Source: Solwaraspora sp. WMMD792 (GTDB lineage Bacteria > Actinomycetota > Actinomycetes > Mycobacteriales > Micromonosporaceae). From it: a DNA stretch of 64,000 nt. The notes beneath the pieces were generated by a model. That model saw nothing but the letters and a program-made list of their open reading frames with translations. It made no database searches and was not told the origin of the DNA. The stretch's first letter is position 1. Each line of letters opens with the position of its first letter. The stretch lies in contig NZ_JARUBH010000009.1 in NCBI RefSeq assembly GCF_029626105.1, positions 5,704,001 through 5,768,000 of the forward strand, written 5' to 3'. Shown one piece after another: positions 1 to 64,000 of this stretch. Both the position numbers and the translations under genes were made by a program.

Positions 1-1728
1 CTTCATCTGCGGCACCACCGAGAAGGTGCCGTCGCGTTGGATGTTGGCGTGCACCCGGTCGTTGATGAACCGGGCGCCGCGCTCATCGACGTACTCGTCG
101 CCCCACATCATCCGCAGCAGCGACACCAGCCCCATCTTGCTCCTGGCGTCCTCACGGCCGTCGGCGAGCGCCTCGAAGACCGCCGACACGCTGCGCAGCC
201 CGCGGGCGCGGATCTCGGCCATCAGGGTCGGCTTGTCCATCGGCACCCCGGGCACGTACCAGTTGGCGGCCGGGTCCTCCGCGACCTCGCCGCCGGCGGC
301 CCACTCGACGATCTGGCCGACCAGGCTCTTGCACGAGCCACACCCCTTGCCGGCCCGGGTGGCGTCCATCACCCCGCTCACCGTGCGGACCCCGCCGGCG
401 ACGGTGGCGACCAGCGCGCCCTTGCTGACCCCGTTGCAGTTGCAGACCTGGGCGTCGTCGTCGAGTTCGGCGGCGGACACCTCGGCCGGCGGCCCGCCCA
501 GGTCGAACAGCAGCCGGACCCGCTCCTCCGGCAGCGGCGAGCCCCGGTCGAACGCCTGCATCAGGAAGCCGACCTTGCTCACGTCGCCGACCAGGGTGGC
601 ACCGATCAGCCGGTCGTCGCGGACCACCACGCTCTTGTAGACGCCGCGCCGGGGCTCGGCGAAGACCACGAACTCGTCGTCGTCGCGTTCCGGCGCGGTC
701 ACCCCCATGGCGGCCACGTCGACCCCGGCGACCTTCAGCTTGGTCGCGGTCCGCGAGCCGTGGTACGCCGCCGTCGGGTCGGTGCCGGTGAGCTGCCCGG
801 CGAGCACCTTCGCCTGGTCCCACAGCGGCGCGACCAGGCCGTACGTCTGGCCACGGTGCTGCACGCACTCCCCGACCGCGTAGATGTCCGGCTCGTCGAG
901 CACCCGCAGGTGGTCGTCGACGACGATCCCTCGCTCCACCGGCAGGCCGCTGACCTGCGCGAGCGTGGTGTTGGGCCGGATCCCGGCGGCGATCACCACC
1001 ATGTCGGCGGCGAACGTGCGCCCGTCGGCGAGCCGGACCCCTTCGACGGCGTCCCGGCCGAGGATCCGCTCGGTGCGGGCCTTGGTGACCACGTCGATGC
1101 CGAGCCGTTCGACGCTGCGCCGCAGGATGTCGCCGCCGGTGGCGTCGAGCTGCGCGTTCATCAGATGCCCGGCGGCGTGCAGCAGGGTCACCGACACGCC
1201 GTACTGCTGCAGGCCGCGGGCCGCTTCCAGGCCGAGCAGCCCGCCGCCGATCACCACCGCCCGCTGGTGGTCGCGGGCGTAGCGGATCATCGCCCGGGTG
1301 TCGTCGAGCGTGCGGAAGGTGAAAACTCCCTGGTGGAAGCCGCGGCGCGGGTGGTGGGCACCGTCGATCGGCGGCACGAACGGCACGCTGCCGGTGGCGA
1401 TCACCAACTTGTCGTACGGGGTGGTGGTGCCGTCGACGGCGTGCACCACCCTGGCGAACCGGTCGATCCGGGTGACCTCCACGCCGGCCCGCAGGGTGAT
1501 GCCGTTCTCCTCGTACCAGGGCAGGCTGTTGAGGAAGATGCCGTCCTCGGCCTCGACGCCGGAGAGCACGTTGGACAGCAGGATTCGGTTGTAGTTACCG
1601 TACGGTTCGGCGCCGAACATGGTGATGTCGTACCGGTCCGGGCCGACCCGGTCGATGATCTCCTCGACGGTACGGGCACCGGCCATGCCGTTGCCGACCA
1701 CCACCAGCCGCGGTCGTCGCTGCGTCAA
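1..1728 (-). CDS. nirB: Assimilatory nitrite reductase large subunit NirB (3' end outside window)
   Basis: NAD(P)H-dependent cytoplasmic siroheme enzyme that reduces nitrite to ammonium. The visible 576 residues contain an N-terminal FAD-binding motif (VVVGNGMAG), an NAD-binding pyridine-nucleotide-disulfide domain (VVIGGGLLGLEAA), and a BFD-like [2Fe-2S] site (CNCNG...CGSC, about residues 429-467). The siroheme/[4Fe-4S] half lies beyond the left edge. The start is a TTG at 1726-1728, chosen because GGAGG (1735-1739) sits 6 bases upstream and the conserved fold begins right after it. The stop of the preceding gene lies one base upstream, so translation is probably coupled. The family is clear; only the C-terminal part is missing. 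NirD is not seen and may lie outside. Confidence 0.93.
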   Translation of the reverse strand, partial: MTQRRPRLVVVGNGMAGARTVEEIIDRVGPDRYDITMFGAEPYGNYNRILLSNVLSGVEAEDGIFLNSLPWYEENGITLRAGVEVTRIDRFARVVHAVDGTTTPYDKLVIATGSVPFVPPIDGAHHPRRGFHQGVFTFRTLDDTRAMIRYARDHQRAVVIGGGLLGLEAARGLQQYGVSVTLLHAAGHLMNAQLDATGGDILRRSVERLGIDVVTKARTERILGRDAVEGVRLADGRTFAADMVVIAAGIRPNTTLAQVSGLPVERGIVVDDHLRVLDEPDIYAVGECVQHRGQTYGLVAPLWDQAKVLAGQLTGTDPTAAYHGSRTATKLKVAGVDVAAMGVTAPERDDDEFVVFAEPRRGVYKSVVVRDDRLIGATLVGDVSKVGFLMQAFDRGSPLPEERVRLLFDLGGPPAEVSAAELDDDAQVCNCNGVSKGALVATVAGGVRTVSGVMDATRAGKGCGSCKSLVGQIVEWAAGGEVAEDPAANWYVPGVPMDKPTLMAEIRARGLRSVSAVFEALADGREDARSKMGLVSLLRMMWGDEYVDERGARFINDRVHANIQRDGTFSVVPQMK

Positions 1729-1729
1729 C

Positions 1730-2077
1730 TCACACCTCCACCAGGCCGAGATCGAGCACGACGGTGCCGGTGGTGCCGGCCGGCGCGGCGACCTGCAGCT
1801 CCACCACGGTGCCGGCGGCCAGGTCCTCGACGACCCGCAGCGGCACGTGCACCGCGTCGCGGGCGCCGATCGGGAAGTAGCGCATCGGCTCGCCGTCGCG
1901 TAGCAGCAGGACGTAGACCAGCTCGCCGGAGCTGTTCCCGCCCCGGAAGTAGACGGTCTGCGCGACCAGCCCGTCCGGCACCGTGTAGCGCAGGCTGCCG
2001 TCCAGCGGCAGCGGCGTGTCCAGCCCTTTGCCGTCGAACGCGAACACTCCTTGCAGGAAACGTGGGGTCGACTGCAT
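1730..2077 (-). CDS. Small protein between nitrate and nitrite reductase genes, function unknown
   Basis: 115-residue protein starting at ATG 2075-2077, 14 bases after the nasA-like stop and one base before the TTG of nirB, so it is an obligate member of the nitrate operon. It is rich in beta-branched residues and glycine, has no cysteine and no signal peptide or membrane segment, and reads like a small all-beta domain. It cannot be NirD, which needs a Rieske-type fold, usually with Cys/His ligands; none of those are present. Its position suggests an assembly, stability or electron-transfer accessory of the assimilatory nitrate reductase, but this is inference from context only. I do not recognise the family. 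Confidence 0.75.
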   Translation of the reverse strand: MQSTPRFLQGVFAFDGKGLDTPLPLDGSLRYTVPDGLVAQTVYFRGGNSSGELVYVLLLRDGEPMRYFPIGARDAVHVPLRVVEDLAAGTVVELQVAAPAGTTGTVVLDLGLVEV

Positions 2078-2091
2078 GGTGGGTCCCTTCG

Positions 2092-4251
2092 TCAGGTGGC
2101 GGAATCGTCCGGGGCGGCGCTGCTCGGGCCGGCTCCGGCCGGTCCGGCGAGGCGGCGGACCGCGACCGCGCAGACCTTGAACGCCGGCATCCGGGAGTGC
2201 CGGTCCAACGTCGGATCGGTCAACGCGTTGGCGCTGGCCAGGCCGCCCCAGTGGAACGGCACGAAGACGGTGTCGGGGCGGATGTGCTCGGTCAGGTACG
2301 CCCGGAACACCGCCCGCCCCCGGCGGGTGGTCAACTCGACCAGGTCGGCGGTGCCGATGCCGAGCCGGCGGGCCAGGTCCGGGTGGATCTCCGCCTTCGG
2401 ATCGCTGGCCGTACTGCTCAGCGACGGCGAGCGGCGGGTCTGGTTCCCGCTCTGGTACTGGCCCATGATCCGGCCGGTGGTGAGCAGGTACGGGTAGCTG
2501 CGGTCGGGCAGTTCGGCCGGATCCCGGTGCTCCACCCGGATGAACCGGGCCCGCCCGTCGGCGGTGGCGAACCGTTCGGTGAACAGTCGCGGCGTACCCG
2601 GATGGTCGTCGGCCGGGCACGGCCAGAACACTCCGTCCTCGGCCTCGACGCGCTGGTAGCTGATGCCCGCGTAGTCGGCGATCCCGCCAGCGCTGGCCCG
2701 GCGCAGCTCGTCGTAGACGGTCTGCGGGTCGGCGGAGAAGTACTTGCCCCGGCCGAGCCGGTCGGCGAGCGCGGCCAGCACGCTCAGGTCGTCGCGTACC
2801 CCGTCCGGTGGCGGCAGCACCCGGCGGCGGCGCAGCACCCGGCCCTCCAGGTTGGTCATGGTGCCGTCCTCCTCGGCCCACTGGGCGGTGGGCAGCACCA
2901 CGTCGGCGACGGCGGCCGTCTCGGACCGGAAGATGTCCGACACGGCGAGGAAGTCCAGCGCGGCCAGCCGGTCGGCGACCCGGTCCCGGTCGGGCGCGGA
3001 GACCAGAATGTTGGAGGCGAACACCAGCATCGTGCGCACCCCGCCGGGGGTGCCGATCCGGTCGATCATCTCGGTGGCGGAGACCCCCGGGCCGGGCAGT
3101 TCGCCCGGATCGACGCCCCACACCGCGGCGACGTGGGCGCGGGCGGCCGGATCGTCGAGACGCCGGTAACCGGGCAGCTGGTCGGCCTTCTGGCCGTGTT
3201 CCCGGCCGCCCTGGCCGTTGCCCTGCCCGGTGATGGTGCCGTAGCCGCTGCCGGACCGGCCGGGCAGGCCGAGGGCGAGCGCCAGATTGATGTACGCCTG
3301 CGCGGTGTCCGTACCGCTGCTGTGCTGCTCGGCACCGCGGGCGGTGAGGATCATCGCGGTCGGCGCGGTGGCCAGCGCGTGCACCGTACGCTGCAGCAGC
3401 GCCTCGGACACCCCGGTGATCCGCTCCACCCGGTCCGGCCAGTAGCCGGCGACGGCGGTGCGGACCGCGTCGAACCCGGTGGTGCGCTCCCGGATGTACG
3501 CCTGGTCGACGTAGCCGGCCCGGACGGCGATGTGCAGCAGCCCGTTGGCCAGCGCCAGGTCGGTGCCGGGGGCCACCGGCAGGTGGATGCCGGCGCCCCG
3601 GGCGGTCGCCGAGCGGCGCGGGTCGGCGACGATGTGGACCGCGCCGGCGGCCCGGCCGGCATCGAAGTACTGCATCGCCGGTGGCATGGTGTCGGCCGGG
3701 TTGCCGCCGACGACCAGCACCGCGCGGGCGTCGGCGATGTCGGCCAGCGGGAACGGCAGGCCTCGGTCGATACCGAAGGCCCGGTTGCCGGCGGTGGCCG
3801 ACGACGACATGCAGAACCGGCCGTTGTAGTCGATGTGCGGGGTACGCAGCCCGACCCGGGCGAACTTGCCGAGCTGGTACGCCTTCTCGTTGGTCAGCCC
3901 GCCGCCGCCGAACAGGCCGACGCTGGCCGGTCCGTACCGGTGTTGGCTGGTCTGTACAGCGGCGGTGATCCGGTCCAGGGCCTCGTCCCAGCTGGCCGGG
4001 CGCAGCGGGCTGCGCCGGTCGGCCGGATCGGTGCGCACCAGCGGGGTGAGCAGCCGGTCCGGGTGGTCGAGCAGTTCCGGCGCGCTCCAGCCCTTGGCGC
4101 ACAGCCCACCCCGGTTGGTGGGGAAGTCCGCTGGCTCGATGACGGGCGGTCGGGGCGGCGCCGGCCGCATCCGTACCCCGCACTGCAGGGAGCAGTACGG
4201 GCAGTGGGTCGGCACGCTCGGGCCCAGGTCGGGACTGCCGTGGTCGCCCAT
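2092..4251 (-). CDS. nasA: Assimilatory nitrate reductase catalytic subunit (molybdopterin oxidoreductase)
   Basis: 719-residue Mo-bis-MGD enzyme reducing nitrate to nitrite in the cytoplasm. The N-terminus carries the [4Fe-4S] ligands C-x2-C-x3-C (CPYCSLQC, about residues 17-24) and the fourth Cys in GLCAKG (about 50-55). The long Molybdopterin domain follows, and the C-terminal MopB_CT domain (PDTVFVPFHWGG) closes it. Length fits NarB/NasA of actinomycetes, without the extra C-terminal [2Fe-2S] domain of some NasA. It is followed by a small gene and nirB in one operon. A weak GlnR-like site lies about 35 bases upstream of the start. The choice of ATG at 4249-4251 rather than 4256-4258 follows the reading frame that contains the Fe-S motif. 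Confidence 0.93.
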   Translation of the reverse strand: MGDHGSPDLGPSVPTHCPYCSLQCGVRMRPAPPRPPVIEPADFPTNRGGLCAKGWSAPELLDHPDRLLTPLVRTDPADRRSPLRPASWDEALDRITAAVQTSQHRYGPASVGLFGGGGLTNEKAYQLGKFARVGLRTPHIDYNGRFCMSSSATAGNRAFGIDRGLPFPLADIADARAVLVVGGNPADTMPPAMQYFDAGRAAGAVHIVADPRRSATARGAGIHLPVAPGTDLALANGLLHIAVRAGYVDQAYIRERTTGFDAVRTAVAGYWPDRVERITGVSEALLQRTVHALATAPTAMILTARGAEQHSSGTDTAQAYINLALALGLPGRSGSGYGTITGQGNGQGGREHGQKADQLPGYRRLDDPAARAHVAAVWGVDPGELPGPGVSATEMIDRIGTPGGVRTMLVFASNILVSAPDRDRVADRLAALDFLAVSDIFRSETAAVADVVLPTAQWAEEDGTMTNLEGRVLRRRRVLPPPDGVRDDLSVLAALADRLGRGKYFSADPQTVYDELRRASAGGIADYAGISYQRVEAEDGVFWPCPADDHPGTPRLFTERFATADGRARFIRVEHRDPAELPDRSYPYLLTTGRIMGQYQSGNQTRRSPSLSSTASDPKAEIHPDLARRLGIGTADLVELTTRRGRAVFRAYLTEHIRPDTVFVPFHWGGLASANALTDPTLDRHSRMPAFKVCAVAVRRLAGPAGAGPSSAAPDDSAT

Positions 4252-4284
4252 CGCCCAAGAGTGGGAAATCGACGTTGCGCTATC

Positions 4285-4300
4285 GTATTGCCCACGTCAC
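4285..4300 (-). promoter_or_regulatory. Possible GlnR-like site upstream of the nitrate operon
   Basis: Read on the minus strand this is GTGAC-6 bases-AATAC. The known actinobacterial GlnR consensus is gTnAC-n6-GaAAC: the first half-site is complete, the second matches only in part. Nitrogen control of nas/nir genes by GlnR is established in Streptomyces and relatives, so the position fits, but one imperfect match of this length is weak evidence. Confidence 0.22.
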
Positions 4301-4352
4301 ATCGGTGTTGCCAACACCTGTTCCGCTGGCCAGCGTCGATGTGATCACCAGG

Positions 4353-5609
4353 TCAGTCGGTCAGGAATGCGTCGATCTGGGCCAGGAACTCCGGCCAGGC
4401 CGGCTCGGACGCGGTAAGCAGGTGGTTACGGCTGTCCAGCAGCACCAGTTGACTGTCCGGGATGAGGGTGGCCAGCTCGCTGGCCTGCGAGGTCGGCACC
4501 CGCAGGTCGTCGCGGCAGTGCAGGATCAGCGTCGGGCACTGCACCCGGTGGGCGATGTCCGAGACGTCGATCCGGGCGAACTCCTCCAGGAACCGGACCC
4601 CGTTGGCCGCCGAGGTGGTCCGCCGCTGGAAGCCGATGAAGTCCTCCAGCTCCTCCGGGGTGCCCTCGGGCAGGAACTGGGAGGCGAAGACGCCGAGGAA
4701 ACTCGGGTCCTGGTGCGCCCAGCCGACCCGGGCCAGGTTCAGGTCGAGGGCCGCCTCGTCCCGCTCGGCCTGATTGCGGGCCCGGACCTGGCGGCCCCGG
4801 GCGTACGCGCCGGCGAGAATCAGCCGGCTGACCCGCTCCGGTCGGCGGACGGCGTAGGCGACCGCCACCGCACCGCCCTGGGAGACGCCGAGCAGCGGAA
4901 ACCGGTCCAGCCCTACCGCCTCGACCACGGTGTCCAGGTCGTCGACCCAGTCGTCGAAGGAGAAGCTCGGCACGTCCCAGTCGGACAGCCCGCACCCCCG
5001 CTCGTCGTAGCGGACCAACTGCCGGTCCCGGGCCAGCCCGTTGAGCCAGTGCGACCACACTGGGGTGGTCCACTCCAGATCGAGGTGGGTCATCCAGTTG
5101 GCCGCCTTGAGCAGCGGAGGACCGGACCCGACGGTGGCGTAGGCGATCCGGGTGCCGTCGTCGGCCCGGCAGAACCGGACGACCTGGCGGTCCGCGCCGC
5201 TCGTCTCCCCGGCGACGACCGACCGGGCCGGCGCCGGTCGGGTCGGGTGTGCGGCCGGCTCCGACCCGGGGTCGGCGGGGTCACCGGCGCGGGTGACCGT
5301 CACCGGCATCGCGAACTGGTACCCCCGCCGGTGCACGGTCCGGATCAGCCGTTGGTGACGGCCGGTGTCACCGACGGCGATCCGGGCGGTACGCAGCCCG
5401 GTGGTCAGCGCCGCCTCGCTGACGAAACGGTCGCCCCACACCTTGTCGAGCAGTTCGTTCTTCGACACCACCCGGTCACGGTGCTCGATCAGGTACTGCA
5501 GGAGGTCGAGCGCCCGGGGCTCCACGTGGACCGGCTCACCGGACCGCCGCAGCTGGTAACGGGCCATATCCAGTTCGTACTCGCCGAAGCTGTATGTGTC
5601 GCCGGCCAT
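4353..5609 (-). CDS. OmpR-type winged-helix domain fused to an alpha/beta hydrolase
   Basis: 418 residues. Residues about 5-95 form a Trans_reg_C winged helix (YELDMARYQLRR, ALDLLQYLIEHRDRVVSK, VRTVHRRGYQF-type beta hairpin) like that of OmpR/CadC/SARP proteins, with no receiver domain. After a Pro/Ala-rich linker of about 50 residues, a complete alpha/beta hydrolase follows: nucleophile elbow GVSQGG, Asp in ILHCRDDLRVP, catalytic His in SRNHLL near the end. The start was set at ATG 5607-5609, where the winged helix begins; an upstream GTG/ATG would only add low-complexity sequence. The regulator could be gated by substrate binding or turnover in the hydrolase domain (inference). It stands alone, about 100 bases beyond the start of the nitrate operon. 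Confidence 0.85.
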   Translation of the reverse strand: MAGDTYSFGEYELDMARYQLRRSGEPVHVEPRALDLLQYLIEHRDRVVSKNELLDKVWGDRFVSEAALTTGLRTARIAVGDTGRHQRLIRTVHRRGYQFAMPVTVTRAGDPADPGSEPAAHPTRPAPARSVVAGETSGADRQVVRFCRADDGTRIAYATVGSGPPLLKAANWMTHLDLEWTTPVWSHWLNGLARDRQLVRYDERGCGLSDWDVPSFSFDDWVDDLDTVVEAVGLDRFPLLGVSQGGAVAVAYAVRRPERVSRLILAGAYARGRQVRARNQAERDEAALDLNLARVGWAHQDPSFLGVFASQFLPEGTPEELEDFIGFQRRTTSAANGVRFLEEFARIDVSDIAHRVQCPTLILHCRDDLRVPTSQASELATLIPDSQLVLLDSRNHLLTASEPAWPEFLAQIDAFLTD

Positions 5610-5886
5610 CGGGTGAGCGTACCGCCCGGTCCGCGCCCGACCCTCGGCGGACGATCTTGAGCTCCGACTGGCCTGGGCCTGAATGTGCAGGTCAGCGGCA
5701 CCTCTTACGTCGGACTGTTTGAGACCCGACAGAAATGGTGTAGCGTTCCGGTCAGAATTGGCGTTGCGGTGATCACATAAATCCACTGTACGGGTCACCG
5801 ACCGCAATCCTTCCTCACATTCTCCTCAGTGAATCCTTTGATCGCCACCAAGTCTGCGCGGTTCCGCGCTGCAAGGCTTGGTGCTC

Positions 5887-7119
5887 ATGACATTCCTGCA
5901 ACACCGTCGGATGTTCCGACACGCCCGCACCGCGACCGTCCTGTCCGTACTGATGCTGGGTCCGATGCTCGCCGCGAGCACTCCGGCCGCCGCCTCCTCC
6001 ACCGTGCCCACCGCGGAGATGGCAGACTGCCTGCTCTACGAATCGTCCGACGAGCTGGCCTGCTACCGCGACTTCCAGACCGCGATGAAGGTGGCGACCG
6101 AGGGGGCGGTCTCCGACGCCCCGCGCGACGGCAGCCGACTCGACGCGGCGACCACCGAGCGGATCGCCGACGCCGGCGAGACCGCCACCCGCGCCATGGC
6201 ATCGGGTACGTCCGCAGCCGCCCAGGTCGTCCTCGGGATCGCGTACCGGGACGCCAACTTCTCGGGCGGCTCGCTGAGCATGATCTCGCAATCCGGCACC
6301 TGCAGCGGCGGCAAGTACTTCTACTTCAACAACCTCGCCGGCGCTGGCTGGGGCGACGTGATCAGTTCATACAAGAACGTCACCGACTGCGCCAGCAACT
6401 ATTACGTCAACACCAACCAGTCCGGCACCCCCCACATGTGGTACTCGCACGACCAGCTCGCGCGGGTGCCCGCCGACAACCAGTACAGCTCGGTCAGGTT
6501 CTGGGACGGCCCGTCCCGCGCGGAGCTGTTCGAGCACTGCGACAGCCGGGCCGTGTCCTGCCGGTTCGTTCCGGGAACGCCGGTGACCGAGACCACCGCT
6601 CCCTTCCACGAGGTCGCCTCGCACTTCAACTGCACCCCGTACGACAACAGCCTGTCGGTCGAATGGTCCGACACCACCGGTGGGTCGATCAGCATGACCG
6701 CCAAGGTCCCCGCGACCACCTTCGGCTCCAGCGCGCTGAGCAACGTGTCGACGAGCATCAGCCAGAGCATCGGCCGGCAGTGGAACTGGGAGTCGACGGT
6801 CTCCCGGACCACGTCGCTCAACGCCGGCCCGTCGGGCTGGGCCGCGCTGGACCGCAGCCCCAAGCTGCAGACCGCCCAGGGCACGATCGAGATCAAGCTG
6901 AAGAACAAGGCCTGGGGCCGCAAGGAGTGGTACATCTGGGACTTCGAGGCGACCGTCGAGGTCCCCGACCACCTGGGCGTCACCCGGTCCCGGGGCGGCC
7001 CGATGACCGAGGCCCAGATCGCTGAGCTCTGCTCCGACCCGGCCCGCCGCGCCGCCGCGCCGACCCGTTTCGAGACCCGCCGGGAGCTCGCCAGTAGCAC
7101 GCCGGCCACCGGAAGCTGA
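5887..7119 (+). CDS. Secreted beta-rich protein with crystallin-like segment
   Basis: 410 residues with a typical Sec signal peptide (RHARTATVLSVLMLGPM, cleavage near STPAAA-SS about residue 38). Residues about 115-170 (YRDANFSGGSLSMI..., ending DCASNYYV) look like one beta/gamma-crystallin motif pair with paired cysteines. The following region is Ser/Thr/aromatic-rich and strand-like (SISMTAKVPATTFGSS, SISQSIGRQWNWESTVS), as in secreted aerolysin-like or lectin-type beta proteins, and ends in a charged tail. No catalytic motif was seen. TTG (5878) and GTG (5881) starts are possible; ATG 5887 is conservative. Another small secreted protein with a similar strand style is at 26676-27284. Function unknown; a secreted pore-former or coat-binding protein is one possibility. 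Confidence 0.7.
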   Translation: MTFLQHRRMFRHARTATVLSVLMLGPMLAASTPAAASSTVPTAEMADCLLYESSDELACYRDFQTAMKVATEGAVSDAPRDGSRLDAATTERIADAGETATRAMASGTSAAAQVVLGIAYRDANFSGGSLSMISQSGTCSGGKYFYFNNLAGAGWGDVISSYKNVTDCASNYYVNTNQSGTPHMWYSHDQLARVPADNQYSSVRFWDGPSRAELFEHCDSRAVSCRFVPGTPVTETTAPFHEVASHFNCTPYDNSLSVEWSDTTGGSISMTAKVPATTFGSSALSNVSTSISQSIGRQWNWESTVSRTTSLNAGPSGWAALDRSPKLQTAQGTIEIKLKNKAWGRKEWYIWDFEATVEVPDHLGVTRSRGGPMTEAQIAELCSDPARRAAAPTRFETRRELASSTPATGS

Positions 7120-7210
7120 CCCCTGCGCTGCCTTTCCCGCCCGGGGTGCCCACCAGTATGTCGGCGGACAACCCGGGCCGTGGCGTACCCGCCGTCGCTA
7201 TCGCTGTGCC

Positions 7211-8160
7211 TCAAGTCAGCGCCGCCACCGCCGCGTGCAGCCAGATGGTGGCCGGCGCGTCGGCATCCTTCGGCTGCGGTACGCCGTTGATCGTCGCCGT
7301 CGACGAGTGGTACCTGCCGAGCAGCTCGGCGTGCCGGCTCACCTGCCGACCAGGATCGGCGGCGGCCAGCTGACGCCGGACGGCGGCGGGATCCGGATCG
7401 TCGGTGCGCGCCGCTACCGACGCCACGTACCGACCGGCCAACTCCCGGGCCTGCGGCGAGTCGACCGGCACCCCGGCCTCGGCCGCCGCCCTGGCCTCGG
7501 TGAGCATCGCCACCAGCTGCGTCACCTCCGCGTCCGCCTGCGGGTCTGCCTCCGGGTTCGTCCCCACGGCAGGTGGTTGCGGCTGCGCACTCTGGTCAAT
7601 GGGTGGCCCGACGAAGGTGTCGCTGAAGAACCGGCGGACCGCCTGCCGGAAGTCGGCATCCTGCATTAGGTCGGCCAGCTCGATCCACGCTTCGAGCTGC
7701 TCGCTGGTCGGATCCGCCGGCAACCGGGGCCGCCACGGGCGCAGATAGTCGACGAAGTCGTCGATCCCGAGATCGGCGGTGACCTCGATCCAGAACTCGT
7801 TGACGAGCTGAGGCTCACCTGTTCGGTCGTACCGCGTTGTCTGACGATCGCGCGAAGAACGGCCCGGCGGGCCCGGAACCGGCTCAGCTGGCGGTCGACG
7901 ACCGCCAGGTGCGCGGTCGCAAAATCACCCAGCGTGATCTCTTCGGCCAGCAGCTTTCGGATGTCGTCGATGCCCGCGTCCAGCTCGCGGAGGGTACGGA
8001 TGAGTTCGAGGCGCGCGATTCCGTCGACGTCGTAGCGCCGGTAGCCGGCGTCGGTGTGCTCGGCGGGGGTGACGATCCCGGCGTCGGAGTAGAACCGGAT
8101 CGCGCTGACGCTCAGGCCGGTACGCCTGGCGACCTCGCCGATCAAGTAGAGCTCGTCCAT
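7211..8160 (-). pseudogene. MerR-family regulator with apparent one-base frameshift
   Basis: From ATG 8158-8160 the first ~115 codons encode a normal MerR DNA-binding region (YLIGEVARRTGLSVSAIRFY, GYRRYDVDGIARLELI) and dimerisation helix (RFRARRAVLRAIVRQRG). After TTEQVSL the frame turns to Ser/Arg nonsense and stops at 7666, while the neighbouring frame continues with the usual C-terminal part (VNEFWIEV..., PADPTSEQLEAWIELADLM..., down to TGA at 7211). Adding a single base near 7809 would give VSLKLVNEFW and fuse both halves into one protein of about 316 residues. This is either a real inactivating deletion or an assembly error. No obvious target gene adjoins it. Confidence 0.65.
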
Positions 8161-8366
8161 GGCAGCGACTATGGCGTCTCAAGCAACCTGAGAGTCAACC
8201 CGCCGACCACAGGCCAGACAGATCACAAGCAGGGAGTCGGACCTGCTGGCCGGGCCTGAGGCGATGAACCGAGCGCGACCTCGTCGGACCATCGCAGAGA
8301 TCAGACCTTGTGTTGATCACAGTGGACACATACGGTGGCTGTCAGGAGTCAATCAAGGGCCTGCCT

Positions 8367-9104
8367 ATGCGATTGTTGGCGTCCAATGGCGTGCTGGAAA
8401 TTGCAGCTGACGAGGTCGGTGATCGCCTGGCCCAGGATGGATACGTGCTGATCAGTCAGGCAAGCGCCGCTGAGGTGAGCAGGTTGCTCATGGACTGGAC
8501 TCGACCAGTTGATCACCCCCACCAGTCTCAACCAGGAGTAACAGTGATCGATCCCTCCAGAGCACCTGCTGATGGTTTGAACGCTGTCGGATTCACCCGA
8601 ATCGCCCTCCTACCGCATACTGACCGAAGCCTGCACCTCGAACCACCCAGTTTGCTGGCTTCCCTGACAGTCGTCCCCGCCGCTAGCGGCGGAGATGGCG
8701 TAGTGGTCGACGGAGCATACGTAGCGGCGCAACTTCGAGATCAGTTTGGCGCCGAGGCGGTTGCCGAGATGTCATTGTCGGTACCGGGAGGAGAGAAAGC
8801 GCAGGCGATCTTCGGTTCGCGTGATGGCTACCAGCGGATCCGCTACCGCGACGACGAGATCGCCTGGCCATGTCATCCCGATCGAGCCGCGCAGATCACC
8901 GCCAGGCTTCGACAGTTGATCAAAGGTGCGTCAGTGCCCCTGGCGCTCGGCCAAGGCGACGGTTACCTGCTTCACAACCACCGTACGCTGCATGGACGTT
9001 CGGCGTTCACCGGCAGGCGCTGCGTCATCCGATTCCTGGCGACAGTCGAGGTGAGCCACCCGTACGCTTGGCTCAACAAGGGGTTCGACTGTGCGGATTC
9101 CTGA
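8367..9104 (+). CDS. TauD/TfdA-like Fe(II)/2-oxoglutarate dioxygenase
   Basis: 245 residues. The double-stranded beta-helix signature is present: HTD iron ligands in LLPHTDRS (about residue 77), strand LTVVPAASGGDGVVVDG, then the distal ligand and 2-oxoglutarate Arg in LHNHRTLHGRSAFTGRRCVIRF. The family oxidises small organic substrates, often amino acid derivatives in secondary metabolism; the substrate here is unknown. ATG 8367 was chosen because AAGGGC lies a few bases upstream; an in-frame GTG at 8310 would add 19 residues. The TPR gene starts inside its last codons, so this is the first gene of a translationally coupled set. Codon use is somewhat less GC-rich than in the flanking core genes. 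Confidence 0.82.
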   Translation: MRLLASNGVLEIAADEVGDRLAQDGYVLISQASAAEVSRLLMDWTRPVDHPHQSQPGVTVIDPSRAPADGLNAVGFTRIALLPHTDRSLHLEPPSLLASLTVVPAASGGDGVVVDGAYVAAQLRDQFGAEAVAEMSLSVPGGEKAQAIFGSRDGYQRIRYRDDEIAWPCHPDRAAQITARLRQLIKGASVPLALGQGDGYLLHNHRTLHGRSAFTGRRCVIRFLATVEVSHPYAWLNKGFDCADS

Positions 9105-9228
9105 AGCCAGGCGCAGCGCTGAAGATCGGCGACGCAGGTCGTTGCTGGTGCAGGCGCTGTCGAGGACGCCCTCGGCCCAGGATGCACGCTTCCCTCACGT
9201 GATCCGGGACATCCTGGAAAACGTCGAT
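9091..9228 (+). pseudogene. 5' fragment of TPR membrane protein gene, interrupted by IS
   Basis: GTG at 9091-9093 has AAGGGG 7 bases upstream and overlaps the end of the dioxygenase gene in another frame. The 46 codons (beginning VRIPEARRSAEDRR) run open to ILENVD at the left end of the insertion sequence. If bases 9229-10148 (the element plus one GAT target copy) are removed, codon 46 joins DPENDLHAI at 10149 in frame and the gene continues to 11039, giving 342 residues. Confidence 0.8.
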
Positions 9229-9289
9229 GAGCCTTTTCCAAGCTGATCTTGCAGGTCAGGGCGGGCGCAGCAAGCCCGGAGAGCGATGA

Positions 9290-9366
9290 GGGCGAGGCTC
9301 CAGGTAAGACAGCAGTCGACCAAGATCCGATGCCCCGACCGGGAGCCTCGCCCGTGCTGTCTTACC
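9290..9366 (+). repeat. Interleaved inverted repeats (A-B-A'-B') at the start of the transposase gene
   Basis: Two perfect 12-base complementary pairs are interleaved: A 9290-9301 (gggcgaggctcc) with A' 9342-9353, and B 9303-9314 (ggtaagacagca) with B' 9355-9366. The order A-B-A'-B' is that of an H-type pseudoknot in RNA, or of two competing folds. Possible transposase starts lie inside (ATG 9330 in the loop; GTG 9354 between A' and B'), so the structure could limit transposase translation. Confidence 0.7.
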
Positions 9367-10136
9367 CCTCCACGATCCCGCTGTCCAGCCGCACCCTCAA
9401 CCACCTCACCGACCTCATCCGAGCCCACCGCAACCAGCATCGATCCCGATGGCGGCGCCTCGACCCCGGCCGCCAGGCACTACTCGCCCTGGCCCACCTA
9501 CGCAACGGCGACACCTACACCCGGCTCGCCGCCGGGTTCGCCGTCGGCGTCGCCACCGCCTGGCGGTACGTGCAGGAAGCGATCGCCCTGCTCGCCGCGG
9601 TCGCCGAGGACCTGACCACGGCGATGCGCCGCATCCGACACCTGGCGTACACGATCCTCGACGGCACCCTGATCCCGATCGACCGAGTGGCGGACCAGAA
9701 GCCGTACTACTCCGGCAAACACCAGCGCCACGGCGTGAACGTGCAGGTCATCGCCGACGCCGCCGGCCGGCTCGTCTGGGCCTCCCGGACACTGCCGGGC
9801 TCGGCGCACGACCTCACCGCCGCCCGCGTCCACGGCATCACCCACGCGCTGACCAGCGCCCAGGTGATGACTTTCGCCGACAAGGGCTACCAGGGCGCCC
9901 GAGGCACCGTCCGCACCCCGTTCAAGCGCCACCGCTTCCGACCGAAGCTGTCACGCCGACAGAAGACGATCAACCGGGCGCACGCGAAGATCCGAGCACA
10001 CGGCGAACGGGCCATCGCCACGCTCAAGACCTGGAAGATCCTGACCAAGCTGCGCTGCAGCCCACACCGCGCCACCGCGATCGTGCAGGCCATCCTCGTC
10101 CTGCACCACGTCGAAGCCAACCCCTACACAGGATGA
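9330..10136 (+). CDS. IS5-family DDE transposase
   Basis: 268 residues from ATG 9330 (GTG 9354 is an equally possible start). An N-terminal helix-turn-helix region (LALAHLRNGDTYTRLAAGF, VATAWRYVQEAI) precedes a DDE_Tnp_4-type catalytic core: first Asp in ILDGTLIPID, second Asp in TFADKGYQG, and the Glu in GERAIATLK near the end. Length and spacing are complete, so the protein is probably functional. It fills almost the whole insertion sequence; its stop lies 9 bases before the right end of the element. The start region lies within the interleaved inverted repeats described separately. Confidence 0.9.
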   Translation: MPRPGASPVLSYPSTIPLSSRTLNHLTDLIRAHRNQHRSRWRRLDPGRQALLALAHLRNGDTYTRLAAGFAVGVATAWRYVQEAIALLAAVAEDLTTAMRRIRHLAYTILDGTLIPIDRVADQKPYYSGKHQRHGVNVQVIADAAGRLVWASRTLPGSAHDLTAARVHGITHALTSAQVMTFADKGYQGARGTVRTPFKRHRFRPKLSRRQKTINRAHAKIRAHGERAIATLKTWKILTKLRCSPHRATAIVQAILVLHHVEANPYTG

Positions 10137-10148
10137 AAATGGCTCGAT

Positions 10149-11039
10149 GATCCAGAGAACGATCTGCACGCCATCGTCGAGACTCCCGGTCTGCCCCGCC
10201 AGGTTCGGTTTGCTGCCCTCTATGCGCTGCTGCTGCGTCTGCGACGGGAGGAGCGACACGGCGAGTACGCCGCCGTGGTTCGACGGTACGAGAACCAGTT
10301 CGGCACTGAACCATATTTCCATACATTCCGGGCGATCTCGACCCGAATGCGTGGCGACCTTGCCTCTTTACGCAGCTCAGTGGAGTTCTCCAGACAGGCC
10401 GTCGACCTGATGCCCGATGTGCCCGCTGTAGTGCATCAACTCGCGGCGTTCTGGGTCGAGTACCTCGAACGCCTGGACAAGGGCGCCCCCACACAGGATC
10501 TTGACCAGGTCGAACGACATGTCGATCGAGCGATCGCTCTCTCGCAGGGCAAGTTGGCACACTACTTCGAGACAAAGGGCCGGGTCCTGGCGCTGCGCGG
10601 AGAGTTCGAGGCGGCCAGGGTATCCCTCGCTCAAGCGATCGAGCTCGAACCTCGCACCTCAAGGGACTACCTGCGAAGACTCACTCAGTACCAGGCAACA
10701 CGGGTCCGAGTCGATCTTCTGGAGGAACGATCAAGATGGTTCCAGGCACAGGACCGGCTACGTAAGGAGCTGACCGAGTTCAAGACACAGCAACTACAGC
10801 TACTCGGGTTGTTGGCAGCGGTGGTTGCGTTCGTAGCGACTGCTGGTAATGTCGCCAGCCAGAGCAAGGGAGCCGACGGGATTCGCCTCATGTTGGTCGC
10901 GGCCGGCGCGATTGGCCTGGTCTTCGGCACCTTCTCGCTCATCAACAACAGCAGCGTGTGGCGTGTTGGAGTTGTCGCCACGCTCGCATCTGGCCTGATC
11001 GCGACCGGGATGTTCGTGCCGGATTCGTGGATGCCATGA
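10149..11039 (+). pseudogene. 3' fragment of the IS-interrupted TPR membrane protein gene
   Basis: Codons from 10149 (DPENDLHAIVETPGLP) continue the frame broken at 9228. The fragment has helical repeats of TPR type (about residues 100-230 of the restored 342-residue protein; e.g. LAHYFETKGRVLALRGEFEAA) and three hydrophobic C-terminal segments (LLGLLAAVVAFVATAG, LMLVAAGAIGLVFGTF, VGVVATLASGLIATG), so the intact protein would be membrane-anchored with a cytoplasmic TPR domain. A GTG at 10275 could initiate a shorter product, but it is not obviously preceded by a ribosome site. The last codons overlap the first ATG of the PP2C-like gene. Function unknown. Confidence 0.72.
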
Positions 11040-11050
11040 AAAGGATCAAG

Positions 11051-11851
11051 ATGAAGGTACGCGATTCGGTCACCACGGCCGGCGGGTCCAGGTCGAACGA
11101 GGACCGGGTGGGCCACGCGGGACCGCTGGCCTGGGTGATCGACGGTGCCACCGACCTGTACGACGACGCTGCCCTGCCCGCAGAACGTGACGTCGTATGG
11201 CTCGTCGACCTGGTCGGATCGCTGCTGACAGATGCCGGAACGGACGGTTATCAGGGCAGCGGTGCCGACCTGTTGGAACGGATCGCCGTCGAGGTGCAGC
11301 GGCGGCAGGAGGCGTACGGCTTCCCGCCGGACCGGACGCCGCCAGCCTGCTCGATCGGACTCTGCGTCGACCAGGGCGACGGCTTCGAGCTGACCCGCAT
11401 CGGCGACGCCACCGCCGTCATCGACGGCGACACCACCCGTGTCCTAGCGACCAGCTACTTCGACGGGCGCGAGGCGGCGGCGGTACGGGCCCGCGAAACC
11501 GACCCGGTGAAGGTCGTCGCGGCCATGCAGCAGCGACGCCGGCACACGATGACCTCCGGTGACGTCGAGTCGGTCTTCTCCGGCCACCCGCAGCGCCGCC
11601 TCGTCCCACACCGGATCGTCGCAGACTGGGCAGGCACCAGCCACATCCTGCTCTGCACTGACGGCTTCGCCCGGCTGGTCACCGACTATCAGCTCTACCC
11701 GGGATGGTCCGAGGTCGTCGCCGAGGCCCGGGAGCGTGGGGTGGCGTACCTGGAGAAGCTGATCCGGCAGACGGAGAGCGACCCGGCCGTCGGCGGTGAC
11801 CGTTTCAAACGCGCCGACGATGTCGCCGCCGTCCTGATATCCGCAGGCTGA
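11051..11851 (+). CDS. PP2C-family protein phosphatase-like protein
   Basis: 266 residues with the metal-binding Asp motifs of PPM/PP2C enzymes in order: SRSNEDR (about residue 14), VIDGATD, IGDATAVI, LLCTDGFARL, and ADDVAAVLI near the end. It would act on Ser/Thr phosphate or a related phosphoester in the cytoplasm. ATG 11051 has AAAAGGA five bases upstream; an ATG at 11036 forms an ATGA overlap with the TPR gene and may also be used. It is third in the dioxygenase-TPR-phosphatase-Nudix series. Partner kinase and substrate are not visible. The protein lacks membrane segments and accessory domains. Confidence 0.8.
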   Translation: MKVRDSVTTAGGSRSNEDRVGHAGPLAWVIDGATDLYDDAALPAERDVVWLVDLVGSLLTDAGTDGYQGSGADLLERIAVEVQRRQEAYGFPPDRTPPACSIGLCVDQGDGFELTRIGDATAVIDGDTTRVLATSYFDGREAAAVRARETDPVKVVAAMQQRRRHTMTSGDVESVFSGHPQRRLVPHRIVADWAGTSHILLCTDGFARLVTDYQLYPGWSEVVAEARERGVAYLEKLIRQTESDPAVGGDRFKRADDVAAVLISAG

Positions 11852-11861
11852 GGCCGTACGG

Positions 11862-12338
11862 ATGGGAGCACCTGCCGTGCCCGACCGGCCGCCGTACCTC
11901 GTCGAACGCAACCCGGGCTACGTCGAGTACCAGTTGCCGATCTCGGTAAAGCTGGTCGTCGACCACCACGGTCAGGTGCCGCTCCTAAAAAACGAACGCG
12001 ACGAGTGGGAACTGCCCGGCGGCAAACTGGAGGTCGGCGAGTCCCCGGAGCAGGGCGTCTGCCGGGAGGTCGCCGAGGAGTTGGGCCTGACAGTCACCGC
12101 CGTGCAGATCATCGATTCGTGGGTGTACGAGATCACCCCTCTCCGGCACGTCTTCATTGTCAGCTTCGGCGCGGTCTACACCGGTGCCGAGGAGTTGACC
12201 TACACCGACGAGCACAAGGAGCTCGGCGTGTTCGGCTACGACGAGGTGCCCGACCTGCACATGCCGGCACCGTACAAGGCGACGATCGCCCGCTGGCGCG
12301 ACCTTGTCTCCGGTTCGACGTCACCCGCGTCGGCATGA
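11862..12338 (+). CDS. Nudix hydrolase
   Basis: 158 residues with a complete Nudix box, GX5EX7REVAEELG (GKLEVGESPEQ...REVAEELGL, about residues 53-75), which hydrolyses nucleoside diphosphates linked to another group; the substrate cannot be told from the motif. A strand region before the box (ISVKLVVDHHGQVPLLKN) completes the fold. It starts 10 bases after the phosphatase stop and its own stop overlaps the next ATG (ATGA at 12335), so it belongs to the same operon. Confidence 0.88.
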   Translation: MGAPAVPDRPPYLVERNPGYVEYQLPISVKLVVDHHGQVPLLKNERDEWELPGGKLEVGESPEQGVCREVAEELGLTVTAVQIIDSWVYEITPLRHVFIVSFGAVYTGAEELTYTDEHKELGVFGYDEVPDLHMPAPYKATIARWRDLVSGSTSPASA

Positions 12339-12823
12339 CCGAGCGGGAAAGCCATCGCTGCTGGGGTAGCCGGCCCGCTCGGGTGGTCCTCGCCGTCCTG
12401 TCCGCCGCAGTGAGCTTCGGCTGTACGCCGAGTCCGCCGGTCTCCGTCGCCGAGTCGGACCCGACGCTGCTTGTCCACGACGTCCGACGTGGCGGCGACG
12501 ACGCGCAGATCGACGGATACCTGCGCCACCTCGCCGACGCGGACTGCTTCGTCCTCGAACCGGACGCGACGACCGGGCCGGACGGGATGCGCAACGTCGC
12601 CGTCTGGCCGCCCGGCACGAAGGTGTGGCGGGACGGCGGGCAGGTCGCCGGGGTCGACGTGCCGGGCCGGGAGCCGATAGCGATCGGCAGCCGGCTCGTC
12701 GGCAGTGGCGGCTACGCCAACCCGTCGACCAGCGACCTCGACCTGCCCGACGTGTCCCCCGACTGCCTGACCGGCGGCGGCGAGTTCGCCATGCTGCACA
12801 CCATCATCAGCGTCACGCCGTGA
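12335..12823 (+). CDS. Small exported protein, function unknown
   Basis: 162 residues. The N-terminus has basic residues and a hydrophobic core (VVLAVLSAAVSFGC) ending at a cysteine near residue 30; the lipobox is poor (SFGC), so a lipoprotein is possible but a plain signal sequence or anchor is equally so. The remainder is a compact domain with two further cysteines (ADCFVLEP, SPDCLTGG) that may pair outside the cell. ATGA overlap with the Nudix gene places it last in the operon. No known family recognised. Confidence 0.65.
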   Translation: MTERESHRCWGSRPARVVLAVLSAAVSFGCTPSPPVSVAESDPTLLVHDVRRGGDDAQIDGYLRHLADADCFVLEPDATTGPDGMRNVAVWPPGTKVWRDGGQVAGVDVPGREPIAIGSRLVGSGGYANPSTSDLDLPDVSPDCLTGGGEFAMLHTIISVTP

Positions 12824-12904
12824 ACGGCAGGATCTCAATCGACCAACCGGCTCATGGCTTCGCCGCACAGGCGCTCGATCAGCGAGCGCTTCCGCTGCGG
12901 CGGC

Positions 12905-13675
12905 CTACATGAGTGACGGTCGGCTGAGGATGCCGTCGACGGCTTCGATCAGCTCGGCTGTGCTGCGTACGACGTGGACGCCCGGCTTGGTGGCGAGGGC
13001 TTGCGCCCATTTGCTTTGCATGGCGTGGCTGGTCAGGATCACCGGCCGGCCATGCCCGAGGGCAAGGCGAGCCTGGATCCGGGCGCCGCTGGTCTCGCCA
13101 GCTTCGACGACGAGGGTCGCTGCCGCGTACCCGCTCATCACCGCGTTGCGCATCGGGAAGCTCTGCCTGGTAGGGCCGGCGTCGGGCCAGAACTGGCTGA
13201 CCACCAGGCCGACTTCGGCGATATGGTCCTGCAGTCGCCGGTTGGCGGGCGGATAGTAGTTGCGGATGCCGGTGCCGATGACCGCGACGGTACGGCCACC
13301 AGCGTCAAGGGCTGCGGTGTGCGCAGCGGTGTCGATGCCGTGAGCCAGCCCGCTGGCGACCGTCACTTCCCGGTTGACCAGCGTCTCGGCTACCGATCGC
13401 GCGATGCCCAGTCCGCGCGCTGACGCCTTGCGGCTGCCGATGACGGCTACGGCCAGGTCGTCGACCCTCAGCTCGCCACGGGTGAACAGCAGCGGAGGAG
13501 CCTCCTTGATGCCGCGCAACTGGGCGGGGTAGCTGTCGTCGGAGAAGGCGTGTACCCCGATCCCGTCCGCCCGCCACCCGGCGATCTCGTCGGCAGCGGC
13601 GGCGACCAGTGCCGCACCAGAGCTGGTCGTGGCCGGAAACAGAGCCTCGGGTTGGCGCAGCGCCGGGTCGAGCAT
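12905..13675 (-). CDS. DprA/Smf-like DNA-processing protein
   Basis: 256 residues with the DprA Rossmann-like core: AVIGSRKASARGL, VASGLAHGIDTAAH, AVIGTGIRNYYPPANRRL, and SGYAAATLVVEAGETSGA. In transformation DprA loads RecA onto incoming ssDNA; stand-alone copies in accessory regions are often of unknown use. The N-terminal part is shortened and the C-terminal winged helix of most DprA proteins is missing. ATG 13673-13675 is favoured because GGGAGG lies 4 bases upstream (13680-13685); GTG 13687 is an alternative. It directly follows a decayed HTH gene on the same strand, and probably formed an operon with it. Confidence 0.85.
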   Translation of the reverse strand: MLDPALRQPEALFPATTSSGAALVAAAADEIAGWRADGIGVHAFSDDSYPAQLRGIKEAPPLLFTRGELRVDDLAVAVIGSRKASARGLGIARSVAETLVNREVTVASGLAHGIDTAAHTAALDAGGRTVAVIGTGIRNYYPPANRRLQDHIAEVGLVVSQFWPDAGPTRQSFPMRNAVMSGYAAATLVVEAGETSGARIQARLALGHGRPVILTSHAMQSKWAQALATKPGVHVVRSTAELIEAVDGILSRPSLM

Positions 13676-13687
13676 CGAACCTCCCAC

Positions 13688-13858
13688 GTTCAGTCAACGG
13701 CTCGGCCGGGTACCGGGCGGCTTCGATGAACTCCGCCCAGTCGAGCACCAGCCGGACGGGTCGGACCGCCGCTGGCGGCCGTCGGTGACGGCCAGCCAGC
13801 GGCGCAAGGTCGATGGCGGTACGCGGAGCAGCCGGGCCGCCGCCGATTCGGTGAACAC
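13688..13858 (-). pseudogene. Frameshifted remnant of a small HTH protein gene
   Basis: GTG 13856-13858 opens a frame reading FTESAAARLLRVPPSTLRRW, a recognisable helix-turn-helix start of DUF433-like antitoxin/regulator proteins. After about 35 codons it degenerates, while the neighbouring frame supplies the expected continuation LVLDWAEFIEAARY. A frameshift plus loss of the C-terminal half explains both. It sits between the 109-residue gene and dprA. It resembles the antitoxin of toxin-antitoxin modules, but no toxin is seen. Confidence 0.5.
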
Positions 13859-13860
13859 GG

Positions 13861-14190
13861 CTATTCGGTGGCGGGTACGAGGACTTCCGAGCCGGACCAG
13901 TTGATGTCGAGGTTGCCGAGGTCGCTCTCGGGTTGGTCGTCTTCGTCGAGGGTGCTGAAGGCGGCGTGGTAGCAGCCGAAGCCGTGTCCGCCGGCGGCGA
14001 GGGTCGCGACCGCCCAGCCGCGCAGGTTCTCCCCCAGCTCCTCCGGCTGACGTGGGTCGACGGCGACCCGGATGACTCCGAGCAGGTCGTACGTCTGGTC
14101 GCGCGTGCCGGCGTTGTCGATGCGGCACAGCGAGAACCCGTACCGCTCGCCTTCCTCCTGCTGGTAGATCAACTTTCCGAATCGGTACAC
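13861..14190 (-). CDS. Hypothetical protein, 109 residues
   Basis: The start is set at GTG 14188-14190 because GGAGG lies 5 bases upstream; an upstream ATG at 14235 exists but has no such site. The protein is acidic and soluble, begins VYRFGKLIYQQEEG and has Gly/Cys-containing middle (GGHGFGCYHAAF). No membrane segment, signal peptide or catalytic motif was recognised. It is divergent from the XRE regulator at 14329 and upstream of the HTH remnant and dprA, so it is probably controlled from the same intergenic region. Family unknown. Confidence 0.6.
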   Translation of the reverse strand: MYRFGKLIYQQEEGERYGFSLCRIDNAGTRDQTYDLLGVIRVAVDPRQPEELGENLRGWAVATLAAGGHGFGCYHAAFSTLDEDDQPESDLGNLDINWSGSEVLVPATE

Positions 14191-14328
14191 GGGAACCTCC
14201 TCGTTTGCGGCGGGACTGCCGACCCTGACTAGCATCAGGGAAGTCGTTTGTTATATCAACCCCCTAGTCTGTTGTGACTTCCTGAAGTAGGCTCACCCTG
14301 CTATCCGGTCCTGTAAGGAGTGAGGAAC

Positions 14329-15225
14329 ATGACCCAGTCACCGACGGGCCAAGAGGCAACCGACGGCGCAGACGTCTCGCCCACCGTGCAGGCATGGGAA
14401 CTCGGCATCAGGCTGCGCCAGCGCCGTGAGGAGTTGGGCATGACAGCGGTTACTGCCGGCAAGGCGACCGGCATCGCCCAGGCATACATCTCGGGCGTCG
14501 AAGCCGGCCGGGTCAAACTGCCAGCCGGTCGACTGGCTCAACTTATCGAGATCTATGAGATCGATCCGGAAGACGCCGCCGAGCTGGAAGAGCTGCGGGT
14601 GGGAGCAACCCGTCGCGCCTGGTGGCACCAGTACTCTCAACTCTTCCCCGCTGACTTCCTCCGCTTCCTCGGTTACGAGGCCGGCGCGGATCACGTCCGC
14701 AGCTACGACAACGAGCTACTCCACGGGCTGCTCCAGACCGAGGACTACGCCCGTGCCGTGATCCGTGGCGGCAACACCTACGTCCGGCTGACCGAGATGA
14801 CCAGGCGAGTGAAGGCGCGCATGGCACGGCAGGCTCGGTTGACCGGTCTCAACCCCTTGAACGTGAGCACCGTCATCAGCGAGGCAGTCCTCCGTCAGCA
14901 GATCGGCGGTCCAGCGGTCATGCACGACCAGCTCAACCACCTGGCCGAGCTGGTGTCCTCGCATCCGGATCAGATCCGAATCAGGGTCGTGCCGTTCACC
15001 GCAGGAGCGCATCCAGCGCTCGGCGGGCCGTTCCAGATCCTCTCGTTCCCATCGCCCCGGCTGCCTGACCTGGTCTGGCAGGAAGTCCTGACCTCCAGCG
15101 ACATCATCGACCAGTCCGCTCGCGTAGCCGACTACACAATGACCTTCGCTGAGGCTGAGGAACGCGCGTTAAGCTCGCAGGACTCACTCGCGCTGATCCG
15201 CCAGATAGCCAAGGAGATGGGATGA
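14329..15225 (+). CDS. XRE-family HTH regulator with DUF5753 domain
   Basis: 298 residues. The N-terminal helix-turn-helix (LRQRREELGMTAVTAGKATG, ISGVEAGRVKLP, about residues 26-75) is followed by a DUF5753 domain (YDNELLHGLLQTEDYARAVI, NHLAELVSSHPDQIRIRVVPF). Such proteins pair with DUF397 proteins throughout actinomycetes and act as DNA-binding regulators whose signal is usually unknown. ATG 14329 is preceded by an AAGGAGTGAGG tract. The ATGA overlap with the DUF397 gene shows a two-gene operon. Confidence 0.92.
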   Translation: MTQSPTGQEATDGADVSPTVQAWELGIRLRQRREELGMTAVTAGKATGIAQAYISGVEAGRVKLPAGRLAQLIEIYEIDPEDAAELEELRVGATRRAWWHQYSQLFPADFLRFLGYEAGADHVRSYDNELLHGLLQTEDYARAVIRGGNTYVRLTEMTRRVKARMARQARLTGLNPLNVSTVISEAVLRQQIGGPAVMHDQLNHLAELVSSHPDQIRIRVVPFTAGAHPALGGPFQILSFPSPRLPDLVWQEVLTSSDIIDQSARVADYTMTFAEAEERALSSQDSLALIRQIAKEMG

Positions 15226-15428
15226 CCCCGCAGGTCGGCACCCCTGACCGAGACTGGTTCAAGTCGTCGCGCAGCTCCAACAACGCCGCCTGCATCGAGG
15301 TCCGCTTCGCTGGCGGCCAGGTGGACGTACGCGACACCAAGGACCGCACCGGCCCGACGCTCGCCTTCGGCCCCACCACCTGGGCTAGCTTCGTCACCGG
15401 CCTCAAGCACACCCCCACCCAGCCCTGA
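15222..15428 (+). CDS. DUF397 protein
   Basis: 68 residues with the DUF397 pattern: WFKSSRSSNNAACIEV, followed by DVRDTKDRTGPTLAFG and W-x-x-F-V near the end. DUF397 proteins partner the XRE/DUF5753 regulators, probably as anti-regulators. The ATG overlaps the stop of the regulator gene (ATGA at 15222-15225). Confidence 0.92.
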   Translation: MTPQVGTPDRDWFKSSRSSNNAACIEVRFAGGQVDVRDTKDRTGPTLAFGPTTWASFVTGLKHTPTQP

Positions 15429-15471
15429 CCGCAGAACCTTGCCGGGCTCCACGGCTGCGCCGGACTCCATG

Positions 15472-15530
15472 ATCGGATGCGCTCCATCTGCTGCGCGCTC
15501 GGCGTGTCGAGCAGATGGAGCGCATCCGAT
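15472..15530. repeat. Perfect 21 bp inverted repeat
   Basis: Arms 15472-15492 (atcggatgcgctccatctgct) and 15510-15530 are exact reverse complements separated by 17 bases. It begins 43 bases after the DUF397 stop and ends 70 bases before the vapB-like start. No T-tract follows. It could terminate the XRE operon, be the operator of the toxin-antitoxin remnant, or be a leftover of a mobile element. Confidence 0.75.
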
Positions 15531-15599
15531 GCTCAACCGAGGCACACGCTCCGCACACGGCCTCGACGCACACTCGGTCTGCTCTCGCAGAGGTTGCCA

Positions 15600-15815
15600 A
15601 TGACCGTCACGCAGGTTGACCTGGACGACGAGGCACTAGCAGATGCCATGCGCCTCTCCGGATCCAGAAGCGAGCAGGAAACCGTCAACCTTGCGTTACG
15701 CGAGTACGCCGCTCACCATCGGCGTATCGCGGCCTTGTCGCTGCTGCCCAAGCCCAGACGACGGATATTCATCTTCCTGAGGCTTCACGCAATAAGACCT
15801 GACCTCAGCCGGTAA
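15600..15815 (+). CDS. Truncated orphan VapB-type antitoxin
   Basis: 71 residues. The first 45 (MTVTQVDLDDEALADAM, EQETVNLALREYAAHHRR) match the ribbon-helix DNA-binding part of VapB antitoxins closely. After LSLLPKPRRRIF the expected toxin-binding tail is replaced by unrelated sequence and an early stop, and no VapC PIN-domain gene follows; the next gene is convergent. ATG 15600 is preceded by AGAGG. The DNA-binding half could still bind an operator, but the module is no longer a working toxin-antitoxin pair. Confidence 0.6.
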   Translation: MTVTQVDLDDEALADAMRLSGSRSEQETVNLALREYAAHHRRIAALSLLPKPRRRIFIFLRLHAIRPDLSR

Positions 15816-15824
15816 TGACGGTGA

Positions 15825-18218
15825 TCAGGCCTGTTGGATCAGTCGGCGGAGGTTGGCTGCGCGGTCGTCCTCGAACTGGCTGAGCAGCGTCAACGCTTCC
15901 TGCCGTACCGGCAGCGCTTCTGCTTTGCTGCTGGTCGCAGCAAGGGCTGTCGCCAGGTTGTGCAGTGCGACGGCGGTTTGCCAGGAGTCGCCGAGCCGGC
16001 GGTGCACTCCGGCTGCCTGTCGGTGGAAGTCCACGGCTTCCGCCGGCCTGCCAAGATCCTGATACGCCTCGCCGGCACCGTCGATTGCGGTTGCTTCCCG
16101 GCTGCGGTCACCGATTCGTCGTTGCAGCGCAGCGGCACGATGCAGGATGTCGAGGGCGGCGGCGGGATCGCCGATGGCCCGCCGCACCCGGGCCAGTTCG
16201 ACCAGCCAATGGCCCAGCCACAGCGAGTTGTTCGCCTCCTCGGCAATCGCCACCGCAGTCTCGATGTGGGCCTGTGCACTGGCAACGTCGCCCGTCTCGC
16301 GCTCGGCCCTGCTGAGGAAGAACAACGCGTTGCCTTCCTGGCCTCGGTCGCCAAGGTCGCGTAGCTCAGCGAGGGCCTTCCGGAGCAGTTCGGCGGCCTC
16401 CGGCAACTGCAGCATCTCGTACCGTGTCTCACCCAGATTGCTCAGCGCAAGCGCCCGCCAGCGTCGGTTGCCGAGTCGGGTGACGATCTCCAGGGCTTCG
16501 GAGAAGTAGCGGACCGAGTCGGTCAGCCGGCGATGCCGCAGCCCCAGCAGGCCGAGCGCGTTGATCGAGACAGCGGTGCCGAACTCGTCACCGATCTCGC
16601 GGCGGATCGCCAGAGCGGCCTGGTGGCACTCTGCCGCCTCGTCGAGTTGGCGGGCCTGGAAGTGTGCCTTGCCGAGACTTTCCAGGGTTTCGGCTTCCCC
16701 GCGCCGGTCACCGACCGACCGGGCTGACGCCAGCCCGATCCGGGCGGTGGTCGACCACTCGTCGAAGGCGTTCTGATGCATGTAGACGCCGCGCAGCACC
16801 GCCGCCAGATGCCAGGCGACCTGGTGAGCGCCGCACTCGCTGGCGAGGCGGGTCGCCGCGACCAGGTTGTGCCGTTCGGTCTCGAACCATTCGGCCGCGG
16901 TCGTCGATGCGCTGAACACGATCGCCTCGACGTCTTCGGCCGGGTCCAGCGGCACCGTCTGGTTGAACGGAAGCATCGCCGTCACCGCAGCGTCGGCGCT
17001 GTGCAGGTACCACCGAAGCACACGCAGCTGCGCCGCTTGGCGTTCGTCGTCCGACTCGCGCTGGCGCACCTGATCGATGGCATACGCGCGGAGCAGGTCA
17101 TGTAGTTGGTACCGGTCCAGCCCGACGTGCTCCAGCAGGTGGGCGCCAACGAGTTGATCGAGCAGATGCCGGATCCGGCGCGCCGGGGTGCCGGACAGCA
17201 CGACCGCCGCCGCCGCGCTGAAATCCGGGCCGGGGTGCAGCCCCAGCAGCCGGAACAGCCTCGCGGCCTCGTCTGTCAACGCGCGGTACGACCAGGCGAA
17301 CACGGTCCGGACCGCGCCGGACTCGTCGCCGTCGTCGGCCGTTAGCGTGTCCCAGAGCGCCGATTCGTCGCGCAGGTCCTGGATTAGTTCGTGTAGGGCC
17401 ATGAATGGCCGGCTGGCAGCCCGTTCGCCAGCGATCCGCAGCGCAAGCGGTAGCCGCGCACACAGCCGGGCCAGCTCGACCAGCTCCTCCTCACTGTCCC
17501 CCTGGCGATAGCCGTCCATGACAGTCCGCAGCAGCTCGACGGCGTCGTGCTCCGGCAGGATGTCGAGCGTTAGGCGCTGGCCACCGTCCCTGGCCACCAA
17601 TGCGGAGAGCCGGCTCCGGCTGGTGACGATGACCGAGCAGGTGTCCGTTCCGGGCAACAGCGGCCGGACCTGACCAACCGACGCGGCGTTGTCCAGCACG
17701 ACGAGGATCCGCCGATCGGCGAGGCGAGACCGGTACATCGCCGCCCGTTCATCCAGGTCCGCTGGAATGGCGGGAGGTGGTACGCCAAGCGACCGGAGGA
17801 AGCGGTCAAGCGCCTCCGCTGGGTCGACCGGCGGTCCGGGGTCGTACCCGCGCAGGTTCACATAGAGCTGCCCGTCCGGGTAGCGCGCCTTGACCCGATG
17901 CGCCCAGCGAATCGCGAGCGATGTCTTGCCGACCCCGGCCGTGCCGGCGACGACGAGCAAGGTCACCGTAGGTGCGGTGTCGTGGGCATCGGTCAGCAGG
18001 CGGTCGAGCGCCGAAAGCTCACGGTTGCGGTTGAGGAAGCCGGCGACTCCACCAGGTAGTTGCCGTGGCGGCGGATCGGCGGGTGCCGGGTCGAGGCCAT
18101 GAAAATGTACGCCGCCGTGCACGTCACGGGCCTGCACCAAGTCCGCGCTGCCGGAAAGCTCGGTCCGGTTGACGTGTCGGGAATCCGGGTCGTCGGACGC
18201 CGCGCTGCCGTGAACCAT
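15825..18218 (-). CDS. STAND/NB-ARC NTPase with TPR repeats and N-terminal amyloid-like signalling motif (NLR-like)
   Basis: 797 residues. After a short N-terminal tail comes a glycine/glutamine motif at about residues 17-41 (N..., SG, LVQARDVHGGVHFHG). An NB-ARC NTPase follows: Walker A GTAGVGKTS (about 92-99), Walker B RRILVVLDN (about 168-176), sensor region VIVTSRSRL, GLPL-like ARLPLALRI, and a winged helix with LHDLLRAYA. TPR repeats fill about 470-790. This is the NLR layout: repeats sense, the NTPase oligomerises, the N-terminus signals. The same motif ends the divergent small protein at 19216-19608, so the two probably act together. It is the last gene of a three-gene operon, 3 bases after the DUF6879 gene. 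An AfsR/SARP regulator is excluded because there is no DNA-binding domain. Confidence 0.88.
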   Translation of the reverse strand: MVHGSAASDDPDSRHVNRTELSGSADLVQARDVHGGVHFHGLDPAPADPPPRQLPGGVAGFLNRNRELSALDRLLTDAHDTAPTVTLLVVAGTAGVGKTSLAIRWAHRVKARYPDGQLYVNLRGYDPGPPVDPAEALDRFLRSLGVPPPAIPADLDERAAMYRSRLADRRILVVLDNAASVGQVRPLLPGTDTCSVIVTSRSRLSALVARDGGQRLTLDILPEHDAVELLRTVMDGYRQGDSEEELVELARLCARLPLALRIAGERAASRPFMALHELIQDLRDESALWDTLTADDGDESGAVRTVFAWSYRALTDEAARLFRLLGLHPGPDFSAAAAVVLSGTPARRIRHLLDQLVGAHLLEHVGLDRYQLHDLLRAYAIDQVRQRESDDERQAAQLRVLRWYLHSADAAVTAMLPFNQTVPLDPAEDVEAIVFSASTTAAEWFETERHNLVAATRLASECGAHQVAWHLAAVLRGVYMHQNAFDEWSTTARIGLASARSVGDRRGEAETLESLGKAHFQARQLDEAAECHQAALAIRREIGDEFGTAVSINALGLLGLRHRRLTDSVRYFSEALEIVTRLGNRRWRALALSNLGETRYEMLQLPEAAELLRKALAELRDLGDRGQEGNALFFLSRAERETGDVASAQAHIETAVAIAEEANNSLWLGHWLVELARVRRAIGDPAAALDILHRAAALQRRIGDRSREATAIDGAGEAYQDLGRPAEAVDFHRQAAGVHRRLGDSWQTAVALHNLATALAATSSKAEALPVRQEALTLLSQFEDDRAANLRRLIQQA

Positions 18219-18221
18219 GTC

Positions 18222-18833
18222 TCATGTTCCCGTAGGCGGCTCCAGTGTGGCCACTTCCCGATCAAAGAACGTGTCCAGCGGCTCGCCTTGGTTGTAGAGC
18301 CCTTCGATGAGACCTTGGCACCGGGCAATCAGCTCAGGGTCGGTGAAGCGACGGGCGGCGGCGAGCACACCCGTGTCGTCGTAGACCGCCTCGTACATCA
18401 CGTCGAAACCGAGCGTGTAGATCTCCGGCAGCGGACCCCCGTTCTCGTACGGAGCGACCTGCTCCGGACCGACGACGTTGGTCAAGCCGCCGTACTCCTG
18501 ACGGAGCCGGAGCAGGTGCAGCTCCCATTGCAGGTACGGGATGATCGGCTTCTCGACGACCCGCACCCGCCGGTTGACGAAGCCCTGGCGCGCGATCCGA
18601 CCGTAGTAGTCGGCGAAGTCGTCGCGCTGCTCGTCGATCAGCCGAAGCGACTCATCCCACCGACCGTCGATGAAAGCCTCCCAACTCTTGTTGCCGGGCT
18701 CCTTGAAGAACTGCTGCCGCTCCAGCTTCCAGAAGCCGACCGACTCTATCCGCCAGAAGTGCTCGTAGAAGTCGGTCAGGTAGTCGTCGAGTGTCAGCAG
18801 CTCACCTGGGTCACCGCCGAGAATCTCATGCAT
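18222..18833 (-). CDS. DUF6879-family protein
   Basis: 203 residues, soluble, acidic, rich in aromatic residues (YLTDFYEHFWRIESVGFWKLERQQFF; the pattern FWRIE...ERQ..F is typical of DUF6879). No catalytic motif known. Proteins of this family are frequent in actinomycetes beside XRE/DUF397 regulators and small acidic proteins. Here it overlaps the upstream 90-residue gene by 8 bases and ends 3 bases before the NLR-like gene, so the three are co-translated. A regulatory or sensing role for the NLR is a guess from context. Confidence 0.75.
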   Translation of the reverse strand: MHEILGGDPGELLTLDDYLTDFYEHFWRIESVGFWKLERQQFFKEPGNKSWEAFIDGRWDESLRLIDEQRDDFADYYGRIARQGFVNRRVRVVEKPIIPYLQWELHLLRLRQEYGGLTNVVGPEQVAPYENGGPLPEIYTLGFDVMYEAVYDDTGVLAAARRFTDPELIARCQGLIEGLYNQGEPLDTFFDREVATLEPPTGT

Positions 18834-19098
18834 CAGGTATGTCCGCCCTTGCCGCGATCATCGTCGAACGAGGGATGATCACAAGGCGCTCACCTGGATC
18901 GATCGACACGCCTTCTGGGAGTTGCTGGTGGTAGGTCTCGGTCAGATCATGGCCGATCACTGCGATGTCGCCGTTGGATAGCTCCCAGATATCTGGGCAG
19001 CTCGTGTCGCCAGAGGTCGTCCCGAGCTCATGCGCGGACTTGCCCCAGCGCCTGATCAGGGTGGCTGTCGGATCGGCTTCCCACTTTGATCCACTCAT
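18826..19098 (-). CDS. Small soluble protein preceding DUF6879
   Basis: 90 residues from ATG 19096-19098. It has no membrane segment; motifs are WGKSAHELGTTSGDTSCPDIW, strand-like GDIAVIGHDLTE, and a C-terminal GERLVIIPRSTMIAAR. Small proteins of this style regularly precede DUF6879 genes in actinomycetes. It is the first gene of the operon that ends with the NLR-like protein and is divergent from the effector-like gene at 19216, so the 117-base gap between them must hold promoters for both sides. Confidence 0.65.
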   Translation of the reverse strand: MSGSKWEADPTATLIRRWGKSAHELGTTSGDTSCPDIWELSNGDIAVIGHDLTETYHQQLPEGVSIDPGERLVIIPRSTMIAARADIPDA

Positions 19099-19215
19099 GA
19101 TGACCTTCCAAGGCTCGCTTGCCGGTGTAACATAAGGTAACATCGAGAAATCTGGATCAAGCTCCTTTCGTGCCCGATGTCGCCAATAGGGATAATCCTC
19201 AGATTGGGAGTTCCG

Positions 19216-19608
19216 GTGACTGAACCGATCATGGTTACCGTCGTCTCCGCACTCGTCACCTGGGCGACGACCGCCGTCGCCCAGGGCGGCAGCAACGCCG
19301 TCAAGTCGTGGGCGCAGCTGATCCGCAATCGTTTCCAGTCGAGACCAGCCGACCTCGTAATCGTCGAAGGCACACTGTCTACGCAGGTCCAGCCCGCGCA
19401 GACGACCCAGGCCGTGGAGCTGCTGCGACAGGAGGCCAAACGGGACCCCGAGTTCGCTCGCCAACTGATCGCGCTCTGGCGGGCAGTGGGCACCTCCGGC
19501 TCCAGCGACGACTCCGTGACCAACCAGGTTTCCGGCGACGTCGAAGGCACCGTCATCCAGGCCCGCGACGTCTTCGGAGGAATCCAGATGCACGGCCGCA
19601 CCGACTGA
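19216..19608 (+). CDS. Small helical membrane-targeting effector with C-terminal amyloid-like motif (Bell-like candidate)
   Basis: 130 residues from GTG 19216, chosen for GGGAG 5 bases upstream (an ATG at 19177 would add 13 residues). Residues about 5-40 are a hydrophobic then amphipathic helix (IMVTVVSALVTWATTAVAQG, VKSWAQLIRNRF); about 60-90 are a second helical part ending DPEFARQLIALWRA. A flexible linker leads to the C-terminal motif N, SG, VIQARDVFGGIQMHG (about 103-127), matching the NLR-like protein's N-terminus. Small helical domains with such C-terminal motifs are the known layout of bacterial Bell/HeLo-like cell-death effectors paired with NLRs. The motif match is seen directly; the effector role is inferred. 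Confidence 0.72.
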   Translation: MTEPIMVTVVSALVTWATTAVAQGGSNAVKSWAQLIRNRFQSRPADLVIVEGTLSTQVQPAQTTQAVELLRQEAKRDPEFARQLIALWRAVGTSGSSDDSVTNQVSGDVEGTVIQARDVFGGIQMHGRTD

Positions 19609-19643
19609 CTGAGTCGGCGACCGGCAAGCGGACACGATCACGA

Positions 19644-21056
19644 CTACTTGCTGTACCGGCGGACGATGCGCAGAAAATTGCGAAGCTTACTCACCTCGCT
19701 TGGCTTTACCGGGTCCGGGTTGAAGTGCATCACGTTGTTACGCACCTTACGAAGCTCGTCGAGGCGCTTGATGAACAGTTTGCGATCCAACGGCCAACCC
19801 AGTTGTGCCCAGCAGCTTGGGTTGTCCAGGACCGCTTGATACTGACCGACGGACATGCTGTTCAAGGACCTGAAGGGCTGATTTGCGGCACTACAGGCAT
19901 CCCTGATCATGTCTTCATCGAAAGTGTTCTGCAACAGCTGGCGAAGCTCCTGGTCGATCTCGCCGATCAAGAAGAAGGGAGTCGCCGTCTCGTCATATTT
20001 GTGGACAACGTCTGCAGCCGTGATAATACCGGTAATCTTTCTTTCGAAATCACGGACAAAGATGAAGCCGTCTCGCCGTAGCGTGCCAATAACGTCAAGG
20101 AGGCGTGTGTCATAGTCAAAGACTCGGTCTTTTGCCCGCCGATCGATGGCGTCATTGAACGTCGCGTTCGGGTCCCGATGCTTCGCCGCAGCTACCGATT
20201 CCCAGGAAACGGCACCGTGCACGGTGTACGGGTTCGCCAACACCGCGACTTGCGAATAGTCGTTGATCTGCATGGCCGTGATTGCCTCCTCGAAGGTTGC
20301 CGAGGGAGAAACCGAGACCAGCGGGCTGTCGTCTTGCAGCAGGTTACCCAACGTCAGGCCGATGTCCGTACTGTCCTCGTCGTTCGTGTCGTCGGCTGAC
20401 TCGTCGCGCTCAGGGGCACGGTGGTCAGCTACCTTCACCGGCGCTTCATCGCTCTCATTCGGCGTCTCTAGCCGCAGGGTGAGATGCAGACCGACCGCTC
20501 GGAAATCGGGGACGGTAACCAGTCCATGGTTGGCGAGATCTGCATCGATCCGGGCGCTGGCCTCACGATCACGGTCCTCGACGCCCCATAGCCGGATGAA
20601 CTCACGGACGGTCAAGCTTTGCGGCTTCCCCGCCTCCGCCTTGGCACGAGCCTCTTCCAGATACTCGAAACGACGACGCGCGGCCTCTGCCTCCTCCGGA
20701 GGTGCCTGATGTTCGGATGCCACCTCCTCGGCAACCGCCTTGAGCAACTGCTGGCGTAGCTCGTGCAGCGAGGCTCCGGTTGGGCTCACTCTCCAAGCGG
20801 ACCAACCGGCCAGAGCACGAATGTCAGCAGCAGCAGCGCCAGCCGCTGAAGGCGTGGAGAACTCCCGACCGTCAGCCAGCCGGAGATTCCCACGGTCCGT
20901 TACGACGGATTCGTACGGCGGCTCACCGTAGCGAGGCGTGTAGTAGAGCTTCTGCCCAGGCTGCAGCAACTCGGCTTCCATGAGGTCGGATATGCGGACT
21001 CGTCGACCGTTGATCAGCAACTCGCGACGAATACGGGATGGACGCTTTGGTGACAT
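19644..21056 (-). CDS. RAMA-CBS-HEPN-like protein, probable defence factor
   Basis: 470 residues from ATG 21054-21056, with GGAG 5 bases upstream. Residues about 10-90 (ELLINGRRVRISDLMEAELL, GQKLYYTPRYGEPPY, AGWSAWRV) resemble a RAMA domain, found with restriction enzymes and adenine methylases. A charged helical linker follows. Residues about 270-395 hold two CBS-type repeats (VSPSATFEEAITAM..., TRLLDVIGTLRRDGFIFVRD, ITGIITAADVV), which bind adenosine nucleotides. The C-terminal helices end in a candidate HEPN RNase motif R-x4-H (VRNNVMHF, R439/H444). Nucleotide-gated RNase activity is the natural inference. A decayed restriction-type locus lies directly upstream. Confidence 0.7.
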   Translation of the reverse strand: MSPKRPSRIRRELLINGRRVRISDLMEAELLQPGQKLYYTPRYGEPPYESVVTDRGNLRLADGREFSTPSAAGAAAADIRALAGWSAWRVSPTGASLHELRQQLLKAVAEEVASEHQAPPEEAEAARRRFEYLEEARAKAEAGKPQSLTVREFIRLWGVEDRDREASARIDADLANHGLVTVPDFRAVGLHLTLRLETPNESDEAPVKVADHRAPERDESADDTNDEDSTDIGLTLGNLLQDDSPLVSVSPSATFEEAITAMQINDYSQVAVLANPYTVHGAVSWESVAAAKHRDPNATFNDAIDRRAKDRVFDYDTRLLDVIGTLRRDGFIFVRDFERKITGIITAADVVHKYDETATPFFLIGEIDQELRQLLQNTFDEDMIRDACSAANQPFRSLNSMSVGQYQAVLDNPSCWAQLGWPLDRKLFIKRLDELRKVRNNVMHFNPDPVKPSEVSKLRNFLRIVRRYSK

Positions 21057-21069
21057 CTCAACTCCAGAA

Positions 21070-21452
21070 TCAGAATAGGGCGTCGGGGCGGGGGAACACG
21101 GCGTCGTCGAAGGCAGGGAGTAGCGGCTCCGGCTCCTGTGGCCCTCGGGGTCGCGGGACCGACTTGGTTGACCTGCGTGGTGTGTCAAGGATCTCGACCC
21201 GCACCGCCGGGTCGATGGTGTAGCGGGCGCCCTGCCGGGTCTCGTGGAAGCCGTGGTTGAGCCGCAGGTCGGACCAGCCGTACGCCTCGGCAATCGCCTC
21301 GTCGATCTCGACGTGGATCTCCCGCAACCGCCAGTGTCCGCGCTGGTTTCGGCGCTGGCGACTGCACTGCGGATCACCTGCGCCGCCACCCACCTGCGGT
21401 TTCGTACCGTCACCAGTTGGCCTTCGGTCGGCACCGCCGGCTGGTCCGTCAC
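21070..21452 (-). pseudogene. Fused remnants of a DISARM-like helicase and a restriction-type methylase
   Basis: GTG 21450-21452 opens a frame reading VPTEGQLVTVRNRRWVAAQV, which looks like the very N-terminus of DISARM-type (DrmD-like) SNF2 helicases. About 30 codons later this stops making sense, and a different frame reads REIHVEIDEAIAEAYGW, LNHGFHETRQGARYTIDPAV..., ending in TGA at 21070. That pattern is the C-terminus of large adenine-specific methylases of DISARM/type IIG systems. A large deletion joining both, with loss of frame, explains the region. The family assignment is from memory of motifs and needs a search. Confidence 0.45.
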
Positions 21453-21655
21453 GGTTTGGTAGCCGACTCGGGGCGCTGACCATCGTCGATAGTTTGGTGC
21501 GAAGTGTCCGAACGGCCCATTCCATACGTACGTGCCTCCACTCTGCACCTTTCGTCGTTTCCTGAGCCCGGAGCCGCTGCGTAACATGGGCTCTCCGCGA
21601 ACGCAGGCGTGCAGGTTAGTGGAATCTCCCAAGACAGTCGACAGGGGATCTGACA

Positions 21656-23776
21656 GTGGCCAAGCTCGGTATCGCCAAAGACTTCCTTGCCGACTACGCC
21701 AAGCTGCAGAAACCGGTCCAGAAATCGGTTTCCGCCGTGATCGACAAGTTCGCGGCACATACTCACGCCGGCATTCACCTGGAGAAACTCGCCAACGCCA
21801 AGGACTCCCGCATCCGCACCATCCGGATCACCCAGTTCTATCGGGGCGTCGTACTCGCCCCGACCAGCGGCGACGAGTTCCTGCTGCTCACCGTCCTGCC
21901 CCACGACGACGCCATCGAGTACGCCAGCAGCCGCCGGTTCACCGTCAACCAGGCCCTCGGCGTCCTCGAGGTCCGCAACCAGCAGGCGCTCGACAGCATC
22001 GAGCCGGCCCTGCAGCAAGCCGCCAGGGCCAACCCGAGCATGCTGTTCGCCAGCGTCAACGACGCCGACCTGATCCGACTCGGCATCGATGCCGACGTGC
22101 TGCCCCTGGTCCGGCTGCTCACCACCGACGCGCACCTGGAAGCCCTGGCGAACCTGCTGCCCGCCGCCCAGTACGACGCCCTCACCGGCCTCGCCGCCGG
22201 GTACACCCCGGAGCAGGTGTGGGCCGAGGTCAGCGCGCACCTGCCGACCAGCACCCCCGCCGAGCCGGTCGACCCGGACGACCTGACCGCCGCCGCCGCC
22301 CGCACCCCGGACCGGTTCCACCTGGTCTCCGGCCCCGACGAACTGGCCAGCATCCTCGCCCACCCGTTCGACGCCTGGCGGGTCTTCCTGCACCCGGCGC
22401 AACGCGAGATCGCCCATCGCCCGTCGTACGCCGGACCGGCGCTGGTCACCGGCGGCGCCGGCACCGGCAAGACGGTGACCGCGCTGCACCGGGCGGTGTT
22501 CCTCGCCGAACGGATGGCCGGCGGCGCGGGCCGGTTGCTGCTGACCACCTTCACCCGCAACCTCGCCGACGCGCTCGACCGGCAACTCGGCCTGCTCACC
22601 GACGACCCTGCGGTCCGCGACCAGATCGACGTGCTCAACGTCGACCGGCTCGCCTACCGGATAGTCGCCGAAGCCCTCGGCCGCCAGCCGGTCATCGCCG
22701 ACGCCAAAACCGTCACCCGGCCGCTGCGGGAGCAGGCGGCCGCCGCCACCGGCGGACAGCACAGCGCCACCTTCCTGCAGCGGGAATGGGAACAGGTGAT
22801 CCTGGCCCAGGGCATCACCGAACCGGCCGGCTACCTGGCCGCCCGCCGACACGGTCGGGGCGCGCCGCTGCGCGCCGACCAGCGGCTCGCCGTCTGGGAA
22901 GCGATCCGGCAGGTCACCGACGTACTGCGACAACAGGAGCAGCACACCCACCTGCAGTTGGCCGACCAGGCGGCGAAGATCCTCGCCGAACGGCCGGACC
23001 GCCCGTACCGGCACGTCATCGTCGACGAAGGCCAGGACCTGCACCCGGCGCAGTGGCGACTGCTGCGGGCCGCCGTCGCCGCCGGCCCCGACGACCTGTT
23101 CATCGTCGCCGACCCGCACCAGCGCATCTACGACAACCACGTCTCACTGGGCAGCCTCGGCGTCGGGATCCGGGGACGCAGCCGCAAACTGACCATCAAC
23201 TACCGCACCACCCAGGAGATCCTCGCCTGGTCAGTGCGGCTGCTCACCGGCGTACAGCCGACCGGGCTGGACGACCAGCCGGACAACCTGGCCGGCTACC
23301 GGTCCCCGATGCACGGCCGCCGGCCTCGGGTGGCCGGTCACCCGGACCGCGACGCCGAGCACGACCAGCTCGTCAGCCAGGTACGCAGCTGGATCGGCGA
23401 CGGAGTCGAGCCGCACGCGATCGCCGTCGCCGCACGCAACGGCCACCTCGCCCGCGCCGCCCGCGACCGGCTCGGCACCGCCGGCATCCCGGTCAGCACC
23501 CCCACCGCGACCAAGACCAACGCGGTACGGGTCGGCACCATGCACGCAATGAAAGGGCTCGAATTCAGCTGCATCGCGGCGATCGGCGTCGACGCGGACA
23601 CCATGCCGGCCCGCTCGACGATCACCGCCGCTGACGACGACCCCACTGCGCACCGGCACGACCTGCAGCGGGAACGGTGCCTGCTCTTCGTCGCCTGCAC
23701 CCGCGCCCGGGACTCGCTCTACGTCTCCTACGCCGGTGCCCCCAGCCCGTTCCTCGACGCCCAGCCCACCCACTGA
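21656..23776 (+). CDS. UvrD/Rep-like SF1 helicase with N-terminal RelE-like domain
   Basis: 706 residues from GTG 21656. Residues about 1-95 (KDFLADYAKLQKPVQKSVSAV, RIRTIRITQFYRGVVLAP, LTVLPHDDAIEYASSRRF) have the size and strand pattern of RelE/ParE-like mRNA interferases. After a helical linker the helicase core has Walker A GGAGTGKT (about 266-273), motif Ia TTFTRNLADAL, Walker B VIVDEGQDLHPAQW (about 455), motif III IVADPHQRIY, motif IV NYRTTQEIL, motif V GTMHAMKGLEF and motif VI ACTRARDSLYVS. All SF1A motifs are present, so it should be an active 3'-5' helicase. A GmrSD-like gene follows after 30 bases, which suggests a two-gene defence module (inference). Confidence 0.9.
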   Translation: MAKLGIAKDFLADYAKLQKPVQKSVSAVIDKFAAHTHAGIHLEKLANAKDSRIRTIRITQFYRGVVLAPTSGDEFLLLTVLPHDDAIEYASSRRFTVNQALGVLEVRNQQALDSIEPALQQAARANPSMLFASVNDADLIRLGIDADVLPLVRLLTTDAHLEALANLLPAAQYDALTGLAAGYTPEQVWAEVSAHLPTSTPAEPVDPDDLTAAAARTPDRFHLVSGPDELASILAHPFDAWRVFLHPAQREIAHRPSYAGPALVTGGAGTGKTVTALHRAVFLAERMAGGAGRLLLTTFTRNLADALDRQLGLLTDDPAVRDQIDVLNVDRLAYRIVAEALGRQPVIADAKTVTRPLREQAAAATGGQHSATFLQREWEQVILAQGITEPAGYLAARRHGRGAPLRADQRLAVWEAIRQVTDVLRQQEQHTHLQLADQAAKILAERPDRPYRHVIVDEGQDLHPAQWRLLRAAVAAGPDDLFIVADPHQRIYDNHVSLGSLGVGIRGRSRKLTINYRTTQEILAWSVRLLTGVQPTGLDDQPDNLAGYRSPMHGRRPRVAGHPDRDAEHDQLVSQVRSWIGDGVEPHAIAVAARNGHLARAARDRLGTAGIPVSTPTATKTNAVRVGTMHAMKGLEFSCIAAIGVDADTMPARSTITAADDDPTAHRHDLQRERCLLFVACTRARDSLYVSYAGAPSPFLDAQPTH

Positions 23777-23806
23777 CCACCATCGACCCCCGCGAGGCAC
23801 CCCGAC

Positions 23807-25978
23807 ATGCAGGCACACACCCTCACCCCGACCGCGATCTTCGGCAATCAGGTCCGGCACGTCGTGCCGCTGTTCCAGCGGCCGTACGTGTGGAACGAGC
23901 AGGACCAGTGGGCTCCACTGTGGGAAGACGTCGCCCGGGTGGCGGAGGACGTGCTGACCGCACCGACCAGCTACGGTGCCCCGCCGGTCGCCCCGCACTT
24001 TCTCGGCGCGATCGTGCTCGATCAGCCCGCCGGCCCACCCGGCTTCCTCACGATGCGCCAGGTCATCGACGGTCAGCAGCGGCTGACCACCCTGCAGCTC
24101 ATGCTCAACGCCGCACAGCGGGTCGCCGAGCAGCACGGCAGTACCCTGCACGCTCAGGCGCTGCAGGTCCTGGTCCGCAACCAGCCCGCGATCCTGCAGG
24201 ACCCGTCGGAGGCGTACAAGGTCTGGCCGACCGACCGCGACCAGGACGCCTTCCGGGCCGCCATGGACGGCGACGGCACGCTCGGCGCGGAGCTGGCCGG
24301 CTCCGCGCTGGTGCGTGGCCACGACTTCTTCGTCACCGCCATCGCCGAGTGGGCCGACGTCACCGGTGATCCGGACAAGGCCACCACCCGACTGCAGGCG
24401 CTGACCCAGGCGCTGCGCGACCATTTGAAGCTCGTGGTGATCCAGCTGGAGCCGGGCGACAACGCGCAGGTGATCTTCGAGAGCCTCAACAGCCGGGGCA
24501 TGCCGCTGCTCGCCGCCGACCTGATCAAGAACCTGGTCTTCCAGATCGCGCAGCTGCGGCAACTCGACGTGGCTGGCCTGTACCGCAAGCACTGGGAGCA
24601 GTTGGACACCGACCACTGGCGGCTGCGCGTCGCCCGTGGCCGGCAGTACGTGCCCCGGATCGACATCTTCCTCCACCACTGGCTGATCACCCGGACCCTC
24701 AGGGAGGTGCCGGCAGACCGTCTCTACCTGTCCTTCAAGGAGCACCTACCGGCGCCGGAGCAGCTCGACCTGCCGGCGCTGCTCGCCGACCTGTCCCGCG
24801 ACGCCGCCAGCTATGCGGCCCTGGACAAGTGGCCGGCCGACTCGGCTGTCGGTAGGTTCCGCTACCGGGTGCTGCAGGCGATGGACTCGGCGGTGGTCAC
24901 CCCGGTCCTGCTGTGGCTGCTGCGCTGGACCGACCAGGAGCTGCCCACCGTCCAGCGGGACAAGGCCCTCGCCGCGCTGGAAAGCTGGCTGGTGCGCCGG
25001 GCGCTGTGCCGGCTCACCAGCAAGGACATCAACCGGCTGACTCTCGACCTGCTGCGCAAGCTCGACGAGACCGGCCCGGCGACCGCTGGCGACGTCACCG
25101 AGACCTTCCTTGCCGGACAGCGGGCCGACTCCCGGTTCTGGCCCTCCGACGATCAGGTACGCGATGCGCTCACCACCGCGCCGGTCTACCGGACGCTGCT
25201 GCGGGCCCGGCTACGAATGGTTTTGGAAGCAGTCGAGGAGCACCGGCGTACCCCCAAGGCCGAGCAGCCGCACTGCCCACGCAATCTCACCATCGAGCAC
25301 CTGCTGCCGCAGGGGTGGCGGACGTACTGGACCGCCGGGCTCACCGAGGAGTTGGCCGCTGAGCGGGACAAGCTGCTGCACACCATCGGCAACCTGACCC
25401 TGGTCAACAACAAGCTGAACCCGTCCCTGTCCAACCGGCCATGGACCGACGAGCAGGCCCAGTCGGTCGGTGCCGCCGACACCGGCAAGCTGACCGAGCT
25501 CCAGAAACACACCACGTTGAAGATCAACGCGGATATCGTGCTGACCGCACCGCACAGCTGGGAGGTCGAGCAGATCCGCCAGCGGACCGCCGAGTTCATT
25601 GAGCGGATCATCCAGATCTGGCCGGCACCGGCCGTCAGCGCCGCCGTCGCGGCCCTGGCCACGGCAGAGAAGGAGAAGGTGCCAGCCGAGGGAGTCAACG
25701 AGACCGAGGAGGAGTCGGCTCCCGGCCAGTCCATCGCGCTGACGGGCAAGTACCGGCCGCTGACCGACTGGCTTCTGGAGCAGGACGCGGAATCGCTGCC
25801 GGTCACCTTCGACGAGCTGGAAACCGTCATCGGGGGTCCACTGGCACCGTCGGCCCGCACCGGCTCGGGGTACTGGTACTCGCAGTCCAACTCGCTGAGC
25901 AAGGCGATCGCGGCCGGTGGCTACCAGGCGACGCGCGCCCAAATCGTCGACGAAACCGTTGTCCTGGTCCGCCGGTAG
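23807..25978 (+). CDS. GmrSD-type DUF262/DUF1524 nuclease with extra C-terminal DUF7662-like domain
   Basis: 723 residues. The N-terminal DUF262 domain contains the ParB-like NTPase motif DGQQRLTTL (about residue 88) and the substrate region FESLNSRGMPLLAADLIKN. The C-terminal DUF1524 domain has the HNH-type residues in TIEHLLPQGW (about 494) and IGNLTLVNNKLNPSLSN. GmrSD enzymes are type IV restriction systems that cut glucosylated or otherwise modified phage DNA. After a Glu/Ala-rich linker an additional domain (about 645-723: GKYRPLTDWLLEQ..., FDELETVIGGPLAPSAR, YWYSQSN) resembles DUF7662, not part of classical GmrSD. It is read with the upstream helicase gene. Both signature motifs are intact. 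Confidence 0.9.
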   Translation: MQAHTLTPTAIFGNQVRHVVPLFQRPYVWNEQDQWAPLWEDVARVAEDVLTAPTSYGAPPVAPHFLGAIVLDQPAGPPGFLTMRQVIDGQQRLTTLQLMLNAAQRVAEQHGSTLHAQALQVLVRNQPAILQDPSEAYKVWPTDRDQDAFRAAMDGDGTLGAELAGSALVRGHDFFVTAIAEWADVTGDPDKATTRLQALTQALRDHLKLVVIQLEPGDNAQVIFESLNSRGMPLLAADLIKNLVFQIAQLRQLDVAGLYRKHWEQLDTDHWRLRVARGRQYVPRIDIFLHHWLITRTLREVPADRLYLSFKEHLPAPEQLDLPALLADLSRDAASYAALDKWPADSAVGRFRYRVLQAMDSAVVTPVLLWLLRWTDQELPTVQRDKALAALESWLVRRALCRLTSKDINRLTLDLLRKLDETGPATAGDVTETFLAGQRADSRFWPSDDQVRDALTTAPVYRTLLRARLRMVLEAVEEHRRTPKAEQPHCPRNLTIEHLLPQGWRTYWTAGLTEELAAERDKLLHTIGNLTLVNNKLNPSLSNRPWTDEQAQSVGAADTGKLTELQKHTTLKINADIVLTAPHSWEVEQIRQRTAEFIERIIQIWPAPAVSAAVAALATAEKEKVPAEGVNETEEESAPGQSIALTGKYRPLTDWLLEQDAESLPVTFDELETVIGGPLAPSARTGSGYWYSQSNSLSKAIAAGGYQATRAQIVDETVVLVRR

Positions 25979-26032
25979 CTGACGGGTGCTCGCCGGGTAA
26001 GCGAGATCATCAGCTCCACGGTGGGGACCGCC

Positions 26033-26076
26033 CGTCGAGCCCGCCTCAACACTCGGCTGTCGAGGCGGGCTCGACG
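26033..26076. terminator. Hairpin terminator between convergent genes
   Basis: Perfect 15 bp inverted repeat (cgtcgagcccgcctc at 26033-26047, its complement at 26062-26076, 14-base loop). It lies between the end of the GmrSD-like gene (25978) and the end of the minus-strand lipoprotein gene, and overlaps the latter's stop codon at 26046-26048. Confidence 0.7.
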
Positions 26077-26654
26077 CAGACGGTGAGCCGGTGCGGGAAG
26101 TCGATCGAGCGAGCGCCCCCGGTCGACTGGTAGGTCACCGTGACGGGTGGGGCCTCCCACAGGCCAGGCTGGACGGCCGTGATCTTGAATACGGCAGAGT
26201 AGCGTTCCCGGCTGGAGTCACTCGGCAGGATCTCGGCCGAGGCCGGGTCGACGGCGGTCAGACCAGGTGCGAACACGGGAGGAAACCGGTCGGTGAGGCC
26301 GACGCCGTCGGCCTGGTCCGGCACCAGTGCCACCAGGCCGACCCGGTCCACGCTCACTACCGCCGAGTCATCTGCCGCCATCTCGACGGAGATCAGCTGG
26401 ACCGGAGAGCCTGTCACGTTCCGGAAGACGACCAGGCCGTCGTAGCGGCTCTGGCTGACTTCCAGCTGTGAGCTGTGCTGGCTGCCGCGCCCGGCCCATT
26501 CGAGGGCGTCACCCCGATGATCGTCGTCGGCTAGGCCTACGGACGACGACTGCGTAGGCGCCCCGCCATCCGGGCCGTCCGAGTCGCCGGTGCACCCTGC
26601 GACGCCGCATGCCAGGACCGCAGCGAGGCCCAAGGCGGCAGGCAGCCTACCCAT
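26046..26654 (-). CDS. Lipoprotein, function unknown
   Basis: 202 residues from ATG 26652-26654. The signal peptide ends in a good lipobox (AAVLACGVAGC, Cys near residue 21), so the protein is anchored to the outer face of the membrane. A Ser/Gly/Asp-rich spacer leads to a strand-rich domain (LVVFRNVTGSPVQLISVEM, RYSAVFKITAVQPGLWE, PPVTVTYQSTGG) resembling an immunoglobulin-like fold; two cysteines near the end (VCVEPASTAEC) may pair. It follows the secreted protein gene by 21 bases on the same strand, so both are probably made together. Confidence 0.72.
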   Translation of the reverse strand: MGRLPAALGLAAVLACGVAGCTGDSDGPDGGAPTQSSSVGLADDDHRGDALEWAGRGSQHSSQLEVSQSRYDGLVVFRNVTGSPVQLISVEMAADDSAVVSVDRVGLVALVPDQADGVGLTDRFPPVFAPGLTAVDPASAEILPSDSSRERYSAVFKITAVQPGLWEAPPVTVTYQSTGGARSIDFPHRLTVCVEPASTAEC

Positions 26655-26675
26655 GTCTCCCCACGTCACCCCTTA

Positions 26676-27284
26676 TTAACACCCGCCCTGCGGGTTCGGA
26701 TACCACCAGGCCGTCGCCGGGTAGTCGTCCCGCTTCCAGCAGTAGTAGTTCGAACTGTGTGACGCGAGTGGGGCGTACGCCACCGCGTCAGCCGACGTGG
26801 TGGCCGTGCAGTTGGTGTTCAGCCGGTGCTTCCTGAAGCCGAACAGCCGGCCTTCTTTCGTCCGTACCAGTCGGGACGTCACACCGGACGACAGCGGGAT
26901 CGAATGGCTCCAGCTGGTCGTGTGGCTCGAGCCGACGGTGAGGTCGACACCGAAGGTGGTCTCAGCCGATGCGACAAGAGCACCGGCCGAGACCGAAAAG
27001 CTCGCCGACGTGGTGACCGAGATGTCGATCGTGCCGCTACCGGTGAAGTCGATGGACCCGGGACCGGTCTGCCAGTCGCTCGCGGTGTCGGTGGAGATCC
27101 AGACCTTCTGTGGCGACCAGACCTCGTAGGTCTCCTCGATCGGACAGGCCTGGGGAATGATGTCGGCGGCCCGCACCGGAGCGACCGCGAGCAACGACAG
27201 CGCCGTGCCGGCCGCCACGACCATGGCGGCCCGTACCCCGCTCGGCAGGCACCCCCGCCCCACCAACAACAATGATCGGGACAT
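26676..27284 (-). CDS. Small secreted beta-rich protein
   Basis: 202 residues from ATG 27282-27284. A Sec signal peptide (AAMVVAAGTALSLLAVAPVRA, cleavage near residue 41) precedes a strand-rich mature domain with alternating Ser/Thr (GSGTIDISVTTSASFSVSAG, HTTSWSHSIPLSSG) like the long beta hairpins of aerolysin-type or other secreted beta proteins. Four cysteines (ACPIEE, NTNCTA, YYCWKR, C-terminal GGC) could form two disulfides. In style it resembles the larger secreted protein at 5887-7119. The lipoprotein gene follows in the same operon. No enzyme motif was seen. Confidence 0.7.
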   Translation of the reverse strand: MSRSLLLVGRGCLPSGVRAAMVVAAGTALSLLAVAPVRAADIIPQACPIEETYEVWSPQKVWISTDTASDWQTGPGSIDFTGSGTIDISVTTSASFSVSAGALVASAETTFGVDLTVGSSHTTSWSHSIPLSSGVTSRLVRTKEGRLFGFRKHRLNTNCTATTSADAVAYAPLASHSSNYYCWKRDDYPATAWWYPNPQGGC

Positions 27285-27369
27285 ATCGATACGGTAGGTG
27301 GGCCGGTCCACGGATCACAAGGCGGACCCGGGCAGCCCGGTGCAAGATCTCCGACAGACACCTCGGCAC

Positions 27370-28053
27370 TCAGGTCAGGCCGGGGGTGAGCAGGCCGCTT
27401 TCGTACGCGAGGATCACCAGTTGGGCGCGGTCGTGCGCGTACAGCTTGGTCATGATCCGGTTGACGTGGGTCTTCGCCGTGTGCGGCGAGATCACCAGGT
27501 CCTGGGCGATCTGCTGGTTCGACCGGCCGCGCGCGACCAGCAGCAGCACCTCGCGTTCCCGATCGGTCAACTGGTCCAGCGCCTCGCTGGCCGGGTTCGG
27601 CCGGCTCACCGTGGCCGGTGCGGGACCTGGTAGGACGTACCGCTCGATGAGGCTGCGGGTCGCGGTGGGTGACAGCAGCGCGTCGCCGGCGTGCACCGCG
27701 CGGACCGCCCGGACGATCTCCTCCGGCTCCGCCCCTTTGCCGATGAAGCCGCTCGCGCCGGCCCGCAGCGCCGCCACCAGGTACTCGTCCTCCTCGAACG
27801 TGGTGAGGATCAGCACCCGGGTCCCGGCCAGCGCCGGGTCCGCGCAGATGGCCGCCGTCGCGCCGATGCCGTCGAGTTCCGGCATCCGGATGTCCATCAG
27901 TACGACATCGGGACGCAGCGACCCGGCGAGCGCGACGGCCTGCGTACCGTTGACGGCTTCGCCGACGACGCTGATCTCGTTGTGGTCATTCAGGATGTCG
28001 GTCACGGCCTGCCGGATCAGTGGCTGGTCGTCGACGACGAGCACGCTGGTCAC
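27370..28053 (-). CDS. NarL/LuxR-family response regulator
   Basis: 227 residues. Receiver domain with the acidic pocket (VVDDQP), phospho-acceptor Asp in VVLMDIRMPELDG (about residue 54), Thr in ILTTFEEDEY and Lys in GFIGKGAE. The C-terminal LuxR helix-turn-helix is LTDREREVLLLVARGRSNQQIA..., TAKTHVNRIMTKL. It overlaps the kinase stop by an ATGA and is therefore the partner of that kinase. The likely targets are its own operon and the divergent ABC exporter, given the half-sites at 29305-29335. Confidence 0.95.
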   Translation of the reverse strand: MTSVLVVDDQPLIRQAVTDILNDHNEISVVGEAVNGTQAVALAGSLRPDVVLMDIRMPELDGIGATAAICADPALAGTRVLILTTFEEDEYLVAALRAGASGFIGKGAEPEEIVRAVRAVHAGDALLSPTATRSLIERYVLPGPAPATVSRPNPASEALDQLTDREREVLLLVARGRSNQQIAQDLVISPHTAKTHVNRIMTKLYAHDRAQLVILAYESGLLTPGLT

Positions 28054-29261
28054 CGGGGATCCTCCTTGGGCAGTGGCAGGGTGGCGGCGAGCCGGTAGCC
28101 GCCCGGGGACAGGCCAGTTTCGACGACGCCGCGGACCGAGGCGACCCGTTCCCGCAGGCCGACCAGTCCGTGCCCGCTACCGGGCACGGGCACCTCGGGC
28201 CGGTCGTCGGAAGACCGACCGGACACCGGGTTCGTGACCACCACGTGGATCCGATCGGCGTCGACCTCGATCAGGACGTGGGCCCGATGCTCGGCGCCGT
28301 GCTTGTGGGCGTTGGTGAGACCTTCCTGGAGCACCCGGTATGCGACCACGTCGACCGCGCCGCTGACTGCCGACAGGTCCCCTTCGGTACGCAGCGACAC
28401 GTTGAGGCCGGCCCCGGTGAAGCCGGCGACCAGCTGGTCGAGCCGGTGCAGACCGGGCTGCGGGGCGGTCGCCGCCCCGTTGGCGGGGTCGTCGTCCTCG
28501 GTCCGCAGCACCCGCAGCAGGTCGCCGATCTCGGTGAGCACGGTCCGGGCCGCGCCCCGGATGACGCCGAGGGCCTGCTGGGCCCGGTCGGGGCGGGTTT
28601 GCAGCGCCGACGAGGCCACCCCAGCGTTGAGGCTGATCACCGAGATCTGGTGGGCGACGACGTCGTGCAGGTCACGGGCGATCCGCAGCCGCTCCTCGGT
28701 CACCCGTCGGCGCGCCTCGGATTCGCGGGTCTGTTCGGCGCGTTCGGCGCGCTCGATGATGGCGAGCAGGTACTCCCGACGGGAGCGGGTGGCGTCGCCG
28801 GCGGCAGCCGCGAACGCGACCAGGACGATGACCTGGAACGCCCGGGGATCGAACACGCTCCCGATCGCGGTCAGGAGGTTGAGCAGGGTCGTCGCGACGA
28901 CGGCGGCGCAGGCCGTGGTGAGCGTGGTCCGCCGGTCTGTACGGTTCGCCGCCCCGAACATGGCGATCGACACCGCGAGTACCACGCCCGGCTCCAGCGC
29001 TCCGGTGGCCGCCACCAGACCGTAGATCGCGATACAGCCGGCGAGCACCGGCAGCGGCCAGCGCCGCCGCAGCGGCAGCAGCACGGCCGGGACGATCGCC
29101 AGGGCGACGGTGACGGGTCCGGCCTGTTCGTGCTCGGGGACCTTGAACGGGGTGAGCGCCGTGGCGACGATGATCACCGCCGCGACGAGGTCACCGACCC
29201 ACGGCGGTACGCGCGGACGCCGGTGTCTCGGGTCCACCGGCCCCGCCGCAGTGGTCGTCAT
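28050..29261 (-). CDS. Sensor histidine kinase, NarL partner type (HisKA_3)
   Basis: 403 residues from ATG 29259-29261; longer frames upstream overlap the divergent ABC gene and have no homologous content. The N-terminal half has five or six membrane segments (WVGDLVAAVIIVATALTPF, VTVALAIVPAVLLPL, VIVLVAFAAAAGDATRSRR). The dimerisation/phosphoacceptor region is RIARDLHDVVAHQISVISLNAG (His near 215) and the ATP-binding domain has VLQEGLTNAHKHG and GSGHGLVGLRERV. It lacks a large extracellular domain, so it probably senses membrane stress or a compound within the membrane, as kinases next to MacB-like or Bce-like exporters do. Last four bases overlap the regulator gene. Confidence 0.93.
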   Translation of the reverse strand: MTTTAAGPVDPRHRRPRVPPWVGDLVAAVIIVATALTPFKVPEHEQAGPVTVALAIVPAVLLPLRRRWPLPVLAGCIAIYGLVAATGALEPGVVLAVSIAMFGAANRTDRRTTLTTACAAVVATTLLNLLTAIGSVFDPRAFQVIVLVAFAAAAGDATRSRREYLLAIIERAERAEQTRESEARRRVTEERLRIARDLHDVVAHQISVISLNAGVASSALQTRPDRAQQALGVIRGAARTVLTEIGDLLRVLRTEDDDPANGAATAPQPGLHRLDQLVAGFTGAGLNVSLRTEGDLSAVSGAVDVVAYRVLQEGLTNAHKHGAEHRAHVLIEVDADRIHVVVTNPVSGRSSDDRPEVPVPGSGHGLVGLRERVASVRGVVETGLSPGGYRLAATLPLPKEDPR

Positions 29262-29304
29262 GGCCCCAGTCTGCCGGCCGCCGTGACCAGGCAGGTCCAC
29301 CTGT

Positions 29305-29335
29305 CGCGGTAATCCCCGATACCGCGAACGCGGTA
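29305..29335. promoter_or_regulatory. Palindromic half-sites between two-component system and ABC exporter
   Basis: Three copies of a 7-base half-site occur: CGCGGTA at 29305-29311, TACCGCG at 29320-29326 and CGCGGTA at 29329-29335. The last two form a perfect palindrome around AA (29320-29335). The block lies 44 bases upstream of the kinase start and about 100 upstream of the ABC start, where a NarL-type regulator controlling both sides would bind. Confidence 0.5.
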
Positions 29336-29435
29336 CGCAGGTGCCCGCCCCAGAGTGACGTGCCGGGCCCGGCCGTCGGCAACGATGAAAGACATGGGCC
29401 GGAAAGCGGCCTGTTCGGCGAATACGAGGAGTCCG

Positions 29436-30143
29436 ATGGAAAGCCCTGTCATCTCGGCTGTCGACGTACGGAAGACGTACGGTCGGGGCGCGAACAGCTT
29501 CGACGCGCTGAAAGGCGTCAACTTCGACATTCATGACGGCGAGAGCGTCGCGATCCTCGGCAAGAGCGGATCGGGAAAGTCGACCCTGATGCACATTCTC
29601 GCGCTGCTGGACGCCCCGACGTCGGGCACGATCACGCTGGGCGGGGTCGACACCCGTACGCTGCGGGGCAGCCGGCTCAACCAGGCCCGGAACAAGACGT
29701 TCGGGTTCGTCTTCCAGCAGTTCTTCCTCACCCCGAACATCTCGGTGCTCGACAACGTCGTACTGCCGATGAAAATCGCCGGCGTGGGGCGCACCGAGCG
29801 CAGACGGCGCGGCATGGCCGCCTTGGAGCAGTTGGAGCTCGCCGACAAGGCGAAGAACAAGGCTGCGAACCTCTCCGGCGGGCAAAAGCAACGCGTGGTG
29901 ATCGCCCGGGCACTGGTGAACAATCCGCGGATCATCTTCGCCGACGAGCCGACCGGCAACCTCGACTCCGCCACCGGCGCCGTGGTGGAGGACATTCTCT
30001 TCGGCCTCAACCGGCAGCACGGCATCACCCTGATCGTCGTCACCCACGACGAGGAGCTCGCGTCGCGCTGTGACCGCCGCATCCTGGTCCGGGACGGCCA
30101 CCTGGTCGGCGACTCAGCGGCGGTGGCGGCGGTGCCGGCATGA
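29436..30143 (+). CDS. ABC transporter ATP-binding protein (MacB/LolD type)
   Basis: 235 residues from ATG 29436, with GAGGAG just upstream. Walker A GKSGSGKST (about residue 43), Q-loop FVFQQFFLTPN, signature LSGGQKQRV, Walker B IIFADEPTGNLDS and H-loop VVTHDEEL are all intact. This subclass drives MacB-like permeases that export antibiotics, peptides or lipids by a mechanotransmission cycle. It overlaps the permease by ATGA (30140-30143) and is divergent from a two-component system that probably induces it. Confidence 0.95.
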   Translation: MESPVISAVDVRKTYGRGANSFDALKGVNFDIHDGESVAILGKSGSGKSTLMHILALLDAPTSGTITLGGVDTRTLRGSRLNQARNKTFGFVFQQFFLTPNISVLDNVVLPMKIAGVGRTERRRRGMAALEQLELADKAKNKAANLSGGQKQRVVIARALVNNPRIIFADEPTGNLDSATGAVVEDILFGLNRQHGITLIVVTHDEELASRCDRRILVRDGHLVGDSAAVAAVPA

Positions 30144-31444
30144 AGATCTCCGACCTGGTCGGTTCGGCCACCGCGAACACCTTCCGGTCCAAGACCCGTA
30201 CGCTGCTGACGATTCTGGCGATCTTCATCGGCGCGTTCACGCTGACCCTGACCAGCGGGCTCGGCACCGGCATCAACGCCTACATCGACGACACGGTGAC
30301 CGCGATCGGCGCCTCTGACGTCATGACGGTCGTGAAGACCTCCGAGCAGGGCGACGGGTTCGGCACCGCCGACAGCGGGCCGGCCGAGTACGACCCGGAC
30401 AGGGTGTCGAGCGGGCAGGACGGGCCACCCGGGCAGACCGTCGTCGCGCTCACCCCGGCCGACATCGACACGCTGGCCGACATCGACGGCGTCCTCGACG
30501 TCCAGGCCACCAGGTCGATCAGCGCCGACTACATCCAGGTCGGCGACGGCACGCGGTACGTCGTGAACGTGGGCGGGCTGGTCGCCGGGCAGCGGACCCC
30601 GCTGGCTGCCGGGGCCGAGCCGGACAGCTCGTCGTCGCAACTGCAGCTCGCGCTCCCGACGTCGTACGTCGAACCGCTCGGCTTCGCCGACGACGCGGCG
30701 GCAGTCGGGCAGACCGTCTCGATCGCGGTCACCGACGCGCAGCGCACCCAGCAGGTGATCGAGGCGACGATCGTCGGGGTGGCCGAGGAGACCCTGGCGA
30801 CCGGGGACGGTGTCGTGCCCAACGACGCGTTGACCGACGCGCTGTTCGACGCGCAGAACACCGGCATCCCCGCCGCCGAGGCGCAGCGGTACGCCCAGGC
30901 GAGCATCTGGTTCGACCCGGCCGCGACCGACGAACAGATCAGCGCGTTGAAGAATCGGCTGGCCGATGCCGGCTACACCGGGAGTACGGTCGCCGACCAA
31001 CTCGGGGCGTTCCGGACCGTCATCGACGGCATCGTCTGGGTGCTCAACGCCTTCGCGGTGATCGCCCTGCTGGCGGCGAGCTTCGGGATCGTCAACACCC
31101 TGTTCATGTCGGTGCAGGAGCGCACCCGCGAGATCGGCCTGATGAAGGCGATGGGCATGGGCTCCGGCAAGGTGTTCGGCCTGTTCAGCCTGGAGGCCAC
31201 GGTCATCGGATTCCTGGGCAGCGCGATCGGCGCGGTGCTGGCGATCGCGGCGGGCACCGCGATCAGCAGCGCGCTGGCCGGCGGCTTCCTGGCGGACCTG
31301 CCCGGACTGACGCTGATCGCCTTCGAGCCGATCTCCATCATGGTGATCATCGGTCTGGTGATGGCGATCGCGTTCCTGGCCGGCACCCTGCCCGCGTCGC
31401 GGGCGGCCCGGGCCGACCCGGTCGAGTCGCTGCGCTACGAGTAG
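30140..31444 (+). CDS. ABC transporter permease, MacB/FtsX type
   Basis: 434 residues. One N-terminal membrane helix (TLLTILAIFIGAFTLTLTSG), a large extracytoplasmic MacB_PCD domain of about 230 residues, then three C-terminal helices of the FtsX domain (VLNAFAVIALLAASFGIVNTLF, SAIGAVLAIAAGTAISS, ISIMVIIGLVMAIAFLAGTL) with the conserved cytoplasmic loop ERTREIGLMKAMG and C-terminal PASRAARADPVESLRYE. Length and order are complete. It works with the preceding ATPase as a type VII ABC exporter; the cargo is unknown, but the two-component neighbour suggests a toxic compound or antimicrobial peptide. Confidence 0.93.
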   Translation: MKISDLVGSATANTFRSKTRTLLTILAIFIGAFTLTLTSGLGTGINAYIDDTVTAIGASDVMTVVKTSEQGDGFGTADSGPAEYDPDRVSSGQDGPPGQTVVALTPADIDTLADIDGVLDVQATRSISADYIQVGDGTRYVVNVGGLVAGQRTPLAAGAEPDSSSSQLQLALPTSYVEPLGFADDAAAVGQTVSIAVTDAQRTQQVIEATIVGVAEETLATGDGVVPNDALTDALFDAQNTGIPAAEAQRYAQASIWFDPAATDEQISALKNRLADAGYTGSTVADQLGAFRTVIDGIVWVLNAFAVIALLAASFGIVNTLFMSVQERTREIGLMKAMGMGSGKVFGLFSLEATVIGFLGSAIGAVLAIAAGTAISSALAGGFLADLPGLTLIAFEPISIMVIIGLVMAIAFLAGTLPASRAARADPVESLRYE

Positions 31445-31478
31445 CGGCGACCGGGCCGGTCGACGGCCGGCATGCACC

Positions 31479-31513
31479 ACGTGCCTGGCGGGATCCGTTC
31501 CCGCCAGGCACGT
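31479..31513. terminator. Bidirectional hairpin terminator
   Basis: Perfect 15 bp stem (acgtgcctggcggga at 31479-31493, complement at 31499-31513) with a 5-base loop. It lies between the convergent ABC permease (ends 31444) and the minus-strand Tat-exported protein gene (ends 31544), so it can serve both directions. Confidence 0.75.
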
Positions 31514-31543
31514 CGCTGCTGCTACTCAGGCTCCGCGGGTCGG

Positions 31544-32764
31544 TCAAGACGGGAAGTACGAGTTGGTGGTGGCACTGCTGTACGGGGAGTAGTTCCAGTA
31601 GTGGTACATCAGGCCGAGCTGGCCCCACTTCGACCGTACGTAGTTGCCGGTGCCGACCCAGATGCCGGAGTGGTCGTCACTGGCGTACGACAGTTTCATG
31701 TTGGCGAACCAGATGTACGGCACCTGCCAGCGGGTGTAGCTGCCGTCCTGCCAGTAGCGGTCGTCCCCGGGGGTGTTCATCCACCGGTCGTTCGCGCTGG
31801 AGGTGCTGTACCAGGCGTACGAGTGGCAGTTGTACTTCCGCGACGCGTTGCGTTCCCGGGTGGCCGACGGATAGTTGGTCGCCACGTAGTTGTTGGCGCT
31901 GGTGATCTGGGCGCTGGTCAGCTCGTACGTCATGGTGATCACCGAGACCGCCGAGCCGTTGGGGGTGTAGACGGTGCTGGCGTAGTCCAGTGTGCCGAGG
32001 CCGTCGCTGACCGGGTGCGCGACGCTGGGGTCGGCCAGGTGTGCCCGTACGGCCGCGACGGTGGTCTCCACCGCGCCCGGCCGCAGTTGCAGGCCTTCGC
32101 GCAGCAGCTCCGAGCGGGACCAGTCCCAGTTCTCCCGGGTGGCGAGCGCGCGGCCCAACAGCACCGCGGTCGGTTCCAGGCCGGCCTCGCCGTACGTCGC
32201 GGCGTCGGCCTGCTTGGCCCGGTGTACGGCGAGTCCGACGTGCAGCAACTCCGTGGACTGTGCCGTGGTCAGGGTGGCCAGCACCTGCGGCTGGGCGAGG
32301 ATGGTCTCCAGTTTCCACGCGGTCATGACCCGGTCGCCAGCGTCATCGAGCGTCTCACCGGGTCGGGGCGCAACGTTCAGGGTCCGGTAGCGCTTCAGCA
32401 GTTCCTGGCCGGCGTCCGGGCGACGGAGCAGTTCCTGGAGTCCGGTGAAGCGGGCGGTGACGGTCTCGAAGCCGTGTTGGACGCTGTCGAAAGCCAGGGC
32501 GTCGGGCAGCAGCGGGTACGCCAGGACAGCGTCGACGAGCAGCGGGGTCCGCAGGGCGGCGGCGGTCTTGTCCGGCATCTGCACGGCGTCGACCATCTCC
32601 TGATGGCTGCTCAACGCGCGCCACTGCGCGGTGCCGGGGGTCACCTGGTAGGTGAAGGGTCGGTCGGCGGCCGCGACCGGGGTGCCAGGCGTGAGGGTGG
32701 CGACGAGGGCGCCGGTGACCGCTGCGACGAGGGCGCGTCGGGTGAGGCGGGCAGGACGGGACAT
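31544..32764 (-). CDS. Tat-exported protein with C-terminal NCHSYAWY domain
   Basis: 406 residues from ATG 32762-32764. The leader has a twin-arginine (LTRRALVAAVTGALVATL) and a cleavage site near AAA-D, so Tat or Sec export is expected. Residues about 40-290 are helical with no known motif. The C-terminal part contains NCHSYAWYSTSSANDRWM and later DDHSGIWVGTG, where a Cys-His pair followed by a second conserved His is reminiscent of papain-like/NlpC-type cysteine hydrolases; the assignment to amidase or peptidase is tentative. An upstream in-frame start would add 41 residues in front of the leader and is rejected. It stands alone between terminators. Confidence 0.72.
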   Translation of the reverse strand: MSRPARLTRRALVAAVTGALVATLTPGTPVAAADRPFTYQVTPGTAQWRALSSHQEMVDAVQMPDKTAAALRTPLLVDAVLAYPLLPDALAFDSVQHGFETVTARFTGLQELLRRPDAGQELLKRYRTLNVAPRPGETLDDAGDRVMTAWKLETILAQPQVLATLTTAQSTELLHVGLAVHRAKQADAATYGEAGLEPTAVLLGRALATRENWDWSRSELLREGLQLRPGAVETTVAAVRAHLADPSVAHPVSDGLGTLDYASTVYTPNGSAVSVITMTYELTSAQITSANNYVATNYPSATRERNASRKYNCHSYAWYSTSSANDRWMNTPGDDRYWQDGSYTRWQVPYIWFANMKLSYASDDHSGIWVGTGNYVRSKWGQLGLMYHYWNYSPYSSATTNSYFPS

Positions 32765-32945
32765 CCGTGATCCTCTCAACGAGAACTGGATCGAGACAAT
32801 GAACACCAAGATCGAAATAGATCGATCTGTGCCGACTTGAAACGTTACCAGGATCCACAGTTGCGGAATGGTCGCAAGTTCAAGCAAGAGACGGTCAGTG
32901 TCAGTAATTCATTGGACACCAGACTGACGGTGACATGATCACCCG

Positions 32946-33266
32946 ATGTCGTCCTCGCTCGCCGAGCCGGCACCGGTGCGCTGGACGCTGCGGCCGTCCG
33001 GCGACGGCGGCTGGGTGCCGGACTGGGCGGACAGCGAACCGGATCCGACTCCGGTGCCGACGATCGCCTGGCCCACCTGGCACATCGGCTGGTGGTGGAC
33101 CGTCGCCATTGACCACGTCGAGAGCCGTACACCCCACGACCGTGCGGACATCCGCTGGCCGGGCAGCGGTGCGGCGACCATCGGCTGGCTGCGGGCGTTG
33201 CGTACCACCTGGACGACGATGCTGGACCGACTCGCCGACACCGACGCCGACCGGACCACCTTCTGA
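32946..33266 (+). CDS. Partial DinB-like protein
   Basis: 106 residues. The centre (TIAWPTWHIGWWWTVAIDHV, RADIRWPGSGAATIGWLRAL) matches the middle of DinB-superfamily proteins, small four-helix metal-binding proteins in actinomycetes. The usual first ~50 residues and the last ~60 are absent; the stop comes soon after the second conserved helix. It may be a decayed gene or a short stand-alone variant. ATG 32946 has no strong ribosome site. Neighbours (secreted protein, protease) give no hint. Confidence 0.5.
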   Translation: MSSSLAEPAPVRWTLRPSGDGGWVPDWADSEPDPTPVPTIAWPTWHIGWWWTVAIDHVESRTPHDRADIRWPGSGAATIGWLRALRTTWTTMLDRLADTDADRTTF

Positions 33267-33430
33267 CCAGTGCGGGACCCCGCCAAGTCAGACAACTGTC
33301 AGAATTGTTTTTCATATTGGCTATTGTCTAAGTAATCTTGACATGTTAGCGCTTGCATCAACATCGACATCCAACAAAACTGTCAATATCCAGTAAGCCT
33401 GAGATCCCCAGTCCCATTCAGGAGGGAACA
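33267..33430 (+). promoter_or_regulatory. AT-rich promoter region of the protease gene
   Basis: This 164-base gap is clearly poorer in GC than its surroundings. It holds several T- and A-rich stretches (gtttttcatattgg, aacaaaactgtcaatatcc) and a TTGACA at 33339-33344 that could be a -35 element, though no good -10 stands 17 bases on. GGAGGG at 33421-33426 is the ribosome site of the protease GTG. The low GC content points to a strongly used or regulated promoter. Confidence 0.4.
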
Positions 33431-34297
33431 GTGCGGATCAGCCACACGACCAGCCGGGCAACCCGGCTGCTCGCCGTCGCCGTCGGCGTACTCACCGCCG
33501 GCGCGCTCGCCCTGCCATCCGCCGGTGCCGCCGCCCCGGTCGTCTACACCGCTAGCGAACTAGCCCAGGTCAGCGACCTGGTGGAAGCCTCCGGCGTCGA
33601 AGGGATCGCCTGGCACGTCGACAGCGCCTCCGGCCGCGTCGTGGTGACCGCCGACACCAGCGTCTCCCGCGCCGAGATCGCCAAGATCCGGCGGACCGCG
33701 CGCGGCAAGGCCGGCGCGATCCGGGTGGAGCGTACGTCCGGTGTCTTCACCCGGCTGGTCTCGTCCGGCGACCCGATCTACGGCAGCGGCGGCCGGTGCT
33801 CACTCGGCTTCAACGCGGTCCGCGGCAGCACCTACTACTTCCTCACCGCCGGGCACTGCGGTGAGGTGGTCAGCACCTGGTACAGCAACTCCGCGCAGAC
33901 CAACCTGATCGGCCCGACCATCGACTACAGCTTCCCGGGCGACGACTACGCGCTGGTCCGCTACGACAACCCGGCGCAGAGCCACCCGGGTGGGTTCAGC
34001 GTCGGCGACGCCTTCGTCGGGCAGTCGGTGACCCGCACCGGTTCGACCACCGGCACCCACAGCGGTACGGTCACCGCGCTCAACGCCCGGGTCCGCTACC
34101 TGGGCAGCGGAGTCGTCCGCGGTCTGATCCGGACCGACGTCTGCGCCGAGCCGGGCGACTCCGGCGGCCCGCTCTACTCCGGATCGACCGCGCTGGGCCT
34201 CACCTCGGGCGGCAGCGGCAACTGCCGGACCGGCGGCACGACCTTCTACCAGCCGGTCCGCGAGGCGGTCAACGAGTACGACGTGACGATCTACTGA
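33431..34297 (+). CDS. Secreted streptogrisin-like serine protease (S1 family)
   Basis: 288-residue pre-pro-enzyme. Signal peptide ([21 protein letters not shown], cleavage near residue 37), a propeptide with the usual pattern ([12 protein letters not shown]..., [12 protein letters not shown], to about 110), then a chymotrypsin-like domain with the triad His in FLTAGHCG (about 140), Asp in DDYALVRY (about 174) and Ser in [13 protein letters not shown] (244). Cysteines are placed for three disulfides ([25 protein letters not shown]). GTG 33431 is preceded by GGAGGG. Its stop overlaps the stop of the convergent FAD monooxygenase gene. It should act on proteins outside the cell after self-processing. 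Confidence 0.95.
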
Positions 34298-35760
34298 TCG
34301 GCCCGGGTGGCCGTCGCCGCTGATCGCGACCGGCGGCCGCCACCAGTGGTCGGACTGCGGCCGGGCCGGTCGCCGGAGAGCGTGCTCTCCGGTGGCCGGC
34401 CCGGCCGACGTCGGTTGGCCAGCAGCACCCGCAGCATCATCGCCGGAGTCGCCAACGACGCCGGCCGGGCCAGCAGATGCTGCACCAGCAGCGCCTGCCG
34501 GGCCACTACCGGCGACGTGTGACAGGCTCGCGACACCAGGCTCCGGTACCGGTTGGCCAGGCCGGTCCCGACCGGCCGATGGCCGGTGGTCCGGGGGTCG
34601 GCGAAGTCGGCTCCGACGGCGGTACGCCACAGTACGTCGACCGCCCGGCCGGCCCGACCGTAGAAGGCACCGGGCAGCCGTGGCGAGGTCGGCCCGTACC
34701 GCCGCAGCGCCCGGTCCAACGCCCGGGCCTGCAGCGCGGCGGACGTCATTCCCTGCGCGTGGATCGGGTTGAGACTGCAGATCGCGTCGCCCAGGACCAG
34801 GAATCCGGCCGGGGTACGCCGCAGCCGTTCCACCTGCCGGCGCTGATCGGTGGCGATCCGGTGGGTCAGCACCGGGCTGAGCGCTTCGGCCTTGGCCAGC
34901 ACATCGGCGATGGTGGACGACGGGAGCTCCCGGGCGAAGGTCTCGAACTCGCCCGGGTCACTCGGCGGCACCTCACCGTGCCGGGAGCCGATGGTGATCA
35001 GCCAACGGTCGCCTTCCACCGGCACCATGGTGCCGGTCCGGTGGCCGCCGGCCCGGTCGTCGACCACCACCGCGAGGGCACCGTCGAGGTCGTCCGGACC
35101 ACGCCGGACCAGCTGTGACGCGTACGCCGCGTCGACCCGTACCGCCGCGACCTCGGGTGCCGGGAAGCCCAGCTCGGCCAACTGGTCCAGAAAGTGGGTG
35201 TTGCGCCCGGTGCAGGCGACGACCAGGTCGGCCCGGTGCTCGACGCCGTCCACCCGGACCCCGGTGATCCGGGCACTGTCGACCTGGGCACTGTCGACCC
35301 GGACCGCGGCGATCTGGTCGGTCGCGACCACCAGCCCGTCGACCGCGGTCTGGTCGACGACGGTGACGTTGCGCCGCTGCCGTAGCAGGCACCGGCGGAC
35401 GGTGTCCTCCAGCAGCGGCCGGCTCGCCGACATGGTCAGGAAGCCGAGGTCGGGGCGGGTCCGGTAACCGCCGCCCTGATGCCACACCAGGTCGGCGCCG
35501 TGCAGTGGGACGGCACCGGCGGCGGCCAGTTCCCCGGTCAGCCCGGGGAACCAGCCGTCAAGGAGCCGCCGACCGGCCCCGAGCAGCAGGTGGCCGTGGC
35601 GGCCCTGCGGGACGCCCCGGCGTGGCACCGCGTCGTCGGGCAGCCGGTCCCGTTCCAGGACCGTCACCCGATCGACGTGGTCGCTCAGCACCCGGGCGGT
35701 GACCAGACCGGCGATCCCCGCCCCGATCACGATCGCGTTGGTGCCGTCGCTGTCGCTCAC
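34291..35760 (-). CDS. FAD-dependent monooxygenase / geranylgeranyl-reductase-like flavoprotein
   Basis: 489 residues from GTG 35758-35760. The N-terminus holds the FAD GxGxxG motif ([17 protein letters not shown]) and ERDRLP at the end of the second strand. A middle DG-type motif and the C-terminal FAD-ribityl motif ([23 protein letters not shown]) are present. The C-terminus ends in a long Arg/Pro/Ser-rich, probably disordered tail, unusual for the family. Substrates of such flavoproteins are aromatic or isoprenoid compounds; the one here is unknown. An 8-3-8 direct repeat at 35849-35869 lies about 90 bases upstream and is repeated before the next gene, so both are probably controlled together. 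Confidence 0.82.
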
Positions 35761-35848
35761 CCTTGATGCGCCCTTCCGGGTCGAACCCGCCGACCCGCCG
35801 ACGGGTCCTACGATCATCTGGCCGCGACCGGACACGGCGCGTGATGAA

Positions 35849-35869
35849 GATCTGAGGATTCTCTGAGGA
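35849..35869 (-). promoter_or_regulatory. 8-3-8 direct repeat operator, copy 1
   Basis: On the plus strand the site reads GA, TCTGAGGA, TTC, TCTGAGGA: two identical 8-mers 11 bases apart, one helical turn, as bound by OmpR/MprA-type response regulators. It lies about 90 bases upstream of the FAD monooxygenase start and immediately after the ferric-reductase-like gene's stop (35888). A near-identical copy is at 37406-37426. Confidence 0.6.
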
Positions 35870-35887
35870 AGGGCTGAGCCCCAGGGT

Positions 35888-37270
35888 TCAGCCCAGGCCG
35901 AAGCGTTCGGCGTGGATCTGAGCGTTCGGCACGCCGATGGCCCGGACGCTGTCGACGACGGCGGTGGTCATCGCCGGCGGCCCGCAGACGAACACCTCGC
36001 GCTCGGTGATGTCCGGCACCCGGGCGAGCAGGTTCTCCGGGTCGAACGGCCGGTTCGGCGGCGAGCCGGACCCGGTGCGCCCGGTCAGCACGTGCAGTTG
36101 CGCGCCCTGCGCGGCGGCCAGCCCTTGCAGTTCGCCGAGGAGCACCGCGTCGGTTTCCTTGGCCGCCCGGTAGAGCACCACCGTCGAACCGCCCGACTCC
36201 TCCAGCAGCGCCCGGATCGGGGTGACCCCGACGCCACCGGCGACCAGCAGGGTCTTGTCCAGTTTGCGGTGCAGGTTGGTGAAGGCGCCGTACGGCCCCT
36301 CGATGAAGACCCGGTTGCCGACCTTCAGGTGCCGCAGCCCGGCGCTGGTCTTGCCGGCGGCCTTCGCGGTCAGCCGCAGGGAACGCCCGTCGGGTGCCGC
36401 CGACAGCGAGAACGGGTTCGCCTGCCACCAGCGGTTGTGGCCGGGGAACCGCCAGATGCAGAACTGGCCGGCGCGCGACGGCAGCCGGTCCAGGTGGCGG
36501 CCGGTGACGTACACCGAGGTCACGTTGTCGGCCTCGGGCACCACGGCGGCGACCCGGAACTGGTGGTACGCGTTGCGCCACAGCGGGACGATCGCCCGGT
36601 TGACGATCAGCGACCCGATCACCAGTGCCCACAGCGTCCACCAGTAGATGTTGGCCGGGGCCGAGTCGAAGGTGGTGGTCTCCATGAACTGGTGCACCAG
36701 GCCGGCCAGCAGCGCGAGGTAGATCAGCACGTGCAGGCTGTGCCAGGCCTCGTACGGCAGGCGGCGTCGGGCGTACCGGATGGAGGCCCCGACCACGACG
36801 ATCATGATGCCGGCGGCGATCATCCCGAGCAGCGAGGCGGTCACCCCGGCCAGGCTCAGAAACGTCTCGCCGAAGCCCATGTCGTACAGGGTGGCGTAGC
36901 CGGCGATCACGAACACGGCGTGCAGCATCACGGTCCAGAACAGACCGAAACCGATCCATCGGTGCCAGGCAGTGAGCCGGTCCATCCCGAGCCGCCGGTC
37001 CAGCCAGGGAATCCGGGCCACCAGGGTCAACTGCAGCATCATGATCATCGCGGCGTGCAGGCCGAAGAACTTGGCGACGGTCAGCACCGGGTGCTTGCCC
37101 TGGCCGTACGCGAAGAAGGCCACTTCGAGGATCAACAGGTTGGCAGCCAGCACACCCCACAGGGTCCAGCGCGCCAGGGTCATCGGGGGGATGCCGGTCG
37201 GAGGGGTCGGGGTGGGGGTGGCCTCCATCGCGTCTCGCACGCGATTGGGATCGCCGTACAGCCGGCTCAC
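35888..37270 (-). CDS. Ferric-reductase-like flavocytochrome b (FRE/NOX type)
   Basis: 460 residues. Five or six membrane helices in the first ~220 residues form a ferric reductase-like domain with paired histidines for haem (WHRWIGFGLF, MLHAVFVIAG, AWHSLHVLIYL, LVHQFME). The cytoplasmic half has an FAD-binding region (GQFCIWRFPGH, NPFSLSAAPDG) and an NAD(P)-binding region (VAGGVGVTPIRALLEE, VFVCGPPAM, C-terminal ERFGLG). It moves electrons from NAD(P)H across the membrane to ferric iron, oxygen or a periplasmic partner. GTG 37268-37270 follows GGGAG. The operator-like direct repeat lies about 136 bases upstream. Confidence 0.9.
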   Translation of the reverse strand: MSRLYGDPNRVRDAMEATPTPTPPTGIPPMTLARWTLWGVLAANLLILEVAFFAYGQGKHPVLTVAKFFGLHAAMIMMLQLTLVARIPWLDRRLGMDRLTAWHRWIGFGLFWTVMLHAVFVIAGYATLYDMGFGETFLSLAGVTASLLGMIAAGIMIVVVGASIRYARRRLPYEAWHSLHVLIYLALLAGLVHQFMETTTFDSAPANIYWWTLWALVIGSLIVNRAIVPLWRNAYHQFRVAAVVPEADNVTSVYVTGRHLDRLPSRAGQFCIWRFPGHNRWWQANPFSLSAAPDGRSLRLTAKAAGKTSAGLRHLKVGNRVFIEGPYGAFTNLHRKLDKTLLVAGGVGVTPIRALLEESGGSTVVLYRAAKETDAVLLGELQGLAAAQGAQLHVLTGRTGSGSPPNRPFDPENLLARVPDITEREVFVCGPPAMTTAVVDSVRAIGVPNAQIHAERFGLG

Positions 37271-37405
37271 TGCCTTGCTCCCTGCTATCAGTTACTATCA
37301 ATCGAATACCGGGAAGGGTGCCCCGCCGCCGGCGCTTGTGGCAACCGGCGGACGTTCGGGCCCAGTTCGATCATGAAGCAGGCATGCCCCGCCACGCTTG
37401 GCGGA

Positions 37406-37426
37406 GATCTGAGGATTTTCTGAGGA
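37406..37426 (-). promoter_or_regulatory. 8-3-8 direct repeat operator, copy 2
   Basis: GA, TCTGAGGA, TTT, TCTGAGGA on the plus strand, differing from the copy at 35849 in one spacer base only. It lies about 136 bases upstream of the ferric-reductase-like gene in the same orientation as the first copy to its gene. The conservation of both 8-mers in two otherwise unrelated upstream regions supports an operator of one response regulator encoded elsewhere. Confidence 0.6.
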
Positions 37427-37493
37427 TCCGCGTGGGGCAGGCACGGATACCGCTCAGAGCAGACGGAGACGGCTCAGAGCCGATGGGTACGGC

Positions 37494-38849
<1,356 letters not shown>

Positions 38850-38908
38850 CTAACAAGGGTCACGAACCTGGTGGACGTGGCCGCAGAGATCGGCGAAAGG
38901 CGGCGACG

Positions 38909-39937
38909 GTGTACGACGTGGTGCTGCTGACACTCGGCAGCCAGCCGGACGCGGGCTGCGACGGCGGCTGCGGTGTCAGCTGTGGCACGGCACTCACCCG
39001 GGCGAAGCCGGACTGCGCCGAACCGGTCCGGGTGCCGGTGCTGACCTGCCGGGACGCGCTGGTCGCCGCCGGCGCCCGAGTCGAGACGGTGACGGCGCGG
39101 TCGGACCGGGAGATCGACGACGTCCTCGCCCGGTTGGACGGCCCGGCCCGGCCGGACGGTCTGACCTGGCCCGACGACGACGGCAAGACCCGGCTGATCG
39201 TCGCCACGGCCACCGACGGGCAGCTGCGGGCGGTGCTGCGCCGGATGGTACGCCGCTACGCGCCGCCGCCGAGCCGGCGACCCGCCGACCTGGCCGACTC
39301 CCGGACCCTGCCGGATCTGCCGGCGATCGGGGTGCTGCCACTCGGCCCAGGCGGTTCTGCCGACACCCGGCGGTCCACGGCAACCGGTACCCCGGCAGGC
39401 GACGCCCCGCCGGCCGACCTGGCCGGCCGGCTCGGCCTGCCCCGGGAGCCGGCCGCGGTCGCCGCCGCGGTCCTCGGCGGCCGGCAGCGCCGGCTGGACC
39501 TGCTGCGGACCGACAGTGGTTCGGTGACCCTGGACGGCGCGCTGCTGGGCGCCGCCGACGAGCACGATCACCCGCTACCCTGGCGCGGACGGATCGAGGT
39601 CGATGACGCCGTGCTGAGCGCCGGCGACGACCCGCTGTTGGCCTGCGTGGTGGCGAACGCCGACGGGTACGCCCGGCTGGCGGAGGTGGAGCTGGTGGCC
39701 CGGGCGGACCCGGCGGACGGGGTGCTGGAGGTGGCGGTGGCGGTACCGGTGAAGACCAGGTCGTGGTGGCGCGGCGAGCGGGTACGCATCGAGATCCGCC
39801 GGGCCCGTGGTCGCGCGACGGCGGTCACCCCGCGCGACGGCGAACTGCCGTTCCTGGACGACGGGGTGGTGGGCGGCTTGACCCGGAAACGCTCCTGGTG
39901 GGTGGAACCGGGCGCCTGGGCCGTGTACACATACTGA
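38909..39937 (+). CDS. Diacylglycerol-kinase-like protein with degenerate active site
   Basis: 342 residues from GTG 38909, with AAAGG upstream. The overall size and the C-terminal beta-rich half (IEVDDAVLSAGDDPLLACVVANADGY, VELVARADPADG, VKTRSWWRGERVRIE) resemble lipid kinases of the YegS/DgkB type. However, the nucleotide loop GGDGT is not present; the corresponding place reads VATATDGQLRAVL, and the N-terminus carries a cysteine cluster (AGCDGGCGVSCGT) not expected in the family. It may be inactive or bind a different ligand. It starts 128 bases from the divergent purA. Confidence 0.6.
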   Translation: MYDVVLLTLGSQPDAGCDGGCGVSCGTALTRAKPDCAEPVRVPVLTCRDALVAAGARVETVTARSDREIDDVLARLDGPARPDGLTWPDDDGKTRLIVATATDGQLRAVLRRMVRRYAPPPSRRPADLADSRTLPDLPAIGVLPLGPGGSADTRRSTATGTPAGDAPPADLAGRLGLPREPAAVAAAVLGGRQRRLDLLRTDSGSVTLDGALLGAADEHDHPLPWRGRIEVDDAVLSAGDDPLLACVVANADGYARLAEVELVARADPADGVLEVAVAVPVKTRSWWRGERVRIEIRRARGRATAVTPRDGELPFLDDGVVGGLTRKRSWWVEPGAWAVYTY

Positions 39938-40013
39938 CCTGGTATGCGACGCTAAGTAGCGACTGACCTGCACATCCTCGGGTTGTCCACGGGGGGCGAG
40001 GGGGAGGTACGCA

Positions 40014-42176
40014 GTGCACGACAACACCGATCCGGGGCGGTCGACCGGCACCGACGGAGGTCAGGTGGAGGAGCCGTTCTGGCCGCCGGACGAAGTAGTG
40101 GCAACTCCCCGCAGCGATCAGACCATCGCCGTACCGGTCATTCCGACGGTGACGTCCGGAGCCGAGGTCCGGCCCGGCAACGGCCAGCCACCCGGCGACG
40201 GCAGGCCGGCGGGCAACGGCCAGCTGAGCCGTACTGGGCAGGCCGGCGCGAACGGCAGCGGCAGCGCCAACGGCAGCGGTGGTCTGCCCGCCGACCGTGA
40301 TCCGGAACTGCCGCATTCGCCCGCGTCGCCGTGGGCGCAGCCCCCCAGCAGATTGACCAGCCGCTCGACCGGTGCCGCTGGCACCGCCGGCGATGCTGGT
40401 CCGTCCGGCGCTGTGCCGCCGGCTCCCCGGCGGTCACCGGAGCAGCCCGTACCGCCGACGGAGGCGCCCGTACCGCTCACGCCCGTACCGCCGACGGACG
40501 CGGCCACGCCCACGTCGGAGGCTGCCGGCCGGCCGCACCCGACGCCACCTCGGCCCGGCCCGACCCACCCCCGCCAGCCACATCCCGGCCCCAGCCGGCC
40601 CGCCCCACCACCCGGTCAGACGCCGACGCCGCCCCCGCTGCCACCGACCGGCCCCGGCCGGCCGAGCGAGCCTCAGGAAGAGGCGACGGAACCCGCGCCG
40701 GGCCAGCCCGCCGACCCGTGGGCCCCGCCGGCCGCCGGCCCGACGGCGACATCGCCTGCTGTGTCGGCGCCCACGGCGACGCCCGGCTGGGACGAGACAC
40801 CCGGCTGGGACGACTGGACTCCGACGGACGGCGGGGCCTGGTCACCGCCACCGTCGGCGGCACCGGCGTACCAGCAGGTGAGTCCGGGCGTGACCGAACT
40901 GCCCCGACAGCCGTACCAGGAAGCGCCCGGGGTGCACCGGATGCCATCGCCTCCCGGGCCGGGCTCACCGGGGCCGGACACTCCGGGGCCGGGCTCACCG
41001 GGGCCGGACGCTCCGGTGCCGGGCTCACCGGGGCCGGACGCTCCGGTGCCGCCGCCACGGTCGGCGATGTTCGACCCGGGCTACCCGGTGCCGCCCGGGG
41101 TGCTCGGCGCGGTGCAGCAGGGTCCCACCCAACAGGGTCCCGCGTACCAGGATCCCGGGCAGCAGCCGGCCGCGCCGGCGCACCAGCAGGCGAGCCCGCC
41201 GGCCGGCGGCAGCCAGCTGCCGGCGGGCTGGACACCCGACTCGTTCGTGCCGACCGCCGAGGAGTTCGCCCTGCGTCGGGCGGCGAAACCGGCCAACCCG
41301 GTCGCCACGATGGGGGTCCGGGCCGCGCTCAACCGGACCACGCTGGGCCTGGTCAAGCTGCCGCCGGGGCAGCACGAGCAGGAGATCCGGCGGGACGTCG
41401 AGATGGTGCGCCGCAACTTCGGTGGGCTGCGCCAAGTCACCGTGGTCAACCCGAAGGGCGGTGCCGGCAAGACCGTCGCCATCCTGATGCTGGCCATGAC
41501 GTTCGGGCAGAAGCGCGGCGGCTACGTGCTGGCCTGGGACAACAACGAAACCCAGGGCACCCTCGGCATGCGCGCCCAGCAGGACTTCCACTCCCGTACG
41601 GTCCGGGACATGCTGCGCGACCTGCGCCTGTTCCAGGGGTCACACGGCCGGGTCGGCGACCTGTCGCAGTACGTGCGGGCGCAGGGCGAGGGCATGTTCG
41701 ACGTGCTCGCCTCGGACGAGTCGGCCACCGCCGGCGAGATGCTGACCGCCGCCGCGTTCGCCGAGATCCGCGAGGTGGTCAGCCGGTTCTACAAGTTGAT
41801 CTTCGTGGACACCGGGAACAACGTACGGGCACAGAACTGGCAGGCGGCGATCGACGCCACCGACCAGCTTGTGGTGACCATGTCGGCCCGCAACGACTCC
41901 GCCGAGCCGGCCGCCCGGATGCTCGACCACCTGGAGCAGACCGGCCGGCAGCGGCTGGTCCGGCAGGCGGTCACCGTCATCTCCATGCCGCCGTCCCGCC
42001 GGGAGATCGACCTGGCACCGATCCACCGGCACTTCGCCGCCCGCACCCGTACGGTGCTGCTGGCACCGTACGAGCGGATCATCGACAGTGGGGAACCGAT
42101 CCGGTACGGACAGTTGTCCGCGACGTTCCGGCAGGCGTGGCTGAAGATCGCCTCGGCGGTGGCCGAAGGGCTCTGA
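40014..42176 (+). CDS. ParA/MinD-like ATPase with long Pro-rich N-terminus
   Basis: 720 residues from GTG 40014, preceded by GGGGAGG. Residues 1 to about 420 are low-complexity Pro/Gly/Ala/Ser, with a decapeptide repeat (GPGSPGPDTP and two close copies) near residues 314-345. The C-terminal 290 residues are a deviant-Walker ATPase: KGGAGKTVAILML (about 483), switch region AWDNNETQG, LIFVDTGNN and VVTMSARNDSAEPA. Such long-tailed ParA-like proteins occur with ESX/type VII secretion (EspI-like) and in polar growth of actinomycetes; here no secretion genes adjoin, so the role is open. The repeat is coding, not CRISPR. Confidence 0.85.
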   Translation: MHDNTDPGRSTGTDGGQVEEPFWPPDEVVATPRSDQTIAVPVIPTVTSGAEVRPGNGQPPGDGRPAGNGQLSRTGQAGANGSGSANGSGGLPADRDPELPHSPASPWAQPPSRLTSRSTGAAGTAGDAGPSGAVPPAPRRSPEQPVPPTEAPVPLTPVPPTDAATPTSEAAGRPHPTPPRPGPTHPRQPHPGPSRPAPPPGQTPTPPPLPPTGPGRPSEPQEEATEPAPGQPADPWAPPAAGPTATSPAVSAPTATPGWDETPGWDDWTPTDGGAWSPPPSAAPAYQQVSPGVTELPRQPYQEAPGVHRMPSPPGPGSPGPDTPGPGSPGPDAPVPGSPGPDAPVPPPRSAMFDPGYPVPPGVLGAVQQGPTQQGPAYQDPGQQPAAPAHQQASPPAGGSQLPAGWTPDSFVPTAEEFALRRAAKPANPVATMGVRAALNRTTLGLVKLPPGQHEQEIRRDVEMVRRNFGGLRQVTVVNPKGGAGKTVAILMLAMTFGQKRGGYVLAWDNNETQGTLGMRAQQDFHSRTVRDMLRDLRLFQGSHGRVGDLSQYVRAQGEGMFDVLASDESATAGEMLTAAAFAEIREVVSRFYKLIFVDTGNNVRAQNWQAAIDATDQLVVTMSARNDSAEPAARMLDHLEQTGRQRLVRQAVTVISMPPSRREIDLAPIHRHFAARTRTVLLAPYERIIDSGEPIRYGQLSATFRQAWLKIASAVAEGL
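40957..41053 (+). repeat. 30 bp coding tandem repeat (about three units)
   Basis: About three units of the 30-base period encode the decapeptide GPGSPGPD(T/A)P within the Pro-rich part of the ParA-like protein. Units differ by a few third-position and one first-position change (GPGSP to VPGSP), so the repeat is likely to expand or contract by slippage or recombination. Confidence 0.75.
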
Positions 42177-42180
42177 GCCG

Positions 42181-42618
42181 TCAGCTGCTGGCGAGCGCGT
42201 CCCCGGCGGCCGGGTCGCAGTCCCGCAGGAACTGCGCGCACCGGGCGGCCTCGTCGCTCTCACCGATCTCCCCGGCTGCCCGGGACAGCAGGTGCAGGCA
42301 GGCCAGGAAACCCTGGTTCGGCCGGTGCGACCAGGGCACCGGGCCATGCCCCTTCCAGCCGCTGCGACGCAGCTGGTCCAGGCCCCGGTGGTAGCCGGTG
42401 CGGGCGTAGGCGTACGCGGCGACGACCTCCCCCTTGGTGAACGCACGCTGGGCGAGCACCGCCCAGGCCCGACTGTAGGTGGGGTGGCGGCCGGCGGCAG
42501 CGGCGTACGCCTCCTCGGTGTCCACCTGGGCAGCCTCGGCGAGAGCCGCCTCGGCCTGCTCGTCGCCGGGCAGCATGGTGGCCGGCGGTTCGGGCAACAG
42601 GTTCTGCATTTTGCCCAT
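42181..42618 (-). CDS. DUF3151 protein
   Basis: 145 residues. TPR-like helical protein with the DUF3151 pattern (MQNLLPEPPATMLP, HPTYSRAWAVLAQRAF, AYARTGYHRGLDQLRRSGWKG, GFLACLHLLSRAAGEIGE). The family is widespread in actinobacteria, usually close to the class II aldolase gene fba, as here; function unknown. ATG 42618 or 42609 may be the start. It is convergent with the ParA-like gene, with only four bases between the two. Confidence 0.88.
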   Translation of the reverse strand: MGKMQNLLPEPPATMLPGDEQAEAALAEAAQVDTEEAYAAAAGRHPTYSRAWAVLAQRAFTKGEVVAAYAYARTGYHRGLDQLRRSGWKGHGPVPWSHRPNQGFLACLHLLSRAAGEIGESDEAARCAQFLRDCDPAAGDALASS

Positions 42619-42659
42619 TCAACCTGGATTCGCAGCGACATGGTGTCTGAACGGATGAG

Positions 42660-42774
42660 TCCTTCGTCACGCGTGCGGCGGGTGTGCCGATGCCGGTACT
42701 CGACTAGAAATAGAGGTCCGGAGCCTCCCCAGGAACCGGTTTGGGAAGCCCGGTGGCCTCGTGCCACCGGGCTT
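42660..42774 (+). ncRNA. Candidate small RNA ending in a strong hairpin
   Basis: The 221-base gap between two divergent genes (42618 minus, 42840 plus) contains no reading frame but ends in a perfect 12 bp hairpin (aagcccggtggc at 42746-42757, loop ctcgt, complement 42763-42774), upstream of the plus-strand gene and far from any stop codon. A hairpin there has no protein gene to terminate, which suggests a short plus-strand RNA or a leader attenuator. The 5' end is not defined; another copy of ccgggcttcgctg follows at about 42785. Confidence 0.3.
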
Positions 42775-42839
42775 CGCTGTGTGACCGGGCTTCGCTGCGC
42801 CACGCCCCGCCGGTTGCGGCGGTACGGAAAGATGGCCGA

Positions 42840-44084
42840 ATGCCCACGCCACCCCCCGCAGCGCTGTCCGGCGACTACGACTCCACCCCGCACGAGGTGG
42901 AGTCCCGCGCCGAGCTCGACCATCATCTGCGCGCCGGCAGCCTGGCCGGGCTGACCGTGCAGGGCCTGCAGTTCGACGTGCCGCCGGTGCCCGACCTGAC
43001 CGACATCGACCTCACCGACACGCTGTTCCTGGGCTGTTCGTTCCCGTCGGCGGCGGCGGAAGCGGAGCTGGTGCGCCGGGGCGCGCACGTGGTCCCGCCG
43101 TTCGCCGGGCTGCCGTACCCGAGCCACCCGCCCCGGCTGTACACCCCGGCCGACCTGGCCGCCGGGTTCGCCGAGCACGGCGCCGACGGAATGTACGACA
43201 ACCTGGTCTACCGGCATTTCCGCCGGCACGGCGGCGCCCAGCCGCAGATCCGCGAGGCGCTGGCCCAGCGGCTGCACGACCACGGCATCGACAACGCGCT
43301 CACCGACGCCACCCGGGCCTGGATCGACCGGTACGGGCCGGCCTCGGTGATCGGGGTGATGGGCGGACACGCGGTGCCGCGCGGCACCTCCGCGTACCGG
43401 CTGGCCGCCACGCTCGGCTGGGAGCTGGCCCGGGCCGGCCGGCTGGTGGTCACCGGCGGCGGGCCGGGCGTGATGGAGGCGGCGAACCTCGGCGCGTACC
43501 TGAGCAGCCGCGACGCCGAGGAGCTGACCGACGCCATCGACCTGCTGGCCGGCGCGCCGGACTACGCCGACCAGCAGCCGTACACCGCCGCGGCGCTGGC
43601 GGTCCGCGACCGGTACCCGGTCGACGAGGCGGTGACCGACGACAGCGGCTCCGGCTGGGCGCGGGCCGGCGGGCTCGCCATCCCCACCTGGCTGTACGGG
43701 CACGAGCCGGCCAACCTGTTCGCCGGTCGGATCGCCAAGTACTTCTGCAACGCCGTCCGGGAGGACACCATTCTGCGGCTGGCCCGGGGCGGCATCGTGT
43801 TCGCGCCGGGCCGGGCCGGCACCGTGCAGGAGGTGTTCCAGGCATCCACGAAGACGTTCTACGGCACCGACGGGGCCAGCGGCCCGTACGTCTTCCTGGA
43901 CCGCGCCTTCTGGACCCAGACACTGCCCGTCGAGGCGATGCTGGCGCCGCTGCTGGCGCTGTCCCCGGCCGGCGACCTGTCCCCGCTGATCCGGCTCACC
44001 GACGACGTGCACGAGGCGGTCGCGCTGCTCACCGCCGCAGCGCTGCCGCCGGTCGTACCGCACCAGGTCACCCGATCGAGCTGA
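42840..44084 (+). CDS. LOG-like Rossmann-fold protein
   Basis: 414 residues from ATG 42840. The N-terminal ~150 residues have no clear match; the centre (SVIGVMGGHAVPRGT, LARAGRLVVTGGGPGVMEAANLGAY) and the later segment (ARGGIVFAPGRAGTVQEVFQ) correspond to the LOG/lysine decarboxylase-like family, including cytokinin-riboside-monophosphate hydrolases. The second signature is usually PGGxGTxxE; here it is APGRAGTVQE, with Pro-Gly-Arg-Ala in place of Pro-Gly-Gly-x. The enzyme's substrate is probably a nucleotide monophosphate. The gene is long for the family. Confidence 0.75.
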   Translation: MPTPPPAALSGDYDSTPHEVESRAELDHHLRAGSLAGLTVQGLQFDVPPVPDLTDIDLTDTLFLGCSFPSAAAEAELVRRGAHVVPPFAGLPYPSHPPRLYTPADLAAGFAEHGADGMYDNLVYRHFRRHGGAQPQIREALAQRLHDHGIDNALTDATRAWIDRYGPASVIGVMGGHAVPRGTSAYRLAATLGWELARAGRLVVTGGGPGVMEAANLGAYLSSRDAEELTDAIDLLAGAPDYADQQPYTAAALAVRDRYPVDEAVTDDSGSGWARAGGLAIPTWLYGHEPANLFAGRIAKYFCNAVREDTILRLARGGIVFAPGRAGTVQEVFQASTKTFYGTDGASGPYVFLDRAFWTQTLPVEAMLAPLLALSPAGDLSPLIRLTDDVHEAVALLTAAALPPVVPHQVTRSS

Positions 44085-44097
44085 CCTGCGAGCCAGG

Positions 44098-44616
44098 TCA
44101 GGCGACGGGGCGGCGGCGCCAGGCGACGATCGGCAGCTCGACGTCGGGCTCGGCGGACAGGCCGTTCTCGTCGAGGGCGTTCTGGACCGCCAACCGGGCC
44201 CCGTCGAAGAGGAACTCGACGGCGTGCAGCACGTGCGGACGCCAGTGCGACGGCATGATCCGCTCGATCACGTTGACCGCCCGCAGCGGTCGGCCCCGGG
44301 CCGGCAGGGGTGCCGGGTGCCGGTCGCTGTGCCAGTCCAGCCGCAGGCCGGGCAGGTCCAGCGGCATGGACATGTCGACCTGGTTCCAGGTGATCGCGCA
44401 TTCGTCGAACTTGCGGTGGGTGACCTCGACGTTGACGTCACCGAAGCCGAGGATGACCGGGCCGTTGGCGTACCAGGTGTCCAGGTCGAGGTCCCACATC
44501 AGCCAGGTGTCGACCAGCGGGCGTCCGATGATGCGGGAGAACCGGGCCCGGTGGGCGGCGGCGAGTGTCGCGGCGTCGTGGCACCACTGTGGCTCGTACC
44601 CATCGATGCCGAGCAC
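44098..44616 (-). CDS. Conserved hypothetical protein
   Basis: 172 residues from ATG 44614-44616. Soluble, begins LGIDGYEPQWCHDAATLAA, with a central IILGFGDVNVEVTHRKFDE-like strand region and C-terminal VELPIVAWRRR. No membrane segment or known motif recognised. It lies downstream of fba on the same strand but is separated by a very strong hairpin (44681-44722), so it likely has its own promoter. Confidence 0.7.
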   Translation of the reverse strand: MLGIDGYEPQWCHDAATLAAAHRARFSRIIGRPLVDTWLMWDLDLDTWYANGPVILGFGDVNVEVTHRKFDECAITWNQVDMSMPLDLPGLRLDWHSDRHPAPLPARGRPLRAVNVIERIMPSHWRPHVLHAVEFLFDGARLAVQNALDENGLSAEPDVELPIVAWRRRPVA

Positions 44617-44680
44617 GACCGACCTCCGCAGCGGACCACTCTGAATCGGTAGATCCTACCGGTGTGGTTCGTACGACGGC

Positions 44681-44722
44681 GACGCGCGGCCGGCCCCGGG
44701 AGTACGGGACCGGCCGCGCGTC
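44681..44722 (-). terminator. Terminator downstream of fba
   Basis: 18 bp stem with a single G-T mismatch (44681-44698 with 44705-44722) and a 6-base loop, located 18 bases after the fba stop at 44740. It is the strongest hairpin in the window. There is no long T-tract, as often in high-GC actinomycetes. Confidence 0.8.
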
Positions 44723-44739
44723 GGGTGGTTCGGTGGGTG

Positions 44740-45765
<1,026 letters not shown>

Positions 45766-45909
45766 CTCGAACGCTCCTTTGTACCGGTTCGGCCCGTCGA
45801 CGGGCCGGATTCCATGCTCAGCTCACTGCGCTGGACCGCGCTGTCCTCCGTTAGGCAGTATCCCGCAGCGGTACCGCCCCGGCGACATCGGCCCTGTCTG
45901 TGGGCACGG

Positions 45910-46293
45910 TCAGCGGCGGTCGTACTTGTCGGGGATGACCAGGCTGATCAGCCAGCCGACGACGGCCATGACGATCGCTCCCCAGAATGCCGGCCAGAAC
46001 CCGTCGATGGCGAACGGCAGATCCAGTTGTTGCGCCAGCCAGTCGGTCAGCAGGAAGAGCAGGGCGTTGACGACCAGGGCGAACAGGCCGAGGGTGAGGA
46101 GGTAGAAGACACAGCCGACGACCTTGATGACCGGTTTGAGGACCGCGTTGACCAGTCCGAAGATCAGCGCCACGATGACCAGGGTCAGCGCGTTGTTGGT
46201 CGCGGTGTCACCGGTGACGTCGATGCCGGGCACGATCAGCGTGGTTATCCACAGGGCGACCGCGTTGACCGCGAGCCTGATCAGGAATCCCAT
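45910..46293 (-). CDS. Holin-like membrane protein (phage holin 4 superfamily)
   Basis: 127 residues from ATG 46291-46293, with four hydrophobic segments (FLIRLAVNAVALWITTLIV, LTLVIVALIFGLVNAVL, GCVFYLLTLGLFALVVNALLF, FWGAIVMAVVGWLISLVI). Fits the Phage_holin_4_2 family, which in bacteria are mostly chromosomal membrane proteins of unknown function and not signs of a prophage; no phage genes are nearby. Confidence 0.88.
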   Translation of the reverse strand: MGFLIRLAVNAVALWITTLIVPGIDVTGDTATNNALTLVIVALIFGLVNAVLKPVIKVVGCVFYLLTLGLFALVVNALLFLLTDWLAQQLDLPFAIDGFWPAFWGAIVMAVVGWLISLVIPDKYDRR

Positions 46294-46432
46294 ACTGCCA
46301 TCCTGCCACCCGGAGTAAACCACCGCGCCACAAAAACGGACAAGCCTCCTATCTTGGACGGTGGTCAGCGGGCGCCCCGGTTGACCCGTACCGTGGTGGG
46401 AGCACCGGTACGACGGACGGACGGAGGGCGAC

Positions 46433-46648
46433 ATGACCTACCCGGACGAGGACATCGCCCCAGGGGACCACCTCGCTCCCGAGGAACGTGACCCGGAGGC
46501 GCCCGCCGACGACGCGGTCGAGCAGTCGGTCGTGGCCAACCCGGTCGAGCAGCAGCCCGAGGTGCACCGTGGTCTGGAGGTCGACGACTGGGACGCGGTC
46601 GAGCAGTCCCGCATCGTCGACCTCGATGACGACGACGGCTACCGCTGA
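46433..46648 (+). CDS. Small acidic protein
   Basis: 71 residues, very rich in Asp and Glu (about one third), with no hydrophobic core (MTYPDEDIAPGDHLAPEERD, ending DLDDDDGYR). GGACGGAGGG just upstream gives a good ribosome site. Probably disordered; function unknown. It is divergent from the holin-like gene and upstream of hen1. Confidence 0.65.
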   Translation: MTYPDEDIAPGDHLAPEERDPEAPADDAVEQSVVANPVEQQPEVHRGLEVDDWDAVEQSRIVDLDDDDGYR

Positions 46649-46730
46649 CCGCTGACGACGGCGCGACGGCCACCGCGCATCCGCGATAACCGGTGTCGAC
46701 CGGTGGCGGCCGGCTGGCACCATCACCCGG

Positions 46731-48251
46731 GTGCTGATGACCGTGACGACGACCCACCGGCCCGCCACCGACCTCGGCTACCTGCTGGTCAAACATCCGG
46801 ACCGGATGCAGTCGTTCGACGTACCCACCGGCACCGCGCACGTGTTCTACCCGGAGGCCACCGAGCAGCGCTGCACCGCCGCGCTGCTGCTCGACGTTGA
46901 CCCGGCACGCCTCGCCGCCGGCGGCCCGCGCCGTGGCCGGCGCACGGCCGCGATGCCGGAGAGCTTCACCCTCGGCCAGTACGTCAACGACCGGCCGTAC
47001 GCCGCGTCCAGCCTGCTCGCCGCCGCGCTCGCCAAGGTGTTCCGGTCCGCGCTGCGCGGGGAGAGCCGGGACCGCCCCGACCTGCCCGGCACCGCCCTGC
47101 CGCTGACCATCCGGGTGCCGGTGCTGCGCTGCCGGGGCGGCGCGACTCTCGCCGAGCGCCTGTTCACCCCGCTCGGCTGGACGGTGACCGCCCGACCCAT
47201 CCCACTGGACGAGCGCTACCCGCAGTGGGGGGACAGCCGCTACGTCGACCTCACCCTGACCGGCACGCTGCGGGTCGCCGACGCGCTCAACCACCTGTAC
47301 GTGCTGCTGCCGGTGCTGGACGACGCCAAGCACTACTGGATCGCCCCGGACGAACTGGACAAGCTGATCCGGGCCGGGGAGGGCTGGCTGGCCGGCCACC
47401 CGGAACGCCGGTTGATCACCCGGCGCTACCTGGCCCACCGCCGGGTGCTCGCCCGACGCGCCGAGGACCGGCTCGCCGAGGCGCGGGCCGCCGAGCTGCG
47501 GCTCGCCGACGCCGACCCGGGTGCCGACGCCGACCCGGGTGCCGACGAGGACGCGGGGCTGCCGGCGGCGGTCCGGCCGCGACCGCTGGCCGCGACCCGC
47601 CGGGCCGCCGTGCTCACCGCGTTGGCCGAGGCCGGCGCCACCCGGGTGCTCGACCTGGGCTGCGGCGGCGGTGCGCTGCTCACCGAACTACTCGCCCAGC
47701 CCCGGTTCACCGAGATCGTCGGCACCGACGTGTCGGCCAGGGCACTGGAGCTGGCCGCCCGGCGGCTGCGACTGGACCGGCTCCCGGCGCGCCAGCAGCA
47801 GCGGATCCGGCTGTGGCAGTCGGCGCTGACCTACCGCGACGACCGGCTGCGCGGCTACGACGCCGCCGTACTGATGGAAGTGGTCGAGCACCTCGACCCG
47901 CCCCGGCTGCCGGCTCTGGCCGAAGCGGTCTTCGGTCACGCCCGACCCGGCACCGTGCTGGTGACCACCCCGAACGTGGAGTACAACGTGCGTTACGAAG
48001 GACTCGCCGCGGGCGCGCTGCGACACCCGGACCACCGGTTCGAGTGGAGCCGCGCCGAGTTCGCCGACTGGGCCGGCCGGGTCGCTGCGGCGTACGGCTA
48101 CCGGGTCGGGTTCCGGCCGATCGGCGAGGTCGATCCGGACGTGGGGCCACCGACCCAACTGGCGGTCTTCACCCGCGACGGCGCGGGCTCGGACAGCACC
48201 GGCCCGGACGGCACCAGCGCAGTCAGCACGGGCACCGGGGGTGCCCGGTGA
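46731..48251 (+). CDS. hen1: RNA 3'-terminal 2'-O-methyltransferase Hen1
   Basis: 506 residues. N-terminal Hen1 ligase-activating domain (LLVKHPDRMQSFDVPTGTAHVFYPEA to about 245) followed, after a repeat-rich Ala/Asp linker, by a methyltransferase with SAM motif VLDLGCGGGALL (about 308) and the metal site EVVEHLD (about 382). Bacterial Hen1 methylates the 2'-OH at the break of ribotoxin-cut RNA before Pnkp seals it, which makes the repair resistant to recutting. It overlaps pnkp by four bases (GTGA at 48248-48251). GTG 46731 or ATG 46737 may be the start. Confidence 0.95.
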   Translation: MLMTVTTTHRPATDLGYLLVKHPDRMQSFDVPTGTAHVFYPEATEQRCTAALLLDVDPARLAAGGPRRGRRTAAMPESFTLGQYVNDRPYAASSLLAAALAKVFRSALRGESRDRPDLPGTALPLTIRVPVLRCRGGATLAERLFTPLGWTVTARPIPLDERYPQWGDSRYVDLTLTGTLRVADALNHLYVLLPVLDDAKHYWIAPDELDKLIRAGEGWLAGHPERRLITRRYLAHRRVLARRAEDRLAEARAAELRLADADPGADADPGADEDAGLPAAVRPRPLAATRRAAVLTALAEAGATRVLDLGCGGGALLTELLAQPRFTEIVGTDVSARALELAARRLRLDRLPARQQQRIRLWQSALTYRDDRLRGYDAAVLMEVVEHLDPPRLPALAEAVFGHARPGTVLVTTPNVEYNVRYEGLAAGALRHPDHRFEWSRAEFADWAGRVAAAYGYRVGFRPIGEVDPDVGPPTQLAVFTRDGAGSDSTGPDGTSAVSTGTGGAR

Positions 48252-50815
48252 GCGTGCTGGAGATCCCCGAACTCGCCCTGATCGCCCTGGTCGGTGTCTC
48301 CGGCTCCGGCAAGTCGACCTTCGCCCGCCGGCACTTCGCCGCCACCCAGGTGCTCTCCTCGGACACCTTCCGGGCGATGGTCGCCGACGACGAGAACGAC
48401 CAGTCGGCGTCGGCGGACGCCTTCGACGCGCTGCACTACGTCGCCGGCAAGCGGCTGCGCGCCGGTCGGCTCACCGTGGTCGACGCCACCAACCTGCAGG
48501 AACACGCCCGGGCCGGGCTGGTCGCCGTCGCCCGGGAACACGACGTACTGCCGGTCGCGGTGGTGCTCGACCTGCCCGAGCAGCTCTGCTGGGAACGGAC
48601 CCAGGGCCGGGCCGACCGCACCTTCGGCCGGCACGTGATCACCCGGATGCAGCGGGATCTGCGCCGCTCGGTCGGCCGGCTGACCCGGGAAGGCTTTCGG
48701 CACGTGTTCGTGCTGCGCGGCACCGACGAGATCGACGCCGCCGAGATCCGGCTGACCCGGCTGTACAACGACCGGCGGGAGCTCACCGGGCCGTTCGACA
48801 TCATCGGTGACGTGCACGGCTGTCGCGCCGAGCTGGAGGCGCTGCTGACGAAGCTGGGTTGGACGATCGACCGCGACGACGCCGGTCGACCGGTCGATGC
48901 CCGGCACCCGCAGGGGCGTACCGCGGTCTTCGTCGGTGACCTGGTCGACCGCGGCCCGGACTCACCCGGGGTGCTGCGCCTGGTGATGGGGATGGTGCGG
49001 GGCGGCACCGCGCTCTGCGTGCCCGGCAACCACGAGCAGAAGCTGCTACGCAAGCTGCGGGGCCGCAAGGTGACCGTGTCGCACGGTCTGGCCGAGACCC
49101 TGGAGCAGCTGGCCGCCGAGCCGGCCGAGTTCACCGACGACGTCGTCAGGTTCATCGACGGGCTGGTCAGCCACTATCGGTTGGACGGGGGCGCGCTGGT
49201 GGTGGCGCACGCCGGGCTCAAGGCCGAATACCAGGGTCGGGCGTCCGGCCGGGTGCGCAGCTTCGCGCTGTACGGGGAGACGACCGGCGAGACCGACGAG
49301 TACGGCCTGCCGGTGCGCTACCCGTGGGCCCGCGACTACCGGGGTGCCGCCACCGTGGTCTACGGGCACACCCCGACGACTCGCCCCGACTGGGTGAACA
49401 ACACCATCTGCGTCGACACCGGCTGCGTCTTCGGTGGCCGGCTGACCGCGCTGCGCTACCCGTCGCGGGAGCTCGTCTCGGTGCCGGCCGACCGCGAGTA
49501 CTACCCACCGGTCCGGCCGCTGACGGCCGAGCCGGGTGCCGCCGACGGCACCGGTCCGGTCACCGACCGCCCCGACGACGTGCTGGACCTGCGCGACGTC
49601 ACCGGCCGCCGGCACATCGACTACGGCTACGGCACCACGACGGTCCCGGCCGAGAACGCGGCCGCCGCGTTGGAGGTGATGAGCCGATTCGCGGTGGACC
49701 CCCGCTGGCTGGTCTGGCTGCCGCCGACCATGTCGCCCTGCTCGACGTCGACCCGGGACGGGTTCCTGGAGCATCCGGCGGAGGCGTTCGCCGACTATCG
49801 GGCCGCCGGCGTCGACCGGGTGGTCTGCCAGGAGAAGCACATGGGCTCCCGGGCGGTGGTGCTGGTCTGCCGCGACCCATTGGGCGGCCCACTGTTCGGC
49901 CCCGGTGGCGGGGTGGTCCACACCCGCACTGGGCGGCCGTTCTTCAACTCGGCCGCGCGTACCGAGGCGCTACTGGCCCGGATCCGGGCGGCGGCCGAGG
50001 CGGCCGGGCTGTGGCAGCGGCTGGCCACCGGCGCCGGGCCGGCCGGCTGGCTGCTACTCGACTGCGAACTGCTGCCCTGGTCGGCGAAGGCACTCGGGCT
50101 GATCCGCGAGCAGTACGCCAGCGTCGCCGCCGCCGGCCGGGCCGCGCTGCCCGCCGCGTTGGACGTGCTCGACGCCGCCGCCGGTCGGGGCCTGCCGGTC
50201 GGCCAACTGCGCGAGCGGCTGGCCCGACGGGCCGTCGACGTCGACCGGTACGCCGACGCCTACCGGGCGTACGTCGGTGATCCGGACGCGGTGACGCTGG
50301 CGCCGTTCGCGGTGCTGGCCGCCGACGGCCGTTCGTACGCCGACCGAGACCACGGCTGGCATCTGGAGTGCGCGGACGCGCTGGTGGCGGCCGATCCGCA
50401 GCTGTTCACCACCACCCGACGGCGGGTGGTCGACCTGACCGACGACGCGGCGGTGGCCGACGCCACCGAATGGTGGTCGGAGCTGACGGCGGCCGGCGGG
50501 GAGGGCATGGTGGTCAAGCCGTACGCCGGACTGACCGCCCGCAGCGGCACCGGCCGGCTGTTGCAGCCTGGCGTCAAGTGCCGGGGCCGGGAGTATCTGC
50601 GGATCATCTACGGTCCGGGGTACACCGAACCGGAGCGGCTGGCCGAGCTGCGCCGGCGGTCGTTGGGCCGCAAGCGGTCGATGGCGCTGCGCGAGCACGG
50701 GCTCGGTCTGGCGGCGCTGGATCTGCTGGCCACCGGCGCGCCGCTGTGGCGCCGGCACGAGTTGGTCTTCGCGGTGCTCGCCTGCGAGTCCGAACCGGTC
50801 GACCCCCGACTGTGA
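48248..50815 (+). CDS. pnkp: Polynucleotide kinase-phosphatase-ligase Pnkp
   Basis: 855 residues, the usual size. The kinase domain has a P-loop GVSGSGKST (about 16-24), the phosphatase is a binuclear metallophosphoesterase (GDVHGCRAELE about 185, GDLVDRGPDS about 231, PGNHEQK, HAGLK), and the C-terminal adenylyltransferase has the lysine motif CQEKHMGSRAVV (about 528). Together with Hen1 it repairs RNA broken by ribotoxins. The start GTG overlaps the hen1 stop. Confidence 0.96.
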   Translation: MSVLEIPELALIALVGVSGSGKSTFARRHFAATQVLSSDTFRAMVADDENDQSASADAFDALHYVAGKRLRAGRLTVVDATNLQEHARAGLVAVAREHDVLPVAVVLDLPEQLCWERTQGRADRTFGRHVITRMQRDLRRSVGRLTREGFRHVFVLRGTDEIDAAEIRLTRLYNDRRELTGPFDIIGDVHGCRAELEALLTKLGWTIDRDDAGRPVDARHPQGRTAVFVGDLVDRGPDSPGVLRLVMGMVRGGTALCVPGNHEQKLLRKLRGRKVTVSHGLAETLEQLAAEPAEFTDDVVRFIDGLVSHYRLDGGALVVAHAGLKAEYQGRASGRVRSFALYGETTGETDEYGLPVRYPWARDYRGAATVVYGHTPTTRPDWVNNTICVDTGCVFGGRLTALRYPSRELVSVPADREYYPPVRPLTAEPGAADGTGPVTDRPDDVLDLRDVTGRRHIDYGYGTTTVPAENAAAALEVMSRFAVDPRWLVWLPPTMSPCSTSTRDGFLEHPAEAFADYRAAGVDRVVCQEKHMGSRAVVLVCRDPLGGPLFGPGGGVVHTRTGRPFFNSAARTEALLARIRAAAEAAGLWQRLATGAGPAGWLLLDCELLPWSAKALGLIREQYASVAAAGRAALPAALDVLDAAAGRGLPVGQLRERLARRAVDVDRYADAYRAYVGDPDAVTLAPFAVLAADGRSYADRDHGWHLECADALVAADPQLFTTTRRRVVDLTDDAAVADATEWWSELTAAGGEGMVVKPYAGLTARSGTGRLLQPGVKCRGREYLRIIYGPGYTEPERLAELRRRSLGRKRSMALREHGLGLAALDLLATGAPLWRRHELVFAVLACESEPVDPRL

Positions 50816-50828
50816 ACACTGGCCCGGT

Positions 50829-51779
50829 ATGGTTCTGCAAATGTCAGTGCGCGAACGTGTCGGCCATGTGTTCCGGGGTGCGGCGATCGGGGTGGCGGAG
50901 GCCGTCCCGGGGGTCAGCGGTGGGACCATCGCCCTGGTCACCGGCGTGTACGAGCGGCTCATCGCCTCGGCCGGGCACCTGATCAGCGCGGTCCGGTACG
51001 GAGTCACCGACGTGCCCCGTAAGCAGGGCTGGGCGCGCAGCCGGGAGCAGTTCCGGCAGGTGCACTGGGGAGTGATCATCCCGCTGGCGCTGGGCATGCT
51101 GCCCGGTCTGCTGCTGGCGGCCCGGCTGCTGGAGCCGATGCTGGAGGAGTACCCGGAGCACACTCGGGGGCTGTTCTTCGGCCTGGTGCTGGCCTCGGTG
51201 CTGGTGCCGGTCTCGATGATCGGCCGGCCGTGGCGCGGCCGGGACGTCTTCGCGGTGGTCGCCGCCGGGGTCGCGGCGTTCGTGCTGACCGGTCTGCCGT
51301 CGGCCAGCATCGACCCGAACCCGGTGGTGGTGCTGCTGGCCGCCGCGGTCGCAGTCTGCGCGCTGGTGCTGCCGGGCGTGTCCGGGTCGTTCCTGCTGCT
51401 GACCGTCGGGCTCTACGAGCCGACGATCGAGGCGGTCAACGACCGCGACGTCGGCTACCTGGCGGTCTTCGCCGCCGGCATGGTGATCGGCTTGACGCTG
51501 TTCGTGAAGCTGCTGCAGTACCTGTTGGAGCACCACCGGCGGGTCACCCTCGCGGTGATGACCGGGGTGATCGTCGGTAGCCTGCGGGCGCTGTGGCCGT
51601 GGCAGACCGAGGAGCGCGGGCTGCTCGCCCCCGACGGCAATGTGCTGTCGGTGGCCTTGCTGCTGGTGCTGGGGGTCGTCATCGTCACCGCGATGGTGGT
51701 CCTCGAGCAGCGCCGGTTGCGCCGCGCGGCGGTCGATGTCACCCAGGAGGAGTCGCCGCAGCTGCCGACCCACCACTGA
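50829..51779 (+). CDS. DUF368 (PopT-type) undecaprenyl phosphate translocase
   Basis: 316 residues with eight or more membrane segments and two copies of the family's inverted-repeat motif: EAVPGVSGGTIALVTGVYE near the start and LVLPGVSGSFLLLTVGLYE in the second half. DUF368 proteins (PopT) were recently shown to return the C55-phosphate carrier across the membrane, together with DedA proteins, for cell-wall synthesis. Start at 50829 or 50841. It lies 13 bases after pnkp, probably on the same transcript. Confidence 0.88.
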   Translation: MVLQMSVRERVGHVFRGAAIGVAEAVPGVSGGTIALVTGVYERLIASAGHLISAVRYGVTDVPRKQGWARSREQFRQVHWGVIIPLALGMLPGLLLAARLLEPMLEEYPEHTRGLFFGLVLASVLVPVSMIGRPWRGRDVFAVVAAGVAAFVLTGLPSASIDPNPVVVLLAAAVAVCALVLPGVSGSFLLLTVGLYEPTIEAVNDRDVGYLAVFAAGMVIGLTLFVKLLQYLLEHHRRVTLAVMTGVIVGSLRALWPWQTEERGLLAPDGNVLSVALLLVLGVVIVTAMVVLEQRRLRRAAVDVTQEESPQLPTHH

Positions 51780-51856
51780 GCTGAGTCCGCCGGCCGGTTG
51801 GCCGACCGGTCCAGCGGGCCGGTCTGTCCCTCATCGGGGCGTCCGGTCCAGTCGGG

Positions 51857-52519
51857 TCAGACGGTGCCGTGCTCCGCGTCCGGCAGCTGGTCGAGGTAGT
51901 CGGCCGGCAGCGGCGTCAGATCGTCGAGCCGACCGATGGCCAGTGCCCGGTAGGTGAGCCGGGCGGCCTCTTCCAGGTTGACCGCCCGTTTGTGGGCGAG
52001 CTCCACCGACCCGGCCAGTACGGAGCAGCCGTGCCGGGACAGGATCAGGCAGTTGGTGCCGTCGGCGGCCGCGTCGGCGGCGGCTCGGGCGAGCCGCTGT
52101 CCGCCGGGCGGCGCGAACGGCACGGTGACGACGCGCCGCAGGTAGAAGGCGTGGTCGGTGGTGACCAACCGGATCGGTACGCCGAGCGCGTCCAGCAGCA
52201 GCATGCTCTGCGGGTGCAGGTGCACGATGGCGCGGACGTCGGGGCGGGCACGGTAGACCGCCAGGTGCAGCGCCAGCTCACTGGTCGGTCGGATCTGCGG
52301 TTCGTCGGGCAGCGTGCAGCCGTCCGCGATCCGCACCCGGGCGAACGATGCCGGGACGAGCCGGTCCAGCCAGGTGCCGGACGCGGTTACCCAGCATTCA
52401 TCGCCGCCCGGCAGGCGGGCGGAAAGGTTGCCACCGGAGCCCACGACGAGACCGGCGCGCACCACGTCGTGGCCGACGTGGGCAAGCTGGTCCCGCAGAT
52501 CGCCAGCGACGTACGTCAC
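51857..52519 (-). CDS. Class II aldolase/adducin-family protein
   Basis: 220 residues from GTG 52517-52519, with GGAGG 7 bases upstream. Zinc-dependent aldolase/epimerase fold: SGGNLSARLPGG, AIVHLHPQSMLLL with two zinc His, and a third His in ILSRHGCSVLA. The family includes fuculose-phosphate aldolases and methylthioribulose-phosphate dehydratases; the substrate is open. Confidence 0.9.
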   Translation of the reverse strand: MTYVAGDLRDQLAHVGHDVVRAGLVVGSGGNLSARLPGGDECWVTASGTWLDRLVPASFARVRIADGCTLPDEPQIRPTSELALHLAVYRARPDVRAIVHLHPQSMLLLDALGVPIRLVTTDHAFYLRRVVTVPFAPPGGQRLARAAADAAADGTNCLILSRHGCSVLAGSVELAHKRAVNLEEAARLTYRALAIGRLDDLTPLPADYLDQLPDAEHGTV

Positions 52520-52597
52520 GCGGCGACCTCCGTAAACCTTGGGCACCTTGCCTGGCAGCTCCGCCTCCGCGAGTCGACCAGGCAAGGTGCCGTCAGG

Positions 52598-52939
52598 TCA
52601 GCGTGCCTTCTTGGTGGCGCGCTTACGCGGCGGGGTCAGCAGATCCGCGATCGTGGCGATCGCGGTCGGCACCAGCCGGTAGTAAGCCCACACTCCGCGC
52701 TTCTCCCGCTCCAGCAAGCCGGCCTCGGTGAGGATACGCAGGTGGTGGCTCACCGTCGGCTGGGAGAGCCCCAGCGGAGCGGTGAGGTCGCAGACGCAGG
52801 CCTCGCCTTCCGGCGCCGACTGGATCAGGCTGAGCAGCCTGAGTCGGGCCGGGTCGGCGAGCGCCTTGAGGACTCCAGCGAGTCGCTCCGCGTCCGCGCG
52901 TTCGATCGGCTCGCCGGCAAGCGGCGAGATTTGAGGCAT
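52598..52939 (-). CDS. ArsR-family metal-sensing repressor
   Basis: 113 residues from ATG 52937-52939 (in-frame starts up to 52993 exist). Winged helix with LKALADPARLRLLSLI, the metal motif EACVCDL, and the recognition helix SQPTVSHHLRILTEAGLL. The CVCDL pair matches arsenite or related metalloid sensing. No arsenic resistance gene adjoins, so its targets must lie elsewhere. Confidence 0.92.
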   Translation of the reverse strand: MPQISPLAGEPIERADAERLAGVLKALADPARLRLLSLIQSAPEGEACVCDLTAPLGLSQPTVSHHLRILTEAGLLEREKRGVWAYYRLVPTAIATIADLLTPPRKRATKKAR

Positions 52940-53033
52940 GGTCATTTCAGCCAACGCAGTTCCCACGAAACCCATCCTTCCACCAAACAGCATCGATCCG
53001 CCTGCATATCAGCAGATCCGAATCGGCAAACTT

Positions 53034-53573
53034 TTAGGCCGGAAGGCCGAGGTCAGCCAACGTATAGGCGGCCCGATAGGCCAGTCCGGCTGCCCGAACC
53101 GCGTCACCGGCCCCACGATCGACGATCACCGCCACGCCGACTACCTCAGCTCCTGCCTCCTGTAACGCCTCGACAGCGGTCAGTACGCTTCCGCCGGTCG
53201 TCGAGGTGTCCTCCACTGCCAGCACCCGCCGGCCGGCCACGTCCGGCCCTTCGATCCGTCGCTGGAGTCCGTGCGTTTTGCCGGCCTTGCGCACCACGAA
53301 GGCGTCCAGTCGCCGTTGCTCCGCCGCAGCGGCGTGCAACATGGACAGAGCCACCGGGTCCGCTCCCAACGTCAGGCCACCAACCGCCTCGTACTCCCAG
53401 TCCGCAGTGAGATCGAGCAGCACCCGTCCCACCAGCGGTGCGGCGGCGTGGTGCAACGTCACTCGCCGCAGGTCGACGTACCAGTCAGCCTCGCGACCTG
53501 ACGACAGCACCACCCTGCCGTGCACCACGGCCAGATCAGTGATGAATTTGCGCAGGTCGTCGCGGTCGCCCAT
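53034..53573 (-). CDS. pyrE: Orotate phosphoribosyltransferase
   Basis: 179 residues from ATG 53571-53573. Converts orotate and PRPP to OMP in pyrimidine synthesis. The PRPP-binding motif VLAVEDTSTTGGSVLTAVEAL, the substrate loop KAGKTHGLQRRIEGPD and LTLGADPVAL are intact. Normal length. It is single, away from the other pyr genes, as usual in actinomycetes. Confidence 0.96.
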   Translation of the reverse strand: MGDRDDLRKFITDLAVVHGRVVLSSGREADWYVDLRRVTLHHAAAPLVGRVLLDLTADWEYEAVGGLTLGADPVALSMLHAAAAEQRRLDAFVVRKAGKTHGLQRRIEGPDVAGRRVLAVEDTSTTGGSVLTAVEALQEAGAEVVGVAVIVDRGAGDAVRAAGLAYRAAYTLADLGLPA

Positions 53574-53727
53574 GTCACAAAGAGTACTGCCCGTCACTGG
53601 GTCCCCATCCGCCGGCCCGGCAACTCGCCGATAACGCCATCCACGTCGCTAGCTGCCCATACACCACAAAACTCCAGGTCACGGCAGCAGGAAGCGTTTC
53701 GACGGGCACGCTGGTACGCTCTCCGGC

Positions 53728-54519
53728 TCACTCGCGACCCTTCGGCCGGCCGGCGGCTAACCGGAGCAGTCCATGCGGAGCGTGACGCACCACAGTGGCG
53801 AGCGCCTTGTAGCGCCAGTCCGGGACACTAACCGCCCGCCCCCTGGCCAGGTCCCGCAGACCATCGGAGACCACGTCGTCGGCCCGCAGCCACAGCCAGG
53901 TCGGCGAGCCGGAGGTCCGGATGCCGGCGCGTTCGTGGAACTCGGTGCGGACGTAGCCCGGGCACAACGCCATCACCCGCACCCCGAGGTGGCGGACCGA
54001 CATGTCGATCGACTCACTGAAGTTCGTCACCCAGGCCTTGCTCGCCGAATAGGTCGAACCAGCCGCTAACGGACCAAAGCCTGCCACCGACGAGACATTA
54101 ATCACTCTGCCCTGTCGGCGTTGCACCATGCCGGGCAGGACGGCATGCGTCAACCGCAGCACCGCCTCCACATTGAGCCGCAGCAGCCGCAGCTCGTCCG
54201 CCTCGTCGGTGCGCCGGAACGACCGGTTCAGGCCGATGCCCGCGTTGTTGACCAGCAGGTCGACCGGTGCGTCAACGGACCGCAGCCGGTCGGCCACGGC
54301 AGTCACTCCACCGTCAGTAGCCAGGTCGGCGTCGAGCACCTCGACGGTCACGCCGTGCCGGTCGGCCAGTTCGTCCGCCAACGTGGTGAGCCGCTGCCGG
54401 TCACGGGCGACCAGCACCAGCCGGTACCCGTCGGCGGCGAGCCGACGGGCGAAGCTGGCACCGAGGCCGGCAGTGGCCCCGGTGACCAGTGCGGTACGCA
54501 GGGCAGGCTTGTCCCCCAC
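53728..54519 (-). CDS. Short-chain dehydrogenase/reductase
   Basis: 263 residues from GTG 54517-54519, with GGAGGTGACGAC directly upstream. SDR motifs: TGATAGLGASFARRL (cofactor), LLVNNAGIG, catalytic Ser in NVSSVAG, Tyr/Lys in YSASKAW. NADP preference likely from the Arg residues near LVARDRQR. Substrate unknown. Confidence 0.92.
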   Translation of the reverse strand: MGDKPALRTALVTGATAGLGASFARRLAADGYRLVLVARDRQRLTTLADELADRHGVTVEVLDADLATDGGVTAVADRLRSVDAPVDLLVNNAGIGLNRSFRRTDEADELRLLRLNVEAVLRLTHAVLPGMVQRRQGRVINVSSVAGFGPLAAGSTYSASKAWVTNFSESIDMSVRHLGVRVMALCPGYVRTEFHERAGIRTSGSPTWLWLRADDVVSDGLRDLARGRAVSVPDWRYKALATVVRHAPHGLLRLAAGRPKGRE

Positions 54520-54604
54520 GTCGTCACCTCCTACGAGGACCGGGTCTCCCCGTACCGGCGGGTCGGTCCGCACGGGGCGGACCGACCCGGTCATCGACTG
54601 GTCG

Positions 54605-55375
54605 TCAACTGGTCGGCGGCGGGGGGTTGCCCGGCGGGTTCTCCGGCGGCGCGCCAGGGGTCGGCGGCGGACCGGGCGGGGTGGCCGTCGGCGGTGGGCC
54701 GGCAGCCGGCGGTGTGCCGGGAGCGGCGGGGTAGCTCGGGTAGCTGCCGCCCGGCATCGGCGGTACGCCGTACCCGCCGCCCGGCACCGGCGGCTCCCAG
54801 GCCACGGCGGGCTTACGGAAGAAGTCGTTCGACGGCGGCAGCGCCAGCAGGATCAACGCGGCCAGCAGGGCCAGGACGGTCACGACGCCGAGCAACAGGT
54901 TGACCGGCTCGTACCAGCCGGGCAGCGCGGCCTCCAGATCCCGTTGCACCTGCGCCGGGTCCGGCATGTTCGGGTCGGTGCTGGTCGGGCCGGTGGGCAG
55001 CGCGCTGCCCGCCGCGCCGAGCGCGAGCCCGCCCCCGGAGCAGCAGAGGAAGATGCCGCCGAGCACCCAGGTGACGATCCGGGACGGATTCTTGCCCCGG
55101 TTGTTGAGCAAGGCGAGCACCACCAGGCCGGCGGCGATCAGCAGGCCGAAGATCGCGCCGGCGATCAGGGAGATCGTCGTGAAGGTGCTGACGGCCTCCA
55201 TGTCGGTGCCGGCGTAGGCGTCCTCGTAGACCTGTTGCATCGTGCCCATTACCGACAGCGCGACGATCAGGCCGACCAGTTGCAGCGCGGCGATCAGGAA
55301 CAGCAGGTAACTCGATATGGTGACGGTGCTCGGCCGCGCCTTGACCGGTGGCGCGGCCGGATTCGGATCCGACAC
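54605..55375 (-). CDS. Membrane protein with Pro-rich C-terminus
   Basis: 256 residues from ATG 55373-55375 with about four hydrophobic segments (TISSYLLFLIAALQLVGLIV, ISLIAGAIFGLLIAAGLVVLA, WVLGGIFLCCSGGGLALGA, LGVVTVLALLAALILLAL) and a C-terminal Pro/Gly/Ala tail of 60 residues. Similar four-segment Pro-tailed proteins are common in actinomycetes; function unknown. Confidence 0.8.
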   Translation of the reverse strand: MSDPNPAAPPVKARPSTVTISSYLLFLIAALQLVGLIVALSVMGTMQQVYEDAYAGTDMEAVSTFTTISLIAGAIFGLLIAAGLVVLALLNNRGKNPSRIVTWVLGGIFLCCSGGGLALGAAGSALPTGPTSTDPNMPDPAQVQRDLEAALPGWYEPVNLLLGVVTVLALLAALILLALPPSNDFFRKPAVAWEPPVPGGGYGVPPMPGGSYPSYPAAPGTPPAAGPPPTATPPGPPPTPGAPPENPPGNPPPPTS

Positions 55376-55473
55376 GGCTCTCCTTCCCGAAGCTTCGGAA
55401 GATCACCGTAGCGGTACCCCGCCAGTCACATGGGGCAAACGACGCCGCGTCGACCTCGTGTTTCACCGCCGAA

Positions 55474-55497
55474 CCCGGCCCGCGCCGACGGGCCGGG
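55474..55497 (-). terminator. Probable terminator of clpB
   Basis: Perfect 9 bp GC stem (cccggcccg at 55474-55482, complement 55489-55497, loop cgccga), 38 bases after the clpB stop. Confidence 0.55.
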
Positions 55498-55534
55498 AGA
55501 TCGACGTCACTCAACCGGACTGCATCGACGACGA

Positions 55535-58126
<2,592 letters not shown>

Positions 58127-58173
58127 GTGCTCCCCTGTACGGCAGGTGGTCCACGGGTAAGGACGCCACCAAA

Positions 58174-58194
58174 CTTGAGTCTATTCCACTCAAC
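58174..58194 (-). promoter_or_regulatory. HAIR operator (HspR binding site) of clpB
   Basis: CTTGAGT, 7 bases, ACTCAAC: 13 of 14 positions of the HAIR consensus CTTGAGT-N7-ACTCAAG. It lies 48 bases upstream of the clpB start, exactly where HspR represses in Streptomyces and mycobacteria. Confidence 0.85.
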
Positions 58195-58388
58195 TCCGTT
58201 CGACGAGTCGACCGCCAAAGCCCTACCCCACCGGGCTACCGTCCGGCCGGCAGCAGGAGAGCCCGCCGGCTGACCGTCGTCGCGGGCCTGCGTACCCGAT
58301 CTCGCATCTGCCGCCTCCCGTCGCTCACGCACCCGTTACCTCAGTCTGACCGGAACCGGCGCGGCCGGTCGCTCCGCGACGGCGTAGC

Positions 58389-58898
58389 GTGGACGGTGTG
58401 CGCGCACGTGTGGAACAGGTCGACCTGCCCGGCATCGGGGTACGCCACGACCTGATGACCGAGTCAGGCCGACGGATCGGCGTGGTGAGTCACCGGTCAG
58501 GGCGTCGGGACCTCGTCCTCTACGACCGGGACGATCCGGATGCCTGTGACGCCGACATCCCGCTGACCGACGACGAGGCGGAGGCGCTCGCCGACATCCT
58601 CGGCGCGTCGCTGATGCTCAGCCAGCTCGCCGGGCTGCGCGACCAGGCCGCCGGGCTGCTCACCGAGCAGGTACCGATCTCGGCCGGCTCGCCGTTCGTC
58701 GGCCGTACCCTCGGCGACACCAAGACGCGGACCCGTACCGGGGCGTCGATCGTGGCGGTGCTGCGCAACCGGGAGGTGCTCGCCTCCCCCGGGCCGGAGT
58801 TCCGGTTCGCCGCCGGCGACGTGGTGGTGGTCGTCGGTACCAGGTCCGGGCTGGACGGCGTCGGCGGCATCCTGGCCAACGACGACCCGGCCGGCTGA
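58389..58898 (+). CDS. K+/H+ antiporter regulatory subunit KhtT-like (RCK_C)
   Basis: 169 residues. The N-terminal half (VEQVDLPGIGVRHDLMTESG) and the C-terminal RCK_C/TrkA-C domain (GSPFVGRTLGDTK..., VVAVLRN, FRFAAGDVVVVVGT) match KhtT-like subunits, which gate a CPA2 antiporter by binding nucleotide or protons. Seven bases separate it from the antiporter gene. GTG at 58398 may be the true start. Confidence 0.88.
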   Translation: MDGVRARVEQVDLPGIGVRHDLMTESGRRIGVVSHRSGRRDLVLYDRDDPDACDADIPLTDDEAEALADILGASLMLSQLAGLRDQAAGLLTEQVPISAGSPFVGRTLGDTKTRTRTGASIVAVLRNREVLASPGPEFRFAAGDVVVVVGTRSGLDGVGGILANDDPAG

Positions 58899-58905
58899 CC
58901 CGGCC

Positions 58906-60135
58906 ATGCACGACAGCGCACTGCTGCTGATCGAACTCGGCGCGCTGCTGCTGCTCCTCGGGCTGCTCAGCCGCCTGTCCCGGCGCTACGGGCTGTCCCC
59001 GATTCCGCTCTACCTGCTCGCCGGGCTGCTGTTCGGTCACGGCGGGCTGCTCCCGCTGCACGACATCCAGGACTTCTTCGCCGTCGGGGCGGAGATCGGC
59101 GTGGTGCTGCTGCTGGTGATGCTCGGGCTGGAGTACTCGGCGAGCGAGCTGATCGGCAACCTGCGCCGGGCGGCACCGGCCGGCCTGATCGACGCGCTGC
59201 TCAACGCGCTGCCCGGGGTCGCGTTCGCCCTGCTGCTCGGCTGGGGGCCGACCGCCGCCGTGGTGCTCGGCGGGATCACCTGGATCTCGTCGTCCGGCGT
59301 GATCGCCAAGATGCTCGGCGACCTGGGCCGGCTGGGTAACCGGGAGACGCCGGTCATCCTGTCGATCCTGGTCGTCGAGGACCTGGCGATGGCGTTCTAC
59401 CTGCCGGTGCTCAGCGCGGTGCTGATCGGCGCCGGGCTCGCCGCCGGCAGCGTCGCGGTCGCGGTGGCGGTCACCACGGTGACCGTCGTGCTGCTGGTCG
59501 CGGTCCGGTTCGGCCATCAGATCTCCGCTCTGCTGTCGGTACGCGACCCGGAGGCGCTGCTGCTCGGCGTACTCGGATTGACCCTGCTGGTCGCCGGGAT
59601 CGCCGCCGAACTGCAGGTCTCCGCGGCGGTCGGTGCGTTCCTGGTCGGCATCGCGCTGTCCGGGCCGGTGGCGCACAGCGCCACCGAACTGCTCACCCCG
59701 CTGCGGGACGTGTTCGCCGCGGTCTTCTTCGTCTTCTTCGGGCTGGTGACCGACCCCCGGGACATCCCGCCGGTGCTGCTGCCGGCCCTCGGGCTGGCGG
59801 TGGTGACGATGGGCACCAAGGTGCTGACCGGTTACCTGGCCGCCAAGCGGGCCGGAATCGCCGCTCCCGGTCGGTGGCGGGCCGGGCTGGCGCTGATGCC
59901 GCGTGGGGAGTTCTCCATCGTGATCGCCGGCCTGGCGGTCGCCAGCTCCGGTATCGAGCCGGCGCTCGCGCCGTTGGCCACCGCGTACGTGCTGATCACC
60001 GTGGTGACCGGACCGGTGCTGGCCAGGATTCCGGATTCCCGCTGGTTCAAGCGTCGGCTGCGGGGGCGACGGGTACCCGTCGCGGCCAGCGGAGATCACC
60101 CGGCGGAAGCGGACCAACACGTACCGGCTTCGTGA
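58906..60135 (+). CDS. CPA2-family cation/proton antiporter (KhtU/KefB-like)
   Basis: 409 residues with 12 or so membrane segments. The membrane domain has the CPA2 pattern (LYLLAGLLFGHGGLLP, SSSGVIAKML, AFLVGIALSGPVAHS, GRWRAGLALMPRGEFSIVIAG). No C-terminal RCK domain: the regulatory part is the separate upstream gene, as in KhtTU. Expected to export K+ or Na+ in exchange for protons. Confidence 0.92.
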   Translation: MHDSALLLIELGALLLLLGLLSRLSRRYGLSPIPLYLLAGLLFGHGGLLPLHDIQDFFAVGAEIGVVLLLVMLGLEYSASELIGNLRRAAPAGLIDALLNALPGVAFALLLGWGPTAAVVLGGITWISSSGVIAKMLGDLGRLGNRETPVILSILVVEDLAMAFYLPVLSAVLIGAGLAAGSVAVAVAVTTVTVVLLVAVRFGHQISALLSVRDPEALLLGVLGLTLLVAGIAAELQVSAAVGAFLVGIALSGPVAHSATELLTPLRDVFAAVFFVFFGLVTDPRDIPPVLLPALGLAVVTMGTKVLTGYLAAKRAGIAAPGRWRAGLALMPRGEFSIVIAGLAVASSGIEPALAPLATAYVLITVVTGPVLARIPDSRWFKRRLRGRRVPVAASGDHPAEADQHVPAS

Positions 60136-60252
60136 ATGGCACAACCAGGGACTTCCCCGATCACCCTCCGACACGCTACCGTGGCGCGGCAGTAGCTAGT
60201 GGTAGGCCCGGGGCCAGCTGTGCCCTGTCGGCCGCGAACGGGAGGGTCCCCG

Positions 60253-60684
60253 TTGAGCGTGCAAGAGTCGGCGTTCCGCGGCTTCGCCAACCCGGTGGAT
60301 CCGTCGCCCGCCGAGCTGCGCGCCTGGGCGTACCAGCCGGACTCGGTCCCGCTGCAGTCGATGCCGCAGGACTGGGACCTGCTCGTCTCCGGTGACCGGT
60401 TGATCACCACGCTGTTCGACCTGGCGATGGATTCGACCTGTCCGGCCCGCCGGTTCGCGCTGCACTGCCTCTACATCTACGCGGCGGACGGCATCCGGAC
60501 CAACTTCCGCGCCCACCCGAAACGGCGGCTGCGCAAGCTGGTCGAGCAGGCTGAGCAGGACGGCGACGAGCTGATGTCGGTCTGGGCGCACAACACCCGG
60601 GTGCTGCTGGCCAAGCCGCAGCTGTTCGACTACCACGACTGGTGCGAGGGCGGCCTGGTCCGCAAGTCCCGCCGGCTGAGCTAG
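60253..60684 (+). CDS. Conserved hypothetical protein
   Basis: 143 residues from TTG 60253, chosen for GGAGGG 6 bases upstream; GTG 60199 would only add Pro/Gly-rich sequence. Soluble helical protein (LRAWAYQPDSVPLQSMPQDWDLL, ARRFALHCLYIYAADGIRTN, RRLRKLVEQAEQDGDELMSVWAH). It ends in CRKSRRLS-like basic residues. Its last codons form the first copy of an 18 bp direct repeat. Family unknown. Confidence 0.72.
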   Translation: MSVQESAFRGFANPVDPSPAELRAWAYQPDSVPLQSMPQDWDLLVSGDRLITTLFDLAMDSTCPARRFALHCLYIYAADGIRTNFRAHPKRRLRKLVEQAEQDGDELMSVWAHNTRVLLAKPQLFDYHDWCEGGLVRKSRRLS

Positions 60685-60710
60685 CATCCGCGAGTCCCGC
60701 CGGCTGAGCT
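60665..60710 (+). repeat. 18 bp direct repeat at the stop codon
   Basis: agtcccgccggctgagct occurs at 60665-60682, overlapping the last codons and the TAG stop, and again at 60693-60710, 28 bases on. A small tandem duplication; its effect on the protein is nil because the first copy holds the stop. Confidence 0.7.
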
Positions 60711-60727
60711 GAGCGCCTGCCGGACCG

Positions 60728-61381
60728 TCAGGCTCCGGGTGGGCCACTGGTGGCGGCGAGTCCCGCGATCGTGACCTGCATCGCCCGCTGCAGCCCGGCC
60801 AGCAGTTGATCCTGGTCGACCAGGATCGCCTGCTCCGGTTCGGGCAGGTCGGCGAGGAGTTGCATCATCACCGCGACCAGCGCGCCGACGAACGATCCGA
60901 CCATCGCCGCGGCGGTGACCTCGTCGAGCTCGTCCGGGAAGGATTCGTGCAGCCCGCGGGCCAGCTCGGTCTGTCCACTGAGCAGCAGCCGTAGCGCGTA
61001 GCCCTGCAGCGCCGGGCTGGCCAGGATCATCCGGACCCGGACCGGCGCCAGCCGGGCGAACAGCTGGTTCGAGAAGGTGCTGGTGGCGAAGATCCGCTGG
61101 GCGGTACGCAGCAGCACGTCAGCCGGGCTTTCGCCGGGGTGCCGGAGCCGGATCTCGGCCTGAGCGATGCGCAGGCGTTCGGCGTTGTCAGCGAAGAGGA
61201 CCTCTTCCTTGGTCCGGAAGTAGCTGAAGAAGGTCCGGGTGGAGACCTCGGCGGCGGCGGCGATCTCGGCGACGGTCGTCTCGTCGTAGCCCTTGCGGTC
61301 GAACAGGTCGGCCGCCGCTTCGATCAGTGCCGCCCGGGTGCGTTCCTTCTTGCGCTCCCGCAGGCCCGGTTCGGTCGGCAT
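60728..61381 (-). CDS. TetR-family repressor
   Basis: 217 residues. N-terminal TetR helix-turn-helix (RTRAALIEAAADLFDRKGYDETTVAEIAAAAEVSTRTFFSYFRTKEEVL), remainder a ligand-binding helical domain. It is divergent from the MMPL exporter gene, with only 75 bases between, so it almost certainly represses it. A perfect palindrome TGCAA-N2-TTGCA at 61422-61433 lies in that gap. Confidence 0.95.
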   Translation of the reverse strand: MPTEPGLRERKKERTRAALIEAAADLFDRKGYDETTVAEIAAAAEVSTRTFFSYFRTKEEVLFADNAERLRIAQAEIRLRHPGESPADVLLRTAQRIFATSTFSNQLFARLAPVRVRMILASPALQGYALRLLLSGQTELARGLHESFPDELDEVTAAAMVGSFVGALVAVMMQLLADLPEPEQAILVDQDQLLAGLQRAMQVTIAGLAATSGPPGA

Positions 61382-61421
61382 GCAGACACCTTACGCCGCA
61401 AGCCAACTTAACTTCACTTGT

Positions 61422-61433
61422 TGCAATTTTGCA
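61422..61433. promoter_or_regulatory. Candidate TetR operator between TetR and MMPL genes
   Basis: Perfect palindrome TGCAA-TT-TTGCA in an unusually AT-rich 75-base divergent gap. TetR-family operators are often such short palindromes close to a divergent target start. Confidence 0.4.
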
Positions 61434-61456
61434 CTGACTGCAGCCATGCTGGTGGC

Positions 61457-63589
61457 ATGGAACGCACGCTGGAACGACTCGGCCAGGCCTGCGCCGCCCG
61501 GCCCTGGCACACCATCGCGGCCTGGTTGCTGGTCGCCCTCGCCCTCGTCGGCATCGGCCAGCTCGCCGGCGGCAGCTTCGTCAACGACTTCCGGGTGCCC
61601 GGCGCCGAGTCGCAACGCGCCGCCGACCTGATCCAACGGCACTTTCCGGCGTACGGCGCGGACAGCGCCGAGATCGTCTGGCACGCCGCCGACGGTGACC
61701 TGCGCGAGGCCGATCGCGCCGCCGCGATCACCGCCGCCATCGGGGCGATCCGTGAGCAGCCGTCCGTCGTCGACGCCGACAACCCGTTGCCCGACGCCAC
61801 CGACCCCACCTCCGGTGGGCTGCTCAGCCCGGACGGTCGCACCGCCACCAGCACCGTCCGCTACGACCGGCACGCCGGCGAGCTCGGCCCGACGGCGTAC
61901 CAGCGACTCGACGCGGCGGTCGCGCCGGCCCGCGCCGCCGGCATCGACGTGGATTTTCGCGGCCTGGTCGTCGACGTGGCGTTCGAGCCGACCACCGGCA
62001 GCGCCGAACTCGTCGGCCTGGCCGCCGCCGCCGTGGTGCTGCTGGTCTCCTTCGGCTCGGTGGTCGCGGCCGGACTGCCGATCCTGGTCGCCCTGGTCGG
62101 CCTCGCGGCCGGCACCGCGCTGGTGCTGATCGCCGCAGCGGCGGTGGACATCCCCAGCTCGGCACCGATCGTCGCGGTGATGCTCGGCCTGGGCGCCGGC
62201 ATCGACTACGCGCTCTTCGTCGTCACCCGGTTCCGCGCGGCCCTGGCCGACGGGACCACCGACCCGGTCACCGCCGCCGGCCGGGCCGCCGGCACCGCCG
62301 GGCACGCGGTGCTGTTCGCCGGCGGTACGGTCGTGGTGGCGATCCTCGGGCTGCTGTTCACCGGCATCCCGTTCGTCGGGGCGATGGGGCTGGCCGGCGC
62401 GCTGACCGTGACCGCGACGATGGCCGCGGCGCTGACCCTGCTACCGGCGGTCCTCGGGCTGCTCGGCGGCCGGGTCGACGCGGGTCGGCTCCGCCGACGT
62501 CCCCGCGACCAGATGGCCGGATCCCGCTGGCCACGCTGGGGCCGCCACGTCGAGCGCCACCGGCTGGCGTACGCCGTCGGTGCGACCCTGCTGCTGCTCG
62601 TCGTCACCGCACCGGTGTTCACGCTGCGGCTCGGCACCCCGGACGACGGCAACCAGCCGGCGCACTGGCCGCAGCGGCAGGCGTACGACCGGGTGGCCGC
62701 CGCTTTCGGGCCGGGCTGGAACGGGCCGTTGGTGCTCGCCGTACCAGTCCCGGCGGCGCTGTCGGCGACGGAGGCAGCCGATGCGTCCGACGGTCTCGCC
62801 CGCCGACTCGCCGCGGACCCGGCGGTCGAACTGGTCACCCCGGCCCAGCTCAGCGCCGACGGTCAGGTCGCGCTGCTCACCGTGGTGCCCCGGTACGCGC
62901 CCCAGGACGACCGGGTGGCCGACCTGGTGCACCGGGTCAGGTCCGACATCGGCCCGGCGACGCTCGACCGGTACGGCACCGAGGTGCTGATCGCCGGCAC
63001 CACCGCGTTCATGATCGACATCGCGGACGCAGTCGCCGACCGGCTGCCCTGGGTGGTGCTCGCGGTGATCATCGCGGCCGGGTTGCTGCTGGTGGCGATG
63101 TTCCGGGCACCGCTGATCGCGGCCAAGGCCGCCGTGCTGGCGCTGCTGTCCATCGGCACCGCGTACGGCGTACTGGTGGTGATCTTCCAGTGGGGGTGGG
63201 GACTGGGGCTGATCGGTGTCGACCGCCCGGTGCCGATCATGTCCGTGGTGCCGATGCTGCTCTTCGCCGTGCTGTTCGGACTGTCGATGGACTACGAGGT
63301 GTTCCTGCTCTCCGCCGTCCGCGAGGAGTACCGCCGCAGCGGCGACGCGGGTGCGGCGGTGGTGGCCGGGCTGGCCGGCACCGGTCGGGTGATCACCGCT
63401 GCGGCGACGATAATGGCGGTGGTCTTCCTCAGCTTCGTGTGGATCGACGACACCCTGGTCAAGATGATCGGCATCGGGCTGGCCACCGCCGTGGTCATCG
63501 ACGCGACGGTGATCCGGGTGGTGCTCGCCCCGGCGGTGCTGAGCCTGCTCGGTCACCGCGCCTGGTGGCCGGTCCGCAGGACCGGCTAG
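61457..63589 (+). CDS. MMPL/RND-family exporter
   Basis: 710 residues from ATG 61457 (the upstream frame start is rejected). Two blocks of six membrane segments plus two extracytoplasmic domains, with the GxDY signature of MMPL in both halves (GLGAGIDYALFVVTRFR about residue 250, FGLSMDYEVFLLSAVREEY near 613). Such pumps export lipids, siderophores or drugs using the proton gradient. Regulated by the divergent TetR. Its stop overlaps that of hspR in a CTAG palindrome. Confidence 0.94.
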   Translation: MERTLERLGQACAARPWHTIAAWLLVALALVGIGQLAGGSFVNDFRVPGAESQRAADLIQRHFPAYGADSAEIVWHAADGDLREADRAAAITAAIGAIREQPSVVDADNPLPDATDPTSGGLLSPDGRTATSTVRYDRHAGELGPTAYQRLDAAVAPARAAGIDVDFRGLVVDVAFEPTTGSAELVGLAAAAVVLLVSFGSVVAAGLPILVALVGLAAGTALVLIAAAAVDIPSSAPIVAVMLGLGAGIDYALFVVTRFRAALADGTTDPVTAAGRAAGTAGHAVLFAGGTVVVAILGLLFTGIPFVGAMGLAGALTVTATMAAALTLLPAVLGLLGGRVDAGRLRRRPRDQMAGSRWPRWGRHVERHRLAYAVGATLLLLVVTAPVFTLRLGTPDDGNQPAHWPQRQAYDRVAAAFGPGWNGPLVLAVPVPAALSATEAADASDGLARRLAADPAVELVTPAQLSADGQVALLTVVPRYAPQDDRVADLVHRVRSDIGPATLDRYGTEVLIAGTTAFMIDIADAVADRLPWVVLAVIIAAGLLLVAMFRAPLIAAKAAVLALLSIGTAYGVLVVIFQWGWGLGLIGVDRPVPIMSVVPMLLFAVLFGLSMDYEVFLLSAVREEYRRSGDAGAAVVAGLAGTGRVITAAATIMAVVFLSFVWIDDTLVKMIGIGLATAVVIDATVIRVVLAPAVLSLLGHRAWWPVRRTG

Positions 63590-64000
63590 CCGGTCTGCTC
63601 GGAACCTGGGCGGGCCGGCCGGTCCCGGCGCTGGGGCCGCCACACCACCAGGGCGGTCGAGGTGCGGCTGGTCGGGACCAGGTCACGTCGCGGGTACGGG
63701 CCGACCGACTCCAGCTCGGCGATCCGCTGGTACGCCTCGGCCAGCTCGGCGCGCAACCCGTCAACCTGCTGCTGCAGGTCGCCGACGAGCTGCTCCAGCC
63801 CGATGATCCGCTTGATGCCGGCCAGGTTGACGCCGTCGTCCTGGCTGAGCCGCTGAACCTCGCGCAGCAGCACCACGTCCCGGACGCTGTACCGGCGGCC
63901 GCCGCCGGCCGCCCGGCCGGCCTGTACCAGGCCCAGCCGGTCGTACTGGCGCAGCGTCTGCGGATGCATGCCGGCCATCCGCGCCGCCACCGAGATGATC
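63586..64000 (-). CDS. hspR: Heat-shock repressor HspR (5' end outside window)
   Basis: About 138 residues visible. MerR-type DNA-binding region (VAARMAGMHPQTLRQYDRLGLV, GGGRRYSVRDVVLLREVQRLSQDDGVNLAGIKRI), then a coiled-coil (LEQLVGDLQQQVDGLRAELAEAYQRIAELE). The few residues of the N-terminus run off the right edge; dnaK-grpE-dnaJ are expected just beyond. Represses dnaK operon, clpB and lon via HAIR operators; one lies upstream of clpB in this window. Confidence 0.93.
   Translation of the reverse strand, partial: IISVAARMAGMHPQTLRQYDRLGLVQAGRAAGGGRRYSVRDVVLLREVQRLSQDDGVNLAGIKRIIGLEQLVGDLQQQVDGLRAELAEAYQRIAELESVGPYPRRDLVPTSRTSTALVVWRPQRRDRPARPGSEQTG

Follow-up and report, generated by a model that had tools for sequence, protein, structure and literature searches.

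The described systems closest to the locus reported here are the bacterial amyloid signalling (BASS) systems, in which an NLR gene is paired with a Bell gene (Dyrka et al. 2020), as described in PMC7889193, PMC8086366 and PMC9815663. The BASS3 peptide printed for Frankia in PMC8086366 has the core VQVGDGN-Q-N, and the PP pattern is given in PMC9815663 as NxGxQxGxN. Fungal PP systems (PNT1/HELLP), as the present locus appears to do, use a short motif to link an NLR with a helical effector of cell death, and both PP and the RHIM of the mammalian necrosome share with it a Gln-centred motif of hydrophobic and Gly residues. The RHIM consensus, like PP, has a Q-x-G element. A second point of reference is provided by the XRE(HTH)-DUF397 pairs (WhiJ/BldB, Scr1/Scr2), proposed TA systems that have been recruited to VMAP ternary systems (PMC7159879, PMC10294661, PMC6262351, PMC10364602).

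The window that we analysed is a stretch of 64,000 nucleotides from Solwaraspora sp. WMMD792. A preliminary description of this DNA had correctly located four genes in it (those of the NLR, DUF6879, p90 and effector proteins, all re-read here), and the locus is composed of the following features:

15825..18218, minus strand: gene for an NLR-like STAND receptor, 797 aa (Pfam NB-ARC 1.1e-7, TPR_12 9.6e-39)
18096..18170, minus strand: receptor-side motif, NLR residues 17-41 (sequence comparison, motif models)
18222..18833, minus strand: DUF6879 gene, 203 aa, with a predicted PLD-like fold without the HKD motif
18826..19098, minus strand: p90 gene (90 aa), neighbour of DUF6879 in 79 of 80 returned loci
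19099..19215, no strand: intergenic region of 117 bp separating the effector gene from the divergent p90 operon, presumably with both promoters (gene coordinates)
19216..19608, plus strand: small effector gene, 130 aa, GTG start (relatives align from the GTG)
19222..19500, plus strand: predicted helical (Bell-like) effector domain, residues 3-95 (predicted model, Kyte-Doolittle)
19522..19596, plus strand: effector-side motif, residues 103-127, in a tail predicted to be unstructured (sequence, motif model, predicted model)

The DUF6879 and p90 genes overlap by 8 bp, the NLR gene starts 3 bp beyond the DUF6879 stop, and the effector gene is separated from the NLR by DUF6879 and p90. Read from an alternative start, the ATG at 19177, the effector would have 143 aa; the alignment of relatives begins at the GTG instead. 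The receptor combines the N-terminal amyloid-type motif with NB-ARC (residues 86-288) and TPR repeats (about 509-743), which is the STAND architecture known from BASS, where NB-ARC or NACHT and a repeat region follow a short motif at the N-terminus. Genes of the HTH-DUF5753/DUF397 kind adjoin the locus in the window (Pfam).

The two motifs, NRTELSGSADLVQARDVHGGVHFHG in NLR residues 17-41 and NQVSGDVEGTVIQARDVFGGIQMHG in effector residues 103-127, can be read directly as versions of one sequence, with the cores VQARD (VQARD-HGGV) and IQARD. The similarity proposed in the preliminary description is borne out by a BLOSUM62 local score of 64 between NLR residues 1-60 and the last 40 effector residues, which was never reached when the effector tail was shuffled 20,000 times (best shuffle 55), and its further claim that no other gene of the window carries the motif agrees with next-best scores among the 664 window ORFs of 51 on the NLR side and 43 on the effector side. 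When the NLR peptide was compared with its own 7.4 Mb genome at E<=10, it matched itself and the effector tail only, the latter weakly (E 0.15), in a search whose first step is insensitive for short peptides. An alignment of 17 motif rows, which includes both window motifs, recovered the same two places only at E<=1 (2.0e-12 and 2.0e-11; 150 of 183 genome candidates scored). At the sensitivity used, the motif pair is unique in the genome. Thus the window has, as in BASS, the receptor's motif repeated at the C-terminus of the product of a neighbouring gene.

The strongest support for the motif being real is its recurrence in other loci. A hold-out model, for whose training the window and loci L024-L044 alone were used, was run against 16,030 ORFs of 80 other loci, 2 of which repeat contigs from the training set. 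It matched 55 of the 57 NLRs that adjoin p90-DUF6879, together with 31 further ORFs, of which almost all encode short proteins that carry the motif close to their C-terminus. The 80 loci span many actinomycete genera. In 52 NLR N-termini the core columns are mostly at least 90% conserved and the flanks mostly 10-40%, so that the motif stands as a conserved island in an otherwise variable region. Bell-like effectors with the C-terminal motif occur in 24 of the 80 loci, and in 25 the motif is C-terminal in a protein encoded beside the NLR. In all, the motif ends many small proteins of helical or two-TM type, and one TIR protein has it in its C-terminal part. At the cut-off used, 32 of the 57 NLR loci lack a short motif-bearing effector ORF (L107 and L110 have weaker candidates), and the NLR-effector pair is therefore often not adjacent.

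The locus resembles BASS in its actinomycete host, in an NB-ARC/TPR receptor that begins with a short motif, and in a neighbouring gene that places the same motif C-terminal to a small domain, predicted to be helical. It differs from BASS as described in its two extra conserved operon genes, p90 and DUF6879, in the two-TM proteins as alternative motif carriers, and in the effector being often non-adjacent, among the loci seen, outside Micromonosporaceae and Nocardia. It also differs in the motif core. The preliminary description had read an amyloid-signalling motif of BASS3/RHIM type; the identical placing at the NLR N-terminus and effector C-terminus, the predicted helical effector and the recurrent linkage support the layout of amyloid signalling, but the BASS3/RHIM label found no support. 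The core VQARD-HGGV is unlike the printed BASS3 core, and among 56 NLR motifs including that of the window the glutamine is followed by A-R in 50, by T-R in one and by A-G in only 5. Consequently, most of these motifs lack the Q-x-G expected of a RHIM/PP-like core, and the window motif, with Q-A-R, departs from the PP pattern at this point. The motif more likely belongs to a BASS family other than BASS3, which we take, as a guess, to be BASS1.

The N-terminal half of the effector had been described as hydrophobic or amphipathic and helical, in agreement with a predicted model of five helices in which an N-terminal hydrophobic helix and a helical bundle precede the unstructured motif tail. The best 19-residue Kyte-Doolittle mean of the first helix is 1.70, from residue 4, and most effector N-helices across loci are only moderately hydrophobic, with maxima of about 0.5-1.7. 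Comparison of the domain with the PDB gave no match of weight; a weak profile match (hhalign probability 71, E 3.6e-5) linked it to the N-terminal domain of four Micromonosporaceae proteins whose motif is of BASS3 type. The effector is probably membrane-acting.

The DUF6879 protein belongs to PF21806 (119.3 bits against a Pfam gathering cut-off of 23.9), a family named in no paper of the literature searched. It is confidently predicted to adopt a phospholipase-D-like fold without the catalytic HKD. The pattern HxKxxxxD occurs in 3 of 107 DUF6879 sequences, always at one N-terminal place, and is absent from the window protein. Identities to the pseudo-PLD binding domains of the TrmB sensor domain and FAM83/DUF1669 are about 6-12%, a level at which no sequence homology is shown. 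At E<=1, searches of Pfam, NCBIfam and PADLOC placed p90 in no family, and its profile is not similar to that of DUF397 (hhalign probability 0.2-0.3).

These two small genes had been described as locked into the NLR operon, and the counts uphold this. Among the best 80 of 193 p90 loci, a sample in which nearer relatives are therefore over-represented, DUF6879 adjoins p90 in 79 and an NLR is next in 57, with the motif on 55 of those NLRs. A search with the NLR returned 30 loci, 9 with motif, p90 and DUF6879 and 21 with none of the three. Furthermore, the coupling of the motif-bearing NLR to p90 and DUF6879 exists in two or more versions that have diverged strongly, among them the window type and the L031 type, whose DUF6879 proteins are 13-17% identical. 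The L044 locus has all four genes, with an NLR-side motif that has diverged below the model (E 0.33) and is readable by eye; the L029 NLR has motif and effector, but no p90 or DUF6879 within 18 kb. Distance matrices are correlated for DUF6879 and NLR (r 0.81) and p90 and NLR (0.65; 52 loci each) and for NLR and effector (0.90; 23 loci), none of 2,000 permutations matching the observed values, though such correlations would also follow from shared ancestry.

It is possible, if rather unlikely, that p90-DUF6879 is an independent module, regulatory or TA-like in the manner of HTH-DUF397, and merely co-inherited and co-transcribed with an otherwise ordinary two-component NLR-Bell amyloid system. 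The pair does occur elsewhere, beside HTH-DUF5753 regulators (one Pfam-confirmed), DUF6082 membrane proteins and formyltransferase-like proteins (one of each Pfam-confirmed). It lacks an NLR in 22 of the 80 p90 loci, 2 of which end just past DUF6879, and 16 of 25 full-length DUF6879 copies in 31 genomes are likewise without one. Two close relatives, L171 and L172, retain an open DUF6879 at a place where nothing corresponds to the NLR or to most of p90, and an effector is called in neither. However, the coupling to motif-bearing NLRs is tight, it persists across the diverged versions, and the window genes overlap or abut, with effectors on either side of the linked genes across loci. The locus also resembles the XRE(HTH)-DUF397 pairs as an actinobacterial small-protein module beside HTH-type regulators that is attachable to conflict systems; unlike them, the module is p90-DUF6879, without p90-DUF397 profile similarity, and its partner is an amyloid-motif NLR.

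More improbable is that the NLR works as an AfsR/SARP-like STAND regulator of transcription or development, with a motif for ordinary non-amyloid oligomerisation or binding. Its top NCBIfam matches are AfsR (376 of 1430 bits) and HaaT (360 of 1125 bits), both far under cut-off, and HTH-DUF5753/DUF397 genes lie next to it; against this, a Pfam search of the NLR found no DNA-binding domain, and the motif's presence on otherwise different small helical, two-TM and TIR proteins fits effector recruitment. Chance or low-complexity similarity can be dismissed, since a short, Gly-rich motif whose partner had a single-peptide genome E of just 0.15 nevertheless exceeded every shuffle and recurs in many genera, by the hold-out model included, with the placing seen in the window.

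We therefore consider it probable that the locus encodes a four-gene amyloid-type NLR signalling system. The NB-ARC/TPR receptor would be kept off until its TPR end, probably with DUF6879-p90, meets a trigger. The triggered receptor would oligomerise and gather its N-terminal motifs into an amyloid seed, which would template the matching motif in the effector tail. The helical domain, released or clustered, would then damage the membrane, and we infer an immune role in which the infected hyphal compartment is killed or arrested. The p90-DUF6879 pair forms a conserved two-protein module, which may serve in gating or sensing. Most speculatively, it could act as the gate or sensor of the receptor itself, through a PLD fold of the non-catalytic, binding kind known from TrmB or FAM83. 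A bolder proposal, which we hold tentatively and below even chances, is that of an undescribed class of amyloid NLR system with the catalytically dead PLD-like DUF6879 and p90 as core components, gating or feeding the receptor, and a motif that fires interchangeable effectors (Bell, two-TM, TIR) near or far in the genome. As the module is also plugged into HTH-DUF5753, DUF6082 and formyltransferase-like contexts, it would serve actinobacteria generally as a sensor cartridge.

According to PMC7889193, the outcome of bacterial amyloid NLR signalling has yet to be explored, and PMC7885112 records that the ligands which activate the fungal counterparts are mostly unknown. In most loci seen, the p90-DUF6879 pair accompanies the receptor with the motif; it is a concrete candidate for the missing upstream step, and DUF6879 gains a predicted fold and a genomic context. 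Two-TM proteins as motif carriers would amount to a further kind of output, absent from the literature descriptions compared. Overall, these findings suggest that the locus is a known kind of cell-death switch, the description of which may still be missing parts.

Four genes, arranged along the window as the preliminary description had it, encode an NB-ARC/TPR STAND protein (NLR), a DUF6879 protein, a 90-residue protein (p90) and a 130-residue effector predicted to be helical.

Genes of the locus and its neighbourhood
12905-13687, minus: DprA-like protein (PADLOC ShosA, 2e-62)
14320-15428, plus: HTH-DUF5753 plus DUF397 pair
15477-15815, plus: VapB-family antitoxin
15825-18218, minus: NLR
18222-18833, minus: DUF6879 protein
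18826-19098, minus: p90
19216-19608, plus: effector
19644-21758, minus: RAMA plus CBS protein
21656-23776, plus: GajB-like UvrD helicase
23807-25978, plus: GmrSD-type restriction enzyme

With DprA/ShosA-like, GmrSD and GajB-like UvrD genes around it, the locus seems to sit in a defence island, which fits immunity and proves nothing.

Alignment revealed a motif common to residues 17-41 of the NLR and 103-127 of the effector, with a score of 64 that none of 20,000 shuffles reached; the runner-up among 664 window ORFs scored 51. Searched against the whole genome, the NLR peptide matched itself and the effector tail alone (the latter at E 0.15), and a 17-row motif alignment likewise hit these two places alone at E<=1. 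The motif core VVQARDVHGGVHFH is a conserved island in 52 aligned NLR N-termini, with columns mostly at >=90% and a few at 40-80%, while columns of the flanking regions are mostly at 10-40%. The shuffles, the restriction to two genomic sites and the recurrence of the motif elsewhere bear out the earlier claim that NLR and effector share it, and the strength of that claim comes mainly from recurrence in other genomes. The proposed membership in the BASS3/RHIM family is not supported by the motif.

An alignment of four p90 proteins, scanned over 84,980 species genomes, returned 193 relatives. Counts rest on the best 80 of these 193 loci, every one examined, and nearer relatives are therefore over-represented in them. 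Within this best 80, DUF6879 adjoins p90 in 79 loci (the exception is L066) and the NLR comes next in 57, with an N-terminal motif in 55 of the 57; 25 loci also carry a C-terminal motif on a short ORF, Bell-like in 24. A hold-out motif model, trained on the window and loci L024-L044 alone (18 sequences) and applied to 16,030 ORFs, again matched 55/57 NLRs, and its 31 further matches were two more NLRs and, for the rest, short ORFs whose C-terminal region holds the motif. By record titles, p90 loci that include an NLR occur in genera such as Micromonospora, Actinoplanes, Plantactinospora, Streptomyces, Kitasatospora, Actinomadura, Saccharopolyspora, Nocardia, Nocardiopsis, Microbispora and Crossiella. 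In Micromonosporaceae the effector gene is divergent and lies upstream; three Nocardia loci (L099, L102, L111) have it downstream, in the same orientation.

A protein search found effector relatives in 20/101 genomes, and 21 wide loci (L024-L044) were drawn around the matches. All four genes are together in nine of these 21 effector loci (L024, L027, L028, L030, L031, L032, L034, L035, L044); the remainder have an NLR without p90/DUF6879, or no NLR at all. L029 has a motif-bearing NLR but lacks p90/DUF6879. L026 has no NLR, but 2.4 Mb away in its genome (G007) lies a p90-DUF6879-NLR set that lacks the effector (L159). The NLR-side motif of L044, read by eye as SVQAQTINGPVHIG, has diverged below the model. 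Overall, the effector N-domain is common to these loci and the tail motif is variable.

The specificity of this coupling was examined from both sides. The NLR, queried against 41 genomes, matched 28 at E<=1e-80, and 30 NLR loci were compared (one top locus per matching genome plus two more). Motif, p90 and DUF6879 were all present in 9/30, and 21/30 matched none of the five models. DUF6879 had a match in 17/31 genomes. Among 25 full-length copies (at least 130 model positions, E<1e-20; including the window, L024, L027, L031 and L032), p90 accompanies 19 and the NLR adjoins nine, all nine with p90. These NLR-side and DUF6879-side counts indicate that the p90-DUF6879 module is wider than this system, but that, among the loci seen, a motif-bearing NLR is seldom without it. 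Window-type and L031-type modules lie far apart in sequence (p90 phmmer E 6.8e-9; DUF6879 identity 13-17%); nevertheless, the two p90 profiles match each other's proteins.

The motif alignment was also searched in 25 genomes whose p90-DUF6879-NLR locus had no adjacent Bell effector, all 25 matching necessarily through their own NLR. Twenty of the 26 motif places listed in open frames under 330 residues were examined: ten were Bell-like, three two-TM, one TIR, four had an N-terminal motif on other proteins, one was an NLR fragment and one was unclear. The Bell-like, two-TM and TIR candidates are spread over 13/25 genomes, and some adjoin other NLRs (e.g. L231). In two Crossiella genomes (L225, L236, L229, L233) the N-terminal motif is followed by a helical-looking domain or membrane segments; the domain of L225, the one tested, had no Pfam match. 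Two TM segments were computed for the motif-ending small proteins of L220, L224 and L228, and others in p90 loci read as two-TM, so that two-TM motif proteins are a possible second effector class.

Motif-ending small proteins reading as two-TM in p90 loci
L055, 9086-9541
L057, 9096-9575
L104, 692-1063
L107, 8547-8960
L173, 6882-7214

Other neighbours of p90-DUF6879 include HTH-DUF5753 regulators (annotated by reading, one confirmed by Pfam), DUF6082-like membrane proteins (L092, L095, L100, L106, L108, L175) and formyltransferase-like proteins (L112, L116, L119, L122, L089), the last two assigned by reading or gene length with one of each Pfam-tested. In its varied settings the pair resembles the DUF397/HTH pairs which Kaur et al. 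2020 (PMC7159879) describe as joined to VMAP ternary systems, and the WhiJ-BldB-AbaA gene sets (PMC10294661). No relationship between p90 and DUF397 was detectable.

Two close relatives provide natural variants. The counterpart of window 15734 to 18231 (L171) or 18220 (L172), that is, the NLR, is missing; similarity restarts over DUF6879 and stops 66 or 82 bp into p90, and neither effector nor p90 was called. The same flank as in the window is kept, and the DUF6879 frame is open. With NLR, effector and most of p90 absent and the DUF6879 frame intact, the locus is gained or lost piecemeal, and DUF6879 can persist alone. L171 also encodes an Imm1-family protein close by.

The amyloid logic of NLR and effector has reportedly been known since 2020. 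DUF6879 is named in no paper of the literature searched; the 2020 NLR-effector description may already mention p90 or DUF6879. On the mechanism, the sequence analysis shows motif sharing, motif positions, gene linkage and predicted folds. By analogy with fungal and bacterial precedents (PMC7889193, PMC7885112, PMC9815663), NLR oligomerisation would create an amyloid seed, the seed would template the effector tail, and the templated effector would free its membrane-acting domain. More speculatively, DUF6879-p90 might act as a gate or sensor.
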